From Pseudoalteromonas rubra (GTDB lineage Bacteria; Pseudomonadota; Gammaproteobacteria; Enterobacterales; Alteromonadaceae): a stretch of 64,000 nt of DNA. The stretch is from the NCBI RefSeq assembly GCF_001482385.1, contig NZ_CP013611.1, forward strand, positions 186,001 through 250,000, in the 5' to 3' direction. A program made the position numbers and the translations under genes. The notes under the pieces were generated by a model. That model was not told the origin of the DNA, did not search any database, and saw only the letters and a program-made list of their open reading frames with translations. This document shows positions 1-64,000 of this stretch, piece by piece; within the stretch, counting starts at the first letter, position 1, and the number at the start of each line of letters is the position of its first letter.

Positions 1-138
1 ATTTGCTTTATTACTGATGACGGCACAGATCTCGCCATTGATTTCGTTGCGCTGACAACTGTCCATAATGGCCTGTAAATTAGAACCACTACCTGAGATC
101 AGCACAACAATCCGAATTGGAGATCGTTCGGGTGCCAT
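1..138 (-). CDS. purN: PurN, phosphoribosylglycinamide formyltransferase (N-terminal fragment)
   Basis: Only the first 46 codons are in the window; the gene runs off the left edge. The translation begins [20 protein letters not shown] and continues LQAIMD, which is the N-terminal beta-strand and glycine-rich phosphate loop (ISGSGSNLQA) typical of PurN. The enzyme transfers a formyl group from 10-formyl-THF to GAR, the third step of cytosolic purine synthesis. The ATG shares one base with the purM stop codon (TAATG arrangement), so the two are translationally coupled, as in many gammaproteobacterial purMN operons. The catalytic Asn-His-Asp residues lie outside the window. Confidence 0.93.
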   Translation of the reverse strand, partial: MAPERSPIRIVVLISGSGSNLQAIMDSCQRNEINGEICAVISNKAN

Positions 139-1190
139 TACTCGGCACCGCCCAGGATTTCAACTTGTTCTTCACCTGCGTTTGCAGCTTGAATTTCACC
201 AATGTGCCAGGCATTTTCGCCCTGTGCTTTCAGGATTTCCAGGCTTTGTGCAAGTTTATCAGCAGGAACAACCAGGATCATGCCCACACCACAGTTGAAA
301 GTACGGTACATTTCGTGGGTGCTGATGTTGCCGTTTTCCTGTAACCAGTTGAATACAGCAGGCCATTCCCAGCTGTCGCCTTTTACAACGGCTTTTGCTG
401 ATTCAGGTAATACGCGCGGGATGTTTTCCCAGAAACCACCACCTGTGATGTGAGACAGTGCATGCACATCGACTTCTTTAAGCAGTTCCAGAATAGGCTT
501 AACGTAGATACGGGTTGGTTCAAGCAGGTGTTCGGCCAAAGGCTTACCTGCGAACTCTTCGCTGGTATCAGCACCAGAAACTTCCAGCACTTTACGGATC
601 AGCGAGTAGCCGTTTGAGTGTGGGCCGCTTGAAGCCAGTGCGATCAGCTGATCACCTTCGGCGACTTTGGTGCCGTCAATGATCTTAGACTTTTCAACCA
701 CACCAGTACAGAAACCGGCCATGTCGTAGTCTTCGCCTTCGTACATGCCAGGCATTTCGGCCGTTTCACCACCGATCAGGGCGCAGCCAGCTTGCTCACA
801 ACCAGTGCCAATACCTGTCACTACATCAGCAGCAGTATCAACATCCAGTTTACCAGTCGCGTAATAGTCAAGGAAAAATAGGGGTTCAGCACCTTGAACT
901 ATTAAGTCGTTTACACACATGGCAACCAGATCGATGCCCACTGTATCATGTTTTTTCAAATCGATGGCCAGACGCAGCTTTGTGCCTACGCCATCTGTGC
1001 CAGCAACTAAGACAGGCTCTTTATATCCGGTTGGTAGTTCGCATAATGCGCCAAAGCCGCCAATACCGCCCATCACTTCAGGGCGACGCGTCTTTTTAAC
1101 TACCCCTTTAATGCGCTCAACCAATGCATTGCCCGCATCGATATCAACGCCTGCGTCTTTATAGCTCAGAGACTGTTTTTGTTCGCTCAC
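138..1190 (-). CDS. purM: PurM, phosphoribosylformylglycinamidine cyclo-ligase (AIR synthetase)
   Basis: A 350-residue protein, close to the usual 345 residues of PurM. It closes the imidazole ring of FGAM with ATP to give AIR, the fifth step of purine synthesis in the cytosol. Recognisable segments are the N-terminal [14 protein letters not shown], the glycine-rich [24 protein letters not shown], the [11 protein letters not shown] motif and the C-terminal [17 protein letters not shown]. The start is GTG at 1190, preceded by GAGGA at a good spacing. It is the first gene of a purM-purN unit transcribed leftwards and shares a 67-bp divergent intergenic region with the GGDEF-EAL gene. I found no convincing PurR box there. 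Confidence 0.97.
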
Positions 1191-1257
1191 AGGTTTTCCT
1201 CAAAAATAACATAATGGATTTGCTTAGAAACGCGCGTATTTTACATCAAATGCACGA

Positions 1258-3018
1258 GTGCGGCTAGTCGATTTGGTTCGCATACACGCAGATATCGCGT
1301 GTCAGAAGTGGCTACAAATGCATCATCGGCGTTTGACTGTACCTGTTATCAATCGCGCAGGGTGGGGGATTCTTCACTATACTCTTTACATTTTAGTCTG
1401 TGTGCATGTGGTCTATGTGGAAAGCCTGAGCTTAAGTTTCATAATAGTTGGGTTCTTGCTGCTGGTGGTGGCACTGCTGCCGGCACTACAAATCTGCCAG
1501 ATCACTCAAAATCGCGGCTGGCGCGTTTTGCTGGCATTGATTCTTTTCTTTGTATGTGGATATCTCGCCTTTGCTTATCATGTGTATCGCACAGCTGATG
1601 CTTCTCCCATGGTGTTCGGTTTGTCGGTGATCCTGATGCTGGGTGCGGTATTTGTGATTGTGGTCGTACGGTTAAGCCGCTCCAGTTTGTTACTGTTGCA
1701 GGAGATTGCACAAAGCGAGCGCCACCTTGCCCGGCATGATTCTTTAACTGAGCTGGAGAACCGCCAGCAGTGCACTAAGTTTGTGGAGCAGTGCATACAG
1801 CAAGGCAAAGCGTTTAGCCTCTTACTCCTGGACATCAATAACTTCAAGCAAGTGAATGATGCGCTGGGCCATTTTTTTGGTGACAAGCTGTTGGTTGCCT
1901 TTGCTAGCAAATTGCGTTCATTAGCCACACAGGGCAGCAAGGTATATCGAATGGGTGGCGACGAATTCGTTATTGTTACGGACGCGGCGAGCGAAACTAA
2001 GTTGTTTTCACTCAACAATGGACTGCTGAAGGCCTTTAATGATGGTCTGGTGATCGATGAGGTTCACGTGGATGTATTTTACAGTGCGGGTGCGCGTATC
2101 TTTGATGCCGAAGAAAAGTCCTCTGTCACAGAGTTGATGAAGCAAGCGGATATTGCTATGTATGCGGCTAAAAACAGTCGGCAAAGCCTGGTGATATTTG
2201 ATCAGGCGCTGCACGACGGCGTGTCAGCAGAGTTCGAACTGTTTAATGCCTTAAAAGTGGCTTTAAGCGAGAGAAAACTCAAGGTGTTTTATCAGCCACT
2301 GGTGTGTGGACACAATAACGAAGTGCATGGGCTGGAAGCCTTATTGCGCTGGACTGACGGGCCAGGATCATACATTAGCCCGATGCGGTTTATCCCCATT
2401 GCTGAGAAAAACAATTATATTAAGCAGATCACCAGTTTCGTCATTGAGCAGGTATTTAAAGATCTGGATAACTTTTTGACCATAGAGCCGGGAGTCACGA
2501 TACACATAAATCTGTCTTGCCAGGACTTTCATGGCCGTTACCTCATCAATCAGCTGGTTGAGCTGCAATCCAAATATCAAATCCAGCCAAGTTGTATTGT
2601 GTTCGAATTAACAGAGAGTATGGTGATGGTTGACGTTGAGCAGGCCAGGTATATGATAGGTGTGTTAATTGATATGGGGTTTGCGGTGAGCATAGATGAT
2701 TTTGGCACCGGATTTTCGTCTTTTTCAATGCTCAGAGAGCTGCCTATTTCCCAGATCAAAATTGACCGTTCATTTGTGAGTGGTTGCCTGGATAGTGACA
2801 AAGATCAGGCTATAGTTGAAACAACCATTTACCTTGCGAATCGCCTGGGGTGCTCGGTGGTTGCTGAAGGGGTGGAGGACAGTAAAACAGCGGCCTATCT
2901 CAACTGTAAAGGATGTCACTACTTGCAAGGCTACTATATAAGTGAAGCACTGGAGAAAAATAGCGCAAAACAGTGGTTACACTCTCATCGTATGGTGAAA
3001 AAAGTACTTAAGCGTTAA
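1258..3018 (+). CDS. Membrane-anchored GGDEF-EAL cyclic-di-GMP enzyme
   Basis: A 586-residue protein with hydrophobic N-terminal segments (roughly residues 35-155, about four to five transmembrane helices), then a GGDEF domain with intact GGDEF at residues 233-237, then an EAL domain with intact EAL (E360-L362). In the EAL domain I also see a LTESMVM segment, SIDDFGTGFSSFSML and VAEGVED, which carry the usual metal-binding and catalytic residues. Both active sites look complete, so it may synthesise and/or degrade c-di-GMP at the inner membrane; which activity dominates cannot be read from sequence. There is no separate recognisable sensor domain. The start is uncertain: GTG at 1258 gives the longest frame, but ATG at 1318 (MHHRRLTV) would keep all membrane helices. 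Confidence 0.93.
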   Translation: MRLVDLVRIHADIACQKWLQMHHRRLTVPVINRAGWGILHYTLYILVCVHVVYVESLSLSFIIVGFLLLVVALLPALQICQITQNRGWRVLLALILFFVCGYLAFAYHVYRTADASPMVFGLSVILMLGAVFVIVVVRLSRSSLLLLQEIAQSERHLARHDSLTELENRQQCTKFVEQCIQQGKAFSLLLLDINNFKQVNDALGHFFGDKLLVAFASKLRSLATQGSKVYRMGGDEFVIVTDAASETKLFSLNNGLLKAFNDGLVIDEVHVDVFYSAGARIFDAEEKSSVTELMKQADIAMYAAKNSRQSLVIFDQALHDGVSAEFELFNALKVALSERKLKVFYQPLVCGHNNEVHGLEALLRWTDGPGSYISPMRFIPIAEKNNYIKQITSFVIEQVFKDLDNFLTIEPGVTIHINLSCQDFHGRYLINQLVELQSKYQIQPSCIVFELTESMVMVDVEQARYMIGVLIDMGFAVSIDDFGTGFSSFSMLRELPISQIKIDRSFVSGCLDSDKDQAIVETTIYLANRLGCSVVAEGVEDSKTAAYLNCKGCHYLQGYYISEALEKNSAKQWLHSHRMVKKVLKR

Positions 3019-3223
3019 CCTTCCCGGTTACTCTTTGCAGCAAAGCCAAAAAAGGGTCCGCAGAGGTAAGCTGACTGGCTACTGAATCTGATATATTTTC
3101 ATACATTTTCTCACACATTCAGACGCGTTTTAGCGTTACATTATCAATCTCGCACCATCCGACCCTCATTAATCTGGCGGGGCTGGACCAGGACGTCATT
3201 TTTTCAAGTATCGAGGAACGAAC

Positions 3224-3811
3224 GTGAACAAATTAATTGCTGGACTTTTTCTGTTGCTGTTTTCATCACTGACTCTGGCATCAAAACCACCGTTAGAGTT
3301 AATCCATGAAGTAGGCGACTCCCTATTTTCTGACATTAAAGCCGTTAATCAGGATGGCAATGCCAGCCCTCTGGAAATGCGTCAGATCGTTAAGGCACAT
3401 CTGATGTCACACATTGATATTCGCTTTGTGTCTTATAAGTTACTGGGTAAGCATATTAAAGGGTTGTCTAAACCACAGGCGCTGGCGTTTATTTCTGCTG
3501 TTGAGCATTATCTTGAAGTGAGCTACGCCAGTGCACTGATGCAATATAAAGGACAGCAAGTGACGTTCGAAGCCCTGCCTACAGACAGTAAAAGTAAATA
3601 CGCCACGGTCAAAGCTGTGGTGAGACAGCCTTCAGGTCCGGACATCGACATCCACTTTAAATTTCGCAAAAGTAGCAAAGGTGAATGGCGGGTATACGAC
3701 CTGGTCGCAGAAGGGATCTCCCTGTTAAGTGCTAAGCAAAAAGAAATTTCGGTGCGGATCTCTGAGGTGGGGTTAGCGCAGGTAACGGCGGAGCTTAATG
3801 CTAAAAGCTAA
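3224..3811 (+). CDS. MlaC/Ttg2D-family periplasmic phospholipid-binding protein
   Basis: A 195-residue protein with a clear signal peptide (MNKLIAGLFLLLFSSLTLAS, cleavage near LAS) followed by an MlaC/toluene-tolerance Ttg2 fold: PLEMRQIVKAHLMSHIDIRF, then VSYKLLGKHIKGLSKPQ, ALAFISAVEHYLEVSYASAL, and the C-terminal KSSKGEWRVYDLVAEGISLL. In the Mla system such proteins carry phospholipids through the periplasm. Here the gene stands alone, without mlaFEDB genes, so it is a stand-alone paralogue and its partner is unknown. The start is GTG at 3224 with GAGG seven bases upstream. It converges on the DUF2989 lipoprotein gene with a shared hairpin between them. Confidence 0.82.
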   Translation: MNKLIAGLFLLLFSSLTLASKPPLELIHEVGDSLFSDIKAVNQDGNASPLEMRQIVKAHLMSHIDIRFVSYKLLGKHIKGLSKPQALAFISAVEHYLEVSYASALMQYKGQQVTFEALPTDSKSKYATVKAVVRQPSGPDIDIHFKFRKSSKGEWRVYDLVAEGISLLSAKQKEISVRISEVGLAQVTAELNAKS

Positions 3812-3813
3812 TC

Positions 3814-3837
3814 AAAGTGGCCCGTAAAGGCCACTTT
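3814..3837 (+). terminator. Hairpin between convergent genes
   Basis: Perfect 9-bp inverted repeat (AAAGTGGCC / GGCCACTTT, 6-nt loop) starting 2 bp after the stop codon of the MlaC-like gene. The downstream T-run is weak, but the position between converging genes suggests a bidirectional terminator. Confidence 0.6.
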
Positions 3838-3850
3838 GTTAAGAAACAAA

Positions 3851-4657
3851 TTAAAAGTTTCTTGGGGAGAGGAATTCTCCATTACTGATCTCTTCCCAGG
3901 TTTTTGCAGCCAGCGTATCCAGTGCGCCTAAGTCTTTCCCGCTGGCAGAGAGTTTATGTTCCACGGGCAGAATATCAATATTCTCAGAGCCAGATAGCTG
4001 CGCTACCCGGGCAAATGTATAAGCGTGCTTATATTTTTGTTGTTTGTAAAAAATACTGACCAGACTGGCGAATACTTCCGGGTCTGGGGTTTCGCCCGCT
4101 TTATTCAGTTCCAGCACGCGATAAAGAATGTCTATTGTCTTGTCGTCATCAATCTTGGCATAGAAGGTTGCCAGAAAGAGTTGTATCTCGCTGTTGCTCT
4201 TGACATGCTCCTGGTCCTGCATATTAAGCAGCTTGTTTAATGCCATGCGGTTGTTACGTCGGGACCAGTGATAGTAAAGTAACCCCGGATGCTCAGTATT
4301 AATAGTGTCCTGATAGATGCGCGTCATTTCTTTCAGGCTGGTGAGATGCCCTTCAACCCGTGATGTGGTTTTTTCTTTTAGTTTGATATGTTCAATTTGT
4401 GCTGCGAGCGAAACACACTCGTTATACTGTTCAAAATCTTTTAGCAGTGTGTATTTATTCTCGTCAGTTGGGGCTTTGTATTCGCGGTAACGTGAGAATA
4501 TGACTGATGCGCGTTCTTCTTTGCAATGACTGTCTTTGTTAAGGTCTTCGCAAAACCCCGGTGTATCCGAGCAAATTTTGCTCAGTGTTATCGTGTCATC
4601 GCAGCCACTGAGCAGCGCTGTTGTAATACACAGGCTTGATATTAGCCACCACCTCAT
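3851..4657 (-). CDS. DUF2989-family lipoprotein
   Basis: I chose the ATG at 4657, which gives 268 residues starting MRWWLISSLCITTALLSGCD: a lipoprotein signal peptide with lipobox LLSGC. A frame upstream to 4723 is open but would bury the signal peptide; GGAG lies 11 bases before 4657. The mature part is rich in charged residues, with helical segments resembling tetratricopeptide-type packing (for example PEVFASLVSIFYKQQKYKHA). It resembles the DUF2989 proteins of Vibrio, Shewanella and Alteromonadales, whose function is not known. The residue after the lipobox cysteine is Asp, which in enterobacteria tends to favour inner-membrane retention. Confidence 0.78.
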   Translation of the reverse strand: MRWWLISSLCITTALLSGCDDTITLSKICSDTPGFCEDLNKDSHCKEERASVIFSRYREYKAPTDENKYTLLKDFEQYNECVSLAAQIEHIKLKEKTTSRVEGHLTSLKEMTRIYQDTINTEHPGLLYYHWSRRNNRMALNKLLNMQDQEHVKSNSEIQLFLATFYAKIDDDKTIDILYRVLELNKAGETPDPEVFASLVSIFYKQQKYKHAYTFARVAQLSGSENIDILPVEHKLSASGKDLGALDTLAAKTWEEISNGEFLSPRNF

Positions 4658-4823
4658 TGTTATCCGTACTCCAAGTCTTTGTTGTTGCTTACGTATAGTA
4701 CCAATTTCGACAATTCTGGACACCCTTTATTTAGGTCAAGTGTAGCAAGGGATCACAAGCCCGGCAGATTAGCGCAGAATTTCTTGTGTTATGTGCGTTC
4801 TTAGCCTGAAAATCTGCGTTGAG

Positions 4824-4841
4824 ATTAACTGTGCAGTTAAT
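4824..4841. promoter_or_regulatory. 18-bp perfect dyad upstream of GAPDH gene
   Basis: ATTAACTG-TG-CAGTTAAT, an inverted repeat with 8-bp arms, lies in the 333-bp gap between the DUF2989 lipoprotein gene (start 4657) and the GAPDH gene (start 4991). A second AT-rich stretch at 4881-4895 shares the AATTAAATTA core of the HexR consensus (TGTAATTAAATTACA as I recall it) but lacks the outer TGT/ACA. Either may be a transcription factor site for central-carbon control; I cannot name the regulator. Nothing else recognisable is seen in this gap. Confidence 0.35.
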
Positions 4842-4990
4842 TTTACAGCAACAATTGTCAGTAAATGGTGGAGAATCCGAGCCAATTAAATTAAAATGTC
4901 ACTGCCTTGGGGCCTGTTGACTCTCAAATTATGCAATACATCAGGCTCGGTTAGGCTATCCGTTCAAAAATTGTTTATTAGGCAGAAAAA

Positions 4991-6436
4991 ATGACCTTAT
5001 CTCACGAGCAAGAATATCAAAACAGCTGGCAAGAACGTCAAGACTACGCAGAAAGCATGCAACCGATCATCGGTCGTTTGTATCGTAATCTGGGTGTAGA
5101 AATTGCGGTTTATGGCCGTCCTCTTGTTAACACCAGCACTATCGATGTTATTAAAGCCCATAAAACAGTCGCACGTTTTGAAGACACTAAACTGCGTCTG
5201 CGCGAGAGCTTCCCATTCTTAGAAGCAATCAGCAAGATGGAACTGGCTCCAGGCCGTGTTGACTTAGGTAAACTAGCCTATGCATATATTTACAAGAACG
5301 CAGGCGAAGGCCGCTCAATCGAGGAATATCTCAATGCTGAGCTGTCTGCACTGCTAAATACAGGCAACCGTCCGGCCCCTCGCGACGTGGTACTGTATGG
5401 TTTTGGTCGTATTGGTCGTCTACTTGCTCGTCTATTGATTGAGCGCGGTGGCTCTCACGCTGACCTGCGTTTACGTGCAATTGTTGTGCGTGGTGGTCGC
5501 GATGGCGACCTTGAGAAGCGTGCTAGCTTGTTGCGTCGTGATTCAATTCATGGTCCTTTCAACGGTTCAATTACTGTTGATCACGAAAAAGGCGCTATCA
5601 AAGCAAACGGTAACTACATTCAGATCATCTATGCTAACTCTCCGGAAGAAGTGGATTACACCCAGTACGGCATTGAGAACGCGCTGGTTGTAGATAACAC
5701 GGGCGTGTGGAAAGACGAAGATGGCTTAGGTAAACACCTACAATCTAAAGGTGCGTCTAAAGTACTTCTGACTGCCCCTGCGAAAGGCGACATCAAGAAC
5801 GTTGTATACGGTGTTAACAATGCTGACATTCTGTCTGAAGACAAAATTGTTTCTGCAGCAAGCTGTACAACAAACGCCATTACACCAGTACTGAAAGCGT
5901 TGAATGACAAGTTCGGTATCAAGAACGGTCACGTTGAAACGGTTCACTCATACACCAATGATCAGAACCTGATCGACAACTACCACAAAGCTGAGCGTCG
6001 TGGTCGCAGTGCTGCACTGAACATGGTTATTACCTCTACCGGTGCTGCAAAAGCAGTTGCAAAAGCGTTGCCAGAGCTGGCGGGTAAACTAACGGGTAAC
6101 GCAATCCGTGTTCCTACGCCAAATGTTTCTATGGCTATTCTGAACCTGAATCTGAAAGCAGAAACGACCGCAGAAGAGCTGAACGAGTTCCTGCGTGAGA
6201 CTTCTCTGCATTCAGAATTGCGTGACCAAATTGATTACACAGCGTCAACTGAAATCGTATCAACTGACTTGGTTGGTAGCCGCTACGCTGGTGTGGTTGA
6301 TTCACAAGCAACCATCGTTGACGGTGATCGTGTGGTACTTTACGTATGGTACGATAACGAGTTTGGCTATAGCTGTCAGGTTGTACGTGTAATGCGTGAC
6401 ATGGCTGAGGTAGAATTCCCAAGCCTGCCGCGTTAA
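4991..6436 (+). CDS. Long-form glyceraldehyde-3-phosphate dehydrogenase (GapB/PA3001-like)
   Basis: A 481-residue GAPDH with a roughly 130-residue N-terminal extension before the Rossmann fold, which opens with RDVVLYGFGRIGRLLARLL. The catalytic cysteine is C292 in ASCTTNAITPVLKALN; the C-terminal signature [19 protein letters not shown] is intact. This extended form is known from Pseudomonas, Vibrio and Alteromonadales as a second GAPDH next to classical GapA. It oxidises G3P to 1,3-bisphosphoglycerate or runs the reverse reaction in gluconeogenesis. The ATG at 4991 is preceded by an A-rich AGGCAGAAAAA. It is transcribed alone, ending in a strong terminator. A second, unrelated-context GAPDH lies at 58635 in the ars pair. 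Confidence 0.92.
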   Translation: MTLSHEQEYQNSWQERQDYAESMQPIIGRLYRNLGVEIAVYGRPLVNTSTIDVIKAHKTVARFEDTKLRLRESFPFLEAISKMELAPGRVDLGKLAYAYIYKNAGEGRSIEEYLNAELSALLNTGNRPAPRDVVLYGFGRIGRLLARLLIERGGSHADLRLRAIVVRGGRDGDLEKRASLLRRDSIHGPFNGSITVDHEKGAIKANGNYIQIIYANSPEEVDYTQYGIENALVVDNTGVWKDEDGLGKHLQSKGASKVLLTAPAKGDIKNVVYGVNNADILSEDKIVSAASCTTNAITPVLKALNDKFGIKNGHVETVHSYTNDQNLIDNYHKAERRGRSAALNMVITSTGAAKAVAKALPELAGKLTGNAIRVPTPNVSMAILNLNLKAETTAEELNEFLRETSLHSELRDQIDYTASTEIVSTDLVGSRYAGVVDSQATIVDGDRVVLYVWYDNEFGYSCQVVRVMRDMAEVEFPSLPR

Positions 6437-6450
6437 TTATCGGTTTATCT

Positions 6451-6478
6451 AAAAAAGCCAGCGATTGCTGGCTTTTTT
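6451..6478 (+). terminator. Rho-independent terminator after GAPDH gene
   Basis: 12-bp stem (AAAAAAGCCAGC / GCTGGCTTTTTT) with a GATT loop, followed by more T, 14 bp after the GAPDH stop codon. Confidence 0.92.
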
Positions 6479-6648
6479 TGTTTTTGTCTCGCACCAGGTG
6501 TGTTAGGCTTGCAGCTGATTTATTGCTACAAATCACTAACAAAAATCATCAAGGTTAAAATAAAGTTCCTTGACTTTGTACTGCGCTGTTGAGTGCTTTG
6601 TACATAACACCTGGCACAATGAGATGGTTTTTTTATTTAGGGTATATG

Positions 6649-7776
6649 ATGAAGATCACCAGTAATTTTGACAGCGGAAATATCAAAGTGATTTCTGCTG
6701 AGGCTCCACTCGACATTCAGCTGGAAATTAACCATGATAACGAATCTGAATTCTTTCAATGGTTCCACTTTCGTCTCGAATCAACACCATTTGTAGAACA
6801 TAAACTTCATATTAATAATCTGCAAAACTCAGCGTACCCAGAAGGGTGGGATGATTACCAGGCTGTTGCTTCCTATGACAGACAAACCTGGTTCCGGGTG
6901 CCGAGTACTTATCAGGATGGCCAGCTGGTTATCGACTTTGAACCTGAATGTCATCACACTTATTTTGCTTACTTTGCTCCGTATAGCTACGAACGCCATT
7001 TGGATCTGGTTTACTGGGCTCAAAGTCATGATGCGTGCCGGGTTGAAACTTTGGGTGAAACTCTGGACGGTCGTGACATTAGTTTATTGTGTGTCGGTGA
7101 GCCGGGCGATGAAAAGAAAAAAATCTGGATCACTGCGCGCCAGCACCCTGGTGAAACCATGGCGGAGTGGTTTGTAGAAGGTCTGTTACACAAACTACTG
7201 GACGACGAAGACCCGCATGCAGCAGCGCTGTTATCAAAAGCGGTGTTTTATATCGTACCGAACATGAACCCCGATGGCAGTGTGCGCGGTCATTTACGCA
7301 CCAATGCGAAAGGCGTGAACCTGAACCGTGAATGGCAAACGCCTTCACTGGAAAACTCGCCTGAAGTGTATCATGTCCTGAATAAGATGCATGAAACAGG
7401 TCTGGATTTGTATCTTGATATCCATGGTGATGAAGCACTGCCATACAACTTCGTTGCAGGTAGTGAAGGGATCCCAAGCTATGATGCTCGTCTTGAGTCT
7501 TTGGAAGAACAGTTTAAGCAGGCCTTACTGACGATTACACCTGAGTTTCAGGATGAGTTTGGCTATCCTAAAGATGAGCCGGGTCAGGCTAATCTGACGG
7601 TTGCTTCTTGTGCGGTAGGTGAAGCCTTTAAAGCGCTTGCATACACCATTGAGATGCCATTTAAGGACAATGCCAATTTACCTGATCCGCATTATGGCTG
7701 GTCTGACCGCCGCTCATATCAATTTGGTCAGGATACCTTAGCCGCCATCGTGAACGTGGTGGACAATCTGAGATAA
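6649..7776 (+). CDS. M14-family cytosolic metallocarboxypeptidase
   Basis: I place the start at ATG 6649 (MKITSNFDSGN), with AGGG six bases upstream; an ATG directly before it (6646) is equally possible and the frame is open to 6589. The 375-residue protein has an N-terminal beta-rich domain of the cytosolic carboxypeptidase type (residues 1-120) followed by the M14 catalytic domain. Zinc ligands are visible in QHPGETMAEWF (H166, E169) and DIHGDE (H259), and the catalytic glutamate is E335 in AYTIEMPFKDN. No signal peptide is seen, so it acts in the cytoplasm. Its bacterial substrate is unknown; eukaryotic relatives remove C-terminal glutamates from tubulin. Confidence 0.88.
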   Translation: MKITSNFDSGNIKVISAEAPLDIQLEINHDNESEFFQWFHFRLESTPFVEHKLHINNLQNSAYPEGWDDYQAVASYDRQTWFRVPSTYQDGQLVIDFEPECHHTYFAYFAPYSYERHLDLVYWAQSHDACRVETLGETLDGRDISLLCVGEPGDEKKKIWITARQHPGETMAEWFVEGLLHKLLDDEDPHAAALLSKAVFYIVPNMNPDGSVRGHLRTNAKGVNLNREWQTPSLENSPEVYHVLNKMHETGLDLYLDIHGDEALPYNFVAGSEGIPSYDARLESLEEQFKQALLTITPEFQDEFGYPKDEPGQANLTVASCAVGEAFKALAYTIEMPFKDNANLPDPHYGWSDRRSYQFGQDTLAAIVNVVDNLR

Positions 7777-7785
7777 ACATCATCG

Positions 7786-7808
7786 CAGGCAACCTCATTG
7801 GTTGCCTG
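7786..7808 (+). terminator. Hairpin after carboxypeptidase gene
   Basis: 9-bp perfect stem (CAGGCAACC / GGTTGCCTG, 5-nt loop) 9 bp after the carboxypeptidase stop codon. There is no T-run, so termination may be weak and the alanine symporter gene 35 bp further on could be partly co-transcribed. Confidence 0.5.
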
Positions 7809-7842
7809 TCGCATATAATAACAACGAGAAAGAGGAAGAGTC

Positions 7843-9573
7843 GTGGACGCGTTAGGAAGTTTTCTGGATAGTCTGGATGCCTTGTTGGGGGGCTCCTGGT
7901 GGTTCCCTTATGTATTACTTGGGGTGGGTCTGTTTTTTACACTGTACTTAAAATTCCCACAGATCCGATATTTCAAGCATGCGTGCAAAATTGTTACGGG
8001 TAAATACGACAAGAAAGGACAGGAGGGGGATACCACGCATTTTCAGGCATTGTCCACAGCCCTCTCAGGCACGGTAGGTACTGGCAATATAGGTGGTGTT
8101 GCACTGGCCATTTCAATTGGTGGTCCGGCTGCCTTATTCTGGATGTGGATGACGGCATTTTTCGGTATGACGACTAAGTTCGTTGAGGTAACTTTATCTC
8201 ATAAATACCGTACTAAAGCAGAAGATGGCTCAATGGCAGGTGGTCCTATGTACTATATGGATCGCCGCCTCAATATGAAGTGGCTTGCTGTATTGTTTGC
8301 CATTGCAACGGTTATCAGCTCATTCGGCACGGGTAGTTTGCCGCAGATCAACAACATCGCGCAGGGTATGGAGGCAACTTTTAACATCCAGCCTATGGTC
8401 ACCGGTGCGGTGCTGTCAATCCTACTTGCCCTGGTAATCCTGGGTGGTATTAAGCGTATTGCTGCAATTACATCTCGGGTTGTCCCTTTGATGGCTGCGG
8501 TGTACATCATCGGAGCGCTGGCGGTGATTCTTTATAATGCTGAAAACATCATCCCCTCTTTTTCTGCTGTGTTTGTTAATGCATTTAGTGGCTCGGCTGC
8601 GGTTGGTGGCTTCCTGGGGGCGTCTTTTGCCTATGCCTTTAACCGGGGCGTAAACCGTGGTTTATTCTCCAACGAAGCCGGTCAGGGTTCGGCACCGATT
8701 GCGCACGCCTCAGCCAAAGCAGATGAGCCGGTATCAGAGGGTATGGTGTCTATTCTGGAACCTTTCATTGATACCATAGTGATCTGTACGCTGACAGGCT
8801 TAGTGATCTTGTCATCCGGTGTGTGGACAGAAAAATTCGAAACCACTTTTGAGCGTTCGTCAATGACGATAGTTCAGGGTAACTATGTTGAGTCAAACGA
8901 CAGTGACAGGGAAGAGTTGTACAAATACCTTAATGGTATTGATGGCCACAGTGTTGAGACCTACAACGGAAATATCCGGGTAGTCGAAGGGGTGGCAGTG
9001 AATAAAGACTTCACCGTGATTCATTCGCGCTCGATCGGTGAGGACATTCGTTTTGGTATCACTGATAAGCATCGCTACACAGGTACCGTCGAAGTAAGCA
9101 AAGGTATGCTTGTCGATACCAGTATCAGCATCAAAGGTAAATCTCTGGTGCACTCTGCTGAACTGACAACGAAAGCGTTCACCCGTGGTTTCTTTGGTGA
9201 CAGCGGCCAGTATATTGTATCAATCGGCCTGTTACTGTTTGCGTTCTCTACAGCGATAGCCTGGTCATATTATGGTGACCGTGCCATGACGTATTTGTTT
9301 GGCTCACGTTCTGTGATGCCGTATCGGGTATTCTATGTTGCCGGCTTTTTCTGGGCATCATTTGCAGACACCACATTGATCTGGAAGCTCGCAGCTGTGG
9401 GGATAGTGGTCATGACACTGCCAAATTTATTCGGGATCATGTTACTGCGTAAAGAGATGAAAGAGTCTATTGACGAGTACTGGGATAAGTTTGATACAGA
9501 GCAGCGTAGCTCGGAAGGAAATGCTGAGGTACAAAAAGACAATTCTATGCATTTCCAAAAAGACAAACCTTAA
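7843..9573 (+). CDS. Alanine/glycine:cation symporter family protein (AGCS, AlsT-type)
   Basis: A 576-residue inner-membrane protein with many hydrophobic helices and the AGCS signature region: [20 protein letters not shown], followed by [17 protein letters not shown], and later [19 protein letters not shown]. These carry the Na+ and amino-acid binding residues of the family, which imports alanine or glycine with sodium. It is longer than most members (about 450-480 residues) because of a roughly 100-residue hydrophilic insert near residues 330-440 ([20 protein letters not shown] onward) before the last membrane helices; such an insert occurs in marine gammaproteobacterial members. GTG start at 7843 with the strong RBS AGAGGAAGAG. 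Confidence 0.93.
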
Positions 9574-9585
9574 TAAACCAAGTAG

Positions 9586-9616
9586 AATAGGGCGCCATAT
9601 GGCGCCTTATTTTTTG
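9586..9616 (+). terminator. Terminator after alanine symporter gene
   Basis: GC-rich stem GGCGCC-ATAT-GGCGCC (9591-9606), extended by A/T pairs on both sides and followed by ATTTTTTGG. Confidence 0.85.
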
Positions 9617-9776
9617 GTCTTACTCTTTAAGTAGCAGTCATACCTTTTTGCACTTATTTGTTGCTTGATTTGCCAGCTGGCCTTTTTCAATCAAGATTAC
9701 ATTAAGCACTTTGGTATCAATACTCTAAAGGTGGCCGGCGTGTAAATGCTAGTTTTTCGTTAGGAGTCACTCGAGT

Positions 9777-10103
9777 ATGGCGATTGCCCAATGCCCCAGT
9801 TGTAACAAGCCCATATCTTCTATGCACAAAACCTGCCCACACTGTGAATTTAATCTTGCGAATATGGACGAGGAATCTTTGCACAGAGAAACGGTTCGCA
9901 GGCGAATTAAGAAACAGCAGACCATCATGAATTATTCATTTCTGGCACTGATCTTGTTTTTGGGCGGATTCTTATACTTATATTGGCAGCAGCCGGTAGA
10001 GGGAACATTAGAGATGCTGGCAGCTAAGAGTGCAATTGGTGTTGGCCTGGTTTGGTATCTGGTTAATCGGGTGATTTTAGTCGTACTGAAAAAGAAAAAG
10101 TGA
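9777..10103 (+). CDS. Small zinc-ribbon membrane protein
   Basis: A 108-residue protein beginning MAIAQCPSCNKPISSMHKTC with a second CPHC pair: a CxxC-N12-CxxC zinc ribbon at residues 6-24. A positively charged stretch (RRRIKKQQ) is followed by two transmembrane helices (about residues 50-70 and 83-103) and a lysine-rich C-terminus. This arrangement places the zinc ribbon and both tails in the cytoplasm. I do not recognise a named function. It opens a three-gene unit with yeaC and the DUF349 gene: the TGA stop lies 2 bp before the yeaC ATG. The order is shared, as far as I recall, with other Alteromonadales. Confidence 0.8.
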   Translation: MAIAQCPSCNKPISSMHKTCPHCEFNLANMDEESLHRETVRRRIKKQQTIMNYSFLALILFLGGFLYLYWQQPVEGTLEMLAAKSAIGVGLVWYLVNRVILVVLKKKK

Positions 10104-10105
10104 AC

Positions 10106-10387
10106 ATGAATATAGACAGTTTAGTTAAAAATATTACACCGGAACTCTACGAGCGATTGCAGTATGGCGCTTCAACCGGACGCTGGCCGGATGGTACACC
10201 GCTGAGCGAGGCACAAAAAGAACAAACCGTTCAGCTGGTCATGTTATATCAGGCAAAAGTCGCGAAAAGCACCGAGCAGTTCACCATCAACGAAGAAGGT
10301 GAAATGGTGCAAAAATCAAAGCGTGAGTTGCAACAAGAATTTAAAGCAGAAAATGAAATAGCCAGGTTTAGTGAAAATGATCTTTAA
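10106..10387 (+). CDS. yeaC: YeaC-like DUF1315 family protein
   Basis: A 93-residue cytosolic protein beginning MNIDSLVKNITPELYERLQY. It follows the E. coli YeaC pattern well: TPE.Y.RL, GRWPDGTPLSEAQKE, VMLYQAK and the C-terminal GEMVQKSKRELQQEF. Function unknown. An upstream in-frame GTG at 10100 overlaps the preceding stop codon, but the ATG at 10106 matches the E. coli start. The 3' end overlaps the DUF349 start by 11 bp, so the two are translationally coupled. Confidence 0.85.
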   Translation: MNIDSLVKNITPELYERLQYGASTGRWPDGTPLSEAQKEQTVQLVMLYQAKVAKSTEQFTINEEGEMVQKSKRELQQEFKAENEIARFSENDL

Positions 10388-13061
10388 AAACCTTTTTACC
10401 CCTAAATGGAAGCACCCGAAAACACAGGTGCGATTAGCCGCAATCGATAAGCTGGACATGAGCAAAGATGCCGAGGTATTGCAGACTTTGGCATTGGAAG
10501 ATGACTCTAGCCAGATCAGAAAAAAAGTGCTGGATAAAATTAATGACTTGAGTTTGTGGTGGAAGGTATATAAGCAAGACCAGGAGTTGAAAGAACTGGC
10601 CGAGCAGCATATCTCGCAGGCAGTTTTATCTGGTTCACAGTCGCTGAGCCAGGCCATTCGGGATGAGTATATTGACCGATACGCACCGGCTAAAACACTG
10701 GAAAAAGTGGCTTTTAGTGATATTGCGAACGAGCAAAAAGCCAAATTATTAAAACGTCTTGCCAATGCCAAGCTGATTGAAAAGGCATTTAAACAAGGTA
10801 ATGAGGCACTCCAGAACCAACTGTTGCCTTTGATCGCACAGTATCAGCTAGAAAAAACCGTGCTCAAAGCCGCCAATGGCGAGGCACGTACCGCGCTGGA
10901 GCAAACCCTGGAACAACAGCGACTGAGCCAGGTTATGCCTGCACAGATTGCTCAGGAAGCAAAATTGGTTTTGGCCAAGCTGAATGCCCTACGTGACAAA
11001 CAAGATTACCAGGTGGTTGCAAGTCAGTCTGATGCATTGGTAGCGCAATGGCAGGCACTGGAAGTACAGTGGCTGAGTGAAGAAGCCCAACAGGTTAATC
11101 AGGAAAAGTTCATCACTATCTCTGAAAAACTGGGTAAGCACCGTGATGTGTTAAAGTTGGCCTTTGATCAAGCGCTGCAACAGGCTGAACAAGCTGCGAA
11201 CAAAGCCAAAGCTATCGGTGAATTCGAGTCTGATTACCAGGCACTGGAGCAGGCCCTGTCAAGCGCTGTTGACGCTTTGAACCTGTCTGCACAGGAAGCT
11301 TTAGAGACCCAGTTATCGCAACTTCAGAGCCGCTTGGAGGCCTCACCTTATCAAACAGAGGCGTCACTTCAGACTTTATCTGGAAAGCTACGTGATAGTG
11401 CGACACAACTTAAGAACTTGCCTGAACTTGTCAGTGCGAAAGAGCAATTCGATGAAGCTCTGAAAGCGCTGGCTGAGATTGCTCCGAGTGAAGCGCTTGA
11501 GCAGTTGGATACTGTCATGGCACAGCAAAAACAAGCCTATCAGCATGCTCAGTCGCAGTTGCGGCAGTTACCAGGTGAGCTTAAAAAGCAGGCTTCCGAG
11601 CAACTTAAAGCTGTCAGTGGCCAATTTAATCAGGGTATGAAACCTTTGGTTGATGGCCAGGAAAAGCACCTCAAGGAAGCGCGTAAGAAGGCAAGAGATG
11701 TACAGCGGCTGTTGGATCAGGGCCGTTTTAATGTGGCATTCGGCGTATTTAATGGCTTTATTGAGAGCTATGAATTGCTCAGTGAAGGATATCAACAGCA
11801 GCTGGCAAAACAGCATACGACATTGAGTGAAGCGCTTAAGGAGCTTAAAGACTGGCAAAAATATGCATCTCAGCCGAAGCGCGCTGAGTTGTTGCAACAG
11901 CTTGATGACATGCTCACTGAGCAAGAGGTTGACCCCAAGACCCGTGCAGCGCAGGTAAAACTATTACGCGTACGCTGGAATGAACTGGGCCGTGTGGAAA
12001 GCGATGAAGAAAAAGCACAGGCAACTCAGTTTGATGAGAAAATCGAGCAGCTATTTGCCCCGTGTCGAGCATACTTTGCAGAGCAAGACGCACAGCGCAA
12101 AAAGATCATTGAGCAGCGCGAGGCGTTGGTTGGCCAAATGACTGAGCTGATGGAGCAGGCGCAAGCCGCTGAACCCGATTGGCGTCAGGTTGAAAGCATG
12201 TTTAACCGTATCAACAAGCAGTGGCGTGGTGCTGGTAGCCTGGATGCTTCTACATATCAGGCACTTAATACACGTTATCGCCAGGCCTATACTCAGGTTA
12301 ATGAGCAATTAAAATCTCGCCACCAGGCCAATGCGCAGCTGAAGCAACAATTAGTGACAGAAGCACAGGCGCAGCTTGAGTTAGAAGATGTGATGCAAGC
12401 GTGTGATACATTGAAAAACTTACAAAAGCGCTGGCAGGAAATTGGCTTTGCTGGTACCAAGCAGGAGCACACATTGTGGCAGGAGTTCAGAAAGCATAAT
12501 GATGCTGTGTTTGAAAAACGTCAGGTGCAACAAAATGCTGAACGTGAACAAGCACAGGCACAGGAAGCACAGCAGCGTCAGTTGCTGGCTGAATTGGACA
12601 GTCAAATGATCGATGCTAAAACACAATCAGAACTGTTGAGCGTTAAAGAGGCTGTTATTGAAACAGATGTGCTTAGTTCACTGAGAAAAACCAAACAACA
12701 GTTATTGGAGCAGGTAGAGGCCAAGTTAAATGAACTCTTCTCAGCCCAGAGCCGTGAAAAGTTTAATGACCTGGTAGAAGCTGTTCGTGCGGGACAGACG
12801 CCATCGGATAACTGGTTAAGGGGCAATGACTCAGGACTTGCTGCAGAGCAGTTATTGCTGCGTCTCGAAATCATGACCAATAATGAGTCCCCGGATTCTT
12901 GTGCAAAGGCACGAATGACAGAGCAGGTTGCTTTGTTAGAAGCCAAGCTGCAAGGTGGTGCTCAGTCGCTTGAGTATTATCTGACTTGTTATCTGTCACA
13001 GGTGGTCAGTGATAACGAGCAGGTTGAACAGGCGCGCTTAATCAAGGTGTTAACCGCCTAA
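10377..13061 (+). CDS. Large DUF349 repeat protein
   Basis: I take ATG 10377 (MIFKNLFTPKWKHPKTQVRL) as the start; GTG 10371 is two codons earlier. The 894-residue protein is almost entirely helical and rich in Gln, Ala, Glu and Leu, with long coiled-coil stretches. A HEAT-like N-terminal region (VRLAAIDKLDMSKDAEVLQT) is followed by several DUF349 units; the recognisable WR.V....F..W...G cores are near EPDWRQVESMFNRINKQWRG and LKNLQKRWQEIGFAG. No signal peptide or membrane helix is seen. Function is not established. It is the last gene of the zinc-ribbon/yeaC unit and is closed by a strong terminator. Confidence 0.85.
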   Translation: MIFKNLFTPKWKHPKTQVRLAAIDKLDMSKDAEVLQTLALEDDSSQIRKKVLDKINDLSLWWKVYKQDQELKELAEQHISQAVLSGSQSLSQAIRDEYIDRYAPAKTLEKVAFSDIANEQKAKLLKRLANAKLIEKAFKQGNEALQNQLLPLIAQYQLEKTVLKAANGEARTALEQTLEQQRLSQVMPAQIAQEAKLVLAKLNALRDKQDYQVVASQSDALVAQWQALEVQWLSEEAQQVNQEKFITISEKLGKHRDVLKLAFDQALQQAEQAANKAKAIGEFESDYQALEQALSSAVDALNLSAQEALETQLSQLQSRLEASPYQTEASLQTLSGKLRDSATQLKNLPELVSAKEQFDEALKALAEIAPSEALEQLDTVMAQQKQAYQHAQSQLRQLPGELKKQASEQLKAVSGQFNQGMKPLVDGQEKHLKEARKKARDVQRLLDQGRFNVAFGVFNGFIESYELLSEGYQQQLAKQHTTLSEALKELKDWQKYASQPKRAELLQQLDDMLTEQEVDPKTRAAQVKLLRVRWNELGRVESDEEKAQATQFDEKIEQLFAPCRAYFAEQDAQRKKIIEQREALVGQMTELMEQAQAAEPDWRQVESMFNRINKQWRGAGSLDASTYQALNTRYRQAYTQVNEQLKSRHQANAQLKQQLVTEAQAQLELEDVMQACDTLKNLQKRWQEIGFAGTKQEHTLWQEFRKHNDAVFEKRQVQQNAEREQAQAQEAQQRQLLAELDSQMIDAKTQSELLSVKEAVIETDVLSSLRKTKQQLLEQVEAKLNELFSAQSREKFNDLVEAVRAGQTPSDNWLRGNDSGLAAEQLLLRLEIMTNNESPDSCAKARMTEQVALLEAKLQGGAQSLEYYLTCYLSQVVSDNEQVEQARLIKVLTA

Positions 13062-13071
13062 CCGAACCGAT

Positions 13072-13097
13072 AAAAAGCGCCGCAAGGCGCTTTTTTT
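13072..13097 (+). terminator. Terminator between DUF349 gene and yfcH
   Basis: 10-bp stem (AAAAAGCGCC / GGCGCTTTTT) with GCAA tetraloop and T7 tail. A-runs on the other side make it usable by the convergent yfcH transcript as well. Confidence 0.93.
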
Positions 13098-13106
13098 ATA
13101 CCTTCA

Positions 13107-14003
13107 TCAATGAAACAATTGCTGAAGCGCCTCGTCCAGGTTAGGGTAACGAAAGCGGTAATTTGCTTTGAGTGCTCGCCGGGGTAACACACGCTGGCCG
13201 TAAATCAGCAATTCAGACATTTCACCAAACAACGCCTTGAGTACGAATTCTGGCATAGTAAACATGGCAGGGCGTCTTAAAGTGATAGCCAGACGCTCAG
13301 CAAACTCCTTGTTGGATACCGGGGCTGGTGCCGTCGCGTTGAATACACCGGCAAGTTCCTGATGTTTAATCAGAAATAAAATGAGTTGCACCATATCGTC
13401 AATATGGATCCAGGACATCACCTGCTCACCGCTGGCCATGGGTCCACCCATACCGAACTGAAAGGCTGGCAACATTTTCTTCAGTGCACCGCCGTGTCTG
13501 GATAACACCACACCGGTTCTGATTATACAGACCCGTGTGGCTTCATTCTGGGCTGAATTCGCCTTTGCTTCCCAGTCTTTACAGAGTTGATGACTAAACT
13601 CCGGGTAGGGGTCGTCAAAATCCTCGCCCACCTTAACTGTTGCAGGCTGTCTGCCGTAATAGCCAATGGCACTGCCTGAAATAAAGGTATGTGGTGGCGT
13701 GTCGCAATTGCGGATCCGTGCGCTGAGCGCTTCGGTCAGTAAAATGCGGCTGTCCATGATCCGGGCTTTTTGTTTTTCAGTCCAGCGTTTGTCAGCAATG
13801 GGTTCGCCTGCAAGATTGATAACCACATCCAGTTCATTAAAGTTGACCTGATCCAGATCGTCGACGAGCTCAATTTTACTGTCCAGCAAGCGCCGGGCTT
13901 TGGCAATATTGCGTGTCAATGCAATGATTTTGTGTTTGTTGAATAGGAATTTGCACAACTCTGACCCGATGAGCCCGGTGGCGCCTGTCATTAATACCTT
14001 CAT
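13107..14003 (-). CDS. yfcH: YfcH-like TIGR01777 epimerase/oxidoreductase
   Basis: A 298-residue protein of the extended short-chain dehydrogenase type. The N-terminus MKVLMTGATGLIGSELCKFL gives the Rossmann GxTGxxG motif. VINLAGEPIADKRWTEKQK and FISGSAIGYYG are family hallmarks of TIGR01777 (YfcH/SulA-like epimerases), and the C-terminus has the usual DUF1731 end (LPRRALKANYRFRYPNLDEA). The serine and tyrosine of the catalytic YxxxK are partly altered, as is usual for this group. The substrate is unknown. It is cytosolic and is transcribed divergently from the AI-2E-family gene. Confidence 0.9.
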   Translation of the reverse strand: MKVLMTGATGLIGSELCKFLFNKHKIIALTRNIAKARRLLDSKIELVDDLDQVNFNELDVVINLAGEPIADKRWTEKQKARIMDSRILLTEALSARIRNCDTPPHTFISGSAIGYYGRQPATVKVGEDFDDPYPEFSHQLCKDWEAKANSAQNEATRVCIIRTGVVLSRHGGALKKMLPAFQFGMGGPMASGEQVMSWIHIDDMVQLILFLIKHQELAGVFNATAPAPVSNKEFAERLAITLRRPAMFTMPEFVLKALFGEMSELLIYGQRVLPRRALKANYRFRYPNLDEALQQLFH

Positions 14004-14204
14004 GTATAATCCATTTAATAATTTAGTGTTTATACTCAGCGTATTGCATTGTCGATCAATTTTTTAGTTCTGCGTGCTTTGATGCAAATTTCCGTTACAA
14101 TGAAGCCGCCGGGCAATAATTAATTTAATGCGCTAATGGCAGCTACCCGGTGCCATCCCCTCGTGTTGTAGTGGGGTTTTGCAAAGTTAATGTAAGGAAA
14201 AGTC

Positions 14205-15239
14205 GTGTCTTCATTGTCTGGGATCACTAAAAGCTTAGTCGTTATTGCGTCATTGTTCATTGTTTTGGCCGGAATTAAACTGGCGAACGACATCGTTGTC
14301 CCTTTTGTTTTAGCAGCCTTTATTGCCATTATATGTAACCCACTTCTGAAGTTTTTTGCGAACTATCGCATTCCAAAAGGACTGGCAATTGTCCTGATCA
14401 TCATGATGGTCATGCTGATGGGGATGAGTCTGACAGGCCTGGTTGGCCAGTCGTTAAATGACTTTTCGAGCCAGTTACCTCAATACAGAGAAGCCCTGCG
14501 CAGCAAGTTTATCTGGTTTGTTGATATGGCAGCCCAATATAATATTTTAGTTGATAAACAACAGCTTATAGCGTTATTTGATCCAGGTAAGATGATTGAT
14601 GTGGCAACCAACATGCTAGCCGGCTTTGGCGGTGTGATGGCCAACATCTTTCTGATCCTGCTAACAGTGGTCTTTATGCTTTTTGAAGCGCCGATGATCA
14701 GTACCAAGGTACACCTTGCACTGGATGACCCGGATATGAAAATGAAGCAGATTGACCGCTTTTTGGACTCGATAAACAGTTACCTGGCCATTAAGACGTT
14801 AGTGTCATTGGCAACGGGGGTGCTGGCGGCAGTGTTTCTTTGGGTGCTGGATGTTGATTATTTTGTGCTTTGGGGTGTGTTTGCCTTTTTGCTCAATTAT
14901 ATTCCCAATATAGGCTCGATTATTGCGGCGGTGCCACCGGTGTTACTGGCGCTGGTGACACACAGTCCTATGGTCAGCGCAATTGTGGCTGTGGGATACA
15001 TTAGTATCAATACCATTATGGGAAATATTGTCGAGCCGCGTTTTATGGGCCGGGGGCTTGGCCTGAGCACTTTGGTGGTGTTCTTGTCTTTAATCTTCTG
15101 GGGCTGGTTGTTGGGCACTGTGGGTATGCTGCTGTCTGTGCCTTTGACTATGGTGGTTAAAATTGCCCTTGAAAACAGCGAAGATGGCCGTTGGTTGGCA
15201 ACAATGTTAGGCGGTGAAGAACAGCACAATGCTAGATAA
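14205..15239 (+). CDS. AI-2E family (PerM/TqsA-like) membrane transporter
   Basis: A 344-residue polytopic inner-membrane protein of the AI-2E/UPF0118 family. I see two to three N-terminal helices, a soluble middle segment (GLVGQSLNDFSSQLPQYREA), and the conserved C-terminal helices with FLLNYIPNIGSIIAAVPPV and GNIVEPRFMGRGLGLSTLVV. The PNIGS and EPRFMG segments are family signatures. Members are linked to autoinducer-2 export (TqsA), Na+/H+ exchange or unknown cargo, so no substrate is assigned. GTG start at 14205 with AAGGAAA upstream. Confidence 0.88.
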   Translation: MSSLSGITKSLVVIASLFIVLAGIKLANDIVVPFVLAAFIAIICNPLLKFFANYRIPKGLAIVLIIMMVMLMGMSLTGLVGQSLNDFSSQLPQYREALRSKFIWFVDMAAQYNILVDKQQLIALFDPGKMIDVATNMLAGFGGVMANIFLILLTVVFMLFEAPMISTKVHLALDDPDMKMKQIDRFLDSINSYLAIKTLVSLATGVLAAVFLWVLDVDYFVLWGVFAFLLNYIPNIGSIIAAVPPVLLALVTHSPMVSAIVAVGYISINTIMGNIVEPRFMGRGLGLSTLVVFLSLIFWGWLLGTVGMLLSVPLTMVVKIALENSEDGRWLATMLGGEEQHNAR

Positions 15240-15268
15240 TCATCGCTATCTGGCATTCAGTTGCAGGC

Positions 15269-15694
15269 TTACTGGATCGTAAAGTCGGCCTGCAATTCCT
15301 GCGTGTGTTGCTTGATAAACTCTATTTTACAGCGTTTGTATATCTTGGCTGCCATAGTGGCGTTAGGCATTTGCTTTAGGTAGCGCCAGCGACAGGCGTC
15401 TTCCATGTATCTTTCCTGATTGATAAAGCTGCGCTGGATAATAGGCAGTAGTTGAGAATTGCCGGTTTCTTTTTGCAGGTTTTCAGTATCCATCACCAAT
15501 TTAGTTACCCAGGTTTTTCTTTCACGTTCCAGCAATTCAATATTTCCATCCAGGCACATCAAGTAGCGCTTGGCTTTTTCAGGGTGATCTGATTCGAGGT
15601 GCTCGCATTGCTGTAAAGTCAGCCTGGCTGCTTGTGCAGACAGGCTGAGCGTTAACAATGATATGAAACACAGTGTTTTATTGGGTCTGTTCAT
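15269..15694 (-). CDS. LprI-like / DUF1311 periplasmic protein
   Basis: A 141-residue protein with signal peptide (MNRPNKTLCFISLLTLSLSA, cleavage near AQA). The mature part has cysteine pairs (QQCEHL, RYLMCLD, EDACRWRYL, YKRCKIE), the pattern of DUF1311/lysozyme-inhibitor LprI-like proteins; the match is by pattern only. It overlaps the end of phoQ by 17 bp and is thus the last gene of the PepSY-phoP-phoQ unit. That position suggests an envelope role under the same control. Confidence 0.6.
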   Translation of the reverse strand: MNRPNKTLCFISLLTLSLSAQAARLTLQQCEHLESDHPEKAKRYLMCLDGNIELLERERKTWVTKLVMDTENLQKETGNSQLLPIIQRSFINQERYMEDACRWRYLKQMPNATMAAKIYKRCKIEFIKQHTQELQADFTIQ

Positions 15695-17015
15695 AACTAA
15701 ATTCTATTGTAAACTGGGCACCGCCCAGCTGGCTGTAATTTATGTCTATGCTTCCGTGATAGGAAGAGACGAGGTCGGACACAATGGCCATGCCAACTCC
15801 GTGGCCATTTTCATAGGTATCCAGGCGCGCCCCACGTTGCAACAGGGTGCTTCTGTTCTGCTCAGGGATGCCTGGGCCATCGTCACTGATGATAAAACGC
15901 ACGCCTTTGCTTTGATTATATTTCACGTCGATATCAACCTGCGACTGGCAGGCTTTACATGCATTGTCGATCAAATTACCCAAAATTTCCATCAGATCGG
16001 TTTTATCGCCCAGAAATGCCGCGTCTTCTGGGCACGCAGAACTAAAGTTGATCTGCTTATCGTGATAGACCTTGTTCATGGCATTGAGGATAGCACTGAC
16101 TACAGGCTGCACCTGAGTTTGTTTTTTCCAGGTGTCAGATGCGCCCGATGCGGCACGTTTCAGCTGATGCTCAATCATGGCATTAATGCGATCAAGCTGC
16201 TCCTGAGCGTCGGCGTTTTCTGCCAGTGGACTGGATTTGAGCACCGCCAGAGGAGTTTTAAGTGCGTGAGCAAGATCGCTCAGTGAGGCTCGGTAGCGCT
16301 CTTTCTGCCTTCTTTGCGAGTCCAGTAGTAAATTTAGGTCGGCTTTGATGGTATTGAGTTCAACAGGGTAGAGGCCACTGATTTTGTCAATCTCGCCTGC
16401 TTCGACGGCTTTTATTTCTTTGTCCAGCCGTTGCAGGGGCCTGGCACTCCAGATAAACCCAAGCGCCATAAGTACAGCTATCATAATGCCCATTACCAAC
16501 ATCCAGTTGACCAGTGTATTACGAAACTGAGCCATTTGTGCGACCAGGGCTGAGTTTTTCTTCAGCAGTATAAAATTGGCCTGCTGCGAGTGACTGGCAT
16601 TGCCCAGAATGACCGTCATGCCGAGTTGCCAGTAAAGCTCCTGATTGTACTCAACCCGCTCGAACTCTTTCGCGCCGGCTTTGCTTTGCGATATATCCGG
16701 CGTGACGGTCAGATCCATTGCCGACTCAGAGTGCCAGACCAGCGTGTTCTGTTGATAAATAAGCGCGTAGGTATCTGAGTTAAGTCGGTTCAATTCAGGC
16801 GCTAAAATGCTGTTGGGCATCTCCATGGTCACGAAATCGACCTCTGAGATAAGCGAGTAAAGATGGGCTTCAAGGGTTTTGTGTGTTGCTTCGACTAAGG
16901 TCGCGTGATAAGCACGGCTGATTGAGAAAAACAGTGCGGGCAGTGCAACAATAAGAACAAAGACAAGGATAAATCCTTGCCTTATTTTAAGGGAAATTTG
17001 AGCGCGATTTACCAC
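15678..17015 (-). CDS. phoQ: PhoQ-like sensor histidine kinase
   Basis: A 445-residue inner-membrane histidine kinase. Membrane helix 1 is at about 14-35, a periplasmic sensor domain follows to about residue 165, and helix 2 (WMLVMGIMIAVLMALGFIWS) leads to HAMP. The dimerisation box is SLSDLAHALKTPLAVL with the phosphoacceptor near H250, very close to the PhoQ box. The ATP lid carries DNACKAC (N-box), ISDDGPGIPEQ and GHGVGMAIV. The periplasmic domain lacks an evident acidic Mg2+-binding run of the E. coli type, so the signal may differ. GTG start at 17015 overlaps the phoP stop region by 7 bp. Confidence 0.88.
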   Translation of the reverse strand: MVNRAQISLKIRQGFILVFVLIVALPALFFSISRAYHATLVEATHKTLEAHLYSLISEVDFVTMEMPNSILAPELNRLNSDTYALIYQQNTLVWHSESAMDLTVTPDISQSKAGAKEFERVEYNQELYWQLGMTVILGNASHSQQANFILLKKNSALVAQMAQFRNTLVNWMLVMGIMIAVLMALGFIWSARPLQRLDKEIKAVEAGEIDKISGLYPVELNTIKADLNLLLDSQRRQKERYRASLSDLAHALKTPLAVLKSSPLAENADAQEQLDRINAMIEHQLKRAASGASDTWKKQTQVQPVVSAILNAMNKVYHDKQINFSSACPEDAAFLGDKTDLMEILGNLIDNACKACQSQVDIDVKYNQSKGVRFIISDDGPGIPEQNRSTLLQRGARLDTYENGHGVGMAIVSDLVSSYHGSIDINYSQLGGAQFTIEFSYEQTQ

Positions 17016-17683
17016 TGGTTTTTAAACCTATAGCCTCGGCCTCTGAGCGTTTCAACGGGGTTAAGTGTGCCGTCTGGATCCAGTTTCTTTCTCAGTCTGA
17101 GTACAAACACTTCAATGACATTTGAGTCAAGATCAAAATCCTGATCGTAAATATGTTCGGTCAACTCGGATTTTGAAATTACCTTGAGTGGATTGACCAT
17201 CAGGTATTCCAGTACTTTGTATTCGTAAGCGGTGAGTGTGAGCTCTCTGTCTTCTACCCACACCTGCTGAGAGCGCGTATGTATTTTTACCGGACCAATG
17301 CTGATCTCCGGGTTCGCTTGTCCTGCACTTCTTCGGATCAGGGCGTTACAGCGGGCAATCAACTCTTCTGTATGGAAGGGTTTGGTCAGATAGTCATCGG
17401 CACCAGCATCCAGCCCCTCGACTTTTTCCTGCCAGCGATCACGTGCAGTGAGGATCAAAATAGGTAATTTGATGCCTTTGGCGCGTGCCTGGCGAATGAG
17501 CTCTATGCCATCCAGTTTAGGTAAACCAAGGTCGACCACAGCCAAATCCAATGGGTACTCAGTTAAGTGAAAAAGACCATTTTCTCCGTCGTGGCACAGA
17601 TCAACACTGTACTTCTCTTTTTCCAGCGCTGTACGCAGGTTTTCTGCCAGTTGTATATCATCTTCTATTACAAGAATTCGCAT
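17009..17683 (-). CDS. phoP: PhoP-like OmpR-family response regulator
   Basis: A 224-residue protein: receiver domain MRILVIEDDIQLAENLRTAL with phosphoacceptor D51 in AVVDLGLPKLDG and switch residues in ILTARDRWQEKVEGLDAGAD and YLTKPF. The RDRWQEKVEGLDAGADDYL stretch is especially PhoP-like. A winged-helix DNA-binding domain follows (LTLTAYEYKVLEYL, SNVIEVFVLRLRKKLDP, VETLRGRGYRF). It lies 3 bp downstream of the PepSY gene and overlaps phoQ, so the three form one operon. Confidence 0.92.
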   Translation of the reverse strand: MRILVIEDDIQLAENLRTALEKEKYSVDLCHDGENGLFHLTEYPLDLAVVDLGLPKLDGIELIRQARAKGIKLPILILTARDRWQEKVEGLDAGADDYLTKPFHTEELIARCNALIRRSAGQANPEISIGPVKIHTRSQQVWVEDRELTLTAYEYKVLEYLMVNPLKVISKSELTEHIYDQDFDLDSNVIEVFVLRLRKKLDPDGTLNPVETLRGRGYRFKNQW

Positions 17684-17686
17684 TGC

Positions 17687-17938
17687 TTAGTCCTTCTTCA
17701 CTTCGCCCGTTACCTGATGAACCTTTAAATCTATGATCCGGCCATCATCGAGCAAAATTCTCACTACGTAATAGTCTCCTTGCTTGGAGATCTTGAGTGT
17801 TTTACCTGAGTACTGGTCGGTTGCAAGTTTAACAGCTTGCTTTTTGCTTATCGTATCTTGCTTTTCAGAAGCTTCAGTGGGCTGGGAACCCAGCAAACAG
17901 AAGGCTAACGTAACTGCAAGACATCTTGGCAACTGCAT
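17687..17938 (-). CDS. Small periplasmic PepSY-domain protein
   Basis: An 83-residue protein with signal peptide (MQLPRCLAVTLAFCLLGSQP) and a single PepSY domain: ISKKQAVKLATDQYSGKTLK, YYVVRILLDDGRIIDLKVHQ and a GEVKKD end. PepSY domains are thought to inhibit proteases or sense envelope signals. It is the promoter-proximal gene, 3 bp before phoP. Small PepSY proteins next to PhoPQ-type systems occur in other marine gammaproteobacteria; a role in tuning the kinase is an inference. Confidence 0.85.
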   Translation of the reverse strand: MQLPRCLAVTLAFCLLGSQPTEASEKQDTISKKQAVKLATDQYSGKTLKISKQGDYYVVRILLDDGRIIDLKVHQVTGEVKKD

Positions 17939-18017
17939 TTAAAAGCTCCACGGTTAGGGTTGCTTAACATCTTGTCGCACAGGCTATTGGAAAACGACTT
18001 AACCCATGCTGAACTTG

Positions 18018-18317
18018 TTAAGGCAGTACTTTCTTGTATGGCTTGACTATGCTGCTGGCATAAACACCCGCTGCGATATAGGGGTCTTCCGCAGCCCATG
18101 CTTCGGCCTGCGCCAGGGAATCGAATTCTGCGATAACTAAAGAACCGGTAAACCCAGCTTCGCCCGGATCTGGACTGTCGATAGCGGGCAGAGGGCCGGC
18201 GGCGAACAAGCGCTGTTGCTGATCAAGCTCATTCAGTCTGGCCAGGTGTGCCGGGCGTGCTGCTAAGCGCTTCTGCAAAGAGTTTTCAACATCAGTTGAG
18301 TAGATCATATAAAGCAT
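18018..18317 (-). CDS. yciI: YciI-like protein
   Basis: I take the ATG at 18317 ([20 protein letters not shown]), which lines up with the start of E. coli YciI; an ATG four codons earlier (18329) is open. The 99-residue protein shares [51 protein letters not shown] and [15 protein letters not shown] with YciI. It is a small cytosolic alpha/beta ferredoxin-like protein with the conserved His-Asp pair; its physiological reaction is unknown. In E. coli it sits near the trp region; here it is about 10 kb away. Confidence 0.93.
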
Positions 18318-18576
18318 AGGATGTAACAATTATTGTGTTATTTGCGCTTATCATAGACTGAACCGACCCTGTGTGTAAATGCCGGAACCACTGACGAATG
18401 AAGACAAATCGAGGAGTCATGTATGTCTAACATGTTATAAGTGCGTTGTATAAGCGTGTGAAGGTGTGAGGTTTACATCAATGCACACCGGATTAGACGT
18501 TTATACTTGAAATTCCGTGTGGATGGCTGGTAGAGTCCTTCGACTATTCTTACAAAATAATAATAAGGTTGTTCTT

Positions 18577-20001
18577 GTGAGCGCAAATCGTGAGCACTTT
18601 AGCTCGCGGCTGGGTTTTATCCTTGCCGCAGCAGGTTCCGCAGTCGGGATTGGTAACCTCGTTGGGTTTCCCGTATCTGCAACAAAAAATGGGGGCGGTG
18701 CGTTTCTGCTTACTTATGCCCTGTTTGTTATCTTTATTTGTCTGCCGGTGATGATGGCAGAAATGGCGATGGGGCGTAAGGCGCAAAAAGACCCTTATGG
18801 TTCCTATAAGTCGCTAACGCAGGGGGATAAAAAGTGGTCCCTGGCAGGGGCTATCGCCGTTTTAACCCCGTTTATGATTGCCGTGTTTTACATGGTCATC
18901 ACAGTGTGGATCTTCGGCTATCTGGTGCAAACTGTGCTGGGGAACCTGGATATGCTGGCAAATCCGGGTCACTTCGATGCCTTTGTAAATGAATACACTA
19001 TGTTTATCTACATGGTGTTTGTTGGCCTGTTCGTTAACCTTATTCTGGTTGGTGGCGTAAAAGAAGGCATTGAAAAAGCCGCTAAGTTTATGATGCCGGC
19101 GCTTTTTGTGTTACTACTTGGCCTGGTGGTCTATGTATTAACGCTGGACAATGCCATGGCAGGTGTGCGTTATTATCTGGTGCCAGATTTCTCTAAAATG
19201 AACGCCAGTGTGCTTAACGGTGCTTTATCACAATCGTTTTTCTCCCTGTCTCTGGGAATGGGTATCCTGATAACTTATGCCTCCTATATCTCCAGGAAAG
19301 ATGACATTGTTGGCAGTTCTAAAATGGTGGCAATTACAGACTCTTTAGTCGCGTTTATCGCAGGTTTGATGGTGCTGCCAGCCATTTTCAGCTTCAACCC
19401 GGATACCGATCCGGCGAAGCTAAGTGATTCGTCAGTGTCCATGATTTTTGTCTATCTGCCAAAGTTGTTGCTGGCATTGCAATCTGACATCGGCTACTTT
19501 GGCGCTTCTGCGGTAGCGGCGTTGTTCTTCCTGCTGGTCTTTTTTGCTGCAATCACCTCACTGGTGTCGATCATCGAAGTACCAACTGCTGCGTTAATGG
19601 AAGAAAAGAACATCAGCCGTAAAAAGGCGTTGGGCCTGTTGGCATTGACAACGGGCGGACTGACTGTGCTGTGTACCATGTCTTTTGGTATGGTTGGTTG
19701 GCTGACTGATTTTGTTAACTATGGCGGTGCCAGTCAGAGCATGTTTGCGCTGATCTCGGATGTATTCTACGAAACCATTTTACCTTTTAACGGTTTACTG
19801 GTTTGCTTGTTTGTGATGTATCGCTGGAAAAAGCATAATTTGTCAGAAGAGCTGGCACAGGGGTCACCAAACTATAAAGGCAGCCTGATGGAAAAGTACG
19901 TGAACTTCTCATTATCTACTTTCATCCCAGTGATCCTGACCGTCATCTTCGTTAATACAGTAACGACGAAGTTTTTTGCATTTAGTTTGTTTGGCTTCTA
20001 G
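18577..20001 (+). CDS. Sodium-dependent amino-acid transporter (SLC6/NSS family)
   Basis: I place the start at GTG 18577 (SANREHFSSRLGFILAAAGS), with AAGG eight bases upstream; the frame is open back to 18517 but those residues do not look like a transporter N-terminus. The 474-residue protein shows the NSS signature in helix 1, GFILAAAGSAVGIGNLVGFP, where the backbone binds Na+ and substrate, then GGGAFLLTYALFVIFICLP. About eleven to twelve membrane helices follow. Bacterial relatives such as TnaT and MhsT import hydrophobic or aromatic amino acids; the exact substrate is not readable here. Transcribed alone and closed by a long GC-rich hairpin. Confidence 0.92.
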   Translation: MSANREHFSSRLGFILAAAGSAVGIGNLVGFPVSATKNGGGAFLLTYALFVIFICLPVMMAEMAMGRKAQKDPYGSYKSLTQGDKKWSLAGAIAVLTPFMIAVFYMVITVWIFGYLVQTVLGNLDMLANPGHFDAFVNEYTMFIYMVFVGLFVNLILVGGVKEGIEKAAKFMMPALFVLLLGLVVYVLTLDNAMAGVRYYLVPDFSKMNASVLNGALSQSFFSLSLGMGILITYASYISRKDDIVGSSKMVAITDSLVAFIAGLMVLPAIFSFNPDTDPAKLSDSSVSMIFVYLPKLLLALQSDIGYFGASAVAALFFLLVFFAAITSLVSIIEVPTAALMEEKNISRKKALGLLALTTGGLTVLCTMSFGMVGWLTDFVNYGGASQSMFALISDVFYETILPFNGLLVCLFVMYRWKKHNLSEELAQGSPNYKGSLMEKYVNFSLSTFIPVILTVIFVNTVTTKFFAFSLFGF

Positions 20002-20020
20002 TCTTTCTTAGTATGCCACA

Positions 20021-20046
20021 GGGGCACCTCAGGAATGTGGTGCCCC
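20021..20046 (+). terminator. Hairpin between convergent NSS transporter and CPBP genes
   Basis: 8-bp perfect GC-rich stem (GGGGCACC / GGTGCCCC, 10-nt loop) just after the transporter stop codon and 5 bp before the end of the CPBP gene. No T-run; position between convergent genes supports a terminator role. Confidence 0.6.
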
Positions 20047-20050
20047 GTAG

Positions 20051-20737
20051 CTAAAACGTCAGGCCTGAATCCAGATACTGACCCAGCCCCAGGGTAAAAA
20101 CCCATAATCCCCAAAGACTATGTTCGAGTACACAGACGGCTAAAGAGCGACTGTGTGCGTAGGTATAGGCAAATAACAATCCGCCGGCAAAAGAAAGTGC
20201 AATGGCCACCCAGTTGTCATATACACAGTGAGCTAGCGCGAATACAGCAGCACTCAACACAACCCGAATTGTCTTCCTCGGTAAAATACGCTTGTAGCGA
20301 TGAAAAAAGTAGCTGCGAAACACCAGCTCTTGCGGTACTACCGATAATATTGGATAGGCTATTAGCAGGATCAACCAGTCATTGGTGGATTTGAGCGGCA
20401 TATCAAACCAGCTTTCCTGATTCACCAGGCCATAAAACATGGCGGAAAACAGGGCACCGATAAAGAAGGTTGAAAACAGCCGCCGCTTCACTGTAGAAAA
20501 GGTCCCCAGACTGGTCAGGCGAAATCGTTTGAAATGTGGATCGGTGAGTAACAAATATGTACACACAGCTGTGAGTATAATCAAAGCCGGAAACAACCAA
20601 TTGGCGAGTTGATGGCGAAATGCATAGGCAATAACAGGTAGCAGGAAAAACACCAGGAATAGTTCGCACCAGCGATATTGGTTTGCGTTCAATGTGGCCT
20701 CTGGTATGTCTGTCAGCGTTAGCCTAACTATAGTCAA
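20051..20737 (-). CDS. CPBP-family intramembrane protease, motif-1 variant
   Basis: A 228-residue protein with about seven hydrophobic helices. The CPBP (Abi/Rce1) motifs are partly present: motif 1, normally EExxxR, reads QELVFR in SVVPQELVFRSYFFHRYKRI; motif 2 FxxxH is FALAH; motif 3 has the histidine in VCVLEHSLWG. The first motif-1 glutamate is therefore replaced by Gln while the second Glu and Arg are kept. CPBP proteins are membrane metal-dependent endopeptidases; with the substitution the activity is uncertain. The start lies upstream of a miniature inverted-repeat element. Confidence 0.82.
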   Translation of the reverse strand: MTIVRLTLTDIPEATLNANQYRWCELFLVFFLLPVIAYAFRHQLANWLFPALIILTAVCTYLLLTDPHFKRFRLTSLGTFSTVKRRLFSTFFIGALFSAMFYGLVNQESWFDMPLKSTNDWLILLIAYPILSVVPQELVFRSYFFHRYKRILPRKTIRVVLSAAVFALAHCVYDNWVAIALSFAGGLLFAYTYAHSRSLAVCVLEHSLWGLWVFTLGLGQYLDSGLTF

Positions 20738-20780
20738 GGCATTTCAACTCGGGTATAGCAGAACAAGGAAAACTTTGTCT

Positions 20781-20942
20781 ATACCAATTTGCTTAATGAC
20801 GTGTTCTATTTTGATGCAGGAAAATGTTGTTGATAACCAGCTAAGAATTTTGCTATTTAGTTGTTTTAAATGAGAAGATTCTAATGCCGTTAAGGTGATA
20901 TTTGCTCCTTCAAATTGAACAGGTATTGAGTAAAGTTGGTAT
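20781..20942. mobile_element. Miniature inverted-repeat element, copy 1 (about 162 bp)
   Basis: Begins ATACCAATTTGCTTA and ends TAAAGTTGGTAT; the ends are imperfect inverted repeats. Read 5'-3' it aligns along its whole length with the reverse complement of 63132-63305, sharing GTGTTCTATTTT, GATAAC, AAATGAGA, AACAGGTATT and both ends. It has no open reading frame of note and no transposase, so it must be mobilised in trans. It fills most of the 280-bp gap between the CPBP and HU genes. A clear target-site duplication is not visible. Confidence 0.72.
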
Positions 20943-21017
20943 TCATCCGCTCAGGATTGACTTTTATGACAGAACTCCTTAGCCTGCCGGGCTTTGTTGT
21001 ATAAAGACGGATGCATG

Positions 21018-21296
21018 ATGAATAAAAGTGAACTGGTTACAGCCATGGCGGCGCACAGTGAATTGACCAAGAAAGACACACAGGCTGCACTGGGTAGTCT
21101 TATAAAACTTATCACCAAACGTCTCTCTGAAGGAGATCAGGTTCAACTTAATGGTATGGGCACCTTTACGCTGAGCTATCATCCGGCCAAGCCGGGCAGA
21201 AACCCCAGAACAGGGGAAGAGATCATGATCGAAGGGCAGAATAAAGTGCTGTTTAAGCCAGCCAAAGCGCTCAAGGACGCTCTGGCTGACAAATAG
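21018..21296 (+). CDS. HU-family DNA-binding protein
   Basis: I take ATG 21018 (MNKSELVTAMAAHSELTKKD), with AGACGG seven bases upstream; ATG 21015 is adjacent. The 92-residue protein has the HU/IHF fold: helices at the N-terminus, then GDQVQLNGMGTFTLSYHPAK, the DNA-wrapping arm PGRNPRTGEEIMI, and KVLFKPAKALKDAL. It binds DNA non-specifically and bends it. It is not obviously HupA or HupB (which start MNKTEL/MNKSQL and have more conserved arms), so it may be a third HU paralogue. It converges on trpA with 8 bp between stop codons and no visible terminator. Confidence 0.93.
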   Translation: MNKSELVTAMAAHSELTKKDTQAALGSLIKLITKRLSEGDQVQLNGMGTFTLSYHPAKPGRNPRTGEEIMIEGQNKVLFKPAKALKDALADK

Positions 21297-21304
21297 TCTA
21301 GGTG

Positions 21305-22111
21305 TTAGCGCGCGGTAGCGGCTTTCATGTCGCGTACAAAAGCGTTCAGGGCCTGATACATCGCAGGCTTGTCATCCAGATGCTGCTCAATAATTTTGAC
21401 CACAGCAGAACCTGAGATGGCACCTGCGGCACCTGAGTCAAGTGCTGCTTTGACCTGCTCCGGCGTGGAGATACCGAAGCCCAGCAAGGCTGGGGCGGCA
21501 TGGTACTCGGTGAGCTTAGTGATGATCTCACCGGTTGGCATTTGCACCTGGCTTTCTGTACCGGTCACACCAGCGCGCGAGAGCAAATAAGTATAGCCTC
21601 TGCCGTAACTGGCACATTCGCGTAAGGTATCATCACTGGCATTAGGCGTTGCGATGAAGATCGGCTCAATGCCTGCCTCTACCGCTGCTCGGCGGAACAT
21701 TTTTGACTCGTGCAGCGGCACATCTGCAACCAATACCGAATCGACGCCAGCCGCTTTGGCTTGCTGGTAAAATGCATCCAGACCACGAGCGAAAATCAGG
21801 TTTGAATATAGTAGCAACCCAATTGGGATATGAGGATATTGCTCGCGCACTGCACGGATCACGTCAAAGCAATCTTCTGTGTCAATGTTCTGTTCTAGAG
21901 CACGAATATTTGCGGCCTGGATAACCGGACCGTCTGCGATGGGATCGGAAAACGGGATCCCCAGCTCCAGTGCATCCGCACCACCTTCAATCAGGCTTTT
22001 GATGATTGCGAGGCTGGTTTCTTTGTCCGGGTCGCCAATGGTGACGAACGGGACAAACGCGCCTTGCTGCTTGTCGTTTAGCTGCTGGAACATCTCATTG
22101 TAACGGCTCAT
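21305..22111 (-). CDS. trpA: TrpA, tryptophan synthase alpha chain
   Basis: A 268-residue TIM-barrel protein, the normal length. Signature segments are [40 protein letters not shown] (catalytic Glu in the ELGIPFSDP motif), [14 protein letters not shown] (catalytic Asp), and the phosphate-binding [20 protein letters not shown] and GAISGSAVV. It cleaves indole-3-glycerol phosphate and passes indole to TrpB through the synthase tunnel. Its ATG overlaps the trpB stop by 4 bp (ATGA), coupling the subunits. Last gene of the trp operon. Confidence 0.98.
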
Positions 22112-23289
22112 AGCTCACCTCGCGCTTCTAATACCTGGTGGACATGGGCTAAGTCTTTGTCACCACGACCACTTAAATTGATCACTATTACTGTGTCTTG
22201 TTCTTGTGCCTCAGCATATTTCAATGCGTAGGCTAACGCATGACTGGATTCCAGCGCCGGAATGATCCCTTCATGTTTTGCCAATGACTGGAAAGCGGCC
22301 AGCGCTTCATCATCGGTTACAGCGACATACTGGGCCCGGCCGGTCTCGTGCAGGTAGGCGTGTTGCGGTCCAACAGCTGGGTAATCCAGACCCGCAGAGA
22401 CCGAGTATGACTCCTCTATCTGGCCGTCCTGATTTTGCATGATATAAGTATAAGCACCATGTAAAATGCCTTTAGTCCCCTTACACAATGCTGCGCCATG
22501 TTCTTCGGTATCCAGACCTTTACCTGCGGGCTCCACGCCAATTAGTTTGACGTCTTTTTCGTCAATAAAGTCTGCAAACATCCCAATCGCATTGGAGCCT
22601 CCACCCACACAGGCCATGACTACATCCGGCAGTTTACCTTCAGCTTCCAGTACCTGTTGTTTTGCTTCTTCACCGATCATTTTTTGGAACTCACGTACCA
22701 GAGTCGGGAAAGGATGAGGGCCCGCTGCGGTACCAAGCAGGTAGTGGGCGGTTTTGTAATTGGCTGACCAGTCGCGCATCGCTTCATTTACGGCGTCTTT
22801 AAGTGTGCCTGAGCCTGCTGTAACCGGGATAACTTCTGCACCCATCAGGCGCATACGGAACACGTTGGGTTGCTGACGTTCAACGTCTTTGGCACCCATG
22901 TAAACGCGGCATTTCAGACCCAGCAGGGCACAGGCCAGTGCTGTTGCAACACCATGTTGCCCGGCGCCGGTCTCTGCGATGACTTCTGATTTACCCATAC
23001 GTTTAGTGAGCAGCGCCTGGCCAAGCACCTGGTTGGTTTTGTGTGCGCCACCGTGGAGCAGATCTTCTCGTTTCAGATACAGCTTTACTTTTGGGTTTTT
23101 AACCAGGTTTCTGGTGAGCGTCAGTGGCGTCGGGCGCCCTGCAAACTCATTGAGTAATTGATAAAATTCCTGCTGAAATGCCGGGTCTTGTTGTGCTTTA
23201 TTAAATTCCTGCTCAAGCTGCTTGAGCGCAGGAACTAGTAATTCAGGGACAAACATGCCACCAAAATCACCGTAATATCCTGTATTCAT
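22108..23289 (-). CDS. trpB: TrpB, tryptophan synthase beta chain
   Basis: I place the start at ATG 23289 ([20 protein letters not shown]), preceded by GGTGGAAA; the frame is open upstream into trpCF but those residues are not TrpB. The 393-residue PLP enzyme joins indole to serine. The PLP lysine is in [18 protein letters not shown]; the phosphate-binding loop is [19 protein letters not shown] and [10 protein letters not shown] are also conserved. The gene lies 10 bp after the trpCF stop. Confidence 0.98.
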
Positions 23290-23299
23290 TTTTTCCACC

Positions 23300-24664
23300 T
23301 CAGTATTTACGAATTGTGTTAAAAGCTGTATTGAGTTTGTCGGCACACTTTTTACCCGGGCTGATCTCGACACCAGAGTTCAGATCGAATCCTGCTGCGC
23401 CCAGGTATGAGGCCTGTGTCAGGTTGTCAGCGCTCAGTCCGCCTGCCAGCATAAAGCTGCCCGGAGTCTGGCTAAGCAACTGCCAGTCAAATGCTTGCCC
23501 TGTTCCACCAAGCTGACCCTTGACTTTGGTGTCGTATAAATGTTTGTCGACGCCCTGTAATGGAGCAGGCAGATGGTCGCTGATCCCTTGGGCTTTCCAG
23601 ATCTGGCAGTTAACAGGTAACAGTTTGCGCAGCTCATCAATGTAGTCTTGCGTTTCATTGCCATGTAATTGCACTGCGCTGAGCTTGAGGATGCGTACGT
23701 TTTCAATCACTTGTGTAAGTGGTGCATCGACAAATACGCCCACATAGTTGAGGGGCGCGCTGTCTACGACGGCTTTTGCACAGTCAATGTCAACATAACG
23801 GGGTGATTTGGGATAAAAAATCAATCCTCCGTATACTGCACCGGCCTCATAAGCGGCAATGGCGTCCTGACTGCGAGTTAAGCCACAGACCTTGTTTTCA
23901 CCCAAGATCAGTTTGCGACAAGCGGTCTCCAGGTCTTGTTCAGCCATTAAAGAGCTGCCGACCAGGAAGCCATCGCAAATGGGGGCAAGACGTTTAACGT
24001 CTGCATGGGTATAGATACCCGATTCCGAGATTACAGTTCTATCGTCCGGGATTAATTTGCGTAAACGTTCGCTGGTCGCCAGATCTGTACTTAAATCTCT
24101 GAGATTGCGGTTATTGATACCAATGAGCCTGGCGTTCAGCGCAAGTGCGCGATGGACTTCTTCTTCATTGCTGACTTCAGTCAGGACTGCCATGTTCAGG
24201 CTGTGTGCAAGCTCGGCCAAAGCTGTGTAACGCGCATCATCGAGTACTGATAGCATTAACAAAATGGCATCGCCACCACTTAAACGGGCCAGGTACACCT
24301 GGTATTCATCGATAAAGAAGTCTTTACAGATGAGGGGTTGCGAGACCTGGGTTCTGACATAGCTAAGATACTCAAAATTACCCTGAAAATACTTTTCGTC
24401 AGTGAGCACACTGATGCAGCTGGCGTAACGACCGTAAACTGCGGTAATTTCATCCAGGTCGAAGTGTTGGCGGATCAGACCTTTCGACGGTGAGGCTTTT
24501 TTACACTCCAGAATAAACTGAGTTCCCGGGCGGCTCAGCGCCGCGTAAAAATCCCGATCACTGGGCGTAATTTGATCAACAAAGCGCTCCAGCGGGCGAT
24601 CTTGTTTTCTTTGCGCGACTTCGACTTCTTTGTCAGCAACAATTTTTTCTAACACATTAGCCAT
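23300..24664 (-). CDS. trpCF: TrpCF, fused indole-3-glycerol-phosphate synthase / PRA isomerase
   Basis: A 454-residue fusion of two TIM barrels, as in enterobacteria. The N-terminal IGPS half shows [58 protein letters not shown] and [13 protein letters not shown]. The C-terminal PRAI half begins near residue 255 with [20 protein letters not shown] (catalytic Cys) and has [17 protein letters not shown] and [12 protein letters not shown]. It converts PRA to CdRP to indole-3-glycerol phosphate. It overlaps trpD by 8 bp. Confidence 0.97.
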
Positions 24665-25661
24665 TGCTCACCTCTACAATTTCAGCAAGTTTCTGCGCGC
24701 AGCGTCCGGACGCCAGTATTTCTGAAACCTGGCTACTGGCTGATTTCAGGTCCGTTGCTTTGTCTGTCATGACCAGCAGCGCGGCGACGTTGGCGATGAT
24801 GGCAGCGTTATGTGCTTCTTTGCCTTTGCCATCGAGAATGTCGCGGGTTGCCTGGGCATTAAATTCCGGAGTATCACCAAAAATGGCTTCAAGCGGATAG
24901 CGTTGCAGCCCAAAATCTTCAGGCGTTATTGTGTAGTCTGTCAGAACGCCCTGATTGAGCTCGGTTACCTGAGTTTCGCCATGCAGTGCAATTTCATCGC
25001 AACCTGAACCATGAACGACCATGGCACGCTGAGTACCGAGTTTTTGTAAAGTCTCAGCCATGGGACGACAAAGTTTAGGGTCATAGACGCCAAGTAATTG
25101 CACCTGGGGCCTAGCTGGATTCGCAAGTGGACCAAGGATATTGAACAAGGTGCGGGTTTTGAGTTTAGTGCGCACCGGCATCGCATGTTTGACGCCAGCA
25201 TGATAGTGCGGCGCAAACAAAAAGGTAAAGTTAGTTTGTTGCAAGCAGCGTGCACCCTGTAGGGGGTCCATATTCAGGTTTATGCCAAGTGTTTTTAGCA
25301 GATCAGCAGAACCGGATTTGCTGGATACGCTGCGGTTGCCATGTTTCACCATCGGGATGCCACAAGCGGCCGCAACGATTGCTGCTGTAGTACTGACATT
25401 GATGGTGTTAGTGCCATCACCCCCTGTGCCACAACTGTCTGCGCAAAGCAGGCCGTGGGTGTCAAATGCAGTGGCGTGATCGCGCATCGCTTTTGCTGCT
25501 CCGGCGATTTCTTCGGCGGTTTCCCCTTTTATTTTCAGGGCGACCAAGGCGGCGGTTAGCTGTACTTCATCCAGCTGGCCCTGCATGACTGCACTGAACA
25601 ACTCTGTAGCCTCGGCAAAGTCCAGTGATTTTTGTTCTAGTAATAAATTTAAACTGTCCAT
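24657..25661 (-). CDS. trpD: TrpD, anthranilate phosphoribosyltransferase
   Basis: A 334-residue enzyme transferring the phosphoribosyl group of PRPP to anthranilate. Visible motifs are the PRPP-binding CGTGGDGTNTINVSTTAAIV, the KHGNRSVSSKSGSADLLKTL loop, FLFAPHYHAGVKHAMPVR and FNILGPLANPA, all intact. It is a stand-alone protein: TrpG is not fused to it, unlike in E. coli. The start is 2 bp after the trpG stop. Confidence 0.98.
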   Translation of the reverse strand: MDSLNLLLEQKSLDFAEATELFSAVMQGQLDEVQLTAALVALKIKGETAEEIAGAAKAMRDHATAFDTHGLLCADSCGTGGDGTNTINVSTTAAIVAAACGIPMVKHGNRSVSSKSGSADLLKTLGINLNMDPLQGARCLQQTNFTFLFAPHYHAGVKHAMPVRTKLKTRTLFNILGPLANPARPQVQLLGVYDPKLCRPMAETLQKLGTQRAMVVHGSGCDEIALHGETQVTELNQGVLTDYTITPEDFGLQRYPLEAIFGDTPEFNAQATRDILDGKGKEAHNAAIIANVAALLVMTDKATDLKSASSQVSEILASGRCAQKLAEIVEVSNG

Positions 25662-25663
25662 GT

Positions 25664-26254
25664 CTACTCCTCAGATGTGAGATAGGCGATGCTTTGCTGT
25701 AACAGTTGAGCGCCGCATGGGGTTAAAATTGATTCCGGGTGAAACTGATACCCGATCACCTTATCGTCCGGGTGATAAATCGCCATTGGGATTTCTTCAT
25801 AGTTGGCAATGACTTCCAGGCATTCAGGTACCTGAGTTGCCATAAGAGAGTGATAGCGAGCTACAGGAAAAGACTTACCCAGTCCGTCAAAAACGGGATG
25901 AGGTTTGACACTAATATGGGAAGATTTACCGTGCACTGTCTCACCGGCATGGCCAATGGCGCCACCATAGCTTTGTGTCAGTGCCTGTTGGCCAAGGCAG
26001 ATCCCAAGCATGGGATAGTGACCTTTGCACAGTTCAATCAGCTCAAGTAAACACCCTGCATCTTTAGGTGCACCTGGACCCGGAGACAAAACCAGGATCA
26101 CCGGATCGGTTTCTTGCTGCATCTTGGCAAAAATGGTGCGGGCATCGAGGTGATTACGATACACCACGAGCTCGGCCCCAAGTAGCGACAGCTCATCGAC
26201 CAGATTGTAAGAGAAGGAATCAAAGTTATCGAGAAAATATATCTTAGGGATCAT
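25664..26254 (-). CDS. trpG: TrpG, anthranilate synthase glutamine amidotransferase
   Basis: A 196-residue class-I glutamine amidotransferase that supplies ammonia to TrpE. The catalytic triad is visible: Cys in MLGICLGQQALTQ, His and Glu in YQFHPESILTPCG. LDNFDSFSYNLVDEL and LSPGPGAPKDAG are typical of TrpG/PabA. A stand-alone TrpG in the trp operon points to a tryptophan rather than folate role. The ATG overlaps the trpE stop by 4 bp. Confidence 0.97.
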   Translation of the reverse strand: MIPKIYFLDNFDSFSYNLVDELSLLGAELVVYRNHLDARTIFAKMQQETDPVILVLSPGPGAPKDAGCLLELIELCKGHYPMLGICLGQQALTQSYGGAIGHAGETVHGKSSHISVKPHPVFDGLGKSFPVARYHSLMATQVPECLEVIANYEEIPMAIYHPDDKVIGYQFHPESILTPCGAQLLQQSIAYLTSEE

Positions 26255-27825
26255 GCCGGTGCTCCTGCATAGGTCGATTGAATGGCTTTGATCACGGCAC
26301 TGGCTTTCGCCCGGGTCTCATCGGCCTCGGCTTGTGGGTCAGAGTCATGAACAACGCCGGCACCGGCCTGAACCAGGGCCTGGCCATTTTTGACAAATGC
26401 TGAGCGGATCACGATACAGGAGTCCATTGCGCCATCGCCGGTCAGATAGCCCACAGCACCGCCGTAGCTACCACGTCGTTGTTGTTCTGTGTGCCTGACC
26501 AGCTCAGCCGCTTTGACTTTAGGCGCGCCTACCAGGGTGCCCATATTCATGCTGGCCTGGTATGCATGCAGGGCATCCAGATCTGGTTTCAGCTGACCGA
26601 CTACGCGTGAAACCAAATGCATTACCTGAGAGTACCTGTCAACTTTCAGCAGCTCTTTGGCGTGGCGGGTACCCGGTATGCTGATCCGTGCCACATCGTT
26701 GCGGGCCAGATCAACCAGCATCAGGTGCTCTGCGCGTTCTTTTTGATCGTCTCTGAGTTCCAGTTCGATGCGGCTGTCGAGATCCGGGTTGATACTTCCA
26801 TCGGCGAACTTGCCTCGAGGCCGGGTTCCCGCAATCGGGTATACTTCGACCTGATTACTCTGCTCACAATATTTCAATGCCGATTCAGGAGAGGCACCAA
26901 ATAAAACAAACTCCTCATCACGCATGTAGAACATGTAAGGACTTGGGTTTTGTTGTTTAAGCGCTTTATAGGCCGAGAGGGGATCGGCACAGGGTAAAGA
27001 GAAGGTGCGAGAGGGCACAACCTGAAAAATGTCGCCATCTACGATGTGCTGCTTCAGTTTTACCACCTGCTCTATATAAGCTTCGTCACTGATATCAACA
27101 CTGACCTCACAATTACCTTTAAGCGGGCTTGGTGAGAATGACTCCAAAGCATCACACTGATGATTAAGGACTTCAAGCTGTCGGCCTATTTCAAAACAGT
27201 TAGCATGAACGTCGGGGCCGTTGAATACATTACCTATCAACTCAGTCGTCTGAGCCTGATGATCTATGATCAGCAGGGTCTCCGCCAGGTAAAATACGTA
27301 GTCTGGGCAGCTATTTGCACCGTCCTGAACGTCAGGGAGTTGCTCAAAATTAGCAACCATATCATACGCAAATACGCCGCCCAGAAACAGCGAGAATGGT
27401 GTGTCTGAGTTGCACTTGATACGGTTGATACAGGTTCTGAGCGCGCTAAACGCGTTATCGGCCTTCAGCTTGGCATACTCATCGAGATCGGTCGATGTAT
27501 CCCGATAAGTAATGGTCAGCACAGAGTTATCGAGCGTTACGCCACAGTGTTCTACTTCCTGCGCCAGATATGGCAGAAGTTGCTCGCCGTTGTTGGACAG
27601 CGCTCGTACTATGACATTCTTGCCCTTGCATTCAAAGCGCAGTGCTGTATCGACCAGGATAATGCTTTTTACATTGTCTTTGGAGTCTATTTCTGCAGAT
27701 TCCAGCAACAATGAATTGGGCTTATCCAGCGCTGCGAACAGAGACAAGGGGCTGGCGATATATTCGCGCCGTAACCGAATACTGGTTACTTCCCCGGGCT
27801 GTGTCGTTATATGACTAAAAATCAC
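26251..27825 (-). CDS. trpE: TrpE, anthranilate synthase component I
   Basis: A 524-residue chorismate-utilising enzyme, the committed step of tryptophan synthesis. The feedback site LLLESAEIDSKDNVKS is near the N-terminus; the catalytic domain carries DIFQVVPSRTFSLP, PSPYMFYMRDEEFVLFGASP, PIAGTRPRG, ELRDDQKERAEHLMLVDLAR, GTLVGAPKVKAAEL and GGAVGYLTGDGAMDSCI. The start is GTG at 27825 behind GAGGAATGAGG. First structural gene of the operon, reached only through the two leader terminators described at 27859-28123. Confidence 0.98.
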   Translation of the reverse strand: MIFSHITTQPGEVTSIRLRREYIASPLSLFAALDKPNSLLLESAEIDSKDNVKSIILVDTALRFECKGKNVIVRALSNNGEQLLPYLAQEVEHCGVTLDNSVLTITYRDTSTDLDEYAKLKADNAFSALRTCINRIKCNSDTPFSLFLGGVFAYDMVANFEQLPDVQDGANSCPDYVFYLAETLLIIDHQAQTTELIGNVFNGPDVHANCFEIGRQLEVLNHQCDALESFSPSPLKGNCEVSVDISDEAYIEQVVKLKQHIVDGDIFQVVPSRTFSLPCADPLSAYKALKQQNPSPYMFYMRDEEFVLFGASPESALKYCEQSNQVEVYPIAGTRPRGKFADGSINPDLDSRIELELRDDQKERAEHLMLVDLARNDVARISIPGTRHAKELLKVDRYSQVMHLVSRVVGQLKPDLDALHAYQASMNMGTLVGAPKVKAAELVRHTEQQRRGSYGGAVGYLTGDGAMDSCIVIRSAFVKNGQALVQAGAGVVHDSDPQAEADETRAKASAVIKAIQSTYAGAPA

Positions 27826-27858
27826 ACCTCATTCCTCGTAATTTTTTTAAATTAATCT

Positions 27859-27893
27859 AAAAAAAACCCCCGAAAGCGATTTGCTTGCGGGGG
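27859..27893 (-). terminator. Second (trpE-proximal) attenuator terminator
   Basis: On the minus strand, CCCCCG...CGGGGG (27867-27872 with 27888-27893), with an inner AAGC/GCTT pairing, followed by T8. It ends 33 bp before the trpE GTG. Upstream GCGGG (in TTAGCGGG, just after the second WWW reading frame) can pair with its 5' arm to form an antiterminator. Confidence 0.85.
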
Positions 27894-27924
27894 TCTATGT
27901 ATTAGGTACAAAGATGCCGTCCCG

Positions 27925-27954
27925 CTAACTCAGGCACCACCACCAAGATTTCAC
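27925..27954 (-). CDS. Possible second trp leader peptide (VKSWWWCLS)
   Basis: A short frame, GTG AAA TCT TGG TGG TGG TGC CTG AGT TAG, with three consecutive Trp codons directly before the second terminator module. An in-frame GTG at 27984 would give a 19-residue peptide. Neither start has a convincing ribosome binding site, so translation is uncertain; the Trp-codon run followed by a pairing-competent TTAGCGGG is what suggests a leader. It may be a decayed or low-efficiency copy. Confidence 0.45.
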   Translation of the reverse strand: MKSWWWCLS

Positions 27955-28013
27955 TAGTAAAATAGTTGTTATATTATTGATCACTGTACAATATCTTTTA
28001 GAAAATTTAGCTA

Positions 28014-28043
28014 TAAAAAAACCCGCGTGTTTAGCGCGGGTTT
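28014..28043 (-). terminator. First (promoter-proximal) trp attenuator terminator
   Basis: On the minus strand AAACCCGCG...CGCGGGTTT (28019-28027 with 28035-28043) followed by T7. The 5' arm can alternatively pair with TTAGCGGGT directly after the trpL stop, the classical 2:3 antiterminator; the Trp-codon region GCACTC can pair with GAGT...GTGC as the 1:2 stem. Confidence 0.9.
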
Positions 28044-28078
28044 CGAAAATCTTGCATGCACAACGACTCACCCGCTAA

Positions 28079-28123
28079 TTACGAGTGCCACCACCAAATG
28101 TTGAAAGTTGTTTGCGTTTTCAT
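28079..28123 (-). CDS. trpL: trp operon leader peptide TrpL (MKTQTTFNIWWWHS)
   Basis: A 14-residue reading frame, ATG at 28123 to TAA at 28079, with three tandem Trp codons near its end and an attenuator hairpin 36 bp further on. In the classical model, ribosome stalling at the TGG codons under tryptophan shortage lets the antiterminator form. It is too short for ordinary gene finders. About 30 bp upstream of the ATG begins a -10-like element. No strong Shine-Dalgarno sequence is obvious (GACGACTTAACAA precedes the ATG). Confidence 0.88.
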   Translation of the reverse strand: MKTQTTFNIWWWHS

Positions 28124-28158
28124 TTGTTAAGTCGTCGTTATGTAAATTTAGTAACCAC

Positions 28159-28188
28159 AGTAAACCGCACTATGGGACAAAGTGTCAA
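28159..28188 (-). promoter_or_regulatory. Probable trp operon promoter
   Basis: On the minus strand, a perfect -35 TTGACA (28188-28183) and a -10-like TTTACT (28164-28159) with 18-bp spacing, about 36 bp upstream of trpL. I see no palindromic TrpR operator overlapping it, so attenuation may be the main tryptophan control; this is weak negative evidence. Confidence 0.5.
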
Positions 28189-28343
28189 GGTCAAATTGGA
28201 AAAAAAGCGGCCAGCCCCCGAAAATGGTTATTTTGGCCTAGCTATTTGCTGCATTATCACTGTTTGGTTCGTCAGATAACCGCCCGTAGAAGTAAACAAC
28301 ATGGTATACTAAAATCTGCATTTTTTTAGAAGGTTATGAGAGT

Positions 28344-29189
28344 TTGATAAAATACGACTTACACAGTCACAGTACTTTTTCGGATGGTCGTTTGGCGGTC
28401 GGTGCCTTGCTTGAACGAGCAACCGAAAGAGGTGTGGACGTACTTGCCATTACAGATCACGACACCACCGCTGGTCTTGCTCCTGCTCGGGCGTACATCA
28501 CAGATCAGCAGTTGCCGCTGTCGCTTATCTCGGGGGTTGAGATTTCAACCAAGTGGGAGAGCTTTGAAATACACATTGTGGGTCTGAATATAGATGAGTC
28601 GAACAATGCACTGAGCACCTTGCTTGCCAGTCAACAGCAAAAACGTCGTGAGCGCGCTAAAGAGATTGGCGCACGATTGGCGAAGAGGGGTTATGAGGGT
28701 ATCTATGAGCAGGCACAAATACTGGCTGAGGACGCTGAAATAACCCGCGCACATTTTGCCAAAGCACTGGTAGACAGAGGGGTCGCTAAGAATATTCAGG
28801 GTGTGTTTAAAAAGTTTCTGGGGCGTAACAAAATCGGGTATGTGCCCAGCAGCTGGTGCAGCATGGGTGAGGCAATAGACGCGATCCATCAGGCTAGTGG
28901 TGTGAGCGTGCTGGCGCATCCGGGCCGTTATCAGATGTCGAATAAGTGGCTCAGAAAACTACTAAGTGAATATAGTGCAGCGGGCGGCAAGGCAATGGAG
29001 GTCGCACAGCCACAACAGGCACCTTCGGAGCGACAATTTCTGGGTCAGCTGAGTCGTGAGTTTGACTTACTGGCCAGCCAGGGATCTGACTTTCATTATC
29101 CAACGAACTGGTTGGATCTTGGAAAAAATCTATACTTACCAAAAGATTGCCAAGGTGTTTGGCAGTTCTGGGGCGCGACAGAGGAGTGA
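28344..29189 (+). CDS. rnm: RNase AM / 3',5'-nucleoside bisphosphate phosphatase (TrpH, YciV)
   Basis: A 281-residue PHP-domain phosphoesterase. The metal-binding motifs are present: DLHSHSTFSDG near the N-terminus, AITDHDTT, ISGVEIS, VSVLAHPGRY and ASQGSDFHYP. It matches E. coli YciV almost segment by segment (EIHIVGLNID, TRAHFAKALVDRG, FKKFLGRNKIGYVP). Such enzymes act as 5'-3' exoribonucleases maturing 5S/16S/23S rRNA ends and hydrolyse pAp. The start is TTG at 28344; no other start fits before DLHSHS. Divergent from the trp operon, as in E. coli. Confidence 0.93.
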   Translation: MIKYDLHSHSTFSDGRLAVGALLERATERGVDVLAITDHDTTAGLAPARAYITDQQLPLSLISGVEISTKWESFEIHIVGLNIDESNNALSTLLASQQQKRRERAKEIGARLAKRGYEGIYEQAQILAEDAEITRAHFAKALVDRGVAKNIQGVFKKFLGRNKIGYVPSSWCSMGEAIDAIHQASGVSVLAHPGRYQMSNKWLRKLLSEYSAAGGKAMEVAQPQQAPSERQFLGQLSREFDLLASQGSDFHYPTNWLDLGKNLYLPKDCQGVWQFWGATEE

Positions 29190-29193
29190 CAGC

Positions 29194-29814
29194 GTGAGCC
29201 AATTTTTCCATATCCATCCTGATAATCCACAAGGTCGTCTGATCCGTCAGGCCGTTGACATCATTCAGCAAGGTGGCGTAATCGTATATCCAACCGATTC
29301 AGGATACGCCATTGGGTGTAGCTTGGGTAACAAACAGGCTAAGGAGCGTATTGAGCGTATTCGCGGTATTGAGAAACATCATAACTTTACGCTGATGTGC
29401 CGTGATTTATCTGAGCTTTCGACTTATGCGCGTGTAGACAACCAAATGTTCCGGATGATCAAAAACAATACGCCAGGCCCTTATACGTTTATTCTCAAAG
29501 GGACCAAAGAAGTCCCCAGGCGATTGCTTAATGAGAAGAAAAAAACCATCGGGATCCGGGTAACAGAACATCCGATTACGGCTGCTTTACTGACCGAATT
29601 AGGTGAGCCTCTGATGTCTTGCTCGTTAATTTTGCCGGATGAGCAATTTACCGAATCGGACCCGGACGACATTCGCCTGCGTCTGGAAAAGCACGTTGAC
29701 CTAATCATTCACGGTGGGTATCTGGTAGAGCAGGCGACGACTGTGATTGATATGTCCGACGATGAAGTGGTGATCCTGCGCCGTGGTTGCGGCGACACGA
29801 CCCAGTTCGAATAA
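29194..29814 (+). CDS. yciO: YciO, Sua5/YciO/YrdC family protein
   Basis: I take GTG 29194 (SQFFHIHPDNPQGRLIRQAV) with GAGGAG seven bases upstream; this matches the E. coli YciO N-terminus, while the longer frame back to 29056 overlaps rnm. The 206-residue protein has GGVIVYPTDSGYAIGCSLGN, HNFTLMCRDLSELSTYA, NNTPGPYTFILKGTKEVPRR and VDLIIHGGYL. The family makes or handles threonylcarbamoyl-AMP; YciO has weak or uncertain activity compared with YrdC. Four bp after the rnm stop, so co-transcribed. Confidence 0.95.
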   Translation: MSQFFHIHPDNPQGRLIRQAVDIIQQGGVIVYPTDSGYAIGCSLGNKQAKERIERIRGIEKHHNFTLMCRDLSELSTYARVDNQMFRMIKNNTPGPYTFILKGTKEVPRRLLNEKKKTIGIRVTEHPITAALLTELGEPLMSCSLILPDEQFTESDPDDIRLRLEKHVDLIIHGGYLVEQATTVIDMSDDEVVILRRGCGDTTQFE

Positions 29815-29816
29815 TC

Positions 29817-30632
29817 ATGTCTGATCAGAACGCCCAGCAAAAATTACCACTGGCATTTTTACATGGTGAGGCCGTGTTAGAAAAACCGGAGGATCTGTAC
29901 ATTCCTCCGGATGCACTGGAAGTCATACTGGAGACCTTTGAGGGGCCGCTCGATCTGTTGTTGTATCTCATTAAACGCCACAAGCTGGATATCCTTGAGC
30001 TACCGATACTGAGTATCACACAGCAATACGTTCAGTATGTGGAGATGATGCAGGACATGCAGCTGGAGCTGGCCGGTGAATATTTGGTTATGGCGGCTTT
30101 ACTGGCACAGATTAAATCGCGGTTATTGTTGCCGGTTCACGAAGAACTGGAGGATGAGGAAGATCCGCGTGCAGAGTTGGTCAGACGGCTTCAGGAGTAT
30201 GAGCAATTTAAAAAAGCGGCTGAAAATCTTGACCAAATCCCCCGTGTCGATCGGGAGATTTTTGTTGCCCGCGCGCTGATGGAAGAATCAGAAGAACCAC
30301 AAGCCCGACTACCAGACATCGAAATGGCTGAGCTGCTTTTGGCCCTGAGTGATGTGATGGCACGGGCAAAAACCTTTGAACATCATCAGATCAGTGCCGA
30401 AGTGTTATCTACTCGTGAGCGCATGGCCGCAATCCTTCAGTTTTTGTCTGAACATACCGAGCCGGTTGAGTTTACACGTTTATTTACTTTGTCAGAGGGG
30501 CGCAGTGGTGTAGTGGTCACATTTATCGCTATGCTTGAGTTATTGAAAGAGCAATTGATTAACTGCTTGCAGGTGACTCCCGCCGGTACGCCCGCCAGTG
30601 CAATTTATTTGTCATTAAAGCTACACGAGTGA
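29817..30632 (+). CDS. scpA: ScpA, segregation and condensation protein A (kleisin)
   Basis: I take ATG 29817 (MSDQNAQQKLPLAFLHGEAV), 2 bp after the yciO stop; a TTG at 29787 is less likely. The 271-residue protein shows the ScpA signature VILETFEGPLDLLLYLIKRH, KLDILELPILSITQQYVQYV and AGEYLVMAALLAQIKSRLLL. It is the kleisin subunit that binds SMC heads and ScpB and helps organise and segregate the chromosome. Its partner scpB follows 50 bp downstream. Presence of ScpAB is notable in an order that often also has MukBEF or SMC; smc itself is outside the window. Confidence 0.96.
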   Translation: MSDQNAQQKLPLAFLHGEAVLEKPEDLYIPPDALEVILETFEGPLDLLLYLIKRHKLDILELPILSITQQYVQYVEMMQDMQLELAGEYLVMAALLAQIKSRLLLPVHEELEDEEDPRAELVRRLQEYEQFKKAAENLDQIPRVDREIFVARALMEESEEPQARLPDIEMAELLLALSDVMARAKTFEHHQISAEVLSTRERMAAILQFLSEHTEPVEFTRLFTLSEGRSGVVVTFIAMLELLKEQLINCLQVTPAGTPASAIYLSLKLHE

Positions 30633-30682
30633 GGCGGGCTCTGTCATAATACGCCGCTTTAGACTAGCCTTATCCTACTTGC

Positions 30683-31270
30683 ATGAAACGTCGTATCAGT
30701 GATGAACAATTGGTTGAACTGGTTGAAGCAGCCATATTCGTTGCCGATAAGCCTTTGTCTCGCAAACAACTGAAAGAAACTGTTTTGCAGGATATTCATG
30801 TATCTGATGCCCGTCTCAGGCAGGCACTGGATACCTTAAGCGAGCATTATCAAACCCGCGGTGTCAAACTGGTTGAAGTCGGAACGGGCTATCGTTTTCA
30901 GGCCTGTGCCAGCCTAAGTCCGTGGCTCAGTAATCTGTGGCAGGAAAAAGCGCCAAAGTATTCTCGTGCAACGCTCGAAACATTGGCGCTGATCGCTTAT
31001 CGACAACCTATAACCCGGGGTGAGATTGAGCAGGTGCGAGGTGTGACGGTCAGCTCGAATATCATCAAAAGCCTGTTAGAGCGGCAATGGATAAAGATAG
31101 TGGGTTATAAAGAGGTGCCGGGTAAACCCGCACTGTATGCAACAACGAAACAATTTTTAGACTACTTTTCGCTTAATGGATTGGATATGCTTCCTGAGCT
31201 GCCTTCCCAACAGGGCGAAAAGCTAGATCAGATGTTAGATGATCCTTCTGTGAGAGAACCATCAGAATGA
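30683..31270 (+). CDS. scpB: ScpB, segregation and condensation protein B
   Basis: A 195-residue protein with two winged-helix domains: [20 protein letters not shown] at the N-terminus, then the family signature [40 protein letters not shown] and [20 protein letters not shown]. It dimerises and binds ScpA in the SMC complex. The ATG at 30683 follows scpA by 50 bp. Its stop overlaps the rluB ATG by 4 bp (ATGA), a conserved arrangement in gammaproteobacteria. Confidence 0.97.
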
Positions 31271-32127
31271 GTGAGAAGTTACAAAAAGTTTTAGCACGCG
31301 CTGGCGTTGGCTCGCGACGTGAAATGGAAAAGTACATCGAAAGCAACCGTGTTAGTGTTGATGGCAAGGTGGCCCGACTGGGCGATCGTGTTGAGGAAAA
31401 TGCGGTTATCCGGGTCGATGGGCATATCGTAAAAGTAGAACAGCAGGATGATAGGATCTGCCGTGTCTTGATGTACCACAAGCCAGAAGGTGAGTTGTGT
31501 ACGCGCAAAGATCCGGAAGGGCGTCGTACTGTGTTTGACCGTCTCCCGCGTATTGAAGGCGATCGCTGGATTGCTATCGGCCGATTGGATGTTAATACGT
31601 CAGGTTTGTTATTGTTCACCAATGATGGCGAACTGGCCAATCGTTTGATGCATCCAAAATATGAAGTAGAACGAGAGTATTCGGTACGAGTATTTGGTGA
31701 CGTGACTAATGAGCACCTGCGTAACCTGAAAAAAGGCGTAGAACTGGAAGATGGCCCGGCGAAATTCCTGAAGCTGGCGCCACGCGGTGGTGAAGGCCTG
31801 AACAAGTGGTTTAATGTCACTTTGACCGAAGGCCGTAATCGCGAAGTGCGTCGCTTATGGCAGTCTCAGGAACTTGAAGTCTCGCGCCTTATTCGTATTC
31901 GTTACGGTAAGTTAGAGTTGGGCAAACGCCTACCTCAGGGCGGCTGGGAAGAGCTGAAGCTGGAAGATGTGAATTATCTTCGTAAATCTGTCGGAATGCG
32001 CCCTGAAACGCAAACTAAGCTGTCGGTGATGCCTGAAAAGCGTAAAGACAAGCGTGCTAAGATAAACCGTATTCGCAAGGCGGTAAGCAAGCATAATCAG
32101 CGCCTCAAGCAAAGCAAACGTCGTTAA
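31267..32127 (+). CDS. rluB: RluB, 23S rRNA pseudouridine(2605) synthase
   Basis: A 286-residue RsuA-family pseudouridine synthase. An S4 RNA-binding domain opens the protein ([20 protein letters not shown]), and the catalytic aspartate is in [40 protein letters not shown] and [14 protein letters not shown] are also typical of RluB. It modifies helix 89 of 23S rRNA. The C-terminal 40 residues are Lys/Arg-rich ([20 protein letters not shown]), a basic tail common in this group. Closed by a strong bidirectional terminator. Confidence 0.95.
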
Positions 32128-32129
32128 CA

Positions 32130-32167
32130 GACATAAAAAAAGCCGCTTACGCGGCTTTTTTTATGTC
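32130..32167 (+). terminator. Bidirectional terminator between rluB and yciK
   Basis: A 17-bp inverted repeat (GACATAAAAAAAGCCGC / GCGGCTTTTTTTATGTC) with TTAC loop; A7 and T7 flank the GC core so it serves both convergent transcripts. Confidence 0.95.
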
Positions 32168-32168
32168 T

Positions 32169-32912
32169 TTATTTTACCTGGGCGTCCAGCGACTGGCCAT
32201 TTACTTCGGTCGAGTCATCGGACATCAGATAAAGATAAGTAGGCATCAATTCTTCAGGTGTCTTTAATTTATCTTTGTCTTCACCCGGGTAGGCTGTGGC
32301 GCGCATGCCAGTGCGCGTGGCCCCTGGGTTGATACAGTTTATGCGAATGTTGGTTTTGCCTACTTCTGCGGCCCAGGTTTGCATCATTCCTTCAGTAGCG
32401 AACTTAGAAATCGCATAGGCTCCCCAGAATTCACGACCCTGACGGCCGACTCCAGATGAAGTGAAGATAACAGAGGCACTGGGGGCTTTACGCATAACAG
32501 GGAACAGATATTTAGTGATCATTGCCTGTGCAGTAACGTTTACCTTCATGATGTTTTCGAAGGTGGACACACAAAAGTGTTCCAGCGGACCCAATGCACC
32601 TAATATAGAGGCATTGTTCAGTAGTCCATCAAGCTTGCCAAATTGTTGTTCGATAGTGGCGGCAAGATCACGGTAGTGTTGTTTTGTAGCACCTTTAAGG
32701 TCTAAAGGCACGATGGCAGGCTTTGGATAACCTGCGGCGACGATTTCGTCATAAACACACTCTAGTTTGCTGGTGGTTTTCCCCAGCAAAATAACTGTTG
32801 CACCATGTTTGGCATAGGTCAGTGCAGCAACCCGGCCAATGCCATCGCCTGCACCAGTGACCAAAATCACTTTGTTTTCTAAAGCATTCTCAGCTGCTTG
32901 ATAAGTATGCAT
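32169..32912 (-). CDS. yciK: YciK-family short-chain dehydrogenase
   Basis: I take ATG 32912 (MHTYQAAENALENKVILVTG) with CAGAGG upstream; the frame is open 13 codons further but without RBS. The 247-residue SDR has the cofactor motif TGAGDGIGRVAALTYAKHGA, NNAS, catalytic Ser in SVIFTSSGVGRQGR and YxxxK as YAISK in WGAYAISKFATEGMMQTWA. The substrate of YciK is not established. In E. coli yciK also lies in the trp-region cluster, so this gene order is conserved. Confidence 0.92.
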   Translation of the reverse strand: MHTYQAAENALENKVILVTGAGDGIGRVAALTYAKHGATVILLGKTTSKLECVYDEIVAAGYPKPAIVPLDLKGATKQHYRDLAATIEQQFGKLDGLLNNASILGALGPLEHFCVSTFENIMKVNVTAQAMITKYLFPVMRKAPSASVIFTSSGVGRQGREFWGAYAISKFATEGMMQTWAAEVGKTNIRINCINPGATRTGMRATAYPGEDKDKLKTPEELMPTYLYLMSDDSTEVNGQSLDAQVK

Positions 32913-33181
32913 TTTGAACCTCTGAGCTAATTTTTCCGCATATTTTACCACATACCACAGCCAAGTTATCGAATTTATTGTAAATATGGCTGGCGAAACG
33001 CTACACTTTGCGTTAACTTAAACTGGTCTAATGTCTTATTAAAAGCAGATTTACCTTTAAGTACCTTTTTGCAAAGGTTTTAACTAAATATTCTCTGATT
33101 GGTCAATTTACCAGCTAATTTAAGCAGTTAGGTTGAATTCAGGGCTAAGAATAATAATAAGATTATGTCGGAGCCAAATAA

Positions 33182-35602
33182 ATGAAAAAAATGCTACTCT
33201 CACTCGCGGTTTCTGCAGCCTTAGCAGGTTGTGGTGGCGGTGAAACCCTTGAAGATGTAAAACAAGAAAGCACAGCTGTAACACCCAGCGCCTCGATCAA
33301 ATTCGACCCTTCAAACGGTGTGATCTCAGTGCCTAACGATCTGCTGTTTAACGGCACTAAAGATGGCACGCTGAATATTCCAGGTGAACTGAACGATGAC
33401 GGCTCTGTTAAAGTCCAGCGTGCCAACTATGCCGATCCTTCACTGGCGTTAGGCGCACTGGATGGTTGGTCAACACAAATGCCATTTGCGATTGATTTAA
33501 CGGTGCCAGCCGGTGTTGAAATTGATGCGGCGAGTGTTTCTACGCCCGGCGCTGTGAGAATTTTTGAAGTAGTCATGGGCGCCAGCCTGACTGACCAGGA
33601 CTGTGCAACTGTGCCAGCCGGGATTGCCTGTAAAGGGGTCGCTGAGCTGACCTTTGGCCCTACGGGTGATTTCATCGCTCAGTTAGGTGCAGATGGGAAA
33701 AGCATTAATGTTATTCCTGTTAAGCCGCTAAAATCGGCAACGACTTACATCACAGTGTTAACAACAAGTCTGAAAGACACTTCGGGTAGTGTCGCGCCTT
33801 CTTCTTCTTACACATTGCTTAAGCAAGAAGCGCCTTTGGTCACACCTGCACAAAAAGGCTTGCAAGCGGTTGTGCGCAGCTATGAGAATGCGGTGGCATC
33901 TCTGGGCACTGTGACAAGTGAAGAAATCATTTATTCAGCTGCAATGACAACACACTCGACTTTTGAAGTCATGGGTGCCGTGAAACAGTTGCTGGCAGCG
34001 TCTTTGACAACTGAGCAAAGACCCGTTTTGAGCGTTGGCCAGCAGCCTGCTGATGGCTTGACGGTTGCCGATTTGCCGGGCCTCCCTTTATCTGACGAAA
34101 TTCGTCCTTTGTTCCGCTCTGTAAGATACTTGCAAGGTAATATTGTTTTACCGCGTTACCTGGGTGAGCCGCAAACGAAAGACGACGCAGCGCTGGCAGA
34201 TACCTACTGGCAGGCACAGTGTGATAACGCAGCAGCTGTTGCTGGCTATATTCAGGCAACAGGTGGCACGCCAGAGCTAAGAGAAGGTAACGATACGCTT
34301 TGTAATGCGTTATCTGAAGGCCGTTTGAGAGACTTAGGCCTGGATCAGCACAAGTTTGTCAGCAAATATAACCCAATTCCAAAAGCGCTGGGCGCGAATA
34401 ATATTCCGGTCCAGATCACTATGCCTGCGGACGAAACAAACCGCCCAGAAACAGGCTGGCCGGTTATTATCATGCAGCATGGTATCACCAGTAAGAAAGA
34501 AGACATGCTGGGTCTGACGCTGGCATTGACTCAGGCTGGTTTTGCAACGGTTGCAATTGATCATCCATTGCATGGCGATCGCGGTATTGATGTAGACGGC
34601 GATGGTGAAGATGATTTCAATGCCTCAACCAAGAGTGTGTTGCACTACATGAACCTGCAATCACTGTTAGTGGCGCGTGATAACCTGCGCCAGTCAACAG
34701 CCGACCTGCTGGGTCTGCGTCTGGGTCTGAATTTCATCAATCAGGCGACGGCGGTTCCTTTGCTGTTCAATACACAGGATGTGAGCTTTATTGGTCACTC
34801 TTTGGGATCGGTTGTTGGGCCTAGCTTCATCGCGTTGGCTAATACACCGCTGGATGAGCAGGTTGATGCCTTGTTTAACGTGAAAGCGGGCGCCTTATCA
34901 AGCGGCGGTTCGGGCATTGCAAACTTCCTGGTGGAGTCTGCTTCGTTTGGTCCTGTAGTGAAAAGCGCTGTCTTGTCTGCGGCAACGGATTTGGCTGTAT
35001 CAAAACAGTTTAATGCTTACCGGGCAGAAGGTGCTATCGCAGATTGCGGTCAGTTTGCGACTGATGCCGGCGCGTTTGCAAACTGTACATATTCAACCTT
35101 TACGGCACAGCTTGAGGCGAACGGTGATACCGTTTCTTTGGAGGCAATTGATGCAACCGTAACCCAATTTGCTTATGCAGCACAAAGCGTGCTGGGTAGT
35201 GCTGACCCGCTCAACTATGCTGGCGCGGTAAACGCGCTGGGTACACCTATTTACATGGGGGTCATTGTAGGTGGCGAGAATGGCAATAAAGAAGATCAGG
35301 TAATCCCACCTTCAACGCAAAGCAATCCGTTGTCTGGCAGCTTGCCAATGGCCGCTGTAATGGGGCTAACGCCTGTGAGCGAAACGCAAATGTCAACCGA
35401 CGGCACAGCAGGTAGCTATGTTGTGCGTTTTAGCCAGGGGCATCATAGCTCGCTGTTGACCACCAGCTTTGACGAGCGTTCGGGTGGCACAGCAGAAGGT
35501 CATGCCGCAGCGACCATGGAAATCCAGCAGCAGTTGGCGACTTTCCTGGTTTCAAAAGGTCTGAAGTTACCAATCACCAATGATGCTGTTATTGCAAAAT
35601 AA
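33182..35602 (+). CDS. VolA/Pla-1-family lipase/phospholipase lipoprotein
   Basis: An 806-residue lipoprotein: signal peptide MKKMLLSLAVSAALAGCGGG with lipobox ALAGC. The N-terminal region (KFDPSNGVISVPNDLLFNGT, DGTLNIP) and the Ig-like YITVLTTSLKDTSG part are characteristic of VolA/Pla-1/cef lipases. The alpha/beta-hydrolase part begins near GWPVIIMQHGITSKKEDMLG; the nucleophile elbow is FIGHSLGSVVG with Ser near residue 539, and the candidate catalytic His is in SQGHHSSLL near the C-terminus. Vibrio VolA is a surface-exposed lysophospholipase; here the surface location is inferred. Transcribed alone, ending in a strong terminator. Confidence 0.9.
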   Translation: MKKMLLSLAVSAALAGCGGGETLEDVKQESTAVTPSASIKFDPSNGVISVPNDLLFNGTKDGTLNIPGELNDDGSVKVQRANYADPSLALGALDGWSTQMPFAIDLTVPAGVEIDAASVSTPGAVRIFEVVMGASLTDQDCATVPAGIACKGVAELTFGPTGDFIAQLGADGKSINVIPVKPLKSATTYITVLTTSLKDTSGSVAPSSSYTLLKQEAPLVTPAQKGLQAVVRSYENAVASLGTVTSEEIIYSAAMTTHSTFEVMGAVKQLLAASLTTEQRPVLSVGQQPADGLTVADLPGLPLSDEIRPLFRSVRYLQGNIVLPRYLGEPQTKDDAALADTYWQAQCDNAAAVAGYIQATGGTPELREGNDTLCNALSEGRLRDLGLDQHKFVSKYNPIPKALGANNIPVQITMPADETNRPETGWPVIIMQHGITSKKEDMLGLTLALTQAGFATVAIDHPLHGDRGIDVDGDGEDDFNASTKSVLHYMNLQSLLVARDNLRQSTADLLGLRLGLNFINQATAVPLLFNTQDVSFIGHSLGSVVGPSFIALANTPLDEQVDALFNVKAGALSSGGSGIANFLVESASFGPVVKSAVLSAATDLAVSKQFNAYRAEGAIADCGQFATDAGAFANCTYSTFTAQLEANGDTVSLEAIDATVTQFAYAAQSVLGSADPLNYAGAVNALGTPIYMGVIVGGENGNKEDQVIPPSTQSNPLSGSLPMAAVMGLTPVSETQMSTDGTAGSYVVRFSQGHHSSLLTTSFDERSGGTAEGHAAATMEIQQQLATFLVSKGLKLPITNDAVIAK

Positions 35603-35621
35603 TCGCATATGAGAGATTATG

Positions 35622-35648
35622 AAAAAGCCGCTGTTTTAGCGGCTTTTT
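35622..35648 (+). terminator. Terminator after VolA-like gene
   Basis: 11-bp stem (AAAAAGCCGCT / AGCGGCTTTTT, loop GTTTT) with T7 tail. It lies only 27 bp before the sohB start codon, leaving almost no room for a separate sohB promoter. Confidence 0.93.
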
Positions 35649-35674
35649 TTTACTTAAATTTCAGGAGTAGAAAG

Positions 35675-36688
35675 TTGGTATTTTTATACGAATACGGATT
35701 ATTTTTGGCTAAAGCGGTGACGCTGATCGCTGCGTTAGGTGCGATTATTGCGATGATAGTTGCAGCAAGTCATAAGCCGAGTTCACAGTCCGGTGAAATC
35801 GAGCTGACCAATCTGTCCAAACGACTGGACGAGGCTAAAGAGCAGTTTCTGGCACAAACCCTGGATAAGAAAGCGCTGAAATCCCATCTTAAGCAGCAGA
35901 AAAAAACGCAATCAGAACACTCAACCGAAACAAAAAAGCGTGTCTTTGTTGTTGAGTTTTGCGGCAGTATGGATGCTCATGAGGTCGAAAATCTCAGAGA
36001 GGAAGTGACGGCTATTTTGACCATTGCAGATGCAAAGCAGGATCAGGTCGTAGTTAACCTAGAGAGCGGTGGGGGAGTTGTACATGGTTATGGGCTGGCT
36101 GCTTCACAATTACAACGTTTCAAAGATGCGGGTCTGCCACTGACTGTGTGTGTGGATAAAATCGCAGCCAGTGGGGGTTATATGATGGCCTGTGTGGCAG
36201 ATAAAATCATCGCTGCACCATTTGCCATTGTAGGCTCAATTGGCGTCATTGCCCAGATGCCTAACTTTAATAAGCTGCTAAAAAAGAACGACATTGATTA
36301 CGAGCAAATAACCGCTGGTGAGTTTAAGCGAACGTTGACTCTGTTTGGTGAGAATACGGATAAAGGGCGAGAAAAGTTCCGTGAAGAAGTGGAGCATACC
36401 CATGGTTTGTTCAAGCGTTTTGTCAGCGATAACAGACCGAATATGGATATTGATAAAGTGGCGACTGGAGAGCATTGGCTGGCCACACACGCACATGAGT
36501 TTGATCTGGTAGACGAAATTCGCACCAGTGACGATCTGTTGTTAGACTTAAATCAGGCCCATCAGCTCTATCAGGTGCGATTTAAGCTGAAAAAATCGCT
36601 GGCTGAGAAACTGGGCGTAGGTGTCAGTCTTAGCCTTGAAAAAGGCGTGATGCGGTTGTTCTCTAAATGGCAAAAATCGAGTTATTAA
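35675..36688 (+). CDS. sohB: SohB, S49-family inner-membrane peptidase
   Basis: I place the start at TTG 35675 with AGGAG seven bases upstream; from there the protein reads (M)VFLYEYGLFLAKAVTLIAAL, matching E. coli SohB MELLSEYGLFLAK. The open frame back to 35609 runs through the terminator and is not coding. The 337-residue protein has an N-terminal membrane helix, then the S49 domain: FCGSMDAHEVENLREEVTAI, LESGGGVVHGYGLAASQLQR, catalytic Ser in KIAASGGYMMACVADKI, and FAIVGSIGVIAQMPNFNKLL with the general-base Lys further on (GEFKRTLTLFGENTD). The active site faces the periplasm. Confidence 0.94.
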   Translation: MVFLYEYGLFLAKAVTLIAALGAIIAMIVAASHKPSSQSGEIELTNLSKRLDEAKEQFLAQTLDKKALKSHLKQQKKTQSEHSTETKKRVFVVEFCGSMDAHEVENLREEVTAILTIADAKQDQVVVNLESGGGVVHGYGLAASQLQRFKDAGLPLTVCVDKIAASGGYMMACVADKIIAAPFAIVGSIGVIAQMPNFNKLLKKNDIDYEQITAGEFKRTLTLFGENTDKGREKFREEVEHTHGLFKRFVSDNRPNMDIDKVATGEHWLATHAHEFDLVDEIRTSDDLLLDLNQAHQLYQVRFKLKKSLAEKLGVGVSLSLEKGVMRLFSKWQKSSY

Positions 36689-36696
36689 GCACTTAG

Positions 36697-36719
36697 GGCA
36701 GTGTGGTTTGCACATTGCC
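36697..36719 (+). terminator. Hairpin between convergent sohB and sixA
   Basis: 9-bp stem GGCAGTGTG / CACATTGCC (one G-U pair), followed on the plus strand by TACTTATTTTGGTCTGTTTTTT. It touches the sixA stop codon. Confidence 0.55.
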
Positions 36720-37219
36720 TACTTATTTTGGTCTGTTTTTTCAGGCCTGAGTATATAATGTTGCAACGTGGCTATGCCTGGCGCTAGAGTGTGCCACTGT
36801 TCAGCTCTTATATTCAGCTCGACATAACCTGCTGTCACTATGTTATCAAACTGGTGTGTACTCAGATGATTTACCAGTATCGTCATGGCAGGGTTGTGGC
36901 CAATTATCGTCACATCATTGTACTGGTCCGGCAGCAGGTGCAGGCAGTCCATTAAGTCGACGGCATCAAAGGTATAGAGCGCCGGTATTTCCTCAATAGC
37001 CTGAGCCACCTGACATTGAGCGTGCAAGATATGCGCAGTATCCCGTGCCCGGCGAGCAGGGCTGGTGAATATATGAGTATCAGGCAGCAAGCCTAACCGG
37101 TTTGCCAGCGCCTGAGCCCTGCGCACTCCTTTGGGTTTGAGCGGCCGGTCAATGTCGTGCAGCAGAGGTTCCTGCCAGCTGGACTTGGCGTGTCGGATCA
37201 ATCTAAGTGTTTTATTCAT
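36719..37219 (-). CDS. sixA: SixA-like histidine phosphatase
   Basis: A 166-residue protein of the histidine phosphatase superfamily. The catalytic RHG-like motif is LRLIRHAKSSWQEP (His phosphoacceptor), with ARRARDTAHIL and the second catalytic His in VTIIGHNPAMTILV. SixA removes phosphate from the HPt domain of ArcB in E. coli; the same activity is likely but the substrate here is inferred. Small single-domain protein without signal peptide. Convergent with sohB; 36 bp separate its start from the end of the ABC transporter ATPase gene. Confidence 0.88.
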   Translation of the reverse strand: MNKTLRLIRHAKSSWQEPLLHDIDRPLKPKGVRRAQALANRLGLLPDTHIFTSPARRARDTAHILHAQCQVAQAIEEIPALYTFDAVDLMDCLHLLPDQYNDVTIIGHNPAMTILVNHLSTHQFDNIVTAGYVELNIRAEQWHTLAPGIATLQHYILRPEKTDQNK

Positions 37220-37255
37220 ACATAACCCAACGAATAAGTATGTTCTCAGTGTAGA

Positions 37256-38173
37256 CTAGGGTGTCGTGAACAGCTCATTTTCCAGGGTATTGCCATTAAT
37301 TAACTGCTTGTAAGTCCAGCCCTGATTATGACAGAGCTCCAGTAATGCAATATCCAGCGCCGTATGGCTGGTATCATACTCGATAACAAATTCATCAGGC
37401 TGAGATTGTCTGACGTGTTTCACTCCGTTAAGGTGAGCTATCTGCTCCTGCATCTGATCGGTAACCTGCTGAAGTTGTAGTGTCAAAAAGGCGGTGCTGG
37501 ACTTGTTTTGGGTATATCTTTGATGACTGGTTAGTTTACCTTGTTCAAGATACAACACAGTGTCACATAAGCGTTCCAGCTCACTCAGATCATGTGAACT
37601 GAGCATAAAGGTGATGTCTTTACTTAGACTGGCAATCAATGAACGGATGGCTTTTGCATTGATGGGATCTAACCCTGCTGTTGCCTCGTCGAGCAAGACA
37701 ATTTTGGGCTCACCTATTAAAGCTTGTGCAATGCAGATCCGTTTTCTCATACCATGGGACAGCTCAGAGGCTTTGGCATTGAGCTGGTTACTTAGATCAA
37801 CAAGTTCCAAAACGCGTTCTGTTTCACGTGTCGCGTCACGGCGACTTAACCCCTGTAACTGACCATAAAAGGTCAGTTGTTTGCCCACAGAAAAGCGGGG
37901 GTCCAGCTGTGCATCTTGTGGTAAGGCACTTAGGACACCGAACAGGACGTTGTCGCCTGGTGTATGTCCAAATACTTTGACGCTGCCTGCATCAGCTTGT
38001 AAAAAGCCACACAAGATACTGAATAACGTTGTTTTTCCTGCTCCATTGGGCCCTACCAATGCAACCGTATGGCCGTGGTCTAACGTAAAGCTGACCTTGT
38101 CCAGCGCACATTTGCTGGAAAATCGCTTGGTGACGTCGTTGACTTCGATGACAAATGGCGTTGGAGTACTCAT
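37256..38173 (-). CDS. ABC transporter ATP-binding protein (ABC-2 exporter type)
   Basis: I take ATG 38173 (MSTPTPFVIEVNDVTKRFSS), which overlaps the permease stop codon (ATGA); an upstream frame to 38197 is within the permease gene. The 305-residue protein has Walker A in VALVGPNGAGKTTLFSIL, Q-loop ALPQDAQLD, signature ELSHGMRKRICIAQALIGEP, Walker B IVLLDEATAGLDP and switch His in LSSHDLSELERL. The last 90 residues form a C-terminal extension. Together with the permease it forms an export-type transporter of unknown substrate; the layout resembles DrrA/NatA/CcmA-type systems. Confidence 0.9.
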   Translation of the reverse strand: MSTPTPFVIEVNDVTKRFSSKCALDKVSFTLDHGHTVALVGPNGAGKTTLFSILCGFLQADAGSVKVFGHTPGDNVLFGVLSALPQDAQLDPRFSVGKQLTFYGQLQGLSRRDATRETERVLELVDLSNQLNAKASELSHGMRKRICIAQALIGEPKIVLLDEATAGLDPINAKAIRSLIASLSKDITFMLSSHDLSELERLCDTVLYLEQGKLTSHQRYTQNKSSTAFLTLQLQQVTDQMQEQIAHLNGVKHVRQSQPDEFVIEYDTSHTALDIALLELCHNQGWTYKQLINGNTLENELFTTP

Positions 38174-38979
38174 AGATCTTTCCTTTTCATTAGCCAAAAT
38201 GCAGCACTTAACAATACCGCAGTTTGCAGCAGGGGAAGTGCAATGGCGTGTAAACCGATACCGTGCCAGGGGGCAATGTCGCTGATATGCACACCGGGTA
38301 GCAAATAATACAGCCAGTGAACCGGTTCGAACAAAGAGCTCAGGTAACTAATCAGCATATTCCCGACGGTGAACAGTAAGCTGGCATAAATGATACTTAG
38401 CCTGGCTGAGCTGGCGAGCAGATTAAGTAAGCTCATCAGCGCGATGAAGGGAAGTGTGGTCAAAACCAGTAACGCAATAATAGAGGTAGTTTTACCCAGG
38501 CCTGCCATGGCCAGTGTGGCATCCCGGGTGAGCATGAGTACCCAAGCAGCAAAGGCTGAGGCCGTGATCAGGGTCAGTAAAATAAGCGCCTGGCCTGTAA
38601 ATCGGCCGAGCAGGATCTCTCCACGGTTGGCACGTAATGTCAGGAATCTGAGCGTGCCCCGTTTTGCGTCCTCAACCGTTTGATCTGCGCTGACAAACAA
38701 GGTAAAAACTGGAAAACTAAATAACGCAATAATCCAGTAGACCGACAGTTCAGCCTCTGGCCAACGTGCAAGTGAATAGAGCCCCACTGAACCGGCTATT
38801 TGCACCGCGATATCAGAGAACTCTGGGCTGTTGAGAACAGAAACTGCGTGATAAATGGGGAAGCGTAAAATCATTAGCCACACCATAGTGAAGGCGGCCA
38901 GCGCCAGCCAGCCGCGTTTGGTCGCAAACAAGCGGGTCAGTTCAAACTGACTCAATAATATGATTCTTTTTAGTGGCAT
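38170..38979 (-). CDS. ABC-2-type transporter permease
   Basis: A 269-residue membrane protein with six hydrophobic helices in the ABC-2 pattern: an N-terminal amphipathic start (PLKRIILLSQFELTRLFATK), helix WLALAAFTMVWLMILRF, a soluble EDAKRGTLRFLTLRANRGEI stretch typical of this family (contact to the ATPase), then ILLTLITASAFAAWVLMLT and further helices. It is the upstream, translationally coupled partner of the ATPase. No accessory gene in the unit reveals the substrate. Confidence 0.88.
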   Translation of the reverse strand: MPLKRIILLSQFELTRLFATKRGWLALAAFTMVWLMILRFPIYHAVSVLNSPEFSDIAVQIAGSVGLYSLARWPEAELSVYWIIALFSFPVFTLFVSADQTVEDAKRGTLRFLTLRANRGEILLGRFTGQALILLTLITASAFAAWVLMLTRDATLAMAGLGKTTSIIALLVLTTLPFIALMSLLNLLASSARLSIIYASLLFTVGNMLISYLSSLFEPVHWLYYLLPGVHISDIAPWHGIGLHAIALPLLQTAVLLSAAFWLMKRKDL

Positions 38980-39058
38980 AGTGCACTCCTTTTGCGGATA
39001 CCTTAACGCAAAAGCAAATAGATGGGAAAGGTGAGAATTGTTTCAGAGTGTGGCGAAT

Positions 39059-39084
39059 AAAAAAGAGCCCGCAGGCTCTTTTTT
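39059..39084 (-). terminator. Terminator of the M2 peptidase gene
   Basis: 11-bp stem (AAAAAAGAGCC / GGCTCTTTTTT, CGCA loop) 13 bp beyond the stop of the M2 peptidase on the minus strand; T6 lies on the minus-strand 3' side. Confidence 0.93.
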
Positions 39085-39096
39085 AAATCGAAGGAA

Positions 39097-40908
39097 TTAC
39101 CAACCGCACTGGCGGTTTTTATTTTGCTCATCCAGATAAGTCTGAAGTGGTGCAAAGTAATCCAGGATAGCGGTTGCGTCCATTTGCTGACTGCCAGTGA
39201 CGCTTTCCAGTGCTTCTTGCCATGGACGGCTGCTGCCCATTTCAAGCATGGCATTTAAGCGCTCGCCCGCTTCTTTCGAGTTGTAAACTGAACAACGATG
39301 AATGGCTTCTTTGTTACCAGCAATTTCACATAGTGCTTTGTGGAATTCAAATTGCAAAATGTGTGCAAGGAAGTAACGTGTGTAAGGTACATTGCCTGGT
39401 ACGTGATATTTTGCACCTGGGTCAAAGTCGTTTTCGCTACGTGTAACAGGTGCCTGAAGACCTTGATACTTTTCACGTAATTCCCACCAGGCCTGATTGT
39501 ATTCTGCCGGGCTGATTTCACCGGAGTACACTTTCCAGCGCCACTGGTCAACTAGCAGGCCAAATGGAATGAAAGCAATTTTGTCAAGCGCCATTTTCAT
39601 CAACAGACCAATGTCTTTCGATTCATCTGGTACTTGCTCTAACAGACCGATTTCTTTGAGGTAACCAGGCGTGACTGACAGAGCAATGGTGTCACCGATA
39701 GCTTCATGGAAACCATCGTTGGCACTTTCCTGATAATACAACGGCAGTTTGTTGTAAGCACGTTGATAGAAGTTATGGCCTAACTCGTGGTGAATAACGG
39801 AGAATTCTTCACCAGTGCGCTGGATACACATCTTAATACGCAGATCGTCTTTGTTATCCAGGTTCCAGGCTGACGCATGACACTGTACGTCACGATCTTG
39901 CGGTTTGGTGAATAATGAACGAGTCCAGAAGGTCTCTGGCAGTGGTTCAAAGCCCATTGAAGTAAAGAACTTCTCAGCACCTTTTACCATCTTGATTTCA
40001 TCGTAATTATGCTGCTCTAGCAGTTCAGTGACGTTATAACCCGGATCGGCATTTTCAGGTGCGACCAGATCATAGATGTTACCCCACTGTTGTGCCCACA
40101 TGTTACCTAGCAGGTGTGCCGGGATTGGCTGATCTTGTGGTACTTTGTCTTCGCCGTACTTTTCGCCAAGCTTTGCGCGAACATGACAATGCAATGAGTC
40201 ATAAAGCGGTTTTACCTGACCCCAGATACGATCAAGTTCTTTGGCGAAATCATCCGCGGGCATATCGTATTTGCTGCGCCACATTGCGCCTGTATCGCGA
40301 TACCCCAGCTCCTGAGCACCTTCATTTGCCAAAGACACTAAGTCTTTATACAGAGGGCGCATTTGAGGAGAAACCTGACGCCAGCCTTGCCATACGTCCA
40401 ATAGTTCATCGTAGTTTCGGCTGTTGGCCATTTTGGATGTCATTTCACCCAGACTCATGCAGTTGCCGTCTTTACAGTATTTACCTTTACCGTACATACC
40501 GTCCAGCTCTGCCGATAGCTTAGCCAGCTCAGCCGTTTTGGCCGCGTCTTTTGGCGCTGGTAATGTCAGGTTAAGTTTCAGCTTGTCGAGTTTACGACGA
40601 TTGTCGTAACTTAGCTCAAGTTCGTCAAACTTAGCTGCTTCATTGGCCAATGCGACTAGTTTTTCAGTGTATTCCTGGCTTACGTCAGCGGCCAGTGATG
40701 CCGTGTCTTCTGTAATGAAGTTGGCATAGATCCAGGCTGAACGTGCACTGCGATAGCTCAGGTCCTGCAGGTCTTTTTCTGCTTTGGTTAAAAATGCTTC
40801 AGCGTCTTTTTCGGTCAGGGTTGACGTGCTTGTTGAGTTACATCCACTCAGAGAGAGTGCCCCGGCAACCACGAGGGCGCCCAGGCTGAGTTTGAATTGT
40901 AGTGCCAT
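39097..40908 (-). CDS. M2-family peptidyl-dipeptidase (ACE-like) lipoprotein
   Basis: I take ATG 40908 (MALQFKLSLGALVVAGALSL then SGCNS), with GGAACA upstream; ATG 40911 is adjacent. The protein has about 603 residues, a lipoprotein signal (lipobox LSLSGC), and the zinc motif HELGH at about residues 374-378 in EFSVIHHELGHNFYQRAY, with the third ligand Glu in NDGFHEAIGDTIALS. These are the hallmarks of bacterial angiotensin-converting-enzyme homologues, which remove dipeptides from peptide C-termini. Expected in the periplasm, lipid-anchored. Divergent from the FadE-like gene. Confidence 0.93.
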   Translation of the reverse strand: MALQFKLSLGALVVAGALSLSGCNSTSTSTLTEKDAEAFLTKAEKDLQDLSYRSARSAWIYANFITEDTASLAADVSQEYTEKLVALANEAAKFDELELSYDNRRKLDKLKLNLTLPAPKDAAKTAELAKLSAELDGMYGKGKYCKDGNCMSLGEMTSKMANSRNYDELLDVWQGWRQVSPQMRPLYKDLVSLANEGAQELGYRDTGAMWRSKYDMPADDFAKELDRIWGQVKPLYDSLHCHVRAKLGEKYGEDKVPQDQPIPAHLLGNMWAQQWGNIYDLVAPENADPGYNVTELLEQHNYDEIKMVKGAEKFFTSMGFEPLPETFWTRSLFTKPQDRDVQCHASAWNLDNKDDLRIKMCIQRTGEEFSVIHHELGHNFYQRAYNKLPLYYQESANDGFHEAIGDTIALSVTPGYLKEIGLLEQVPDESKDIGLLMKMALDKIAFIPFGLLVDQWRWKVYSGEISPAEYNQAWWELREKYQGLQAPVTRSENDFDPGAKYHVPGNVPYTRYFLAHILQFEFHKALCEIAGNKEAIHRCSVYNSKEAGERLNAMLEMGSSRPWQEALESVTGSQQMDATAILDYFAPLQTYLDEQNKNRQCGW

Positions 40909-41056
40909 CATTGTTCCAATTATCGTTATTAGAGACGTGATAATACCAGTGTCGGTTGATTGCGACAAATCGCGTTGTATAAGCTGAGTAAAAATATTGT
41001 GATAAGTGGCATTTGTTCCATACTTAAAGCGCCATGAACCGGGAGGTGCCGAAACC

Positions 41057-43321
41057 ATGTGGTTACTGATACTTGTCTTAATTGCTGTGTGTTTTATTTT
41101 CTACGTTAAGGAAGCCAGGCTCAAAGTCGTTTCTAGTCCGGCTTTAGCATATTTCAAACGTGCATTACCCCAATTATCGCAAACTGAGCGCGAAGCGATG
41201 GAGGCTGGCGATACCTGGTGGGACGCAAGTTTGTTCAGCGGGAAACCCAACTGGTCCCAGTGGCTGCAAGCGGGCAAGCCTGCGCTGAGTGACCATGAGC
41301 GAGACTTTATTGAACATGAATTGACTGAACTGATGGCGATGCTGGACGAAAGCCAGATCTGTGCTCAGGGCGACTTGCCACCAGAAGTGTGGCAATTTCT
41401 GAAAGAAAAGGGATTTTTCGCTTTTATTATTCCTGAAAAATTTGGCGGCAAAGCCTTTAGTGCGCAGGCTAACTCGGCCATTGTAACGCAAATTGCCACG
41501 CGTAGTTTGTCAGCGGCAGTGACTGTGATGGTACCAAATAGCCTGGGCCCGGCTGAACTATTACTGCATTTTGGCACTCCCGAGCAGCAACAAACCTGGT
41601 TGCCTAAATTGGCAGATGGTTCGGCGTTGCCTTGTTTTGCATTGACCTCCCTGGAAGCTGGTTCAGACGCAGGTGGTATTACCGATTTTGCAGTGGTGTG
41701 TAAGCAAGAGTTTGACGGGGAAATGACTTTGGGCCTGAAAGTTACCTGGCGTAAACGTTATATCACATTAGCACCCGTGGCATCCGTGCTGGGGCTGGCT
41801 TTCAAAGTGTATGATCCTGATCAGCTAATATCAGAAGTAACTGAATTAGGCATTACCTGTGCACTTATCCCTACCGATCACCCGGGTGTTGAGGTCGGAG
41901 CAAGACATGATCCTATGGGGCTGGCGTTTATGAACGGCACAACACAAGGGCTGGGGGTGTTTATCCCTATGCACTGGGTCATCGGGGAGATGGACGGGAT
42001 AGGCAAGGGCTGGCGCATGCTGGTGTCCTGTCTGAGCGCCGGGCGGGGCATCTCATTACCAGCATTAAGTGCTGGAACTGCACAATTGAGTGCTAAGGCT
42101 TCGACTGCTTATTGTCGTGTCAGGCGACAATTTAAGCAATCATTGTGGCGATTTGAAGGGGTCCAGGTTGCGTTGGCTAGGGTCGCGGGGCTAAGTTACA
42201 GTATAGAAGCCACCCGACAGAATACCGCGATGGCCATAGACCTCAATAAAAGTCCTGCGGTGATCACGGCGATTGCCAAGTACCATCTGACCGAAATGGC
42301 CAGAGTTGCTATCAATGATGCAATGGATTTACATGGTGGCAAAGCAATTCAGCGCGGGCCACTTAACTATCTTGCACTGCACTATCAGGGGATGCCGATC
42401 AGCATTACTGTCGAGGGTGCGAATATCCTGACGCGAAACTTGATGATTTTTGGTCAGGGTGCAACCCGCTGTCACCCATATGTGCTCAAGGAAATGGCTG
42501 CCGCACAGGAGCAAGATGCGGATATGGCATTGCAGCAATTCGACAAGGTGCTAATGCAGCATTTGGCCCACAGTGGTAAAACCTTTCTTAAAGCGTCGTT
42601 TAATGGCCTGACTCGTGGTGTGTTTTCATTTGCACCCGTTGCCGGAGAGGTGGCACGCTACTACAAAACGCTCACCTGGTATAGCCAGATTTTGGCTGTC
42701 TTGAGTGACCTGGCAATGCTGGTGCTGGGAGGCAAGCTAAAGCTTCAGGAAATGCGCTCTGCCAGGCTTGGTGATATGTTGAGCCAGCTCTATTTGGCGT
42801 CGTGTGTGTTGAAGAAGTTTGAGGATGACGGTCGTCAGTGTAGTGATCTACCTTTACTACATTATGCGATGCAATTTCATCTGAGTGCATTTGAGCGGGC
42901 TTTTACCGGGTTTATCGATAATTTTGCACTTACCGGGCTGAAGACCATAGCAAAGCGTTGGTTTATGCCTTTCGGGAGCGCTGTGGGTGGTCCGTCGGAT
43001 CGGCTGATTACGGCACTTTGCGAGAGCCTCTATTGTAATAAGCTCACGCTTGCAAGGGTAAGCAACCTTTGTGATACCTCAGGACACGCAGGGTTAGCCG
43101 CACTGGAACAGGCATTTCAGTTATTTCCCAAATGTGAGCAGTGTTTGCATAAGTTTGAACGTTGGCAAAAGGCCCATCAGGCTAAATTGCTGGTATTAAA
43201 TACAGATGAGCAGCTTGCGATGGCCGTTGCTGAATGTGTCCTCGACGAGGAGGAGCGAGAGTTGCTCGTTGAATGGTTCCAGGCCAGCCGGAAGGCCCTG
43301 AGTGTTGATGAGAGTGTTTGA
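41057..43321 (+). CDS. FadE-like acyl-CoA dehydrogenase
   Basis: I take ATG 41057 (MWLLILVLIAVCFIFYVKEA) behind GGGAGG; the frame is open to 41006. The 754-residue protein is shorter than E. coli FadE (814). It has an N-terminal membrane helix, the acyl-CoA dehydrogenase fold (FFAFIIPEKFGGKAFSAQAN, CFALTSLEAGSDAGG, ITLAPVASVLGLAFKV), the DLHGGKAIQRGP segment and the catalytic-Glu loop ITVEGANILTRNLMIFGQGA, and the C-terminal DUF1974 region. It carries out the first oxidation step of fatty-acid beta-oxidation at the membrane. I did not find a clear FadR or PsrA operator in its 148-bp upstream region. Confidence 0.9.
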   Translation: MWLLILVLIAVCFIFYVKEARLKVVSSPALAYFKRALPQLSQTEREAMEAGDTWWDASLFSGKPNWSQWLQAGKPALSDHERDFIEHELTELMAMLDESQICAQGDLPPEVWQFLKEKGFFAFIIPEKFGGKAFSAQANSAIVTQIATRSLSAAVTVMVPNSLGPAELLLHFGTPEQQQTWLPKLADGSALPCFALTSLEAGSDAGGITDFAVVCKQEFDGEMTLGLKVTWRKRYITLAPVASVLGLAFKVYDPDQLISEVTELGITCALIPTDHPGVEVGARHDPMGLAFMNGTTQGLGVFIPMHWVIGEMDGIGKGWRMLVSCLSAGRGISLPALSAGTAQLSAKASTAYCRVRRQFKQSLWRFEGVQVALARVAGLSYSIEATRQNTAMAIDLNKSPAVITAIAKYHLTEMARVAINDAMDLHGGKAIQRGPLNYLALHYQGMPISITVEGANILTRNLMIFGQGATRCHPYVLKEMAAAQEQDADMALQQFDKVLMQHLAHSGKTFLKASFNGLTRGVFSFAPVAGEVARYYKTLTWYSQILAVLSDLAMLVLGGKLKLQEMRSARLGDMLSQLYLASCVLKKFEDDGRQCSDLPLLHYAMQFHLSAFERAFTGFIDNFALTGLKTIAKRWFMPFGSAVGGPSDRLITALCESLYCNKLTLARVSNLCDTSGHAGLAALEQAFQLFPKCEQCLHKFERWQKAHQAKLLVLNTDEQLAMAVAECVLDEEERELLVEWFQASRKALSVDESV

Positions 43322-43364
43322 TGTCATTCGATGTGTGATAGGGTGCATTGTTGCGCTTAATTGT

Positions 43365-43394
43365 TTGTGTGAGTTGGCTATTTGACTCACACAA
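43365..43394 (+). terminator. Hairpin after FadE-like gene
   Basis: A 10-bp stem (TTGTGTGAGT / ACTCACACAA, 10-nt loop after one mismatch-free arm) 44 bp past the FadE stop codon. No T-run; it may slow convergent transcripts. Confidence 0.45.
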
Positions 43395-43438
43395 CTTACA
43401 CGACGACTAATGAAAATTAGAGGGGGATGGGCATAAGC

Positions 43439-43876
43439 TTAGCGAGCAAATGGGTCGGCGTTAATTTTGTCAACATACCACTCGCCTTTGCGCCTTATAA
43501 GCTGGACGCTGCGCATATCATCTACTTGCTCTCCGTGTAACATACCGGTAAAAATTAAATTGATGCGGGCTTCGTTGCCGTATTGTTCCCGTAAACTTTG
43601 ATTCGTCATATCCACTTCAATGGTCACTTGATCGTATTGCATGTTTACCAGATTCCTAGCGAATTGAGATGGTGTGCCATAAGAGCGCATGATCCTGCCC
43701 ATCCGTGGCGTTGAGCGGCTTAGGGCCAGCTCCATGTCTTTTTTATTGTATAATGCGTCAAAGAACACCGTTGCTGCATATCCAGGAGTATTTTTGTCCC
43801 CACGCGCAGCGTCATCATCACCACATCCGGATAGCATCAATAGGATTACAGTTGAAAAAGTAAGTAGTAATTTCAT
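43439..43876 (-). CDS. Small lipoprotein with NTF2-like/DUF4878-type pattern
   Basis: A 145-residue lipoprotein: signal MKLLLTFSTVILLMLSGCGD with lipobox LMLSGC. The mature part (TPGYAATVFFDALYNKKDME, RSVQLIRRKGEWYVDKINAD) has the arrangement of NTF2-like lipoproteins of the DUF4878 kind: an N-terminal helix pair and a C-terminal strand ending in W.V..I. Function unknown. The Gly-Asp residues after the cysteine may keep it in the inner membrane. It stands alone between the FadE-like gene and the 781-residue lipoprotein gene. Confidence 0.72.
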   Translation of the reverse strand: MKLLLTFSTVILLMLSGCGDDDAARGDKNTPGYAATVFFDALYNKKDMELALSRSTPRMGRIMRSYGTPSQFARNLVNMQYDQVTIEVDMTNQSLREQYGNEARINLIFTGMLHGEQVDDMRSVQLIRRKGEWYVDKINADPFAR

Positions 43877-43997
43877 CTTAGTAGCAATTCAGGTGAATAT
43901 AACTTTAGTTTGTCTTCTAATCGAGGTTTTGTAAAGTGTCGGTCGATAAAATATAGGGTGAATAACGGGGAACTGCTCTGGGTTAGGGGAAAGTGAT

Positions 43998-44028
43998 AAA
44001 CAGTTGCAGCATGTTGCCGCAACTGTTT
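43998..44028 (-). terminator. Terminator of the 781-residue lipoprotein gene
   Basis: 10-bp perfect stem (AAACAGTTGC / GCAACTGTTT, 11-nt loop) starting 10 bp beyond the stop codon on the minus strand, followed by TATCACTTT rather than a pure T-run. Confidence 0.6.
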
Positions 44029-44038
44029 GAAAGTTAAC

Positions 44039-46384
44039 TTACTCAATATCGCATTTTAGCGCTCCGCGGCCTGTTCGGTAGCAAATTTCTCCTATATACA
44101 GCAATAGATCTTGTGGTAATACGTCTTCGATTAGTTGAGTTTGCGTGTCACCGTCATAACACTTAATGTCTTTGTTGCTTACCAGACAGGTGAGAGAGCC
44201 GTTTGCCAGCACTTTATGTACGGTTGCATTCGCCGCAAGCAGATCAGTCAGTTCTGTGCCTCGATTACCCCAGCACTGCCAGCTGGCATCGCTGAGCTGT
44301 GCACATACATTGTTTGCGTCGACAGCGTTAAGTTTTGCTGCGAGTAATTGTGCTGGCACGTTTTTCACCGGGTTATCACCCTTGGCATTACAAACGACAG
44401 TGCCATAATTGCCAAGCAAGCAGGCATAGTCGCCTTTAGTTATCACCTGTTTGAGTTCGACAGGGGCGTCCAGAGCAAGTGTCTGACCTAGGGTTTCACG
44501 ACAAGAATCAAATTCACCATCTTTTACTTTACAAGTGTAGTCATCACCTCGGAAAGTGTGGTTGCTTTCATATCTTAGTTCAACTTCACCATAATCGCTC
44601 TGGTCATGTTCATCTGTGGCGTGAAATTCAAGTGTTACCCTGCGTTCTAAGTCTCCGTTATACTTGATAGATGCGCTGGTATCAGACACTTGCTTAATGG
44701 TTACATTATCTTCCGTGCTCTTTGCCTGCCAGTGACTAGGTAAACCTTGCTTATCATTCAGGTGAAAAACTTGCCCAAAAACTTGTGCCTCGCTGCCCAT
44801 AATATAAGTTTCTTCTACGCCAGCATAGGGAATGACGATGGCGTTATGAGCCGTACCAATAATCGTACTTTCACGCACAATATCGCCCGCTTTAGCAGTA
44901 ACTTTTATTATAGTCAGGCCTTTACGGGTAATCGTTTTCTTATGCAGGTTCAGCGTTAAATTCTGACCCTCAAGAGACCACTCAAGATTATCGTAAGGGT
45001 CGTAGTCGCTGCTAGAGACCATGACTTCTTCAATATCAACATCGCCATTAAATACCAGATCTAACGTATCAGGGGTGTCCGGATAGATAGAAAATTCACC
45101 GGGGTCTTTGACTATCATCAGTGTTTTAGCCACTGTGCTGCTGACGTAGGTGAAATTAGCAAAGGTTGACTGTTCGGTCCCGTTTTTAAGTTTCACCTTG
45201 TACTCAATTTGCCGTGAAGTTTGCATGATGTCTTCGTCAGGAATGGTAATCACGAGTTTGTTGTTAGATTTTTCCATTAAGTCTTCGCTAAACTCTGGAA
45301 TAATCCAAGAAGCACTTTCAACATCGTCGAAATTAGTTAAGTTGGAATTTACCGTGATTTTTTGTCCAGGCACTGCGACCGATCGGTCTACTGTGAGCTC
45401 TAGGCCCTGTAAGTCAGTGACGTTTTGTACCACAACGGTTGTCTCAGCCGTTTTTGTGATGTTGCCTTTCATTGTTACAGTGAGCTGGAGTGTAAAGGTT
45501 TGGCTTGTAATCACTTCCGGGGCTCTAAAAGTATAGCTAGCTTTCCCTTGAGTTTGCTGGGAAGGCTGAGGCGTGCCTTGCCATCGCCACTCATAGCTGA
45601 TGATATCATCGGTACTGGCCGTTGTTGCCTGAATTGTCAGCGAATTTTTTTCATTTACAATGACCTGCTCAGGCAGACTGACACTGAGTGATGGCTCAGA
45701 TTCTGGCGTCAGTGTGACTTTAATAGTTTTGGAGATGACTTCGTCACTGGTGGTAATTTCGAAGATAATATTAAATTCTTGAGTTTGTGTGACCTCTGGT
45801 AATTCAATGCTGAAAGTACTTTGTCCCGCGCGGGTGTCATGGTTCGACTGAGTATCTGTATTAGTCAATTCAAAACCGTCGCTTCGCCAGTTAATTTTTT
45901 CTATCCTGGAGGTCATGGCGAAGGTTGCGGTAATGGATGCCTTACCACCGCCTGCCAGCGTTAGGGCATCAGCCAGCTCAATATGTCCGGCAGTAGATTT
46001 GGGCATCAAAGTCACCTGCCAGGTTTTGTGTGTCTGGTTATTATGACTGTCTGTGACTGTGTAAGTTAAAGTGACTTGTGTTTGCTCGTCGACCTCCGGG
46101 AAAGTTACATGATGTAATCCGTTAGTTGTATCGACAAACTTAACACCAGCAAGGGAGCTTGCCCATACACCGGTTACTGAATCGTTTTCTGGATCTGTCA
46201 CTGTGGTGGTCAGAGATAAGGTACCACCCGAGTTGACCAAGGTATTACCTTCCAGAATGACGCTGGGCGCCTGATTGACGGCTCGTTGTGTATTGTCTGT
46301 TGACGGCGATTTACTGTCGTTATTAGAAGAACCGCCACAGGCGGCTAGAACCCCAAAAGTGGAGAGCAGCAGGTAGTTTCGCAT
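44039..46384 (-). CDS. Lipoprotein with Ig-like/PKD-like repeats and C-terminal RCC1-like Cys repeats
   Basis: A 781-residue lipoprotein beginning MRNYLLLSTFGVLAACGGSS (lipobox LAAC). The first 600 residues are consecutive beta-sandwich units of the Ig/PKD-like kind, for example SLTTTVTDPENDSVTGVWAS, VTLTYTVTDSHNNQTHKTWQ and FTLQLTVTMKGNITKTAETT. The last 180 residues hold at least four repeats with paired cysteines: ACLLGNYGTVVCNAKG, VCAQLSDASWQCWG, TCLVSNKDIKCYD and ICYRTGRGALKCDI. That pattern resembles the RCC1/alpha-tubulin-suppressor-like repeat seen in secreted bacterial proteins. A surface binding role is possible but inferred. Confidence 0.75.
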   Translation of the reverse strand: MRNYLLLSTFGVLAACGGSSNNDSKSPSTDNTQRAVNQAPSVILEGNTLVNSGGTLSLTTTVTDPENDSVTGVWASSLAGVKFVDTTNGLHHVTFPEVDEQTQVTLTYTVTDSHNNQTHKTWQVTLMPKSTAGHIELADALTLAGGGKASITATFAMTSRIEKINWRSDGFELTNTDTQSNHDTRAGQSTFSIELPEVTQTQEFNIIFEITTSDEVISKTIKVTLTPESEPSLSVSLPEQVIVNEKNSLTIQATTASTDDIISYEWRWQGTPQPSQQTQGKASYTFRAPEVITSQTFTLQLTVTMKGNITKTAETTVVVQNVTDLQGLELTVDRSVAVPGQKITVNSNLTNFDDVESASWIIPEFSEDLMEKSNNKLVITIPDEDIMQTSRQIEYKVKLKNGTEQSTFANFTYVSSTVAKTLMIVKDPGEFSIYPDTPDTLDLVFNGDVDIEEVMVSSSDYDPYDNLEWSLEGQNLTLNLHKKTITRKGLTIIKVTAKAGDIVRESTIIGTAHNAIVIPYAGVEETYIMGSEAQVFGQVFHLNDKQGLPSHWQAKSTEDNVTIKQVSDTSASIKYNGDLERRVTLEFHATDEHDQSDYGEVELRYESNHTFRGDDYTCKVKDGEFDSCRETLGQTLALDAPVELKQVITKGDYACLLGNYGTVVCNAKGDNPVKNVPAQLLAAKLNAVDANNVCAQLSDASWQCWGNRGTELTDLLAANATVHKVLANGSLTCLVSNKDIKCYDGDTQTQLIEDVLPQDLLLYIGEICYRTGRGALKCDIE

Positions 46385-46520
46385 TATTCATTCCTTATGT
46401 TGCGTTTTCATTTCGACATGCAGAGTACAATAAAAAGGTGCAATTTTGGAAACGCTTATTTGTTCGATTGTGTATTTTAATTCATCAACAAATTTAAACG
46501 AATTGTGGTGAACAGAGGCT

Positions 46521-46550
46521 AAAATAAAAGCCCGACGCGGGATCGGGCTT
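46521..46550 (-). terminator. Terminator of the RND efflux operon
   Basis: 8-bp stem AAGCCCGA / TCGGGCTT (7-nt loop) on the minus strand followed by TTATTTT, 33 bp beyond the permease stop codon. Confidence 0.85.
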
Positions 46551-46582
46551 AGTTGGTTGGGTAGAACTAAGATTATGAACTG

Positions 46583-49500
46583 TTAGCTTTGCTGCAATGT
46601 TTCATTACCAGCCTTTGGTTTTTTCATGCGCTTGATGATGCGTTTGAGATCTTCCAGCGCCACGTATTGACAAGGGATCAGGATCAGTGTGATCACGGTC
46701 GCGAACAATACACCAAATGCCAGCGAGACTGCCATAGGTATCACAATTTGTGCCTGCAGGCTGGTTTCCAGAAGAATAGGGACCAGACCAATAAAGGTAG
46801 TCAGAGAAGTCAATAAGATGGCTCTGAAGCGTTTGCAACCTGCCTCAACAACGGCTTCCTTGATGGTCATGCCTTGCTCTCGCGCCTTGTTGACAAAGTC
46901 GACCATGACCAGTGAGTCATTCACCACAACGCCTGCCACAGCAATAATGCCAAAGAAAGATAAGCTGCTCATAGTCATACCGAGCACCATGTGGCCAAAA
47001 ACGGCACCTACAACACCAAAAGGGATGACAGACATAATCAGGATAGGTTGAGAGTATGAGCGCAGTGGGATCGCCAGCAGCGCAAATATAATCATCAAAG
47101 ACAAGGCAAAGTCGCGAATTTGCTCAGCAACACTGTCCATTTCTTCCTGAATGCGGCCGGCAACACTGCTGCTCACACCAGGGTAGTTTTGTAACAGTGA
47201 AGGTAAGTATTCATCTCTGATCTCTTCCGCGATTTTGAATGGCTCAGCCTGATCTGTGTCAACCGATGCCCAGACATTGATAGTCCGTTTCGCATTTTCG
47301 CGACGGATGCGATTGACCCCCTCGACCAGGTTGATATCGGCAATTTCTCCCAATGGGACTTCTGCACCGCTGGGCGTGATGATCCGGACTGACTGAATGT
47401 CGCTGATGGTATTACGTTGCTCTTGTGGGTAGCGGATCATAACTTTGATCTCTTCACCACGGCGCAGGATCCGTTGTGCTTCAAGGCCGTAGTAACTAAA
47501 GTTGACCTGAGACGCTACGTCAGCGAGCGTGAGGCCCATGCTATAGGCCAGCGGCTTAAGTTCGAGCTGTACTTCTTCTGTGCTTGATTGCATGGAATCA
47601 TTGACATCTCCCACACCGGCAATGGTACGCAGTTTCTCCTTAAGCTTGCCAGCGACTTCTTGTAGTGCTTTTTTGTCTTTGCCTTCGAGGCGGAAGCTAA
47701 TATCACCATCATCCCGGCCACCATTCATAATGCTGTCCTGAATATTCAATGATTTTACACCTGGCAGAGGGGGCATGTTTTCTCGCCAAAGTGCACTCAG
47801 GGCAAAGGTGTCGATAGGGCGCTTATGAGGTTCAACTAAAATGGCCATGATTGATGCTGTGGTTCTGCCGCGCAGATTGACAGACAGGTCTTTAATCATG
47901 TTTTCACCATACTGCGCTTCAATCTGCTTCTCAACATCCAGAATAACCTGTTCCACTTTTTTGGCCGTTGCCAAAGTCGCAGACTCGGACGATGACAGGT
48001 TCATATCTATGGTGATACGAGGAAAGTCATGGGGGATTTTAGGGTTCGCTACAAACTTCACCAGGCCACCTGCGAACATACCGCCGCTGACAATGATGAT
48101 TGACAGGAAAGCGACGATCACTGTGTAACGGTAATGGATACAGCGCTCGATAAAGGGGCGATAAAGATTCTCAATGAAATTCTTAAGTGCACCATCAATG
48201 ATAGCTCTGGCGCGGTGCAATGGGTTTTTAGGGTTATCCGGGCGGTCTTTCATCGCTGCCAAATGCGCTGGCAGGATAAGCTTAGACTCAACCAAAGAAA
48301 ACAGCAGACATAAGATAATCACGCCACCAATGGCTTTGGAGAATGCGGCGGCGGGCCCGGTTGCAAAGGTTTGTGGCAAAAATGCGGCGACCGTGGTTAA
48401 TACCCCAAAGGTTGCGGGAATGGCGACACGCTTGACCCCTCGCACTACGTTATCCAGGCTATGGCCATGTTTTTCAATTTCAGCATGGGCTGATTCGCCA
48501 ACGACAATCGCATCATCGACCACGATGCCCAGCACCAGAATGAAAGCAAATAAAGAGGCGAGGTTAATCGTAACATCCAGCATGCCCATTGGCATGAATA
48601 AGAACGCCCCTAAAAACGACACAGGTAACCCCATCATGACCCAAAAAGCCAGGCGAACGCGTAAAAACAGTGCCAGCATGAGCATAACCAGGATACCGCC
48701 CCACAACATGTTTTCTACCATCATGTTGAGGCGGCCCTCAAGGTAATAGGTGAGATCAATGAAGGGCTCAAGCTCGACTCCCTGAGGCAATTGTGTTGCT
48801 TTGTCAGCCAGGTAAGCTTTCATAACCTGAGCGACTTTGGTGATATCCTGATCTTTTGACGCTCTTACTTCAAATACCAGTGAGTTTCTGCCGTTGTAAC
48901 GAGAGTACAATAGGCCTTCTTCAAAGCCATCTGTGACAGTCGCCACATCTCCTAGTTTGATTTGTGCGCCATCAGCAAGCGTTAACAGCGGCAGTTGCTC
49001 AAATTCATGTCCGCGATAGGCCTGATTTTCGACTCGCATTGATATGTAGCCGTTGTCTGAGCGGATCTGACCTGCCGACATATTGGCAGAGAAGTTTTTA
49101 ACCGCCTCTGAAATGTCTCTGAATGTCAGACCATATTCACGTAGTCTATCTGGGCTAATCTCAATGCTGATCTCATAATTCAGGCCACCATTGAAGCCGA
49201 CCAGGTTGACTCCGGGCAGGGCGAGCATCTCGTCGTGTATTTCATTTCCCAGTTGTTTCAGCTGGTGGAAGTTCATCTCGCCATTGAGAGATAAAAACAT
49301 CACTTCTTGTTCAAACTTATCGCGACGAACTATTGGGCGCTCCATGCCGGCTGGAAAGGTTGATATAGAGTCGACCTGCATTTTTACTTCGTCCAGCACT
49401 TCCTGCGGGTCATACTTTTCTTCAACTTCAATCCAGGTTTGCGAGAAGCCTCGGTTAGAGTAGGTGATCAGGCGTTTGATCCCTTCAAGTCCTTCCATAG

Positions 49501-49726
49501 ACTCTTCAACTTTAATAGTGATCCCTTCTTCAACTTCTTGTGGTGCAGCGCCTGGGTACACGGCCTGAACACTCAACCAGTTGTTCTCAAACTGGGGAAA
49601 CATCTGCTTGCGTATGGTAAAAGCACTGAGCAAGCCGCCCACCAGGATAAAAATCATCAGCAGGTTTGCCGCAACTGGGTTGCGAGCAAACCAGGCTATT
49701 AGGCCTTTTTCACGTGTGCCTTGCAT
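46583..49726 (-). CDS. RND efflux permease (HAE1/AcrB-like)
   Basis: A 1047-residue inner-membrane RND transporter, the usual length. The N-terminus reads WFARNPVAANLLMIFILVGG, the first membrane helix. The proton-relay aspartates are in LVLGIVVDDAIVVGESAHAE (helix 4). Two large periplasmic loops and the second helix bundle (FFGIIAVAGVVVNDSLVMVD, the mirrored relay region) are present. The protein is closest by pattern to AcrB-type proteins without the mammal-drug determinants being readable. It lies 3 bp downstream of its adaptor gene. The outer-membrane channel is not encoded here, so a TolC-like protein elsewhere is implied. Confidence 0.92.
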   Translation of the reverse strand: MQGTREKGLIAWFARNPVAANLLMIFILVGGLLSAFTIRKQMFPQFENNWLSVQAVYPGAAPQEVEEGITIKVEESMEGLEGIKRLITYSNRGFSQTWIEVEEKYDPQEVLDEVKMQVDSISTFPAGMERPIVRRDKFEQEVMFLSLNGEMNFHQLKQLGNEIHDEMLALPGVNLVGFNGGLNYEISIEISPDRLREYGLTFRDISEAVKNFSANMSAGQIRSDNGYISMRVENQAYRGHEFEQLPLLTLADGAQIKLGDVATVTDGFEEGLLYSRYNGRNSLVFEVRASKDQDITKVAQVMKAYLADKATQLPQGVELEPFIDLTYYLEGRLNMMVENMLWGGILVMLMLALFLRVRLAFWVMMGLPVSFLGAFLFMPMGMLDVTINLASLFAFILVLGIVVDDAIVVGESAHAEIEKHGHSLDNVVRGVKRVAIPATFGVLTTVAAFLPQTFATGPAAAFSKAIGGVIILCLLFSLVESKLILPAHLAAMKDRPDNPKNPLHRARAIIDGALKNFIENLYRPFIERCIHYRYTVIVAFLSIIIVSGGMFAGGLVKFVANPKIPHDFPRITIDMNLSSSESATLATAKKVEQVILDVEKQIEAQYGENMIKDLSVNLRGRTTASIMAILVEPHKRPIDTFALSALWRENMPPLPGVKSLNIQDSIMNGGRDDGDISFRLEGKDKKALQEVAGKLKEKLRTIAGVGDVNDSMQSSTEEVQLELKPLAYSMGLTLADVASQVNFSYYGLEAQRILRRGEEIKVMIRYPQEQRNTISDIQSVRIITPSGAEVPLGEIADINLVEGVNRIRRENAKRTINVWASVDTDQAEPFKIAEEIRDEYLPSLLQNYPGVSSSVAGRIQEEMDSVAEQIRDFALSLMIIFALLAIPLRSYSQPILIMSVIPFGVVGAVFGHMVLGMTMSSLSFFGIIAVAGVVVNDSLVMVDFVNKAREQGMTIKEAVVEAGCKRFRAILLTSLTTFIGLVPILLETSLQAQIVIPMAVSLAFGVLFATVITLILIPCQYVALEDLKRIIKRMKKPKAGNETLQQS

Positions 49727-49729
49727 AGA

Positions 49730-50905
49730 TTACTCCTCCTTCAAAGCCAGTTGTGTTTCTGCGGCAATCACTGGCGATGTATCAAGGCGCAATTGCATTC
49801 CTTCCGTTGGGTATTCCAGAGCAGAGGTAATGAGCTGTTGTCCGTCGCTCAGGCCTTCTGTGGCCACCGCATATCCGTCTACTTCGCGAATAATGGTGAC
49901 GGGCTTAAAAGTGAGTTGTTGATTCTGGTCAAGTAACGCCACTTTGCCTTCGCGTATCAAGTGACGAGGGATCCGCACCGCATTACTGACCGATACACCT
50001 TCTATCTGTGCATTCAGGTATGTACCAAAGCGCAGTGGCTGGTTTGGGCTATCGTATGGCGCAGCGACCTGAGCAACCAGATAGGTCATGCGACTTTTGT
50101 TATCGACAACGCCTTCGCTGCGTACAATTGTGCCTTGCCAGGATACGGCTTGCCCCGCAACTTTTGCTGATAATTTCACTGTGGCGTCTATACCATTGTT
50201 TTGTAGGTATCTCAGTTCGTGGTCCGCAACGGGTAAGCGGATTTCTGCAACGGATATTGCGTTCAGAACACCCAAAGTACTGCCAGGGTTAACAACACTG
50301 CCAAGGCTCAATGTACGATTGGTAATAATGGCATCATAGGGCGCCTTGATGTAGGTGCGCTCGAGATTACGTTTTGCTCGTTTGACACTGGCCTGAGCTG
50401 CTTTGAAGCGTGCCAGCTTTTCTGCCAGCTGAGGCTTGCGCAGATACAGCTCTGAGGGAATAGTCGAGTGTGCATTGTCTTTGATTCGTTGCCATTCTGT
50501 TTTGGCTACATGCGCCTGGGCTTGTTCAATCTCCAGTGCAGAGTGCGCCTGAGCCAGGCTGGCTTCGGCTTCAATCAACGCCGCTTCATAGTCATTAGGA
50601 TCAATGCGCGCCAAGGTTTCTCCCTGGTGAACGAATCCGCCTTTGACAAATTTGTCTGACAGTTCGATTAATTGACCACTTACCTGAGCGACCAGTTCAG
50701 TGCTGTACTTAGGGGTGACGAGCCCGTAAGAGTCGACCATCAGTTGCATTGGAGCCATATCAATTGGCTGCACTTCAACCAGCGGATGAATGACTTTTTC
50801 AGGTTTTTCTTCGGGCGGTTGCTTCATTGCAGATAATGCAAAAGCGGTGGCCAGGCCACCGAGTAGCACCGCAACGGGTAATAGGATCTGTTTTTTACTA
50901 GCCAC
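49730..50905 (-). CDS. RND efflux periplasmic adaptor (membrane-fusion protein)
   Basis: A 391-residue protein with an N-terminal anchor helix (QILLPVAVLLGGLATAFALS). The barrel-sandwich-hybrid halves are visible as VSGQLIELSDKFVKGGFVHQ then GETLARIDPNDYEAALIEAE and, after the coiled-coil arm (about residues 110-170, AEASLAQAHSALEIEQAQAH), TYIKAPYDAIITNRTLSLGS. A beta-barrel and membrane-proximal domain follow. It bridges the RND permease to an outer-membrane channel. GTG start at 50905 with GGAAGGA seven bases upstream. First gene of the two-gene operon. Confidence 0.92.
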   Translation of the reverse strand: MASKKQILLPVAVLLGGLATAFALSAMKQPPEEKPEKVIHPLVEVQPIDMAPMQLMVDSYGLVTPKYSTELVAQVSGQLIELSDKFVKGGFVHQGETLARIDPNDYEAALIEAEASLAQAHSALEIEQAQAHVAKTEWQRIKDNAHSTIPSELYLRKPQLAEKLARFKAAQASVKRAKRNLERTYIKAPYDAIITNRTLSLGSVVNPGSTLGVLNAISVAEIRLPVADHELRYLQNNGIDATVKLSAKVAGQAVSWQGTIVRSEGVVDNKSRMTYLVAQVAAPYDSPNQPLRFGTYLNAQIEGVSVSNAVRIPRHLIREGKVALLDQNQQLTFKPVTIIREVDGYAVATEGLSDGQQLITSALEYPTEGMQLRLDTSPVIAAETQLALKEE

Positions 50906-51114
50906 GAGTTATTCCTTCCATCAATAACGGTTGAATCGATTTCTCTAACCTGGTTAAGGATACGCGAACAGATGTGTCTAGGTGTTTTAATCATTTCAAA
51001 TAATGTAACAAGGCATTGCAATCATGTCTGATTGCTTACCTATTGGTTGTGTGCTTGATGTTTTCATCATTGGATTGGCGTATAATCGCTGGCTTTATTC
51101 GTTAAATTCAAATT

Positions 51115-51375
51115 ATGAAGGGTCTGATGGAGTGTCGTTTGGGTTGTGGTGCATGTTGCATAGCACCAAGTATCAGTTCGCCAATTCCGGGTATGCCAGA
51201 GGGCAAACCCGCGGGAGAGCGGTGTGTACAACTGGATGATGATAATCTGTGTAAGTTGTTTGGCGATCCCCGTCGACCTAAAGTATGCGGAGACTTCGTG
51301 CCTTGTGAAGATGTATGCGGGACTGATAATGCGCATGCTATGTGGCTGATCACTGAGCTTGAGCAGTGCACTTAG
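51115..51375 (+). CDS. YkgJ-family cysteine-cluster protein
   Basis: An 86-residue cytosolic protein with eight or more cysteines: MECRLGCGACCIAPSISSPI, ERCVQLDDDNLCKLFGDPRR, VCGDFVPCEDVCG. This is the CxxxCxxCC and later Cys pattern of YkgJ/UPF0153 proteins, thought to bind zinc or an Fe-S cluster. Function unknown. ATG 51115 gives the full frame, but ATG 51127 (MECRLGCG) has AAGGGT just upstream and starts closer to the first cysteine. Divergent from the RND operon. Confidence 0.85.
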   Translation: MKGLMECRLGCGACCIAPSISSPIPGMPEGKPAGERCVQLDDDNLCKLFGDPRRPKVCGDFVPCEDVCGTDNAHAMWLITELEQCT

Positions 51376-51510
51376 AGCCATCATAAACAACAGAGAGTCA
51401 ATTTGGGGAATAACCCAAACCGACCTTGAAATGTTTTAACATTGCTATTCAGCGCCCCCAACAACAAGTTGCCTCTTACAATCACTGAGATATGACCCCT
51501 CGAGAGTGGC

Positions 51511-52326
51511 TTAAGTGTGTGATGTTATCTTGGCTGGCAAGCCGTTTAATTTTTCTTCTTCTCGTAAGGTTAATACTTCAAATCCTGTTGGGGTTACCAA
51601 GAGCGTGTGTTCCGCTTGAGCTGATAAGGCGCGATCTCTTGTCACCACAGTCCAGCCATCTTTGAGCGTCTTAACCCTGTGGCTACCCTGATTTAGCATA
51701 GGTTCAATGGTGAAAGTCATGCCGGGTATGAGCTTTAGTCCGGTACCGGGGCGCCCAAAATGCAACACTTCAGGTGCTTCGTGCATTTCCGTGCCAATTC
51801 CATGCCCGCAATACTCCCTGACGACACTCAACCCTTTAAGTTGTGCAAATGTGCCAATCGCATGGCCGATATCGCCCAGTGTTGCCCCGGGCTTTACCTG
51901 AGTGATGCCACGCCATAGCGCTTTGACAGTATTGTCTACCAGCGCCTGAGCTGTGTCACTGGCATTTGGCATCACGTACATTTTACTGGAATCAGCAATG
52001 TAACCATGATGTTTAAGGGTGATATCGATATTCAGAATGTCTCTGTCATCAATGACGTGTTTGGCATTTGGCATGCCGTGACAGACGACTTCATTAACTG
52101 ACGTGTTAATTGAGTAGGGGTATCCATACTGACCTTTACTTGCGGGAATAGCACCAAGCACATCTACAATATAATGCTCAACGAATTCATCCAGTTGTAG
52201 AGTTGTGACGCCCGGTTTTACTTGCTCGTCCAGGGCTTTAAATACTTGGGCTAACATGGCCCCAGACTCCCGCATAAGCGAGATAGCTGCATTATTTTTG
52301 ATCGTGACCTGAGTCAATGGTGTCAT
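51511..52326 (-). CDS. map: Map, type I methionine aminopeptidase
   Basis: A 271-residue metallopeptidase that removes the initiator methionine. The metal ligands are visible: Asp in LNIDITLKHHGYIADSSKMY, His in CGHGIGTEMHEAPEVLHFGR, Glu in MTFTIEPMLNQGSH and Glu in AEHTLLVTP. The substrate-binding VCHGMPN is present. It is preceded by, and overlaps by 35 bp, a ParD-like gene, so it is probably a second Map rather than the ribosomal-protein-linked housekeeping copy. ATG 52326 sits directly against AAGGA, an unusually short spacing; TTG 52317 may be the true start. Confidence 0.93.
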   Translation of the reverse strand: MTPLTQVTIKNNAAISLMRESGAMLAQVFKALDEQVKPGVTTLQLDEFVEHYIVDVLGAIPASKGQYGYPYSINTSVNEVVCHGMPNAKHVIDDRDILNIDITLKHHGYIADSSKMYVMPNASDTAQALVDNTVKALWRGITQVKPGATLGDIGHAIGTFAQLKGLSVVREYCGHGIGTEMHEAPEVLHFGRPGTGLKLIPGMTFTIEPMLNQGSHRVKTLKDGWTVVTRDRALSAQAEHTLLVTPTGFEVLTLREEEKLNGLPAKITSHT

Positions 52327-52504
52327 TCCTTGTGTGATTAAGTTGTTGTCTGATTATTTGGGCAAAGGTCATATCTGGGTTCAGTTCCGCCAGTCGGCCC
52401 ATTTTGATCCAAAACTCTGCCTGAGCATTGATAGAGCGCGACATAACATGACTGGCCTGTCGTAGCTCTTCGTGTACTTCGTCTGAAATTTTAACGATAC
52501 CCAT
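52292..52504 (-). CDS. ParD-like antitoxin-type protein upstream of map
   Basis: I take ATG 52504 (MGIVKISDEVHEELRQASHV); the longer frame to 52564 reads Tyr/Ile-rich low-complexity sequence. The 70-residue protein looks like the ParD-like family: a ribbon-helix-helix start (IVKISDEVHEELRQASHVMS), then SINAQAEFWIKMGRLAELNP. ParD-like proteins are known upstream of map genes in many proteobacteria; there is no ParE toxin. Its stop codon lies inside map, giving a 35-bp overlap in different frames. A regulatory or antitoxin-like role is possible but unproven. Confidence 0.8.
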   Translation of the reverse strand: MGIVKISDEVHEELRQASHVMSRSINAQAEFWIKMGRLAELNPDMTFAQIIRQQLNHTRNDTIDSGHDQK

Positions 52505-52756
52505 ATATTCATACCATATATAAATTGTATATGTATCATATATTGATTTGACGTTAGACTGCAATGGTTTTTAGTTTTGTCTTTAAAATATTCACCGGGG
52601 AAACATGCTGTTTTACATACATTTAATCCCTTATATGGCAATAATAAGCGTGGTTGCATTGGTTTCTGGTTAATGTTGGGTTAATATTGCGCGATTTTTG
52701 AATCTCAGTACAAAAATTATCCTTAATTTATAAATTAACTGAATTGAGAGGAATGC

Positions 52757-55700
52757 GTGCAAGTAAAGCAATCTATTAAAAGGTCGGTTATTACGGCGCT
52801 ACTCGGCTCGGCGCTGGTTACCGGGTGCGGCGGAAGCTCTTCATCTGAATCACCAGGCTCTGAGGGAGGCAGCCAGAATACAAATAATAATGCGCCGGTG
52901 CTTAGTGTAAGTGGTGAGCAGTCAATTCTGGAGCAACAGGCGTTCACGCTGAATGCTGCAGCAACAGATTCAGATGGCTCTGTGGTCAGTCTTGACTGGT
53001 TGTATGAGTCTGATCTGATCACAACAGTGAGCAAGCACCAAGATGGCAGTGCGACTTTTACCTCTGAAGATATAATGGCGGATCACCAGGTTGTTTTTAC
53101 AGCTGTGGCGACCGATGATAAAGGCGCGACCACTAAACAAGCATATCCGGTAACGATAAAACGCCGGGTGGCCAGCGTTACGCTTAATGGCATAGTAACG
53201 GATGAGCCGATTGCCAATGCATCGGTCAGTATCGAAGTTGCAGGTCAGACTAAAGAAGTCGCCGCAGATGCTCAGGGAACCTATTCTGCGCAAGTTACCG
53301 TTGATGAAAGCGAAGCCGATGCGTTAGTGAGAATTGTTGCATTAGGGGGAGCAGATCAAACTGAGGTTAAGTTTGTCTCTCAGCTGAATTCAGTCAGCAA
53401 ACTGTTGGTGCAGGCTGGTGAAGATAAGATACTGAGCAAAGATGAAAACTTTTCAGTTAATGTCACCAATGTCACTACCGCAGAATATGCGCTACTAACT
53501 CGTGGCGATAATACACTAAGCAGTGATGACGGATTGTCTGAAGCGTTGTTAAATGTAGATGCCGATGAAAAACTTCAACTGGCGGCGCTGATTAAGATTG
53601 TTGTTGATAATGATGAGTATACCTTGCCAGAGGGGGTTAACTCTACACTCGAACTGGTAGCGGATAAAGAGTCCGCAGCGCAGTTTGAGAAAGAGGTAGA
53701 AAGTAAAGATCCAACTTTGATAGATCAAACCCGCAAAGAGATCATCGAAGATGATGAACTGGTTTCTGGTAAAGCTGGGTCAATGGCCGGTGATTATATT
53801 ATTCACTCGCCTGCCTACAGGGTGAATCCGGTATACCACCTTCAGCTAGACGAAGCTGGCACTGGGTCGGTTGCTGCTATGAATCAGGTGTCTGTTAAAG
53901 AGTGGACGCAGAATGAGGGGGTGGTGCAGGTGCTACTGACTGAGCCCCTTGTTTTAGAACGCTTCCAGCGTACTCGTTCCGACGAGTTCGGCGGCTGGGT
54001 CGTGGATGAGTCTGGCCAATACGTTCATGATGACGTTGAGCTGAAAACGACTCAGCTGACGTTGCACCTGCTGGCTGATAACGCTGTTTTTTATACTGTG
54101 GAACTAGACAGCCATGCTCAGGAGTTTGTCAATGGTGAGCTTAACCTGGGTGCGGAGTTAGACAACAGGCGCATTATCAACTTGCAGGGCAAAACCAAGA
54201 CGCTGCAGGTAAACACAGAAGAGCTGACTGGCAAAACCTGGTATCTGGATTTGGACAATTTTAGTAATAAAGCTGTTTACCGTCCTAGTGTAGTCACGGA
54301 ACTGGTGTTTAATCAGGATGGCAGCGTAACTCAGTTGTCAGAAGCCGATACCCAATATACCAGCTGGACTGTGCAGGATACGCTTTTAACCCTGAACTAT
54401 AAACACGATGAAGTAGAGGCCTCAAAAGCGCTCTGGGTAACTAAGTCTTTATCTGCCGGATATCAGGTCGTGGTGCTGGATAACCAATCGGTCACTGATT
54501 TTAATGACGGTCAGGCAAATTCAGTCTGGGGTTGGCTGATCCCCGAACAAAATACACCGCAAGTCTCCTCAGACAGCATGGTAGGGCGCTGGACCGGGTT
54601 TATTGGATACAGCGATAATTTTCATGACATGGTTGTCCGTCCGGGTCTGGATGTATGGATCGGCCTGAACGACAACAGACATGACGGTCGTGTAGAAGAT
54701 GGTATTTTTTACCGTGAACCATATAGGGTCAATGAAGGGCGTAAAGAGCCTGTTTGTGTTAACAGCGAAGGCCCATGTCAGGCACCTTATCAGTTTAAGT
54801 ATGAGTTTATCGCTCAGGCAGGGAACAATTACTTTGTGAAGCGAAGTTTTATTAATAATCCGGGCAGTGCTTACGAAGATGATACTCAGCAATCTTTAAT
54901 TCAGTATCAATATAGCCCTGAATATGATTACAGCGGGTTTTCTGAGTCTGCGATAAGTGGTTCAGTCACCTTTTACAGCGTATCTGACATGGGGCTGCCA
55001 ACCGAGGTTTCAATTGAAGAGCGCGATGGCGCATTCATACTTAAAACGCTGCATGGCGAGTATGTTGTTAATTTTGTCGATGGCAAGTTGAGTTACGAGC
55101 TAAACGGCAAAACAATGTATGTTGAAATTGTTGAGAATCTGGAAATTGGTCTGACGGTATGCATCTATGATGCCGCACTGGGTTGTCAGGAAAACAATAA
55201 AGTGAACTGGTACTTTACGCCACAAGCCAGACCATCATATAGCTTCTACCTGACCGATCCAGAGCGTTTTAGTTCACGCCTGATTGGGTTTGAGTATATT
55301 CAGGGTGGCGATGTACAGTTGAGGTTGTCAAATGAAGACCTGGTAGCGGTTAACCTGAGCACCGTTGATGGTACTTTGGTAGCAACACCCAAAGACAGGG
55401 TTGTGAGCCATACTTATGTGACTGCGGACCAGGTTACAGTGGAGAGAGTGTATAACCGTGTTACCTTCGCCGAGCTGGGCGGTCGGGCAAATGTGGTGAT
55501 TCATTACGATGAATACCATGACGAACAGCTGGTACGCGAGTACTTTTATGATTACACGCTGAAAAAAGTTCATACCAGTGACTCGGTGCCGATTGAGGAG
55601 TCTTCCGTTACCGGAGATTGGCTAATGAGCGAAGCTCGCGGTAAATCTGGCAAGTTTGATGCGGCGCGCTATCAGTTTGCGCCTGATGGTACGGGTGTCA

Positions 55701-56599
55701 AATCAATCTTGTCTGATTCAACCAACATGACGTTCAACTGGGCGCTGAATGAAGACGGTAACCTAATCATTGAAGGGGACGCTGGTTATCGCGAGCGCTT
55801 GACGCTGACTAAAACACTCAATGTTGGGTATCAGTACCTCTTGGAGACTAGTACAGATTTTACTGTGCGATTAGGAGAAACCGTGGGCTTCATGGTCAAA
55901 CAGCAACAGGTTGAGATGAGTCAGGATGAATACATAGGTCGCTGGTTATACCGAGAGGGCCAGGATGTCGAAGGCTATTCACTGGGCATGGAAATTTATG
56001 AAGACATGACCGTCCGTTTTGGTACCTTCACAAGCTCCACACAGGGGCGTTATGTTGATGGGCAGTTTGTACGAACTGCATATCAGGATACTGAAACAGG
56101 CACATATTATCGGTACTGCCCACCGGAGCAAACCAACTGTGTTTTGCAAAGAGAAATGCGCTACACGCCATTAGCGCAAGATGGTGACGTTGTTTATCTC
56201 TTGCGAGACTATCTGACCAATAACGAAGGACAGATTCAGTATCACAGTGCAACTATCTTTGCTAAAGAAAAGCAGGCAGCTATGGCCATCAATGAGTTTA
56301 CAGATTATCTCGCTGAATTCTGGCTAAGAGATGAAGCCAATCGGATCTGGCATTCAAGTGAGACGACTCTGCCTGGTGGTGAGCAGACATTTGAATTGCG
56401 GTTGGACTGGCAGGAGGCTATTCCATTTAAACTGCAAAATGGCAAGATAGCCATCACTATGCCTGACGGTATTGATTATCTGATTGAGATAGTACCGGGT
56501 AGTAACACAAAAGAGGGGATCACCTTTTGTCAGTATCCGACAGGAAGCGAGTGTACGGCAGATAAGCATATTAAAATGTTTTATGTTCATACCCACTAA
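52757..56599 (+). CDS. Very large duplicated lipoprotein (1280 residues)
   Basis: GTG start at 52757 behind GAGAGGA. The signal peptide ITALLGSALVTGCGGSSSSE has lipobox LVTGC. A PKD-like domain (about 45-135) is followed by a carboxypeptidase-regulatory-like domain (NGIVTDEPIANASVSIEVAG). Residues about 342-829 and 830-1280 appear to be two copies of one unit: compare GKTWYLDLDNF (489) with GDWLMSEARG (951), MVGRWTGFIGYS (608) with YIGRWLYREGQD (1059), and EIVENLEIGLTVCIYDAALG with EIVPGSNTKEGITFCQYPTG; the last two blocks are 221 residues in both copies. I do not recognise the unit. Probably a surface or periplasmic protein. Confidence 0.78.
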   Translation: MQVKQSIKRSVITALLGSALVTGCGGSSSSESPGSEGGSQNTNNNAPVLSVSGEQSILEQQAFTLNAAATDSDGSVVSLDWLYESDLITTVSKHQDGSATFTSEDIMADHQVVFTAVATDDKGATTKQAYPVTIKRRVASVTLNGIVTDEPIANASVSIEVAGQTKEVAADAQGTYSAQVTVDESEADALVRIVALGGADQTEVKFVSQLNSVSKLLVQAGEDKILSKDENFSVNVTNVTTAEYALLTRGDNTLSSDDGLSEALLNVDADEKLQLAALIKIVVDNDEYTLPEGVNSTLELVADKESAAQFEKEVESKDPTLIDQTRKEIIEDDELVSGKAGSMAGDYIIHSPAYRVNPVYHLQLDEAGTGSVAAMNQVSVKEWTQNEGVVQVLLTEPLVLERFQRTRSDEFGGWVVDESGQYVHDDVELKTTQLTLHLLADNAVFYTVELDSHAQEFVNGELNLGAELDNRRIINLQGKTKTLQVNTEELTGKTWYLDLDNFSNKAVYRPSVVTELVFNQDGSVTQLSEADTQYTSWTVQDTLLTLNYKHDEVEASKALWVTKSLSAGYQVVVLDNQSVTDFNDGQANSVWGWLIPEQNTPQVSSDSMVGRWTGFIGYSDNFHDMVVRPGLDVWIGLNDNRHDGRVEDGIFYREPYRVNEGRKEPVCVNSEGPCQAPYQFKYEFIAQAGNNYFVKRSFINNPGSAYEDDTQQSLIQYQYSPEYDYSGFSESAISGSVTFYSVSDMGLPTEVSIEERDGAFILKTLHGEYVVNFVDGKLSYELNGKTMYVEIVENLEIGLTVCIYDAALGCQENNKVNWYFTPQARPSYSFYLTDPERFSSRLIGFEYIQGGDVQLRLSNEDLVAVNLSTVDGTLVATPKDRVVSHTYVTADQVTVERVYNRVTFAELGGRANVVIHYDEYHDEQLVREYFYDYTLKKVHTSDSVPIEESSVTGDWLMSEARGKSGKFDAARYQFAPDGTGVKSILSDSTNMTFNWALNEDGNLIIEGDAGYRERLTLTKTLNVGYQYLLETSTDFTVRLGETVGFMVKQQQVEMSQDEYIGRWLYREGQDVEGYSLGMEIYEDMTVRFGTFTSSTQGRYVDGQFVRTAYQDTETGTYYRYCPPEQTNCVLQREMRYTPLAQDGDVVYLLRDYLTNNEGQIQYHSATIFAKEKQAAMAINEFTDYLAEFWLRDEANRIWHSSETTLPGGEQTFELRLDWQEAIPFKLQNGKIAITMPDGIDYLIEIVPGSNTKEGITFCQYPTGSECTADKHIKMFYVHTH

Positions 56600-56618
56600 C
56601 GCACTTTAAAAGAGTAAC

Positions 56619-56645
56619 AAAAAACGCCATTTAATGGCGTTTTTT
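56619..56645 (+). terminator. Terminator of the 1280-residue lipoprotein gene
   Basis: 12-bp stem (AAAAAACGCCAT / ATGGCGTTTTTT, TTA loop), 19 bp after the stop codon. Confidence 0.94.
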
Positions 56646-56736
56646 GCTTTCTGGCTTACTGGTGTATGCATTGTTGTGTGGCTTTTGCCACTCGTACCAG
56701 ACTAGAGCGATGACAGGGCAGTCATACAGCCCCATA

Positions 56737-56840
56737 AAAAACGCCCGACTCTGTGTGAGTCGGGCTCAGGGAAAGGCTCAAAATGGGAGCCATGCGCTAA
56801 CTTAAAAACACCTTCTAATTACAAGGGAGAAGTAGAAAGT
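56737..56840 (-). ncRNA. Candidate small RNA with three hairpins and terminator
   Basis: In the 367-bp gap between the lipoprotein gene and rsmF. On the minus strand a -35-like TTGTAA (56876-56871) and -10-like TACACT (56852-56847), 18 bp apart, predict a start near 56840. The RNA would fold as CTTCT/AGAAG (56832-56828 with 56816-56812), GGCTC/GAGCC (56791-56787 with 56779-56775) and a terminator GCCCGACT/AGTCGGGC (56765-56758 with 56750-56743) followed by GTTTTTTATG. The T-run is on the minus strand, so the terminator belongs to this transcript or to rsmF read-through. The region between the hairpins is A/U-rich. I do not recognise the family. The rest of the gap (56841-56966) is AT-rich with nothing else seen. 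Confidence 0.45.
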
Positions 56841-56966
56841 CATTTAAGTGTAGCTAAGGCTTCATAAAATTTACAAACATTTGAAATATTAATTATTACC
56901 TTAAAAACAATGTGTTAATAACATATAAGCGAATCGTCTTAAAACAATCAAAAACTTTTGTTCAGG

Positions 56967-58424
56967 TTATACCCAAGTTATTAACTGGCCGTTAAGCACT
57001 AAATCACGTGGCAGTTTGTTCTTGATTTTGGCCTTTTGCCACTTACCTAACCCAACTGGTGCGCCGCATAGGGTAAGTATCACCTCACCTTTTGCGGGTC
57101 CCGGGGAATTAAGACGGATATCTTGTCCCTGAAAGTATGCTTTCGCTTGCGCGGGATCTAACTCAAACACATTGTTTGTGGCAAGGTGACCCAGGCAGGT
57201 AGCAAACTCGTGCTCAAGTTTGACCCCATTTTTATGGGTTGTGGCGACTTTAATGCCAATTCGTGAGTATTTGATTTTTTCCTGCAGTGTTTCCATATGT
57301 TGAGGAAATAACCATAATTCTTTGTCCCGACTCATTAGTGTGCCAGGTAAAGACTTGATCCCAAACTGTTGCTTAATACTCGTTTCAAATGCTTGTCGGT
57401 CTTTTTTGGTGCCTGACGAAAAGGGAAATTGCCCTTTTTTTGTCTTTTGCTGTAGGTGCTCGACACTGCCTGTTTTTTTGAATTTGGCAATAAAAAAGCC
57501 TTCGCTATCGTAGATTTGTGGCCAGACATGTAAGTAGCCTTGTGCTGTAGCGGCTTTGTTAGCATCCGGAAACAGAGTATTAAGCGGCACTATTTCAACG
57601 TGCTCTGAGAAGGTTTCGAGCAGGTGCTCACAGATCTGCTGGTTTTCTACTGGCGTCAGGGTACAGGTTGAATACACTAAAGTGCCACCGGGTTTGAGGG
57701 CCATAAAGGCACTGTGGATCAGTGTTTTCTGCACCTCGGCAATGTCCAGGTTCGATGCCAGTGACCAGTTCTTGAGCGCATCCGGGTCTTTGCGCACAGT
57801 CCCTTCTCCGGAGCAGGGGGCATCCAGTAATATATGATCAAAACTTTCATACATGTAATCACCAAACACCTTACCGTCAAAGTGCGACAGTGCGCAGTTG
57901 GCTACGCCCATACGCTTCAGCGTTGCGGCCAGTGTCTTTAACCGCGAAGAGGAAAGTTCATTAGCAATCAGAATGCCCTGGTTGTCCATTAAAGCGGCTA
58001 GTTGTGACGTTTTTGATCCTGGCGCAGCGGCCATATCCAGAACATGCTCTCCCGGAACCAGGGAAGTGGCCAACGCCATGGGTGGCAGCATAGAGCTTGC
58101 TTCTTGAACATAGATACAGCCACTCAGGTGCAGGGCGGTATTACCGATAGGCAGGTTGGCTTCTTCTTCTGCTGAACGGGTTAACCAGTAGCCCTGCTCG
58201 CACCAGGGAATAGGCTCAATGTGCCAGTTTAGTTGCGCAGCCTGATGTTCAAATTCTTGCAGCGACATCTTTAATGTATTAACACGGACAGCTCGCCGCA
58301 GGCCGGTGCGACAGCTGGCAATAAAGTCATCCATCGTCAGGTGCGCCGGCAGGTAGCTGGCGACATCTGCAATAAAATCATCGGGAATATAAGTTTTGTT
58401 GTCCAAAGTCAGTATCTCTTGCAC
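56967..58424 (-). CDS. rsmF: RsmF, 16S rRNA (cytosine1407-C5)-methyltransferase
   Basis: A 485-residue methyltransferase of the NOL1/NOP2/Sun family. SAM-binding motif I is [20 protein letters not shown]; the catalytic cysteines are in [16 protein letters not shown] and [15 protein letters not shown]. The C-terminal PUA-like domain (about residues 395-485) is the feature of RsmF (YebU). It methylates m5C1407 of 16S rRNA. It is transcribed leftwards from a region shared with the divergent arsenate-resistance pair. Confidence 0.95.
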
Positions 58425-58522
58425 TTTTAGCGACTAGTTTACCACTAATTGACATCACACGGGGATAGACTGACCCCAAGAGGCTATATTCCTCGTAGCA
58501 AGGCAATGCTTTGCCTTTAACC

Positions 58523-58551
58523 TTGAACATATGGAAAAACATATATAATAT
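58523..58551 (+). promoter_or_regulatory. Promoter with ArsR-type dyad for the GAPDH-arsJ pair
   Basis: ATATG-GAAAAA-CATAT (58529-58544), a perfect 5-bp inverted repeat with 6-bp spacer, of the short AT-rich dyad kind bound by ArsR/SmtB repressors. It lies between TTGAAC (58523-58528) as -35 and TATAAT (58544-58549, 15-bp spacing) or TAATAT (58546-58551, 17-bp spacing) as -10. A repressor bound here would block polymerase. Assignment to ArsR follows from the downstream ars genes and is an inference. Confidence 0.5.
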
Positions 58552-58634
58552 ATTTCGCATATTTGGCTTAGAGGGTGAAGGCTTGTCCTGAAACGCTTCT
58601 GAGTAACTCCGGTGTAATTAAAAAGGTAATTCAC

Positions 58635-59648
58635 ATGACAATCAAAGTAGGTATCAATGGATTTGGACGTATGGGCAGATTGACCATGCGGGCATTATGG
58701 CAATCAGCAGACATAGAAATTGTAAACATTAACGACCCGGGCGGTGATGCGCATACACTGGCGCACTTGATGAACTTTGACTCAGTGCATGGCAAGTGGC
58801 AATTCGAAGCGCAAGCCAGTGATGCTGGTACTATGGTGATTGCAGATAAACACATTACCGTGACGCAGCAAAAGCAGACCGAAAGTATTGACTGGTCTGG
58901 TTGTGATTTGGTCATTGAAGCCAGTGGTAAGATGAAAACCAAAGAGAAGCTGGCAGGTTACTTTGAGCAGGGCGTCAAACAGGTCGTGGTAACAGCACCG
59001 GTAAAAGAAGAGGGTGTACTGAATGTTGTGATGGGCGTAAACCAGCAACTGTTCGAGGCTGAGTCTCATCCCATCGTGACGGCTGCATCGTGCACTACTA
59101 ACTGTCTTGCACCTGTTGTCAAAGTGTTGCAGGACAACATTGGTATTAAACATGGGTCAATGACCACAATTCACGACATCACTAATACTCAGACTATTAT
59201 TGATGCGCCGCATAAAGATCTGCGCAGAGCACGCGCTTGTGGCACAAGTTTGATTCCTACTACGACTGGATCGGCAACCGCCATTACTCACATATTTCCG
59301 GAACTGAAAGGGAAGCTGAATGGTCACGCGGTACGTGTACCGTTGACGAATGCGTCAATCACCGACTGCGTATTCGAAGTAAATCGCGAAACAACCGTCG
59401 AAGAAATCAATAGCTGGATGGAGCAGGCTGCACAGGAAGAATTGGCGGGTATTCTGGGCTATGAAACTCGTCCTTTGGTATCCATCGACTATAAAACGGA
59501 CCCACGCAGCGCCATCGTTGATGCTTTGTCTACTATGGTCGTGAATGGGACCCAGGTTAAGCTTTATGTTTGGTATGACAATGAATGGGGTTATGCAAAT
59601 CGCACCGCTGATCTTGTGCGCTATGTGATTGCTCAACGTTGGGGATAA
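58635..59648 (+). CDS. ArsJ-associated glyceraldehyde-3-phosphate dehydrogenase
   Basis: I take ATG 58635 ([20 protein letters not shown]) with AAAAAGG eight bases upstream; the frame opens at 58575 but without RBS. The 337-residue type-I GAPDH has catalytic C153 in [20 protein letters not shown], the Rossmann [10 protein letters not shown] and C-terminal [19 protein letters not shown]. Directly followed by arsJ: in such pairs the enzyme uses arsenate in place of phosphate to make 1-arseno-3-phosphoglycerate, which ArsJ exports. It is not the housekeeping GAPDH. The four-base gap to arsJ indicates co-transcription. Confidence 0.92.
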
Positions 59649-59652
59649 AAGC

Positions 59653-60852
59653 GTGTTGCAGCAGTTATCCGCGCCAATAAAGCAGTATCTGGTAATTACT
59701 GGAAATTACTGGTCGTTTACCCTGACCGACGGTGCACTGAGAATGCTGGTGGTGCTCTACTTCCATCAGCTGGGTTACAGTCCGCTCGCCATTGCTTCCT
59801 TATTTTTGCTTTATGAAGTATTTGGTGTAGTGACTAACCTGGTTGGTGGCTGGTTGGGTGCCAGGATGGGCCTGAACAAAACCATGAATGTCGGCTTGTT
59901 TTTGCAAATTGTCGCGTTGCTGATGCTGGCAGTGGACCCACAGTGGTTAAGTATTGCCTATGTTATGGTTGCACAGGCTTTATCAGGCATTGCCAAAGAC
60001 CTCAATAAAATGAGTGCTAAAAGCGCCATTAAGTTGCTGGTGCCCAAAGAGCAGGATGGTGTCTTGTTTAAATGGGTTGCCATCCTGACTGGCTCGAAGA
60101 ACGCACTCAAAGGGGTTGGTTTCTTTATGGGTGGTTTGCTTCTGACCCAGCTGGGGTTCCAGGGGGCACTGTGGTTTATGAGTGCGATGCTACTGATAAC
60201 TTGGTTACTTAGTTTGGTACTGCTCAAGCAGGATCTGGGTAAGAAGAAGCATAAGCCGAAATTTTCTGAGATGTTTTCGACCAGCAAACAGGTCAACTGG
60301 CTATCGGGTGCCAGGTTGTTTTTATTTGCCTCCAGAGATGTTTGGTTTGTGGTGGCATTGCCGGTTTATCTGGCCAGTGTATTCGGCTGGGATCACTGGT
60401 GGGTTGGTGGATTTATGGCTTGCTGGGTCATAGCTTACGGGCTAGTTCAGGCTAATGCACCTAAATTGTTAGGCAAACGGCGCTCTAATACCCAGCAGGC
60501 ATTTATCTGGGTGGCTACGCTATGCTTGCTGCCTGCGTTTATTGCATTGGCATTGTGGTATGAGTGGTATATTCAGATTTCCATTATTGCGGGCCTGTTG
60601 ATATTTGGTGCGGTGTTCGCCGTTAATTCTTCTTTGCACAGTTTTTTGATAGTGCACTTTGCAGATGAAGACGGGGTATCGATGGATGTCGGATTTTACT
60701 ATATGGCCAACGCTATGGGGCGTCTGGCCGGTACAATCTTATCAGGACTCGCGTACCAGTATGGTGGCCTGATTAGTTGTTTGTTGATTTCGAGTGTGTT
60801 GCTTGTGTTAGCGACAGTACTTACCTACGGATTGCAACGCCATACCAGATGA
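59653..60852 (+). CDS. arsJ: ArsJ, organoarsenical (1-arseno-3-phosphoglycerate) efflux permease
   Basis: I take GTG 59653 (LQQLSAPIKQYLVITGNYWS), behind GGGGAT and four bases after the GAPDH stop; a TTG at 59629 overlaps it. The 399-residue MFS protein has about twelve helices and the ArsJ-like segments YLVITGNYWSFTLTDGALRM, LVLYFHQLGYSPLAIASLFL, GIAKDLNKMSAKSAIKLLVP and GSKNALKGVGFFMGGLLL. It exports the arseno-ester, which then breaks down to arsenate outside. Together with the preceding GAPDH it gives arsenate resistance without reduction to arsenite. No arsR, arsC or arsB is nearby. Confidence 0.92.
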   Translation: MLQQLSAPIKQYLVITGNYWSFTLTDGALRMLVVLYFHQLGYSPLAIASLFLLYEVFGVVTNLVGGWLGARMGLNKTMNVGLFLQIVALLMLAVDPQWLSIAYVMVAQALSGIAKDLNKMSAKSAIKLLVPKEQDGVLFKWVAILTGSKNALKGVGFFMGGLLLTQLGFQGALWFMSAMLLITWLLSLVLLKQDLGKKKHKPKFSEMFSTSKQVNWLSGARLFLFASRDVWFVVALPVYLASVFGWDHWWVGGFMACWVIAYGLVQANAPKLLGKRRSNTQQAFIWVATLCLLPAFIALALWYEWYIQISIIAGLLIFGAVFAVNSSLHSFLIVHFADEDGVSMDVGFYYMANAMGRLAGTILSGLAYQYGGLISCLLISSVLLVLATVLTYGLQRHTR

Positions 60853-60867
60853 AGAACTCTCCAAAAT

Positions 60868-60905
60868 AGCGTAAGCCAACTGACTCTAACCTGTTGGCTT
60901 ACGCT
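60868..60905 (+). terminator. Long hairpin between convergent arsJ and chemoreceptor genes
   Basis: 13-bp perfect stem AGCGTAAGCCAAC / GTTGGCTTACGCT, 12-nt loop, 15 bp after the arsJ stop and 19 bp before the chemoreceptor stop. No T-run, but position and strength support a shared terminator. Confidence 0.7.
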
Positions 60906-60924
60906 GCAAGCAATGGAATGCTAT

Positions 60925-62904
60925 TTATGGCAGCTTGAAGCTGGCCGTAATTTGTTTCAGCTTTCTTGACTGTTTGTCCAGGTCCAGACTTGCACTGGCA
61001 ACCTGATCGGCCCCGGCTGCGTTATCCAGTGCTGCTTGTTTAATCGCATCAATATTGTAGCTAATCTCTTCAGTCGTCGAGGTCTGTTGCTGTGCTTCTT
61101 GTGCGATGCGTCTGGCACTTACTGAAATCTCCTGGATCTGTGTGACGCTTTTGTGCAGGCTTTGGGCACTCTCATTGGTGGCTGAGATAGAGGCCTGTGC
61201 GACTTCGGAAGATTGATGCATTTTATCAACAGCCTGTGTGGTTGCGCTTTGCAGCTCAAGGATCATAGTTTCAATATCGCCAGTAGATTGCTGAGTTTTG
61301 TGCGCCAGCTGGCGTACTTCGTCTGCAACGACAGCAAAGCCCCGGCCGTGTTCACCTGCGCGAGCGGCTTCGATGGCGGCGTTTAATGCAAGCAGGTTAG
61401 TTTGCTCGGTAATTGCCTGTATCACTTCGATGACCTTGCCTATGTTTTGGGCGCCAGATTCTACATTCTTAATTGCACGCTCAGAGTCATTGATCACTTG
61501 ATCCAAAGTGCTCATTTTTGAAACGCATTGCGCCAAAGTTTGGCTGGCGGTGTCAGTACTTTCTTCTGCTCTGACACTGAGTACAGCAACCTGATTAGCG
61601 CTGCTGGCAACGCTTTCAATGGATTGAGCGGTTGCACTGATAGCGAGCGCGACTTGCTCTATGTTTGCATGTTGCTCTTGCAGGCTGGTATTTGCTTGTT
61701 CGCTGGCTGCACTGGTCTGGCTGGCTGTGACAGCAAGTTGAGAGGTCGTCTCACTGATAGTTCCAATCACGTCCGTAAGATAACTGGTCATTTGTCGCAT
61801 CGCGCCATACACACCGGTAACATTGGTATCCTGGCTGAAATCCTGGCGCAAATCACCTGAGGCGATACGTTCACTGATATCGCGCATCATACTGGGTTCG
61901 CCGCCAAGTGGACGTAAAACAGAATTGGCTATTAACCAGGTGGCAATGCTAATTGCAATAATTGCAATTCCGCCAATTATTGCAATAAACCAATATAATT
62001 GGTAAATCGGTGCAAAAGCCTCAGCTTTATCAATTTCGCTCAACAATACCCAGTTCAGATTTTCAAACTGAAAGGGCATATAGGCAGACAAGACCGGGTT
62101 GCCGTTATAATCAATGATTAGTTTAGTTTCAGAGAACCCCTGCAAACCGCGTCTGACCGCGTAGGTATCGACTCCGTTATGGGCAACTGAACCTGCAAAG
62201 CTTGCCGTCACACTGTGTGCAACGGGATCCAGGTAAGAGTCTGAACGCATTCTTAAATCTGAGCCGACCAGGTAAGACTCACCCGTTTTACCCATACCAT
62301 CGCGTTGTTGCATGATGTCGTTGATGGTATCAATAGCGATTTGCAAAGCAATAACAGAGTGTGTTCGTCCGTTAATTTGGATTGGGACGCCTATAAAGGC
62401 AGCTGGTTCATTGTTACTGGGGGCATACCGTTGGTAGTCAGTAATAGAAAACTGCATACGATTGAGTGCATTGCGAAACAACTGTGCCAGCCCGGAGTCG
62501 CGATAGGGCCCGGTTCTTAGGTTGGTCTTATAATCGCTCTCCTGTGCGACGGTGTAACCAATAAAGCCGTCAGTGTCTATGATGAACAAGTCATAAAACC
62601 CTTTCTGTTCAATAAAGTGTTTAAACAAAGCATGGTTTTTATGCGCTAATTGAGCTGTAGTTGCATGTACTTCAGTACTGGCGATTTGTTGCCATTGTGC
62701 GGCAATCAGACTTAAATCTGCCTTGCGTGCCTGAAAGTAATCGTCAATTTGGCGATGTTTAATATGTTTGATTGAGGTCAGCTGATTATAAGCCTGACGT
62801 TCCAACGCATCGGATGCGGTCATCAAGGATGTGATTGCCATAAATGCGGCGGGCAGTAAGCCAACCAGTAAGAATGAAATCAACAAACGTAGTTTGGTGG
62901 ACAT
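60925..62904 (-). CDS. Methyl-accepting chemotaxis protein with dCache-type sensor
   Basis: A 659-residue chemoreceptor. Membrane helix 1 is at about 7-30; the periplasmic domain to about 300 has the double-Cache look ([24 protein letters not shown] stretch and [15 protein letters not shown]). Helix 2 ([20 protein letters not shown]) leads to HAMP. The cytoplasmic signalling tip is [20 protein letters not shown] then [19 protein letters not shown], with GxxxA-rich methylation helices. It signals through CheA/CheW. No pentapeptide CheR/CheB tether is seen at the C-terminus (ASFKLP). The ligand is unknown. Confidence 0.93.
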
Positions 62905-63103
62905 GGAGTACCTGACTTTAGGTTATTTTGCTAATTGCAATTAAAAGTGATTATCTTCACACATTGTAAACAAAAATCCCTTTAGTGGGAACTCTTATGG
63001 GCAGAAAGTTAAAAAAAAGAAACTAAATTCTTATTTTTGTATCGGTATTTTGCTGTTTACATCGTTCTATGGAATTGTCTGGCAGGGATCTGCGTTGTCG
63101 GTA

Positions 63104-63123
63104 CCGGATGCCGGCGCATCCGG
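63104..63123. repeat. Perfect GC-rich hairpin
   Basis: CCGGATGC-CGGC-GCATCCGG: 8-bp perfect arms with a 4-nt loop, no T-run on either strand, 8 bp before the second miniature element in the gap between the chemoreceptor and ttcA. REP-like in form; I see no second copy in this window. Confidence 0.5.
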
Positions 63124-63131
63124 AACACTTT

Positions 63132-63305
63132 ATACCAATTTCGCTTAATACCTGTTTAATTTTAAGGCGTAAATATAACGCTAATGGCGTAAAAAATTTC
63201 TCATTTAGAACCTTATACCTTAGACATAGGTTCACAAATTTTAGCCTTGTTATCGACCCTACTTTCTCGCCTTAAAATAGAACACTTAACTAAGCAAATT
63301 GGTAT
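63132..63305. mobile_element. Miniature inverted-repeat element, copy 2 (about 174 bp)
   Basis: Begins ATACCAATTTCGCTTAATAC and ends AACTAAGCAAATTGGTAT. About 38 bp at each end are imperfect inverted repeats (both end inwards in ATTTTAAGGCG or its complement). In reverse complement it aligns with 20781-20942 over the whole length. It lies in the 404-bp gap between the chemoreceptor and ttcA and stops 3 bp short of the ttcA stop codon. No transposase is present. A short open frame across it is not credible as a gene. The rest of the gap (62905-63131) has one hairpin and otherwise nothing recognised. Confidence 0.75.
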
Positions 63306-63308
63306 GAT

Positions 63309-63998
63309 TTAGCTAAGCTCAATAGCCTGGATCTGAACGATTTGATCGTCCTCATCCTGTGCTGTGCTTTGTGGCGCGTCAGGGAATTGTGGTTTATCGA
63401 GTGCAATGTCCCCGCCATCAATGATGTCGTCTTTTTGTAAACCCTGAAAATCAAACAGAGCATGATCGGCAAGGTGGGAAGGAACAACATTTTGCATGGC
63501 AGTAAAAATACTTTCAACTCTGCCTGGGTGAGAGTTATTCCACTCGTTGAGCATCGCTTTGACATGCTTACGCTGCAGGTTTTCTTGTGAGCCACATAGA
63601 TTACAGGGGATGATGGGGAAAGCCTGGCTTTGCGCATACTGCGCGATATCAGCTTCTTTACAGTAGGCCAGAGGACGTATCACCATATGCTGACCATCAT
63701 CACTCATCAGCTTAGGAGGCATGCCTTTTAACTTGCCGCCGTAAAACATGTTGAGGAACATGGTTTCAATCATATCGTCTCTGTGATGACCCAGCGCTAT
63801 TTTAGTCGCACCCATTTCTTTTGCCGTGCGGTACAAGATACCACGGCGCAGGCGTGAACACAGCGAGCAGGTGGTTTTACCCTCTGGGATCTTATCCTTT
63901 ACGATTGAATAGGTGTCTTCCTCAACAATCTTATACTCAATGCCAAGGGTATCGAGATATTCGGGTAAGATATGTTCAGGGAACCCGGGTTGCTTCTG
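63309..63998 (-). CDS. ttcA: TtcA, tRNA 2-thiocytidine synthetase (C-terminal part)
   Basis: The gene runs off the right edge, so the N-terminal PP-loop (SGGKDS) is missing. About 230 residues are visible, beginning [20 protein letters not shown]. The Fe-S-cluster cysteines are in [20 protein letters not shown] and in [40 protein letters not shown] and [20 protein letters not shown] are typical of TtcA. It thiolates cytidine 32 of certain tRNAs. The Asp/Glu-rich tail ([20 protein letters not shown]) is lineage-specific. A miniature element ends just downstream of the stop codon. Confidence 0.94.
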
Positions 63999-64000
63999 AT

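Follow-up and report, generated by a model that had tools for sequence, protein, structure and literature searches.

What does a second trp attenuator add to the first? The trp attenuator is a textbook case of regulation by RNA folding and is drawn as one switch below a repressor, and yet in the window, the 64,000-nucleotide stretch of Pseudoalteromonas rubra DNA analyzed here (contig NZ_CP013611.1, positions 186,001 to 250,000), two complete trp attenuators precede trpE in series on the minus strand. The reading that we favor, and consider probable, is that two ribosome-mediated, Trp-codon-dependent attenuators, both on one leader RNA made from one promoter, work one after the other and so multiply repression.

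In each of module A (28123-28015) and module B (27984-27859), a leader frame with Trp-Trp-Trp is combined with an antiterminator strand and a terminator that has a U tract. Upstream of module A lies a promoter-like pair (28159..28188, minus strand) made up of a -35 element TTGACA at 28188-28183, an 18-bp spacer, and a -10 element TTTACT at 28164-28159, and transcription of the leader would start near 28152. The trpL frame encoding leader peptide A, MKTQTTFNIWWWHS, occupies 28079..28123 on the minus strand and runs from ATG 28123 to TAA 28079, with its Trp codons at 28096-28088. No Shine-Dalgarno-like site stands before leader A in the window (28141-28124). Folding places strand 1 (CACTCGT, 28087-28081) and strand 2 (GCGGGTG, 28075-28069) of module A within 28069..28087. 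The terminator that follows (28015..28043) is formed by strand 3, AAACCCGCG, at 28043-28035 and strand 4, CGCGGG plus T7, at 28027-28015, and strand 3 is also able to pair with strand 2 (GCGGGT/ACCCGC), which is the antiterminator.

Module B follows on the same strand with the same parts. If translation starts at GTG 27984, leader peptide B reads VINNITTILLVKSWWWCLS (27925..27984), with its Trp codons at 27945-27937. Strand 1 (CCTG, 27934-27931) and strand 2 (GCGGGACGGC, 27925-27916) were again placed by folding (27916..27934), and the terminator (27859..27894) consists of strand 3, ACCCCCGC, at 27894-27887 and strand 4, CGGGGG plus T8, at 27872-27859. Here too, strand 3 can pair with strand 2 (GCGGG/CCCGC). 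An earlier note on this DNA had listed leaders, pairings, and terminators for both modules, and every one of these elements was present where it had been placed, as read directly from the sequence. When compared with the Rfam Trp_leader family (RF00513), module A scored 27.9 bits, under the gathering cut-off of 41 bits, and no match to module B was listed up to E 5; parts of module B match two other Rfam families, both under their cut-offs.

The gene behind this leader is trpE (26251..27825, minus strand; Pfam anthranilate synthase component I), which starts with GTG at 27825 and has a GAGG ribosome binding site near 27837. It is the first gene of a trp operon extending down to 21305, in which the downstream trp genes were identified by reading their translations. 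Divergent from the operon is a PHP-domain gene (28344-29189, plus strand) that we take to be trpH-like, and a protein similar to its product is also encoded beside the aro-trp operon of locus L213.

For the genus census, TrpE was located in 108/108 Pseudoalteromonas genomes and the trpE leader was taken from each, giving 30 loci (the window's own included) and 78 further stretches. Both modules with intact Trp runs were present in 104 of the 108 genomes, which places the arrangement beyond chance. These comprise 102 genomes by direct count together with G061, where the two-module layout is accompanied by a third Trp run taken as chance, and G044, where an insertion displaces the modules beyond the search range and the two-module layout is still present. 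Among the others, module B of G021 reads Trp-Gly-Trp, and in G013, G060, and G070 leader B is absent and the single Trp leader precedes a tandem of two terminators. Statistics for module B hereafter refer to 105 genomes (the 104 intact ones and G021), and those for module A refer to 108. The comparison of leaders across Pseudoalteromonas proposed in the earlier note shows that the Trp codons of module B are kept in the genus, with at least two in a row in 104/105 B modules.

A set of 80 named loci, which overlaps the 108 genomes, gave a similar picture, with two Trp runs in 62 of 64 Pseudoalteromonas loci (the exceptions being L075 and L089) and one run of three Trp codons in 16/16 loci from other genera; an additional TGGTGG upstream in L112, from another genus, was taken as chance. 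The closest named relative among the 80 loci is P. rubra S2471 (96% TrpE identity). The strand 2 core of module A is conserved in 26 representatives, and that of module B is found at the same place in 27.

Two of the genomes counted above have local peculiarities. In G044 (L027), terminator B and trpE are 306 nt apart compared with 41 in G072, and the insertion has inverted ends and CTAG flanks, resembling, in our own reading, a small non-autonomous element. In G061, trpE (C2:1770215-1771683) gives two overlapping matching pieces, one of them with two internal stops, and strand 2B is one G short, pointing either to base-level indels or to a broken gene.

The origin of module B was approached through a TrpE tree (97 rows, quick method, SH-aLRT support only), on which the two-module label requires two changes. 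In the simplest history, the second module was gained once, at the root of the genus clade (support 98), and leader B was lost once, in the nested NBT06-2 clade (support 93). Well-supported branches alone force one change only, and the deeper part of the tree, with its long outgroup branches, is unreliable. In G054 and G077-G079, module B still has WWWHSR or WWWHSN and CACTCG..CGGGTG, as in module A, and this resemblance is expected after a duplication of A. Both the single genus gain in the simplest tree and the A-like module B of these genomes fit the suggestion, made when the locus was first read, that the pair arose by duplication followed by drift.

The absence of a good ribosome binding site had been named as the weak point of leader B. 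Leader A has an in-frame ATG start in 108/108 genomes, and for leader B a start in frame lies 9-13 codons upstream of the Trp run in 105/105 (ATG in 93, GTG in 12). A Shine-Dalgarno-like site (-3 kcal/mol or lower) was found for leader B in 93/105 genomes versus 10/108 for leader A; about 25% of random leader positions reach this level, such sites being rarer than that at leader A and commoner at leader B. Across the genus, therefore, the supposed weak point fits A more than B. It does stand for the P. rubra-like group (9 genomes) to which the window belongs, where the B leader reaches the -3 level in 0/9 (GTG starts at -0.9 in five, ATG starts in the other four); the start in the window, GTG 27984, has a Shine-Dalgarno score of only -0.9.

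Where leader B starts in the P. rubra-like group is uncertain. The GTG at 27954-27952, from which leader B had originally been read, was found in none of the other B modules of the 105-genome set, and seven of the other eight P. rubra-like genomes have an ATG one codon after that position. A GTG or ATG located 2-3 codons before the B Trp run occurs in 8/9 P. rubra-like genomes (e.g., L033), in addition to their start 13 codons upstream, versus 2/96 elsewhere, and its recurrence makes it possible that this group has a very short leader B beginning there. Re-initiation by a ribosome that had finished TrpL, offered earlier as a way to translate leader B, is unneeded in most species. In the window it is doubtful, though possible, because 94 nt and the terminator A hairpin lie between TAA 28079 and GTG 27984. 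Decay of module B throughout the genus was rejected on the grounds of its Trp codons, starts, and Shine-Dalgarno-like sites, not on RNA folding.

A 2:3 helix of 4-8 bp could be drawn in 108/108 A and 105/105 B modules, and the terminator of module B has a 3:4 helix of 6-11 bp with a U tract in 105/105. Strand types were then tabulated by script, using 14 of the 16 outgroup loci; in a handful of cases the best helix lay in a register other than the core. The commonest 2:3 pairing is ACGGGC/GCCCGT or AACGGGC/GCCCGTT in the outgroups (10/14), GCGGGT/ACCCGC in module A (30/108), and GCGGG/CCCGC in module B (85/105). At the terminator pair next to CCC, 14/14 outgroup loci have G-C and 108/108 A modules have A-T, whereas module B (n = 105) has C-G in 95, A-T in 5, and G-C in 5. 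From outgroups to A to B, the two strands of the 2:3 helix thus change in concert, and strand 4 changes to match.

Comparisons with shuffled sequences gave mixed results. In a motif-free test of 2:3 pairing, 74/108 A modules beat 95% of their own shuffles, the window's A among them; 26/105 B modules did so (42 beat 90%), and the window's B, at 0.30, was no better than shuffles. When strands were picked by motif, 2:3 beat 95% of shuffles in 100% of A and 98% of B modules, and 3:4 did so in 97% and 95%, a comparison biased toward real sequences since the shuffles were scored at the same offsets. The wrong strand 3 was picked by this motif-based test in G053, G094, and G061, whose terminators are therefore stronger than the computed energies suggest. 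The protector stem 1:2 is visible in the predicted folds of both modules; only 19% of A and 0% of B modules beat 95% of shuffles for this stem, and over a longer region (26 representatives each) the median z was -1.3 for A and -1.2 for B, with +0.9 for the window's B. The pairing statistics of B being weak, the argument for module B draws less on single-sequence statistics than on what is conserved in it, namely the Trp codons, the start with its Shine-Dalgarno-like site, the core of strand 2, and the terminator.

These results bear on a rival explanation in which module B, at least in the P. rubra-like group, has only a vestigial, untranslated leader and serves as a fail-safe terminator, lowering basal expression at every Trp level without sensing Trp. 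The lack of Shine-Dalgarno-like sites at the B leaders of this group is consistent with such a role, as are the 1:2 and 2:3 pairings of the window's B, which do no better than shuffles, and the second terminator that persists without leader B in G013, G060, and G070. A vestigial leader, however, is difficult to reconcile with runs of at least two Trp codons in all B modules except one, with an in-frame start in every B module, all nine P. rubra-like genomes included, and with a Shine-Dalgarno-like site at 93 of the 105. On balance we regard this explanation as unlikely, and prefer two Trp-responsive attenuators in series.

Upstream of module A, a promoter motif was found in 104/105 genomes, the one miss (G044) being a case in which too little upstream sequence was extracted. 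Between A and B, the same rule found the motif in 0/105 genomes. The distance from terminator A to the start codon of B is 14-87 nt (median 24), a short gap that leaves little room for a separate B promoter. With a promoter motif found only before A and a short gap between the modules, B would be reached only by polymerase that has passed A. A promoter of B's own was rejected as an explanation, as judged by a simple consensus, given that the motif pair was absent between the modules.

Full-length TrpR (Pfam PF01371) was found in 0/108 Pseudoalteromonas genomes in a search that gave hits in its E. coli and B. subtilis controls. Short helix-turn-helix pieces matching PF01371 were found in 9/108, one of them barely at the cut-off. 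Among 80 further genomes, three had a full-length TrpR (G112, G108, and G155) and three had a short piece; full-length TrpR was absent in 31/31 other genomes of the window's family (f1), 5/5 of f15, 34/34 of f7, and 3/3 of f13.

Serial attenuation, as we picture it, would proceed as follows. RNA polymerase would encounter module A first, and when charged tRNA-Trp is plentiful the ribosome would clear leader A with its three Trp codons, 2A would be covered or paired with 1A, and the 3A:4A terminator would form, so that most transcripts would end near 28015 (about 138 nt). Transcripts that leak past A would be tested again at module B by its own leader peptide and pairings, and would end near 27859 (about 294 nt). 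When Trp is scarce, ribosomes would stall at the Trp codons of each module independently of the other, and stalling would lead to 2:3 pairing in both and transcription of the operon. Read-through would approximate the product of two probabilities, and basal expression in Trp excess would be lower than with one attenuator, in organisms without detectable TrpR. That transcripts terminate, that ribosomes stall, that leader B is translated, that read-through multiplies, and that the benefit is a stand-in for TrpR is what we infer. Multiplied repression or a wider range of response, the two roles first proposed for the pair, is likely to describe its function, and the doubling probably gives tighter control where the repressor was not found.

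Published values give a sense of scale. In a modelling study, the E. coli trp attenuator, which is single, has a basal read-through of 10-15%, and modelling suggested that, in the Salmonella his operon, which is controlled by attenuation only, a hairpin was added to reduce read-through (PMC1183508). Two independent switches of E. coli quality would, by our own arithmetic, turn 10-15% into about 1-2%. In another study, trpE remained transcribed in about 70% of E. coli cells when TrpR was absent, whatever the Trp level (PMC13178558).

The two modules might instead be coupled. In such a relay, formation of 2A:3A would free strand 4A, which would pair with 3B and thereby also disable terminator B. 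Complementarity of 4A:3B equals that of 2B:3B (mean -11.7 versus -11.4 kcal/mol, 105 genomes), and in G013, G060, and G070 (L179, L180, and L181) the freed strand 4 and strand 3 of the second terminator form an 8-bp hairpin when a partial transcript is folded with 2:3 enforced. When the full RNA of the same genomes was folded with 2:3 enforced, however, the second terminator was preferred. Strand 2B also lies much closer to 3B than 4A does, such complementarity is expected anyway from cores shared after duplication, and the conservation of leader B would need another reason. We therefore consider a relay quite improbable, more so than a vestigial module B. Were it true, a single stalled ribosome could open two terminators, and its purest form would be seen in the three NBT06-2-type genomes, where one leader precedes both terminators.

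The least likely of the alternatives, that the attenuators trip at different Trp-tRNA levels through unequal leader initiation and so widen the response range, would suit the asymmetry of start sites (-3 or better in 10/108 A and 93/105 B) but finds no such asymmetry in the window's own P. rubra-like group; initiation that lacks a Shine-Dalgarno-like site can, moreover, be efficient where the leader is unstructured. Two independent attenuators that multiply repression remain our preferred reading.

How does this arrangement compare with known systems? The modules share with the classical trp attenuator (E. coli trpL; RF00513) a Trp-codon leader peptide, strands 1-4 with predicted 1:2, 2:3, and 3:4 pairings, a CGGG-type strand 2, a U-tract terminator, and a position before trp genes; they differ from it in that two copies stand in series and that no full-length TrpR was found here. 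T-boxes sense tRNA directly, with no leader peptide. Tandem T-boxes and riboswitches, among them the trp T-boxes, also put more than one sensor for one signal ahead of a trp operon (PMC12452182), but tandem trp T-boxes occur in a phylum other than the window's. In Salmonella mgtCBR a single leader RNA likewise carries a pair of short leader frames and tandem attenuators; these respond to different signals (ATP and proline) and are called by the authors a singular example (Lee and Groisman 2012, PMC3641672), whereas here both frames carry Trp codons and look like duplicates. Two attenuator units on one aromatic operon are also described for the aromatic supraoperon of Streptococcus pneumoniae (PMC1173090), as a prediction and for another kind of operon. 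The rimP leader has two terminators in series in gammaproteobacterial leaders, but the excerpted portion of that paper mentions no Trp-codon leader peptide for rimP (Naville and Gautheret 2010, PMC2965389). Among the matches listed from the open-access literature, none described leader-peptide attenuators arranged in series and responding to one and the same amino acid.

Similar pairs were sought outside the genus with R1, a covariance model built from modules A, B, and the outgroups, so that its matches within the genus are not independent. R1 was run on 394 genomes of the order and then on 113 chosen genomes, from which the counts are taken. Adjacent same-strand module pairs were found in 23/34 genomes of f7, 1/3 of f13, and 5/5 of f15, and in 0/31 other genomes of the window's family (f1) and 0/40 genomes of further families. 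For inspection, 20 of the 29 outside pairs were retrieved. In 18 of these 20 loci, both modules were recognized by script together with their terminators and antiterminators, the misses being G185 (first module) and G454; the call of the second module in G145 is doubtful, and two Trp-run leaders are present in 5/5 f15 loci. In our own reading of L211 (G145), the WWW frame of module 2 apparently has no stop before the terminator and would run through the hairpin. Among eight other loci, the RF00513 cut-off was reached by one match, to module 2 of L193.

Downstream of these pairs, the start of a DAHP synthase-like gene was recognized by a simple pattern in 19/20 retrieved loci. The one tested, in L213, matched Pfam PF00793 and PF18152, and in the operons of L213 and L216 the DAHP synthase gene is followed, on reading of the translations, by trpE, trpG, trpD, trpCF, trpB, and trpA. 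A doubled attenuator before DAHP synthase-trp operons (L193-L212, L213, and L216) would subject the aromatic pathway to Trp control from its first step onward.

Elsewhere in the window's family the modules are single, so the outside pairs and the Pseudoalteromonas pair are likely to be separate gains. Doubling was seen only where TrpR was not found, in a search that met only three TrpR-bearing genomes. Loss of TrpR was rejected as a sufficient cause of doubling, as 31/31 other f1 genomes lack both the pair and full-length TrpR. A broader proposal, that gammaproteobacteria without TrpR repeatedly make use of serial trp attenuation and that its modules communicate through shared GCGGG/CCCGC strands, strand 4 of the first acting as antiterminator for the second terminator, strikes us as unlikely when taken as a whole. 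A natural doubling that is kept genus-wide and recurs in families where TrpR was not found would test the limits of a single attenuator, and natural leaders with two modules, with one module, or with one leader and two terminators would offer material for measuring the range and noise of serial termination. R1 also gave same-strand matches about 2.4 kb apart in G288 (C9:32256 and 34618) and G239 (C14:3021 and 5491), which perhaps represent two separately attenuated transcription units in each genome.
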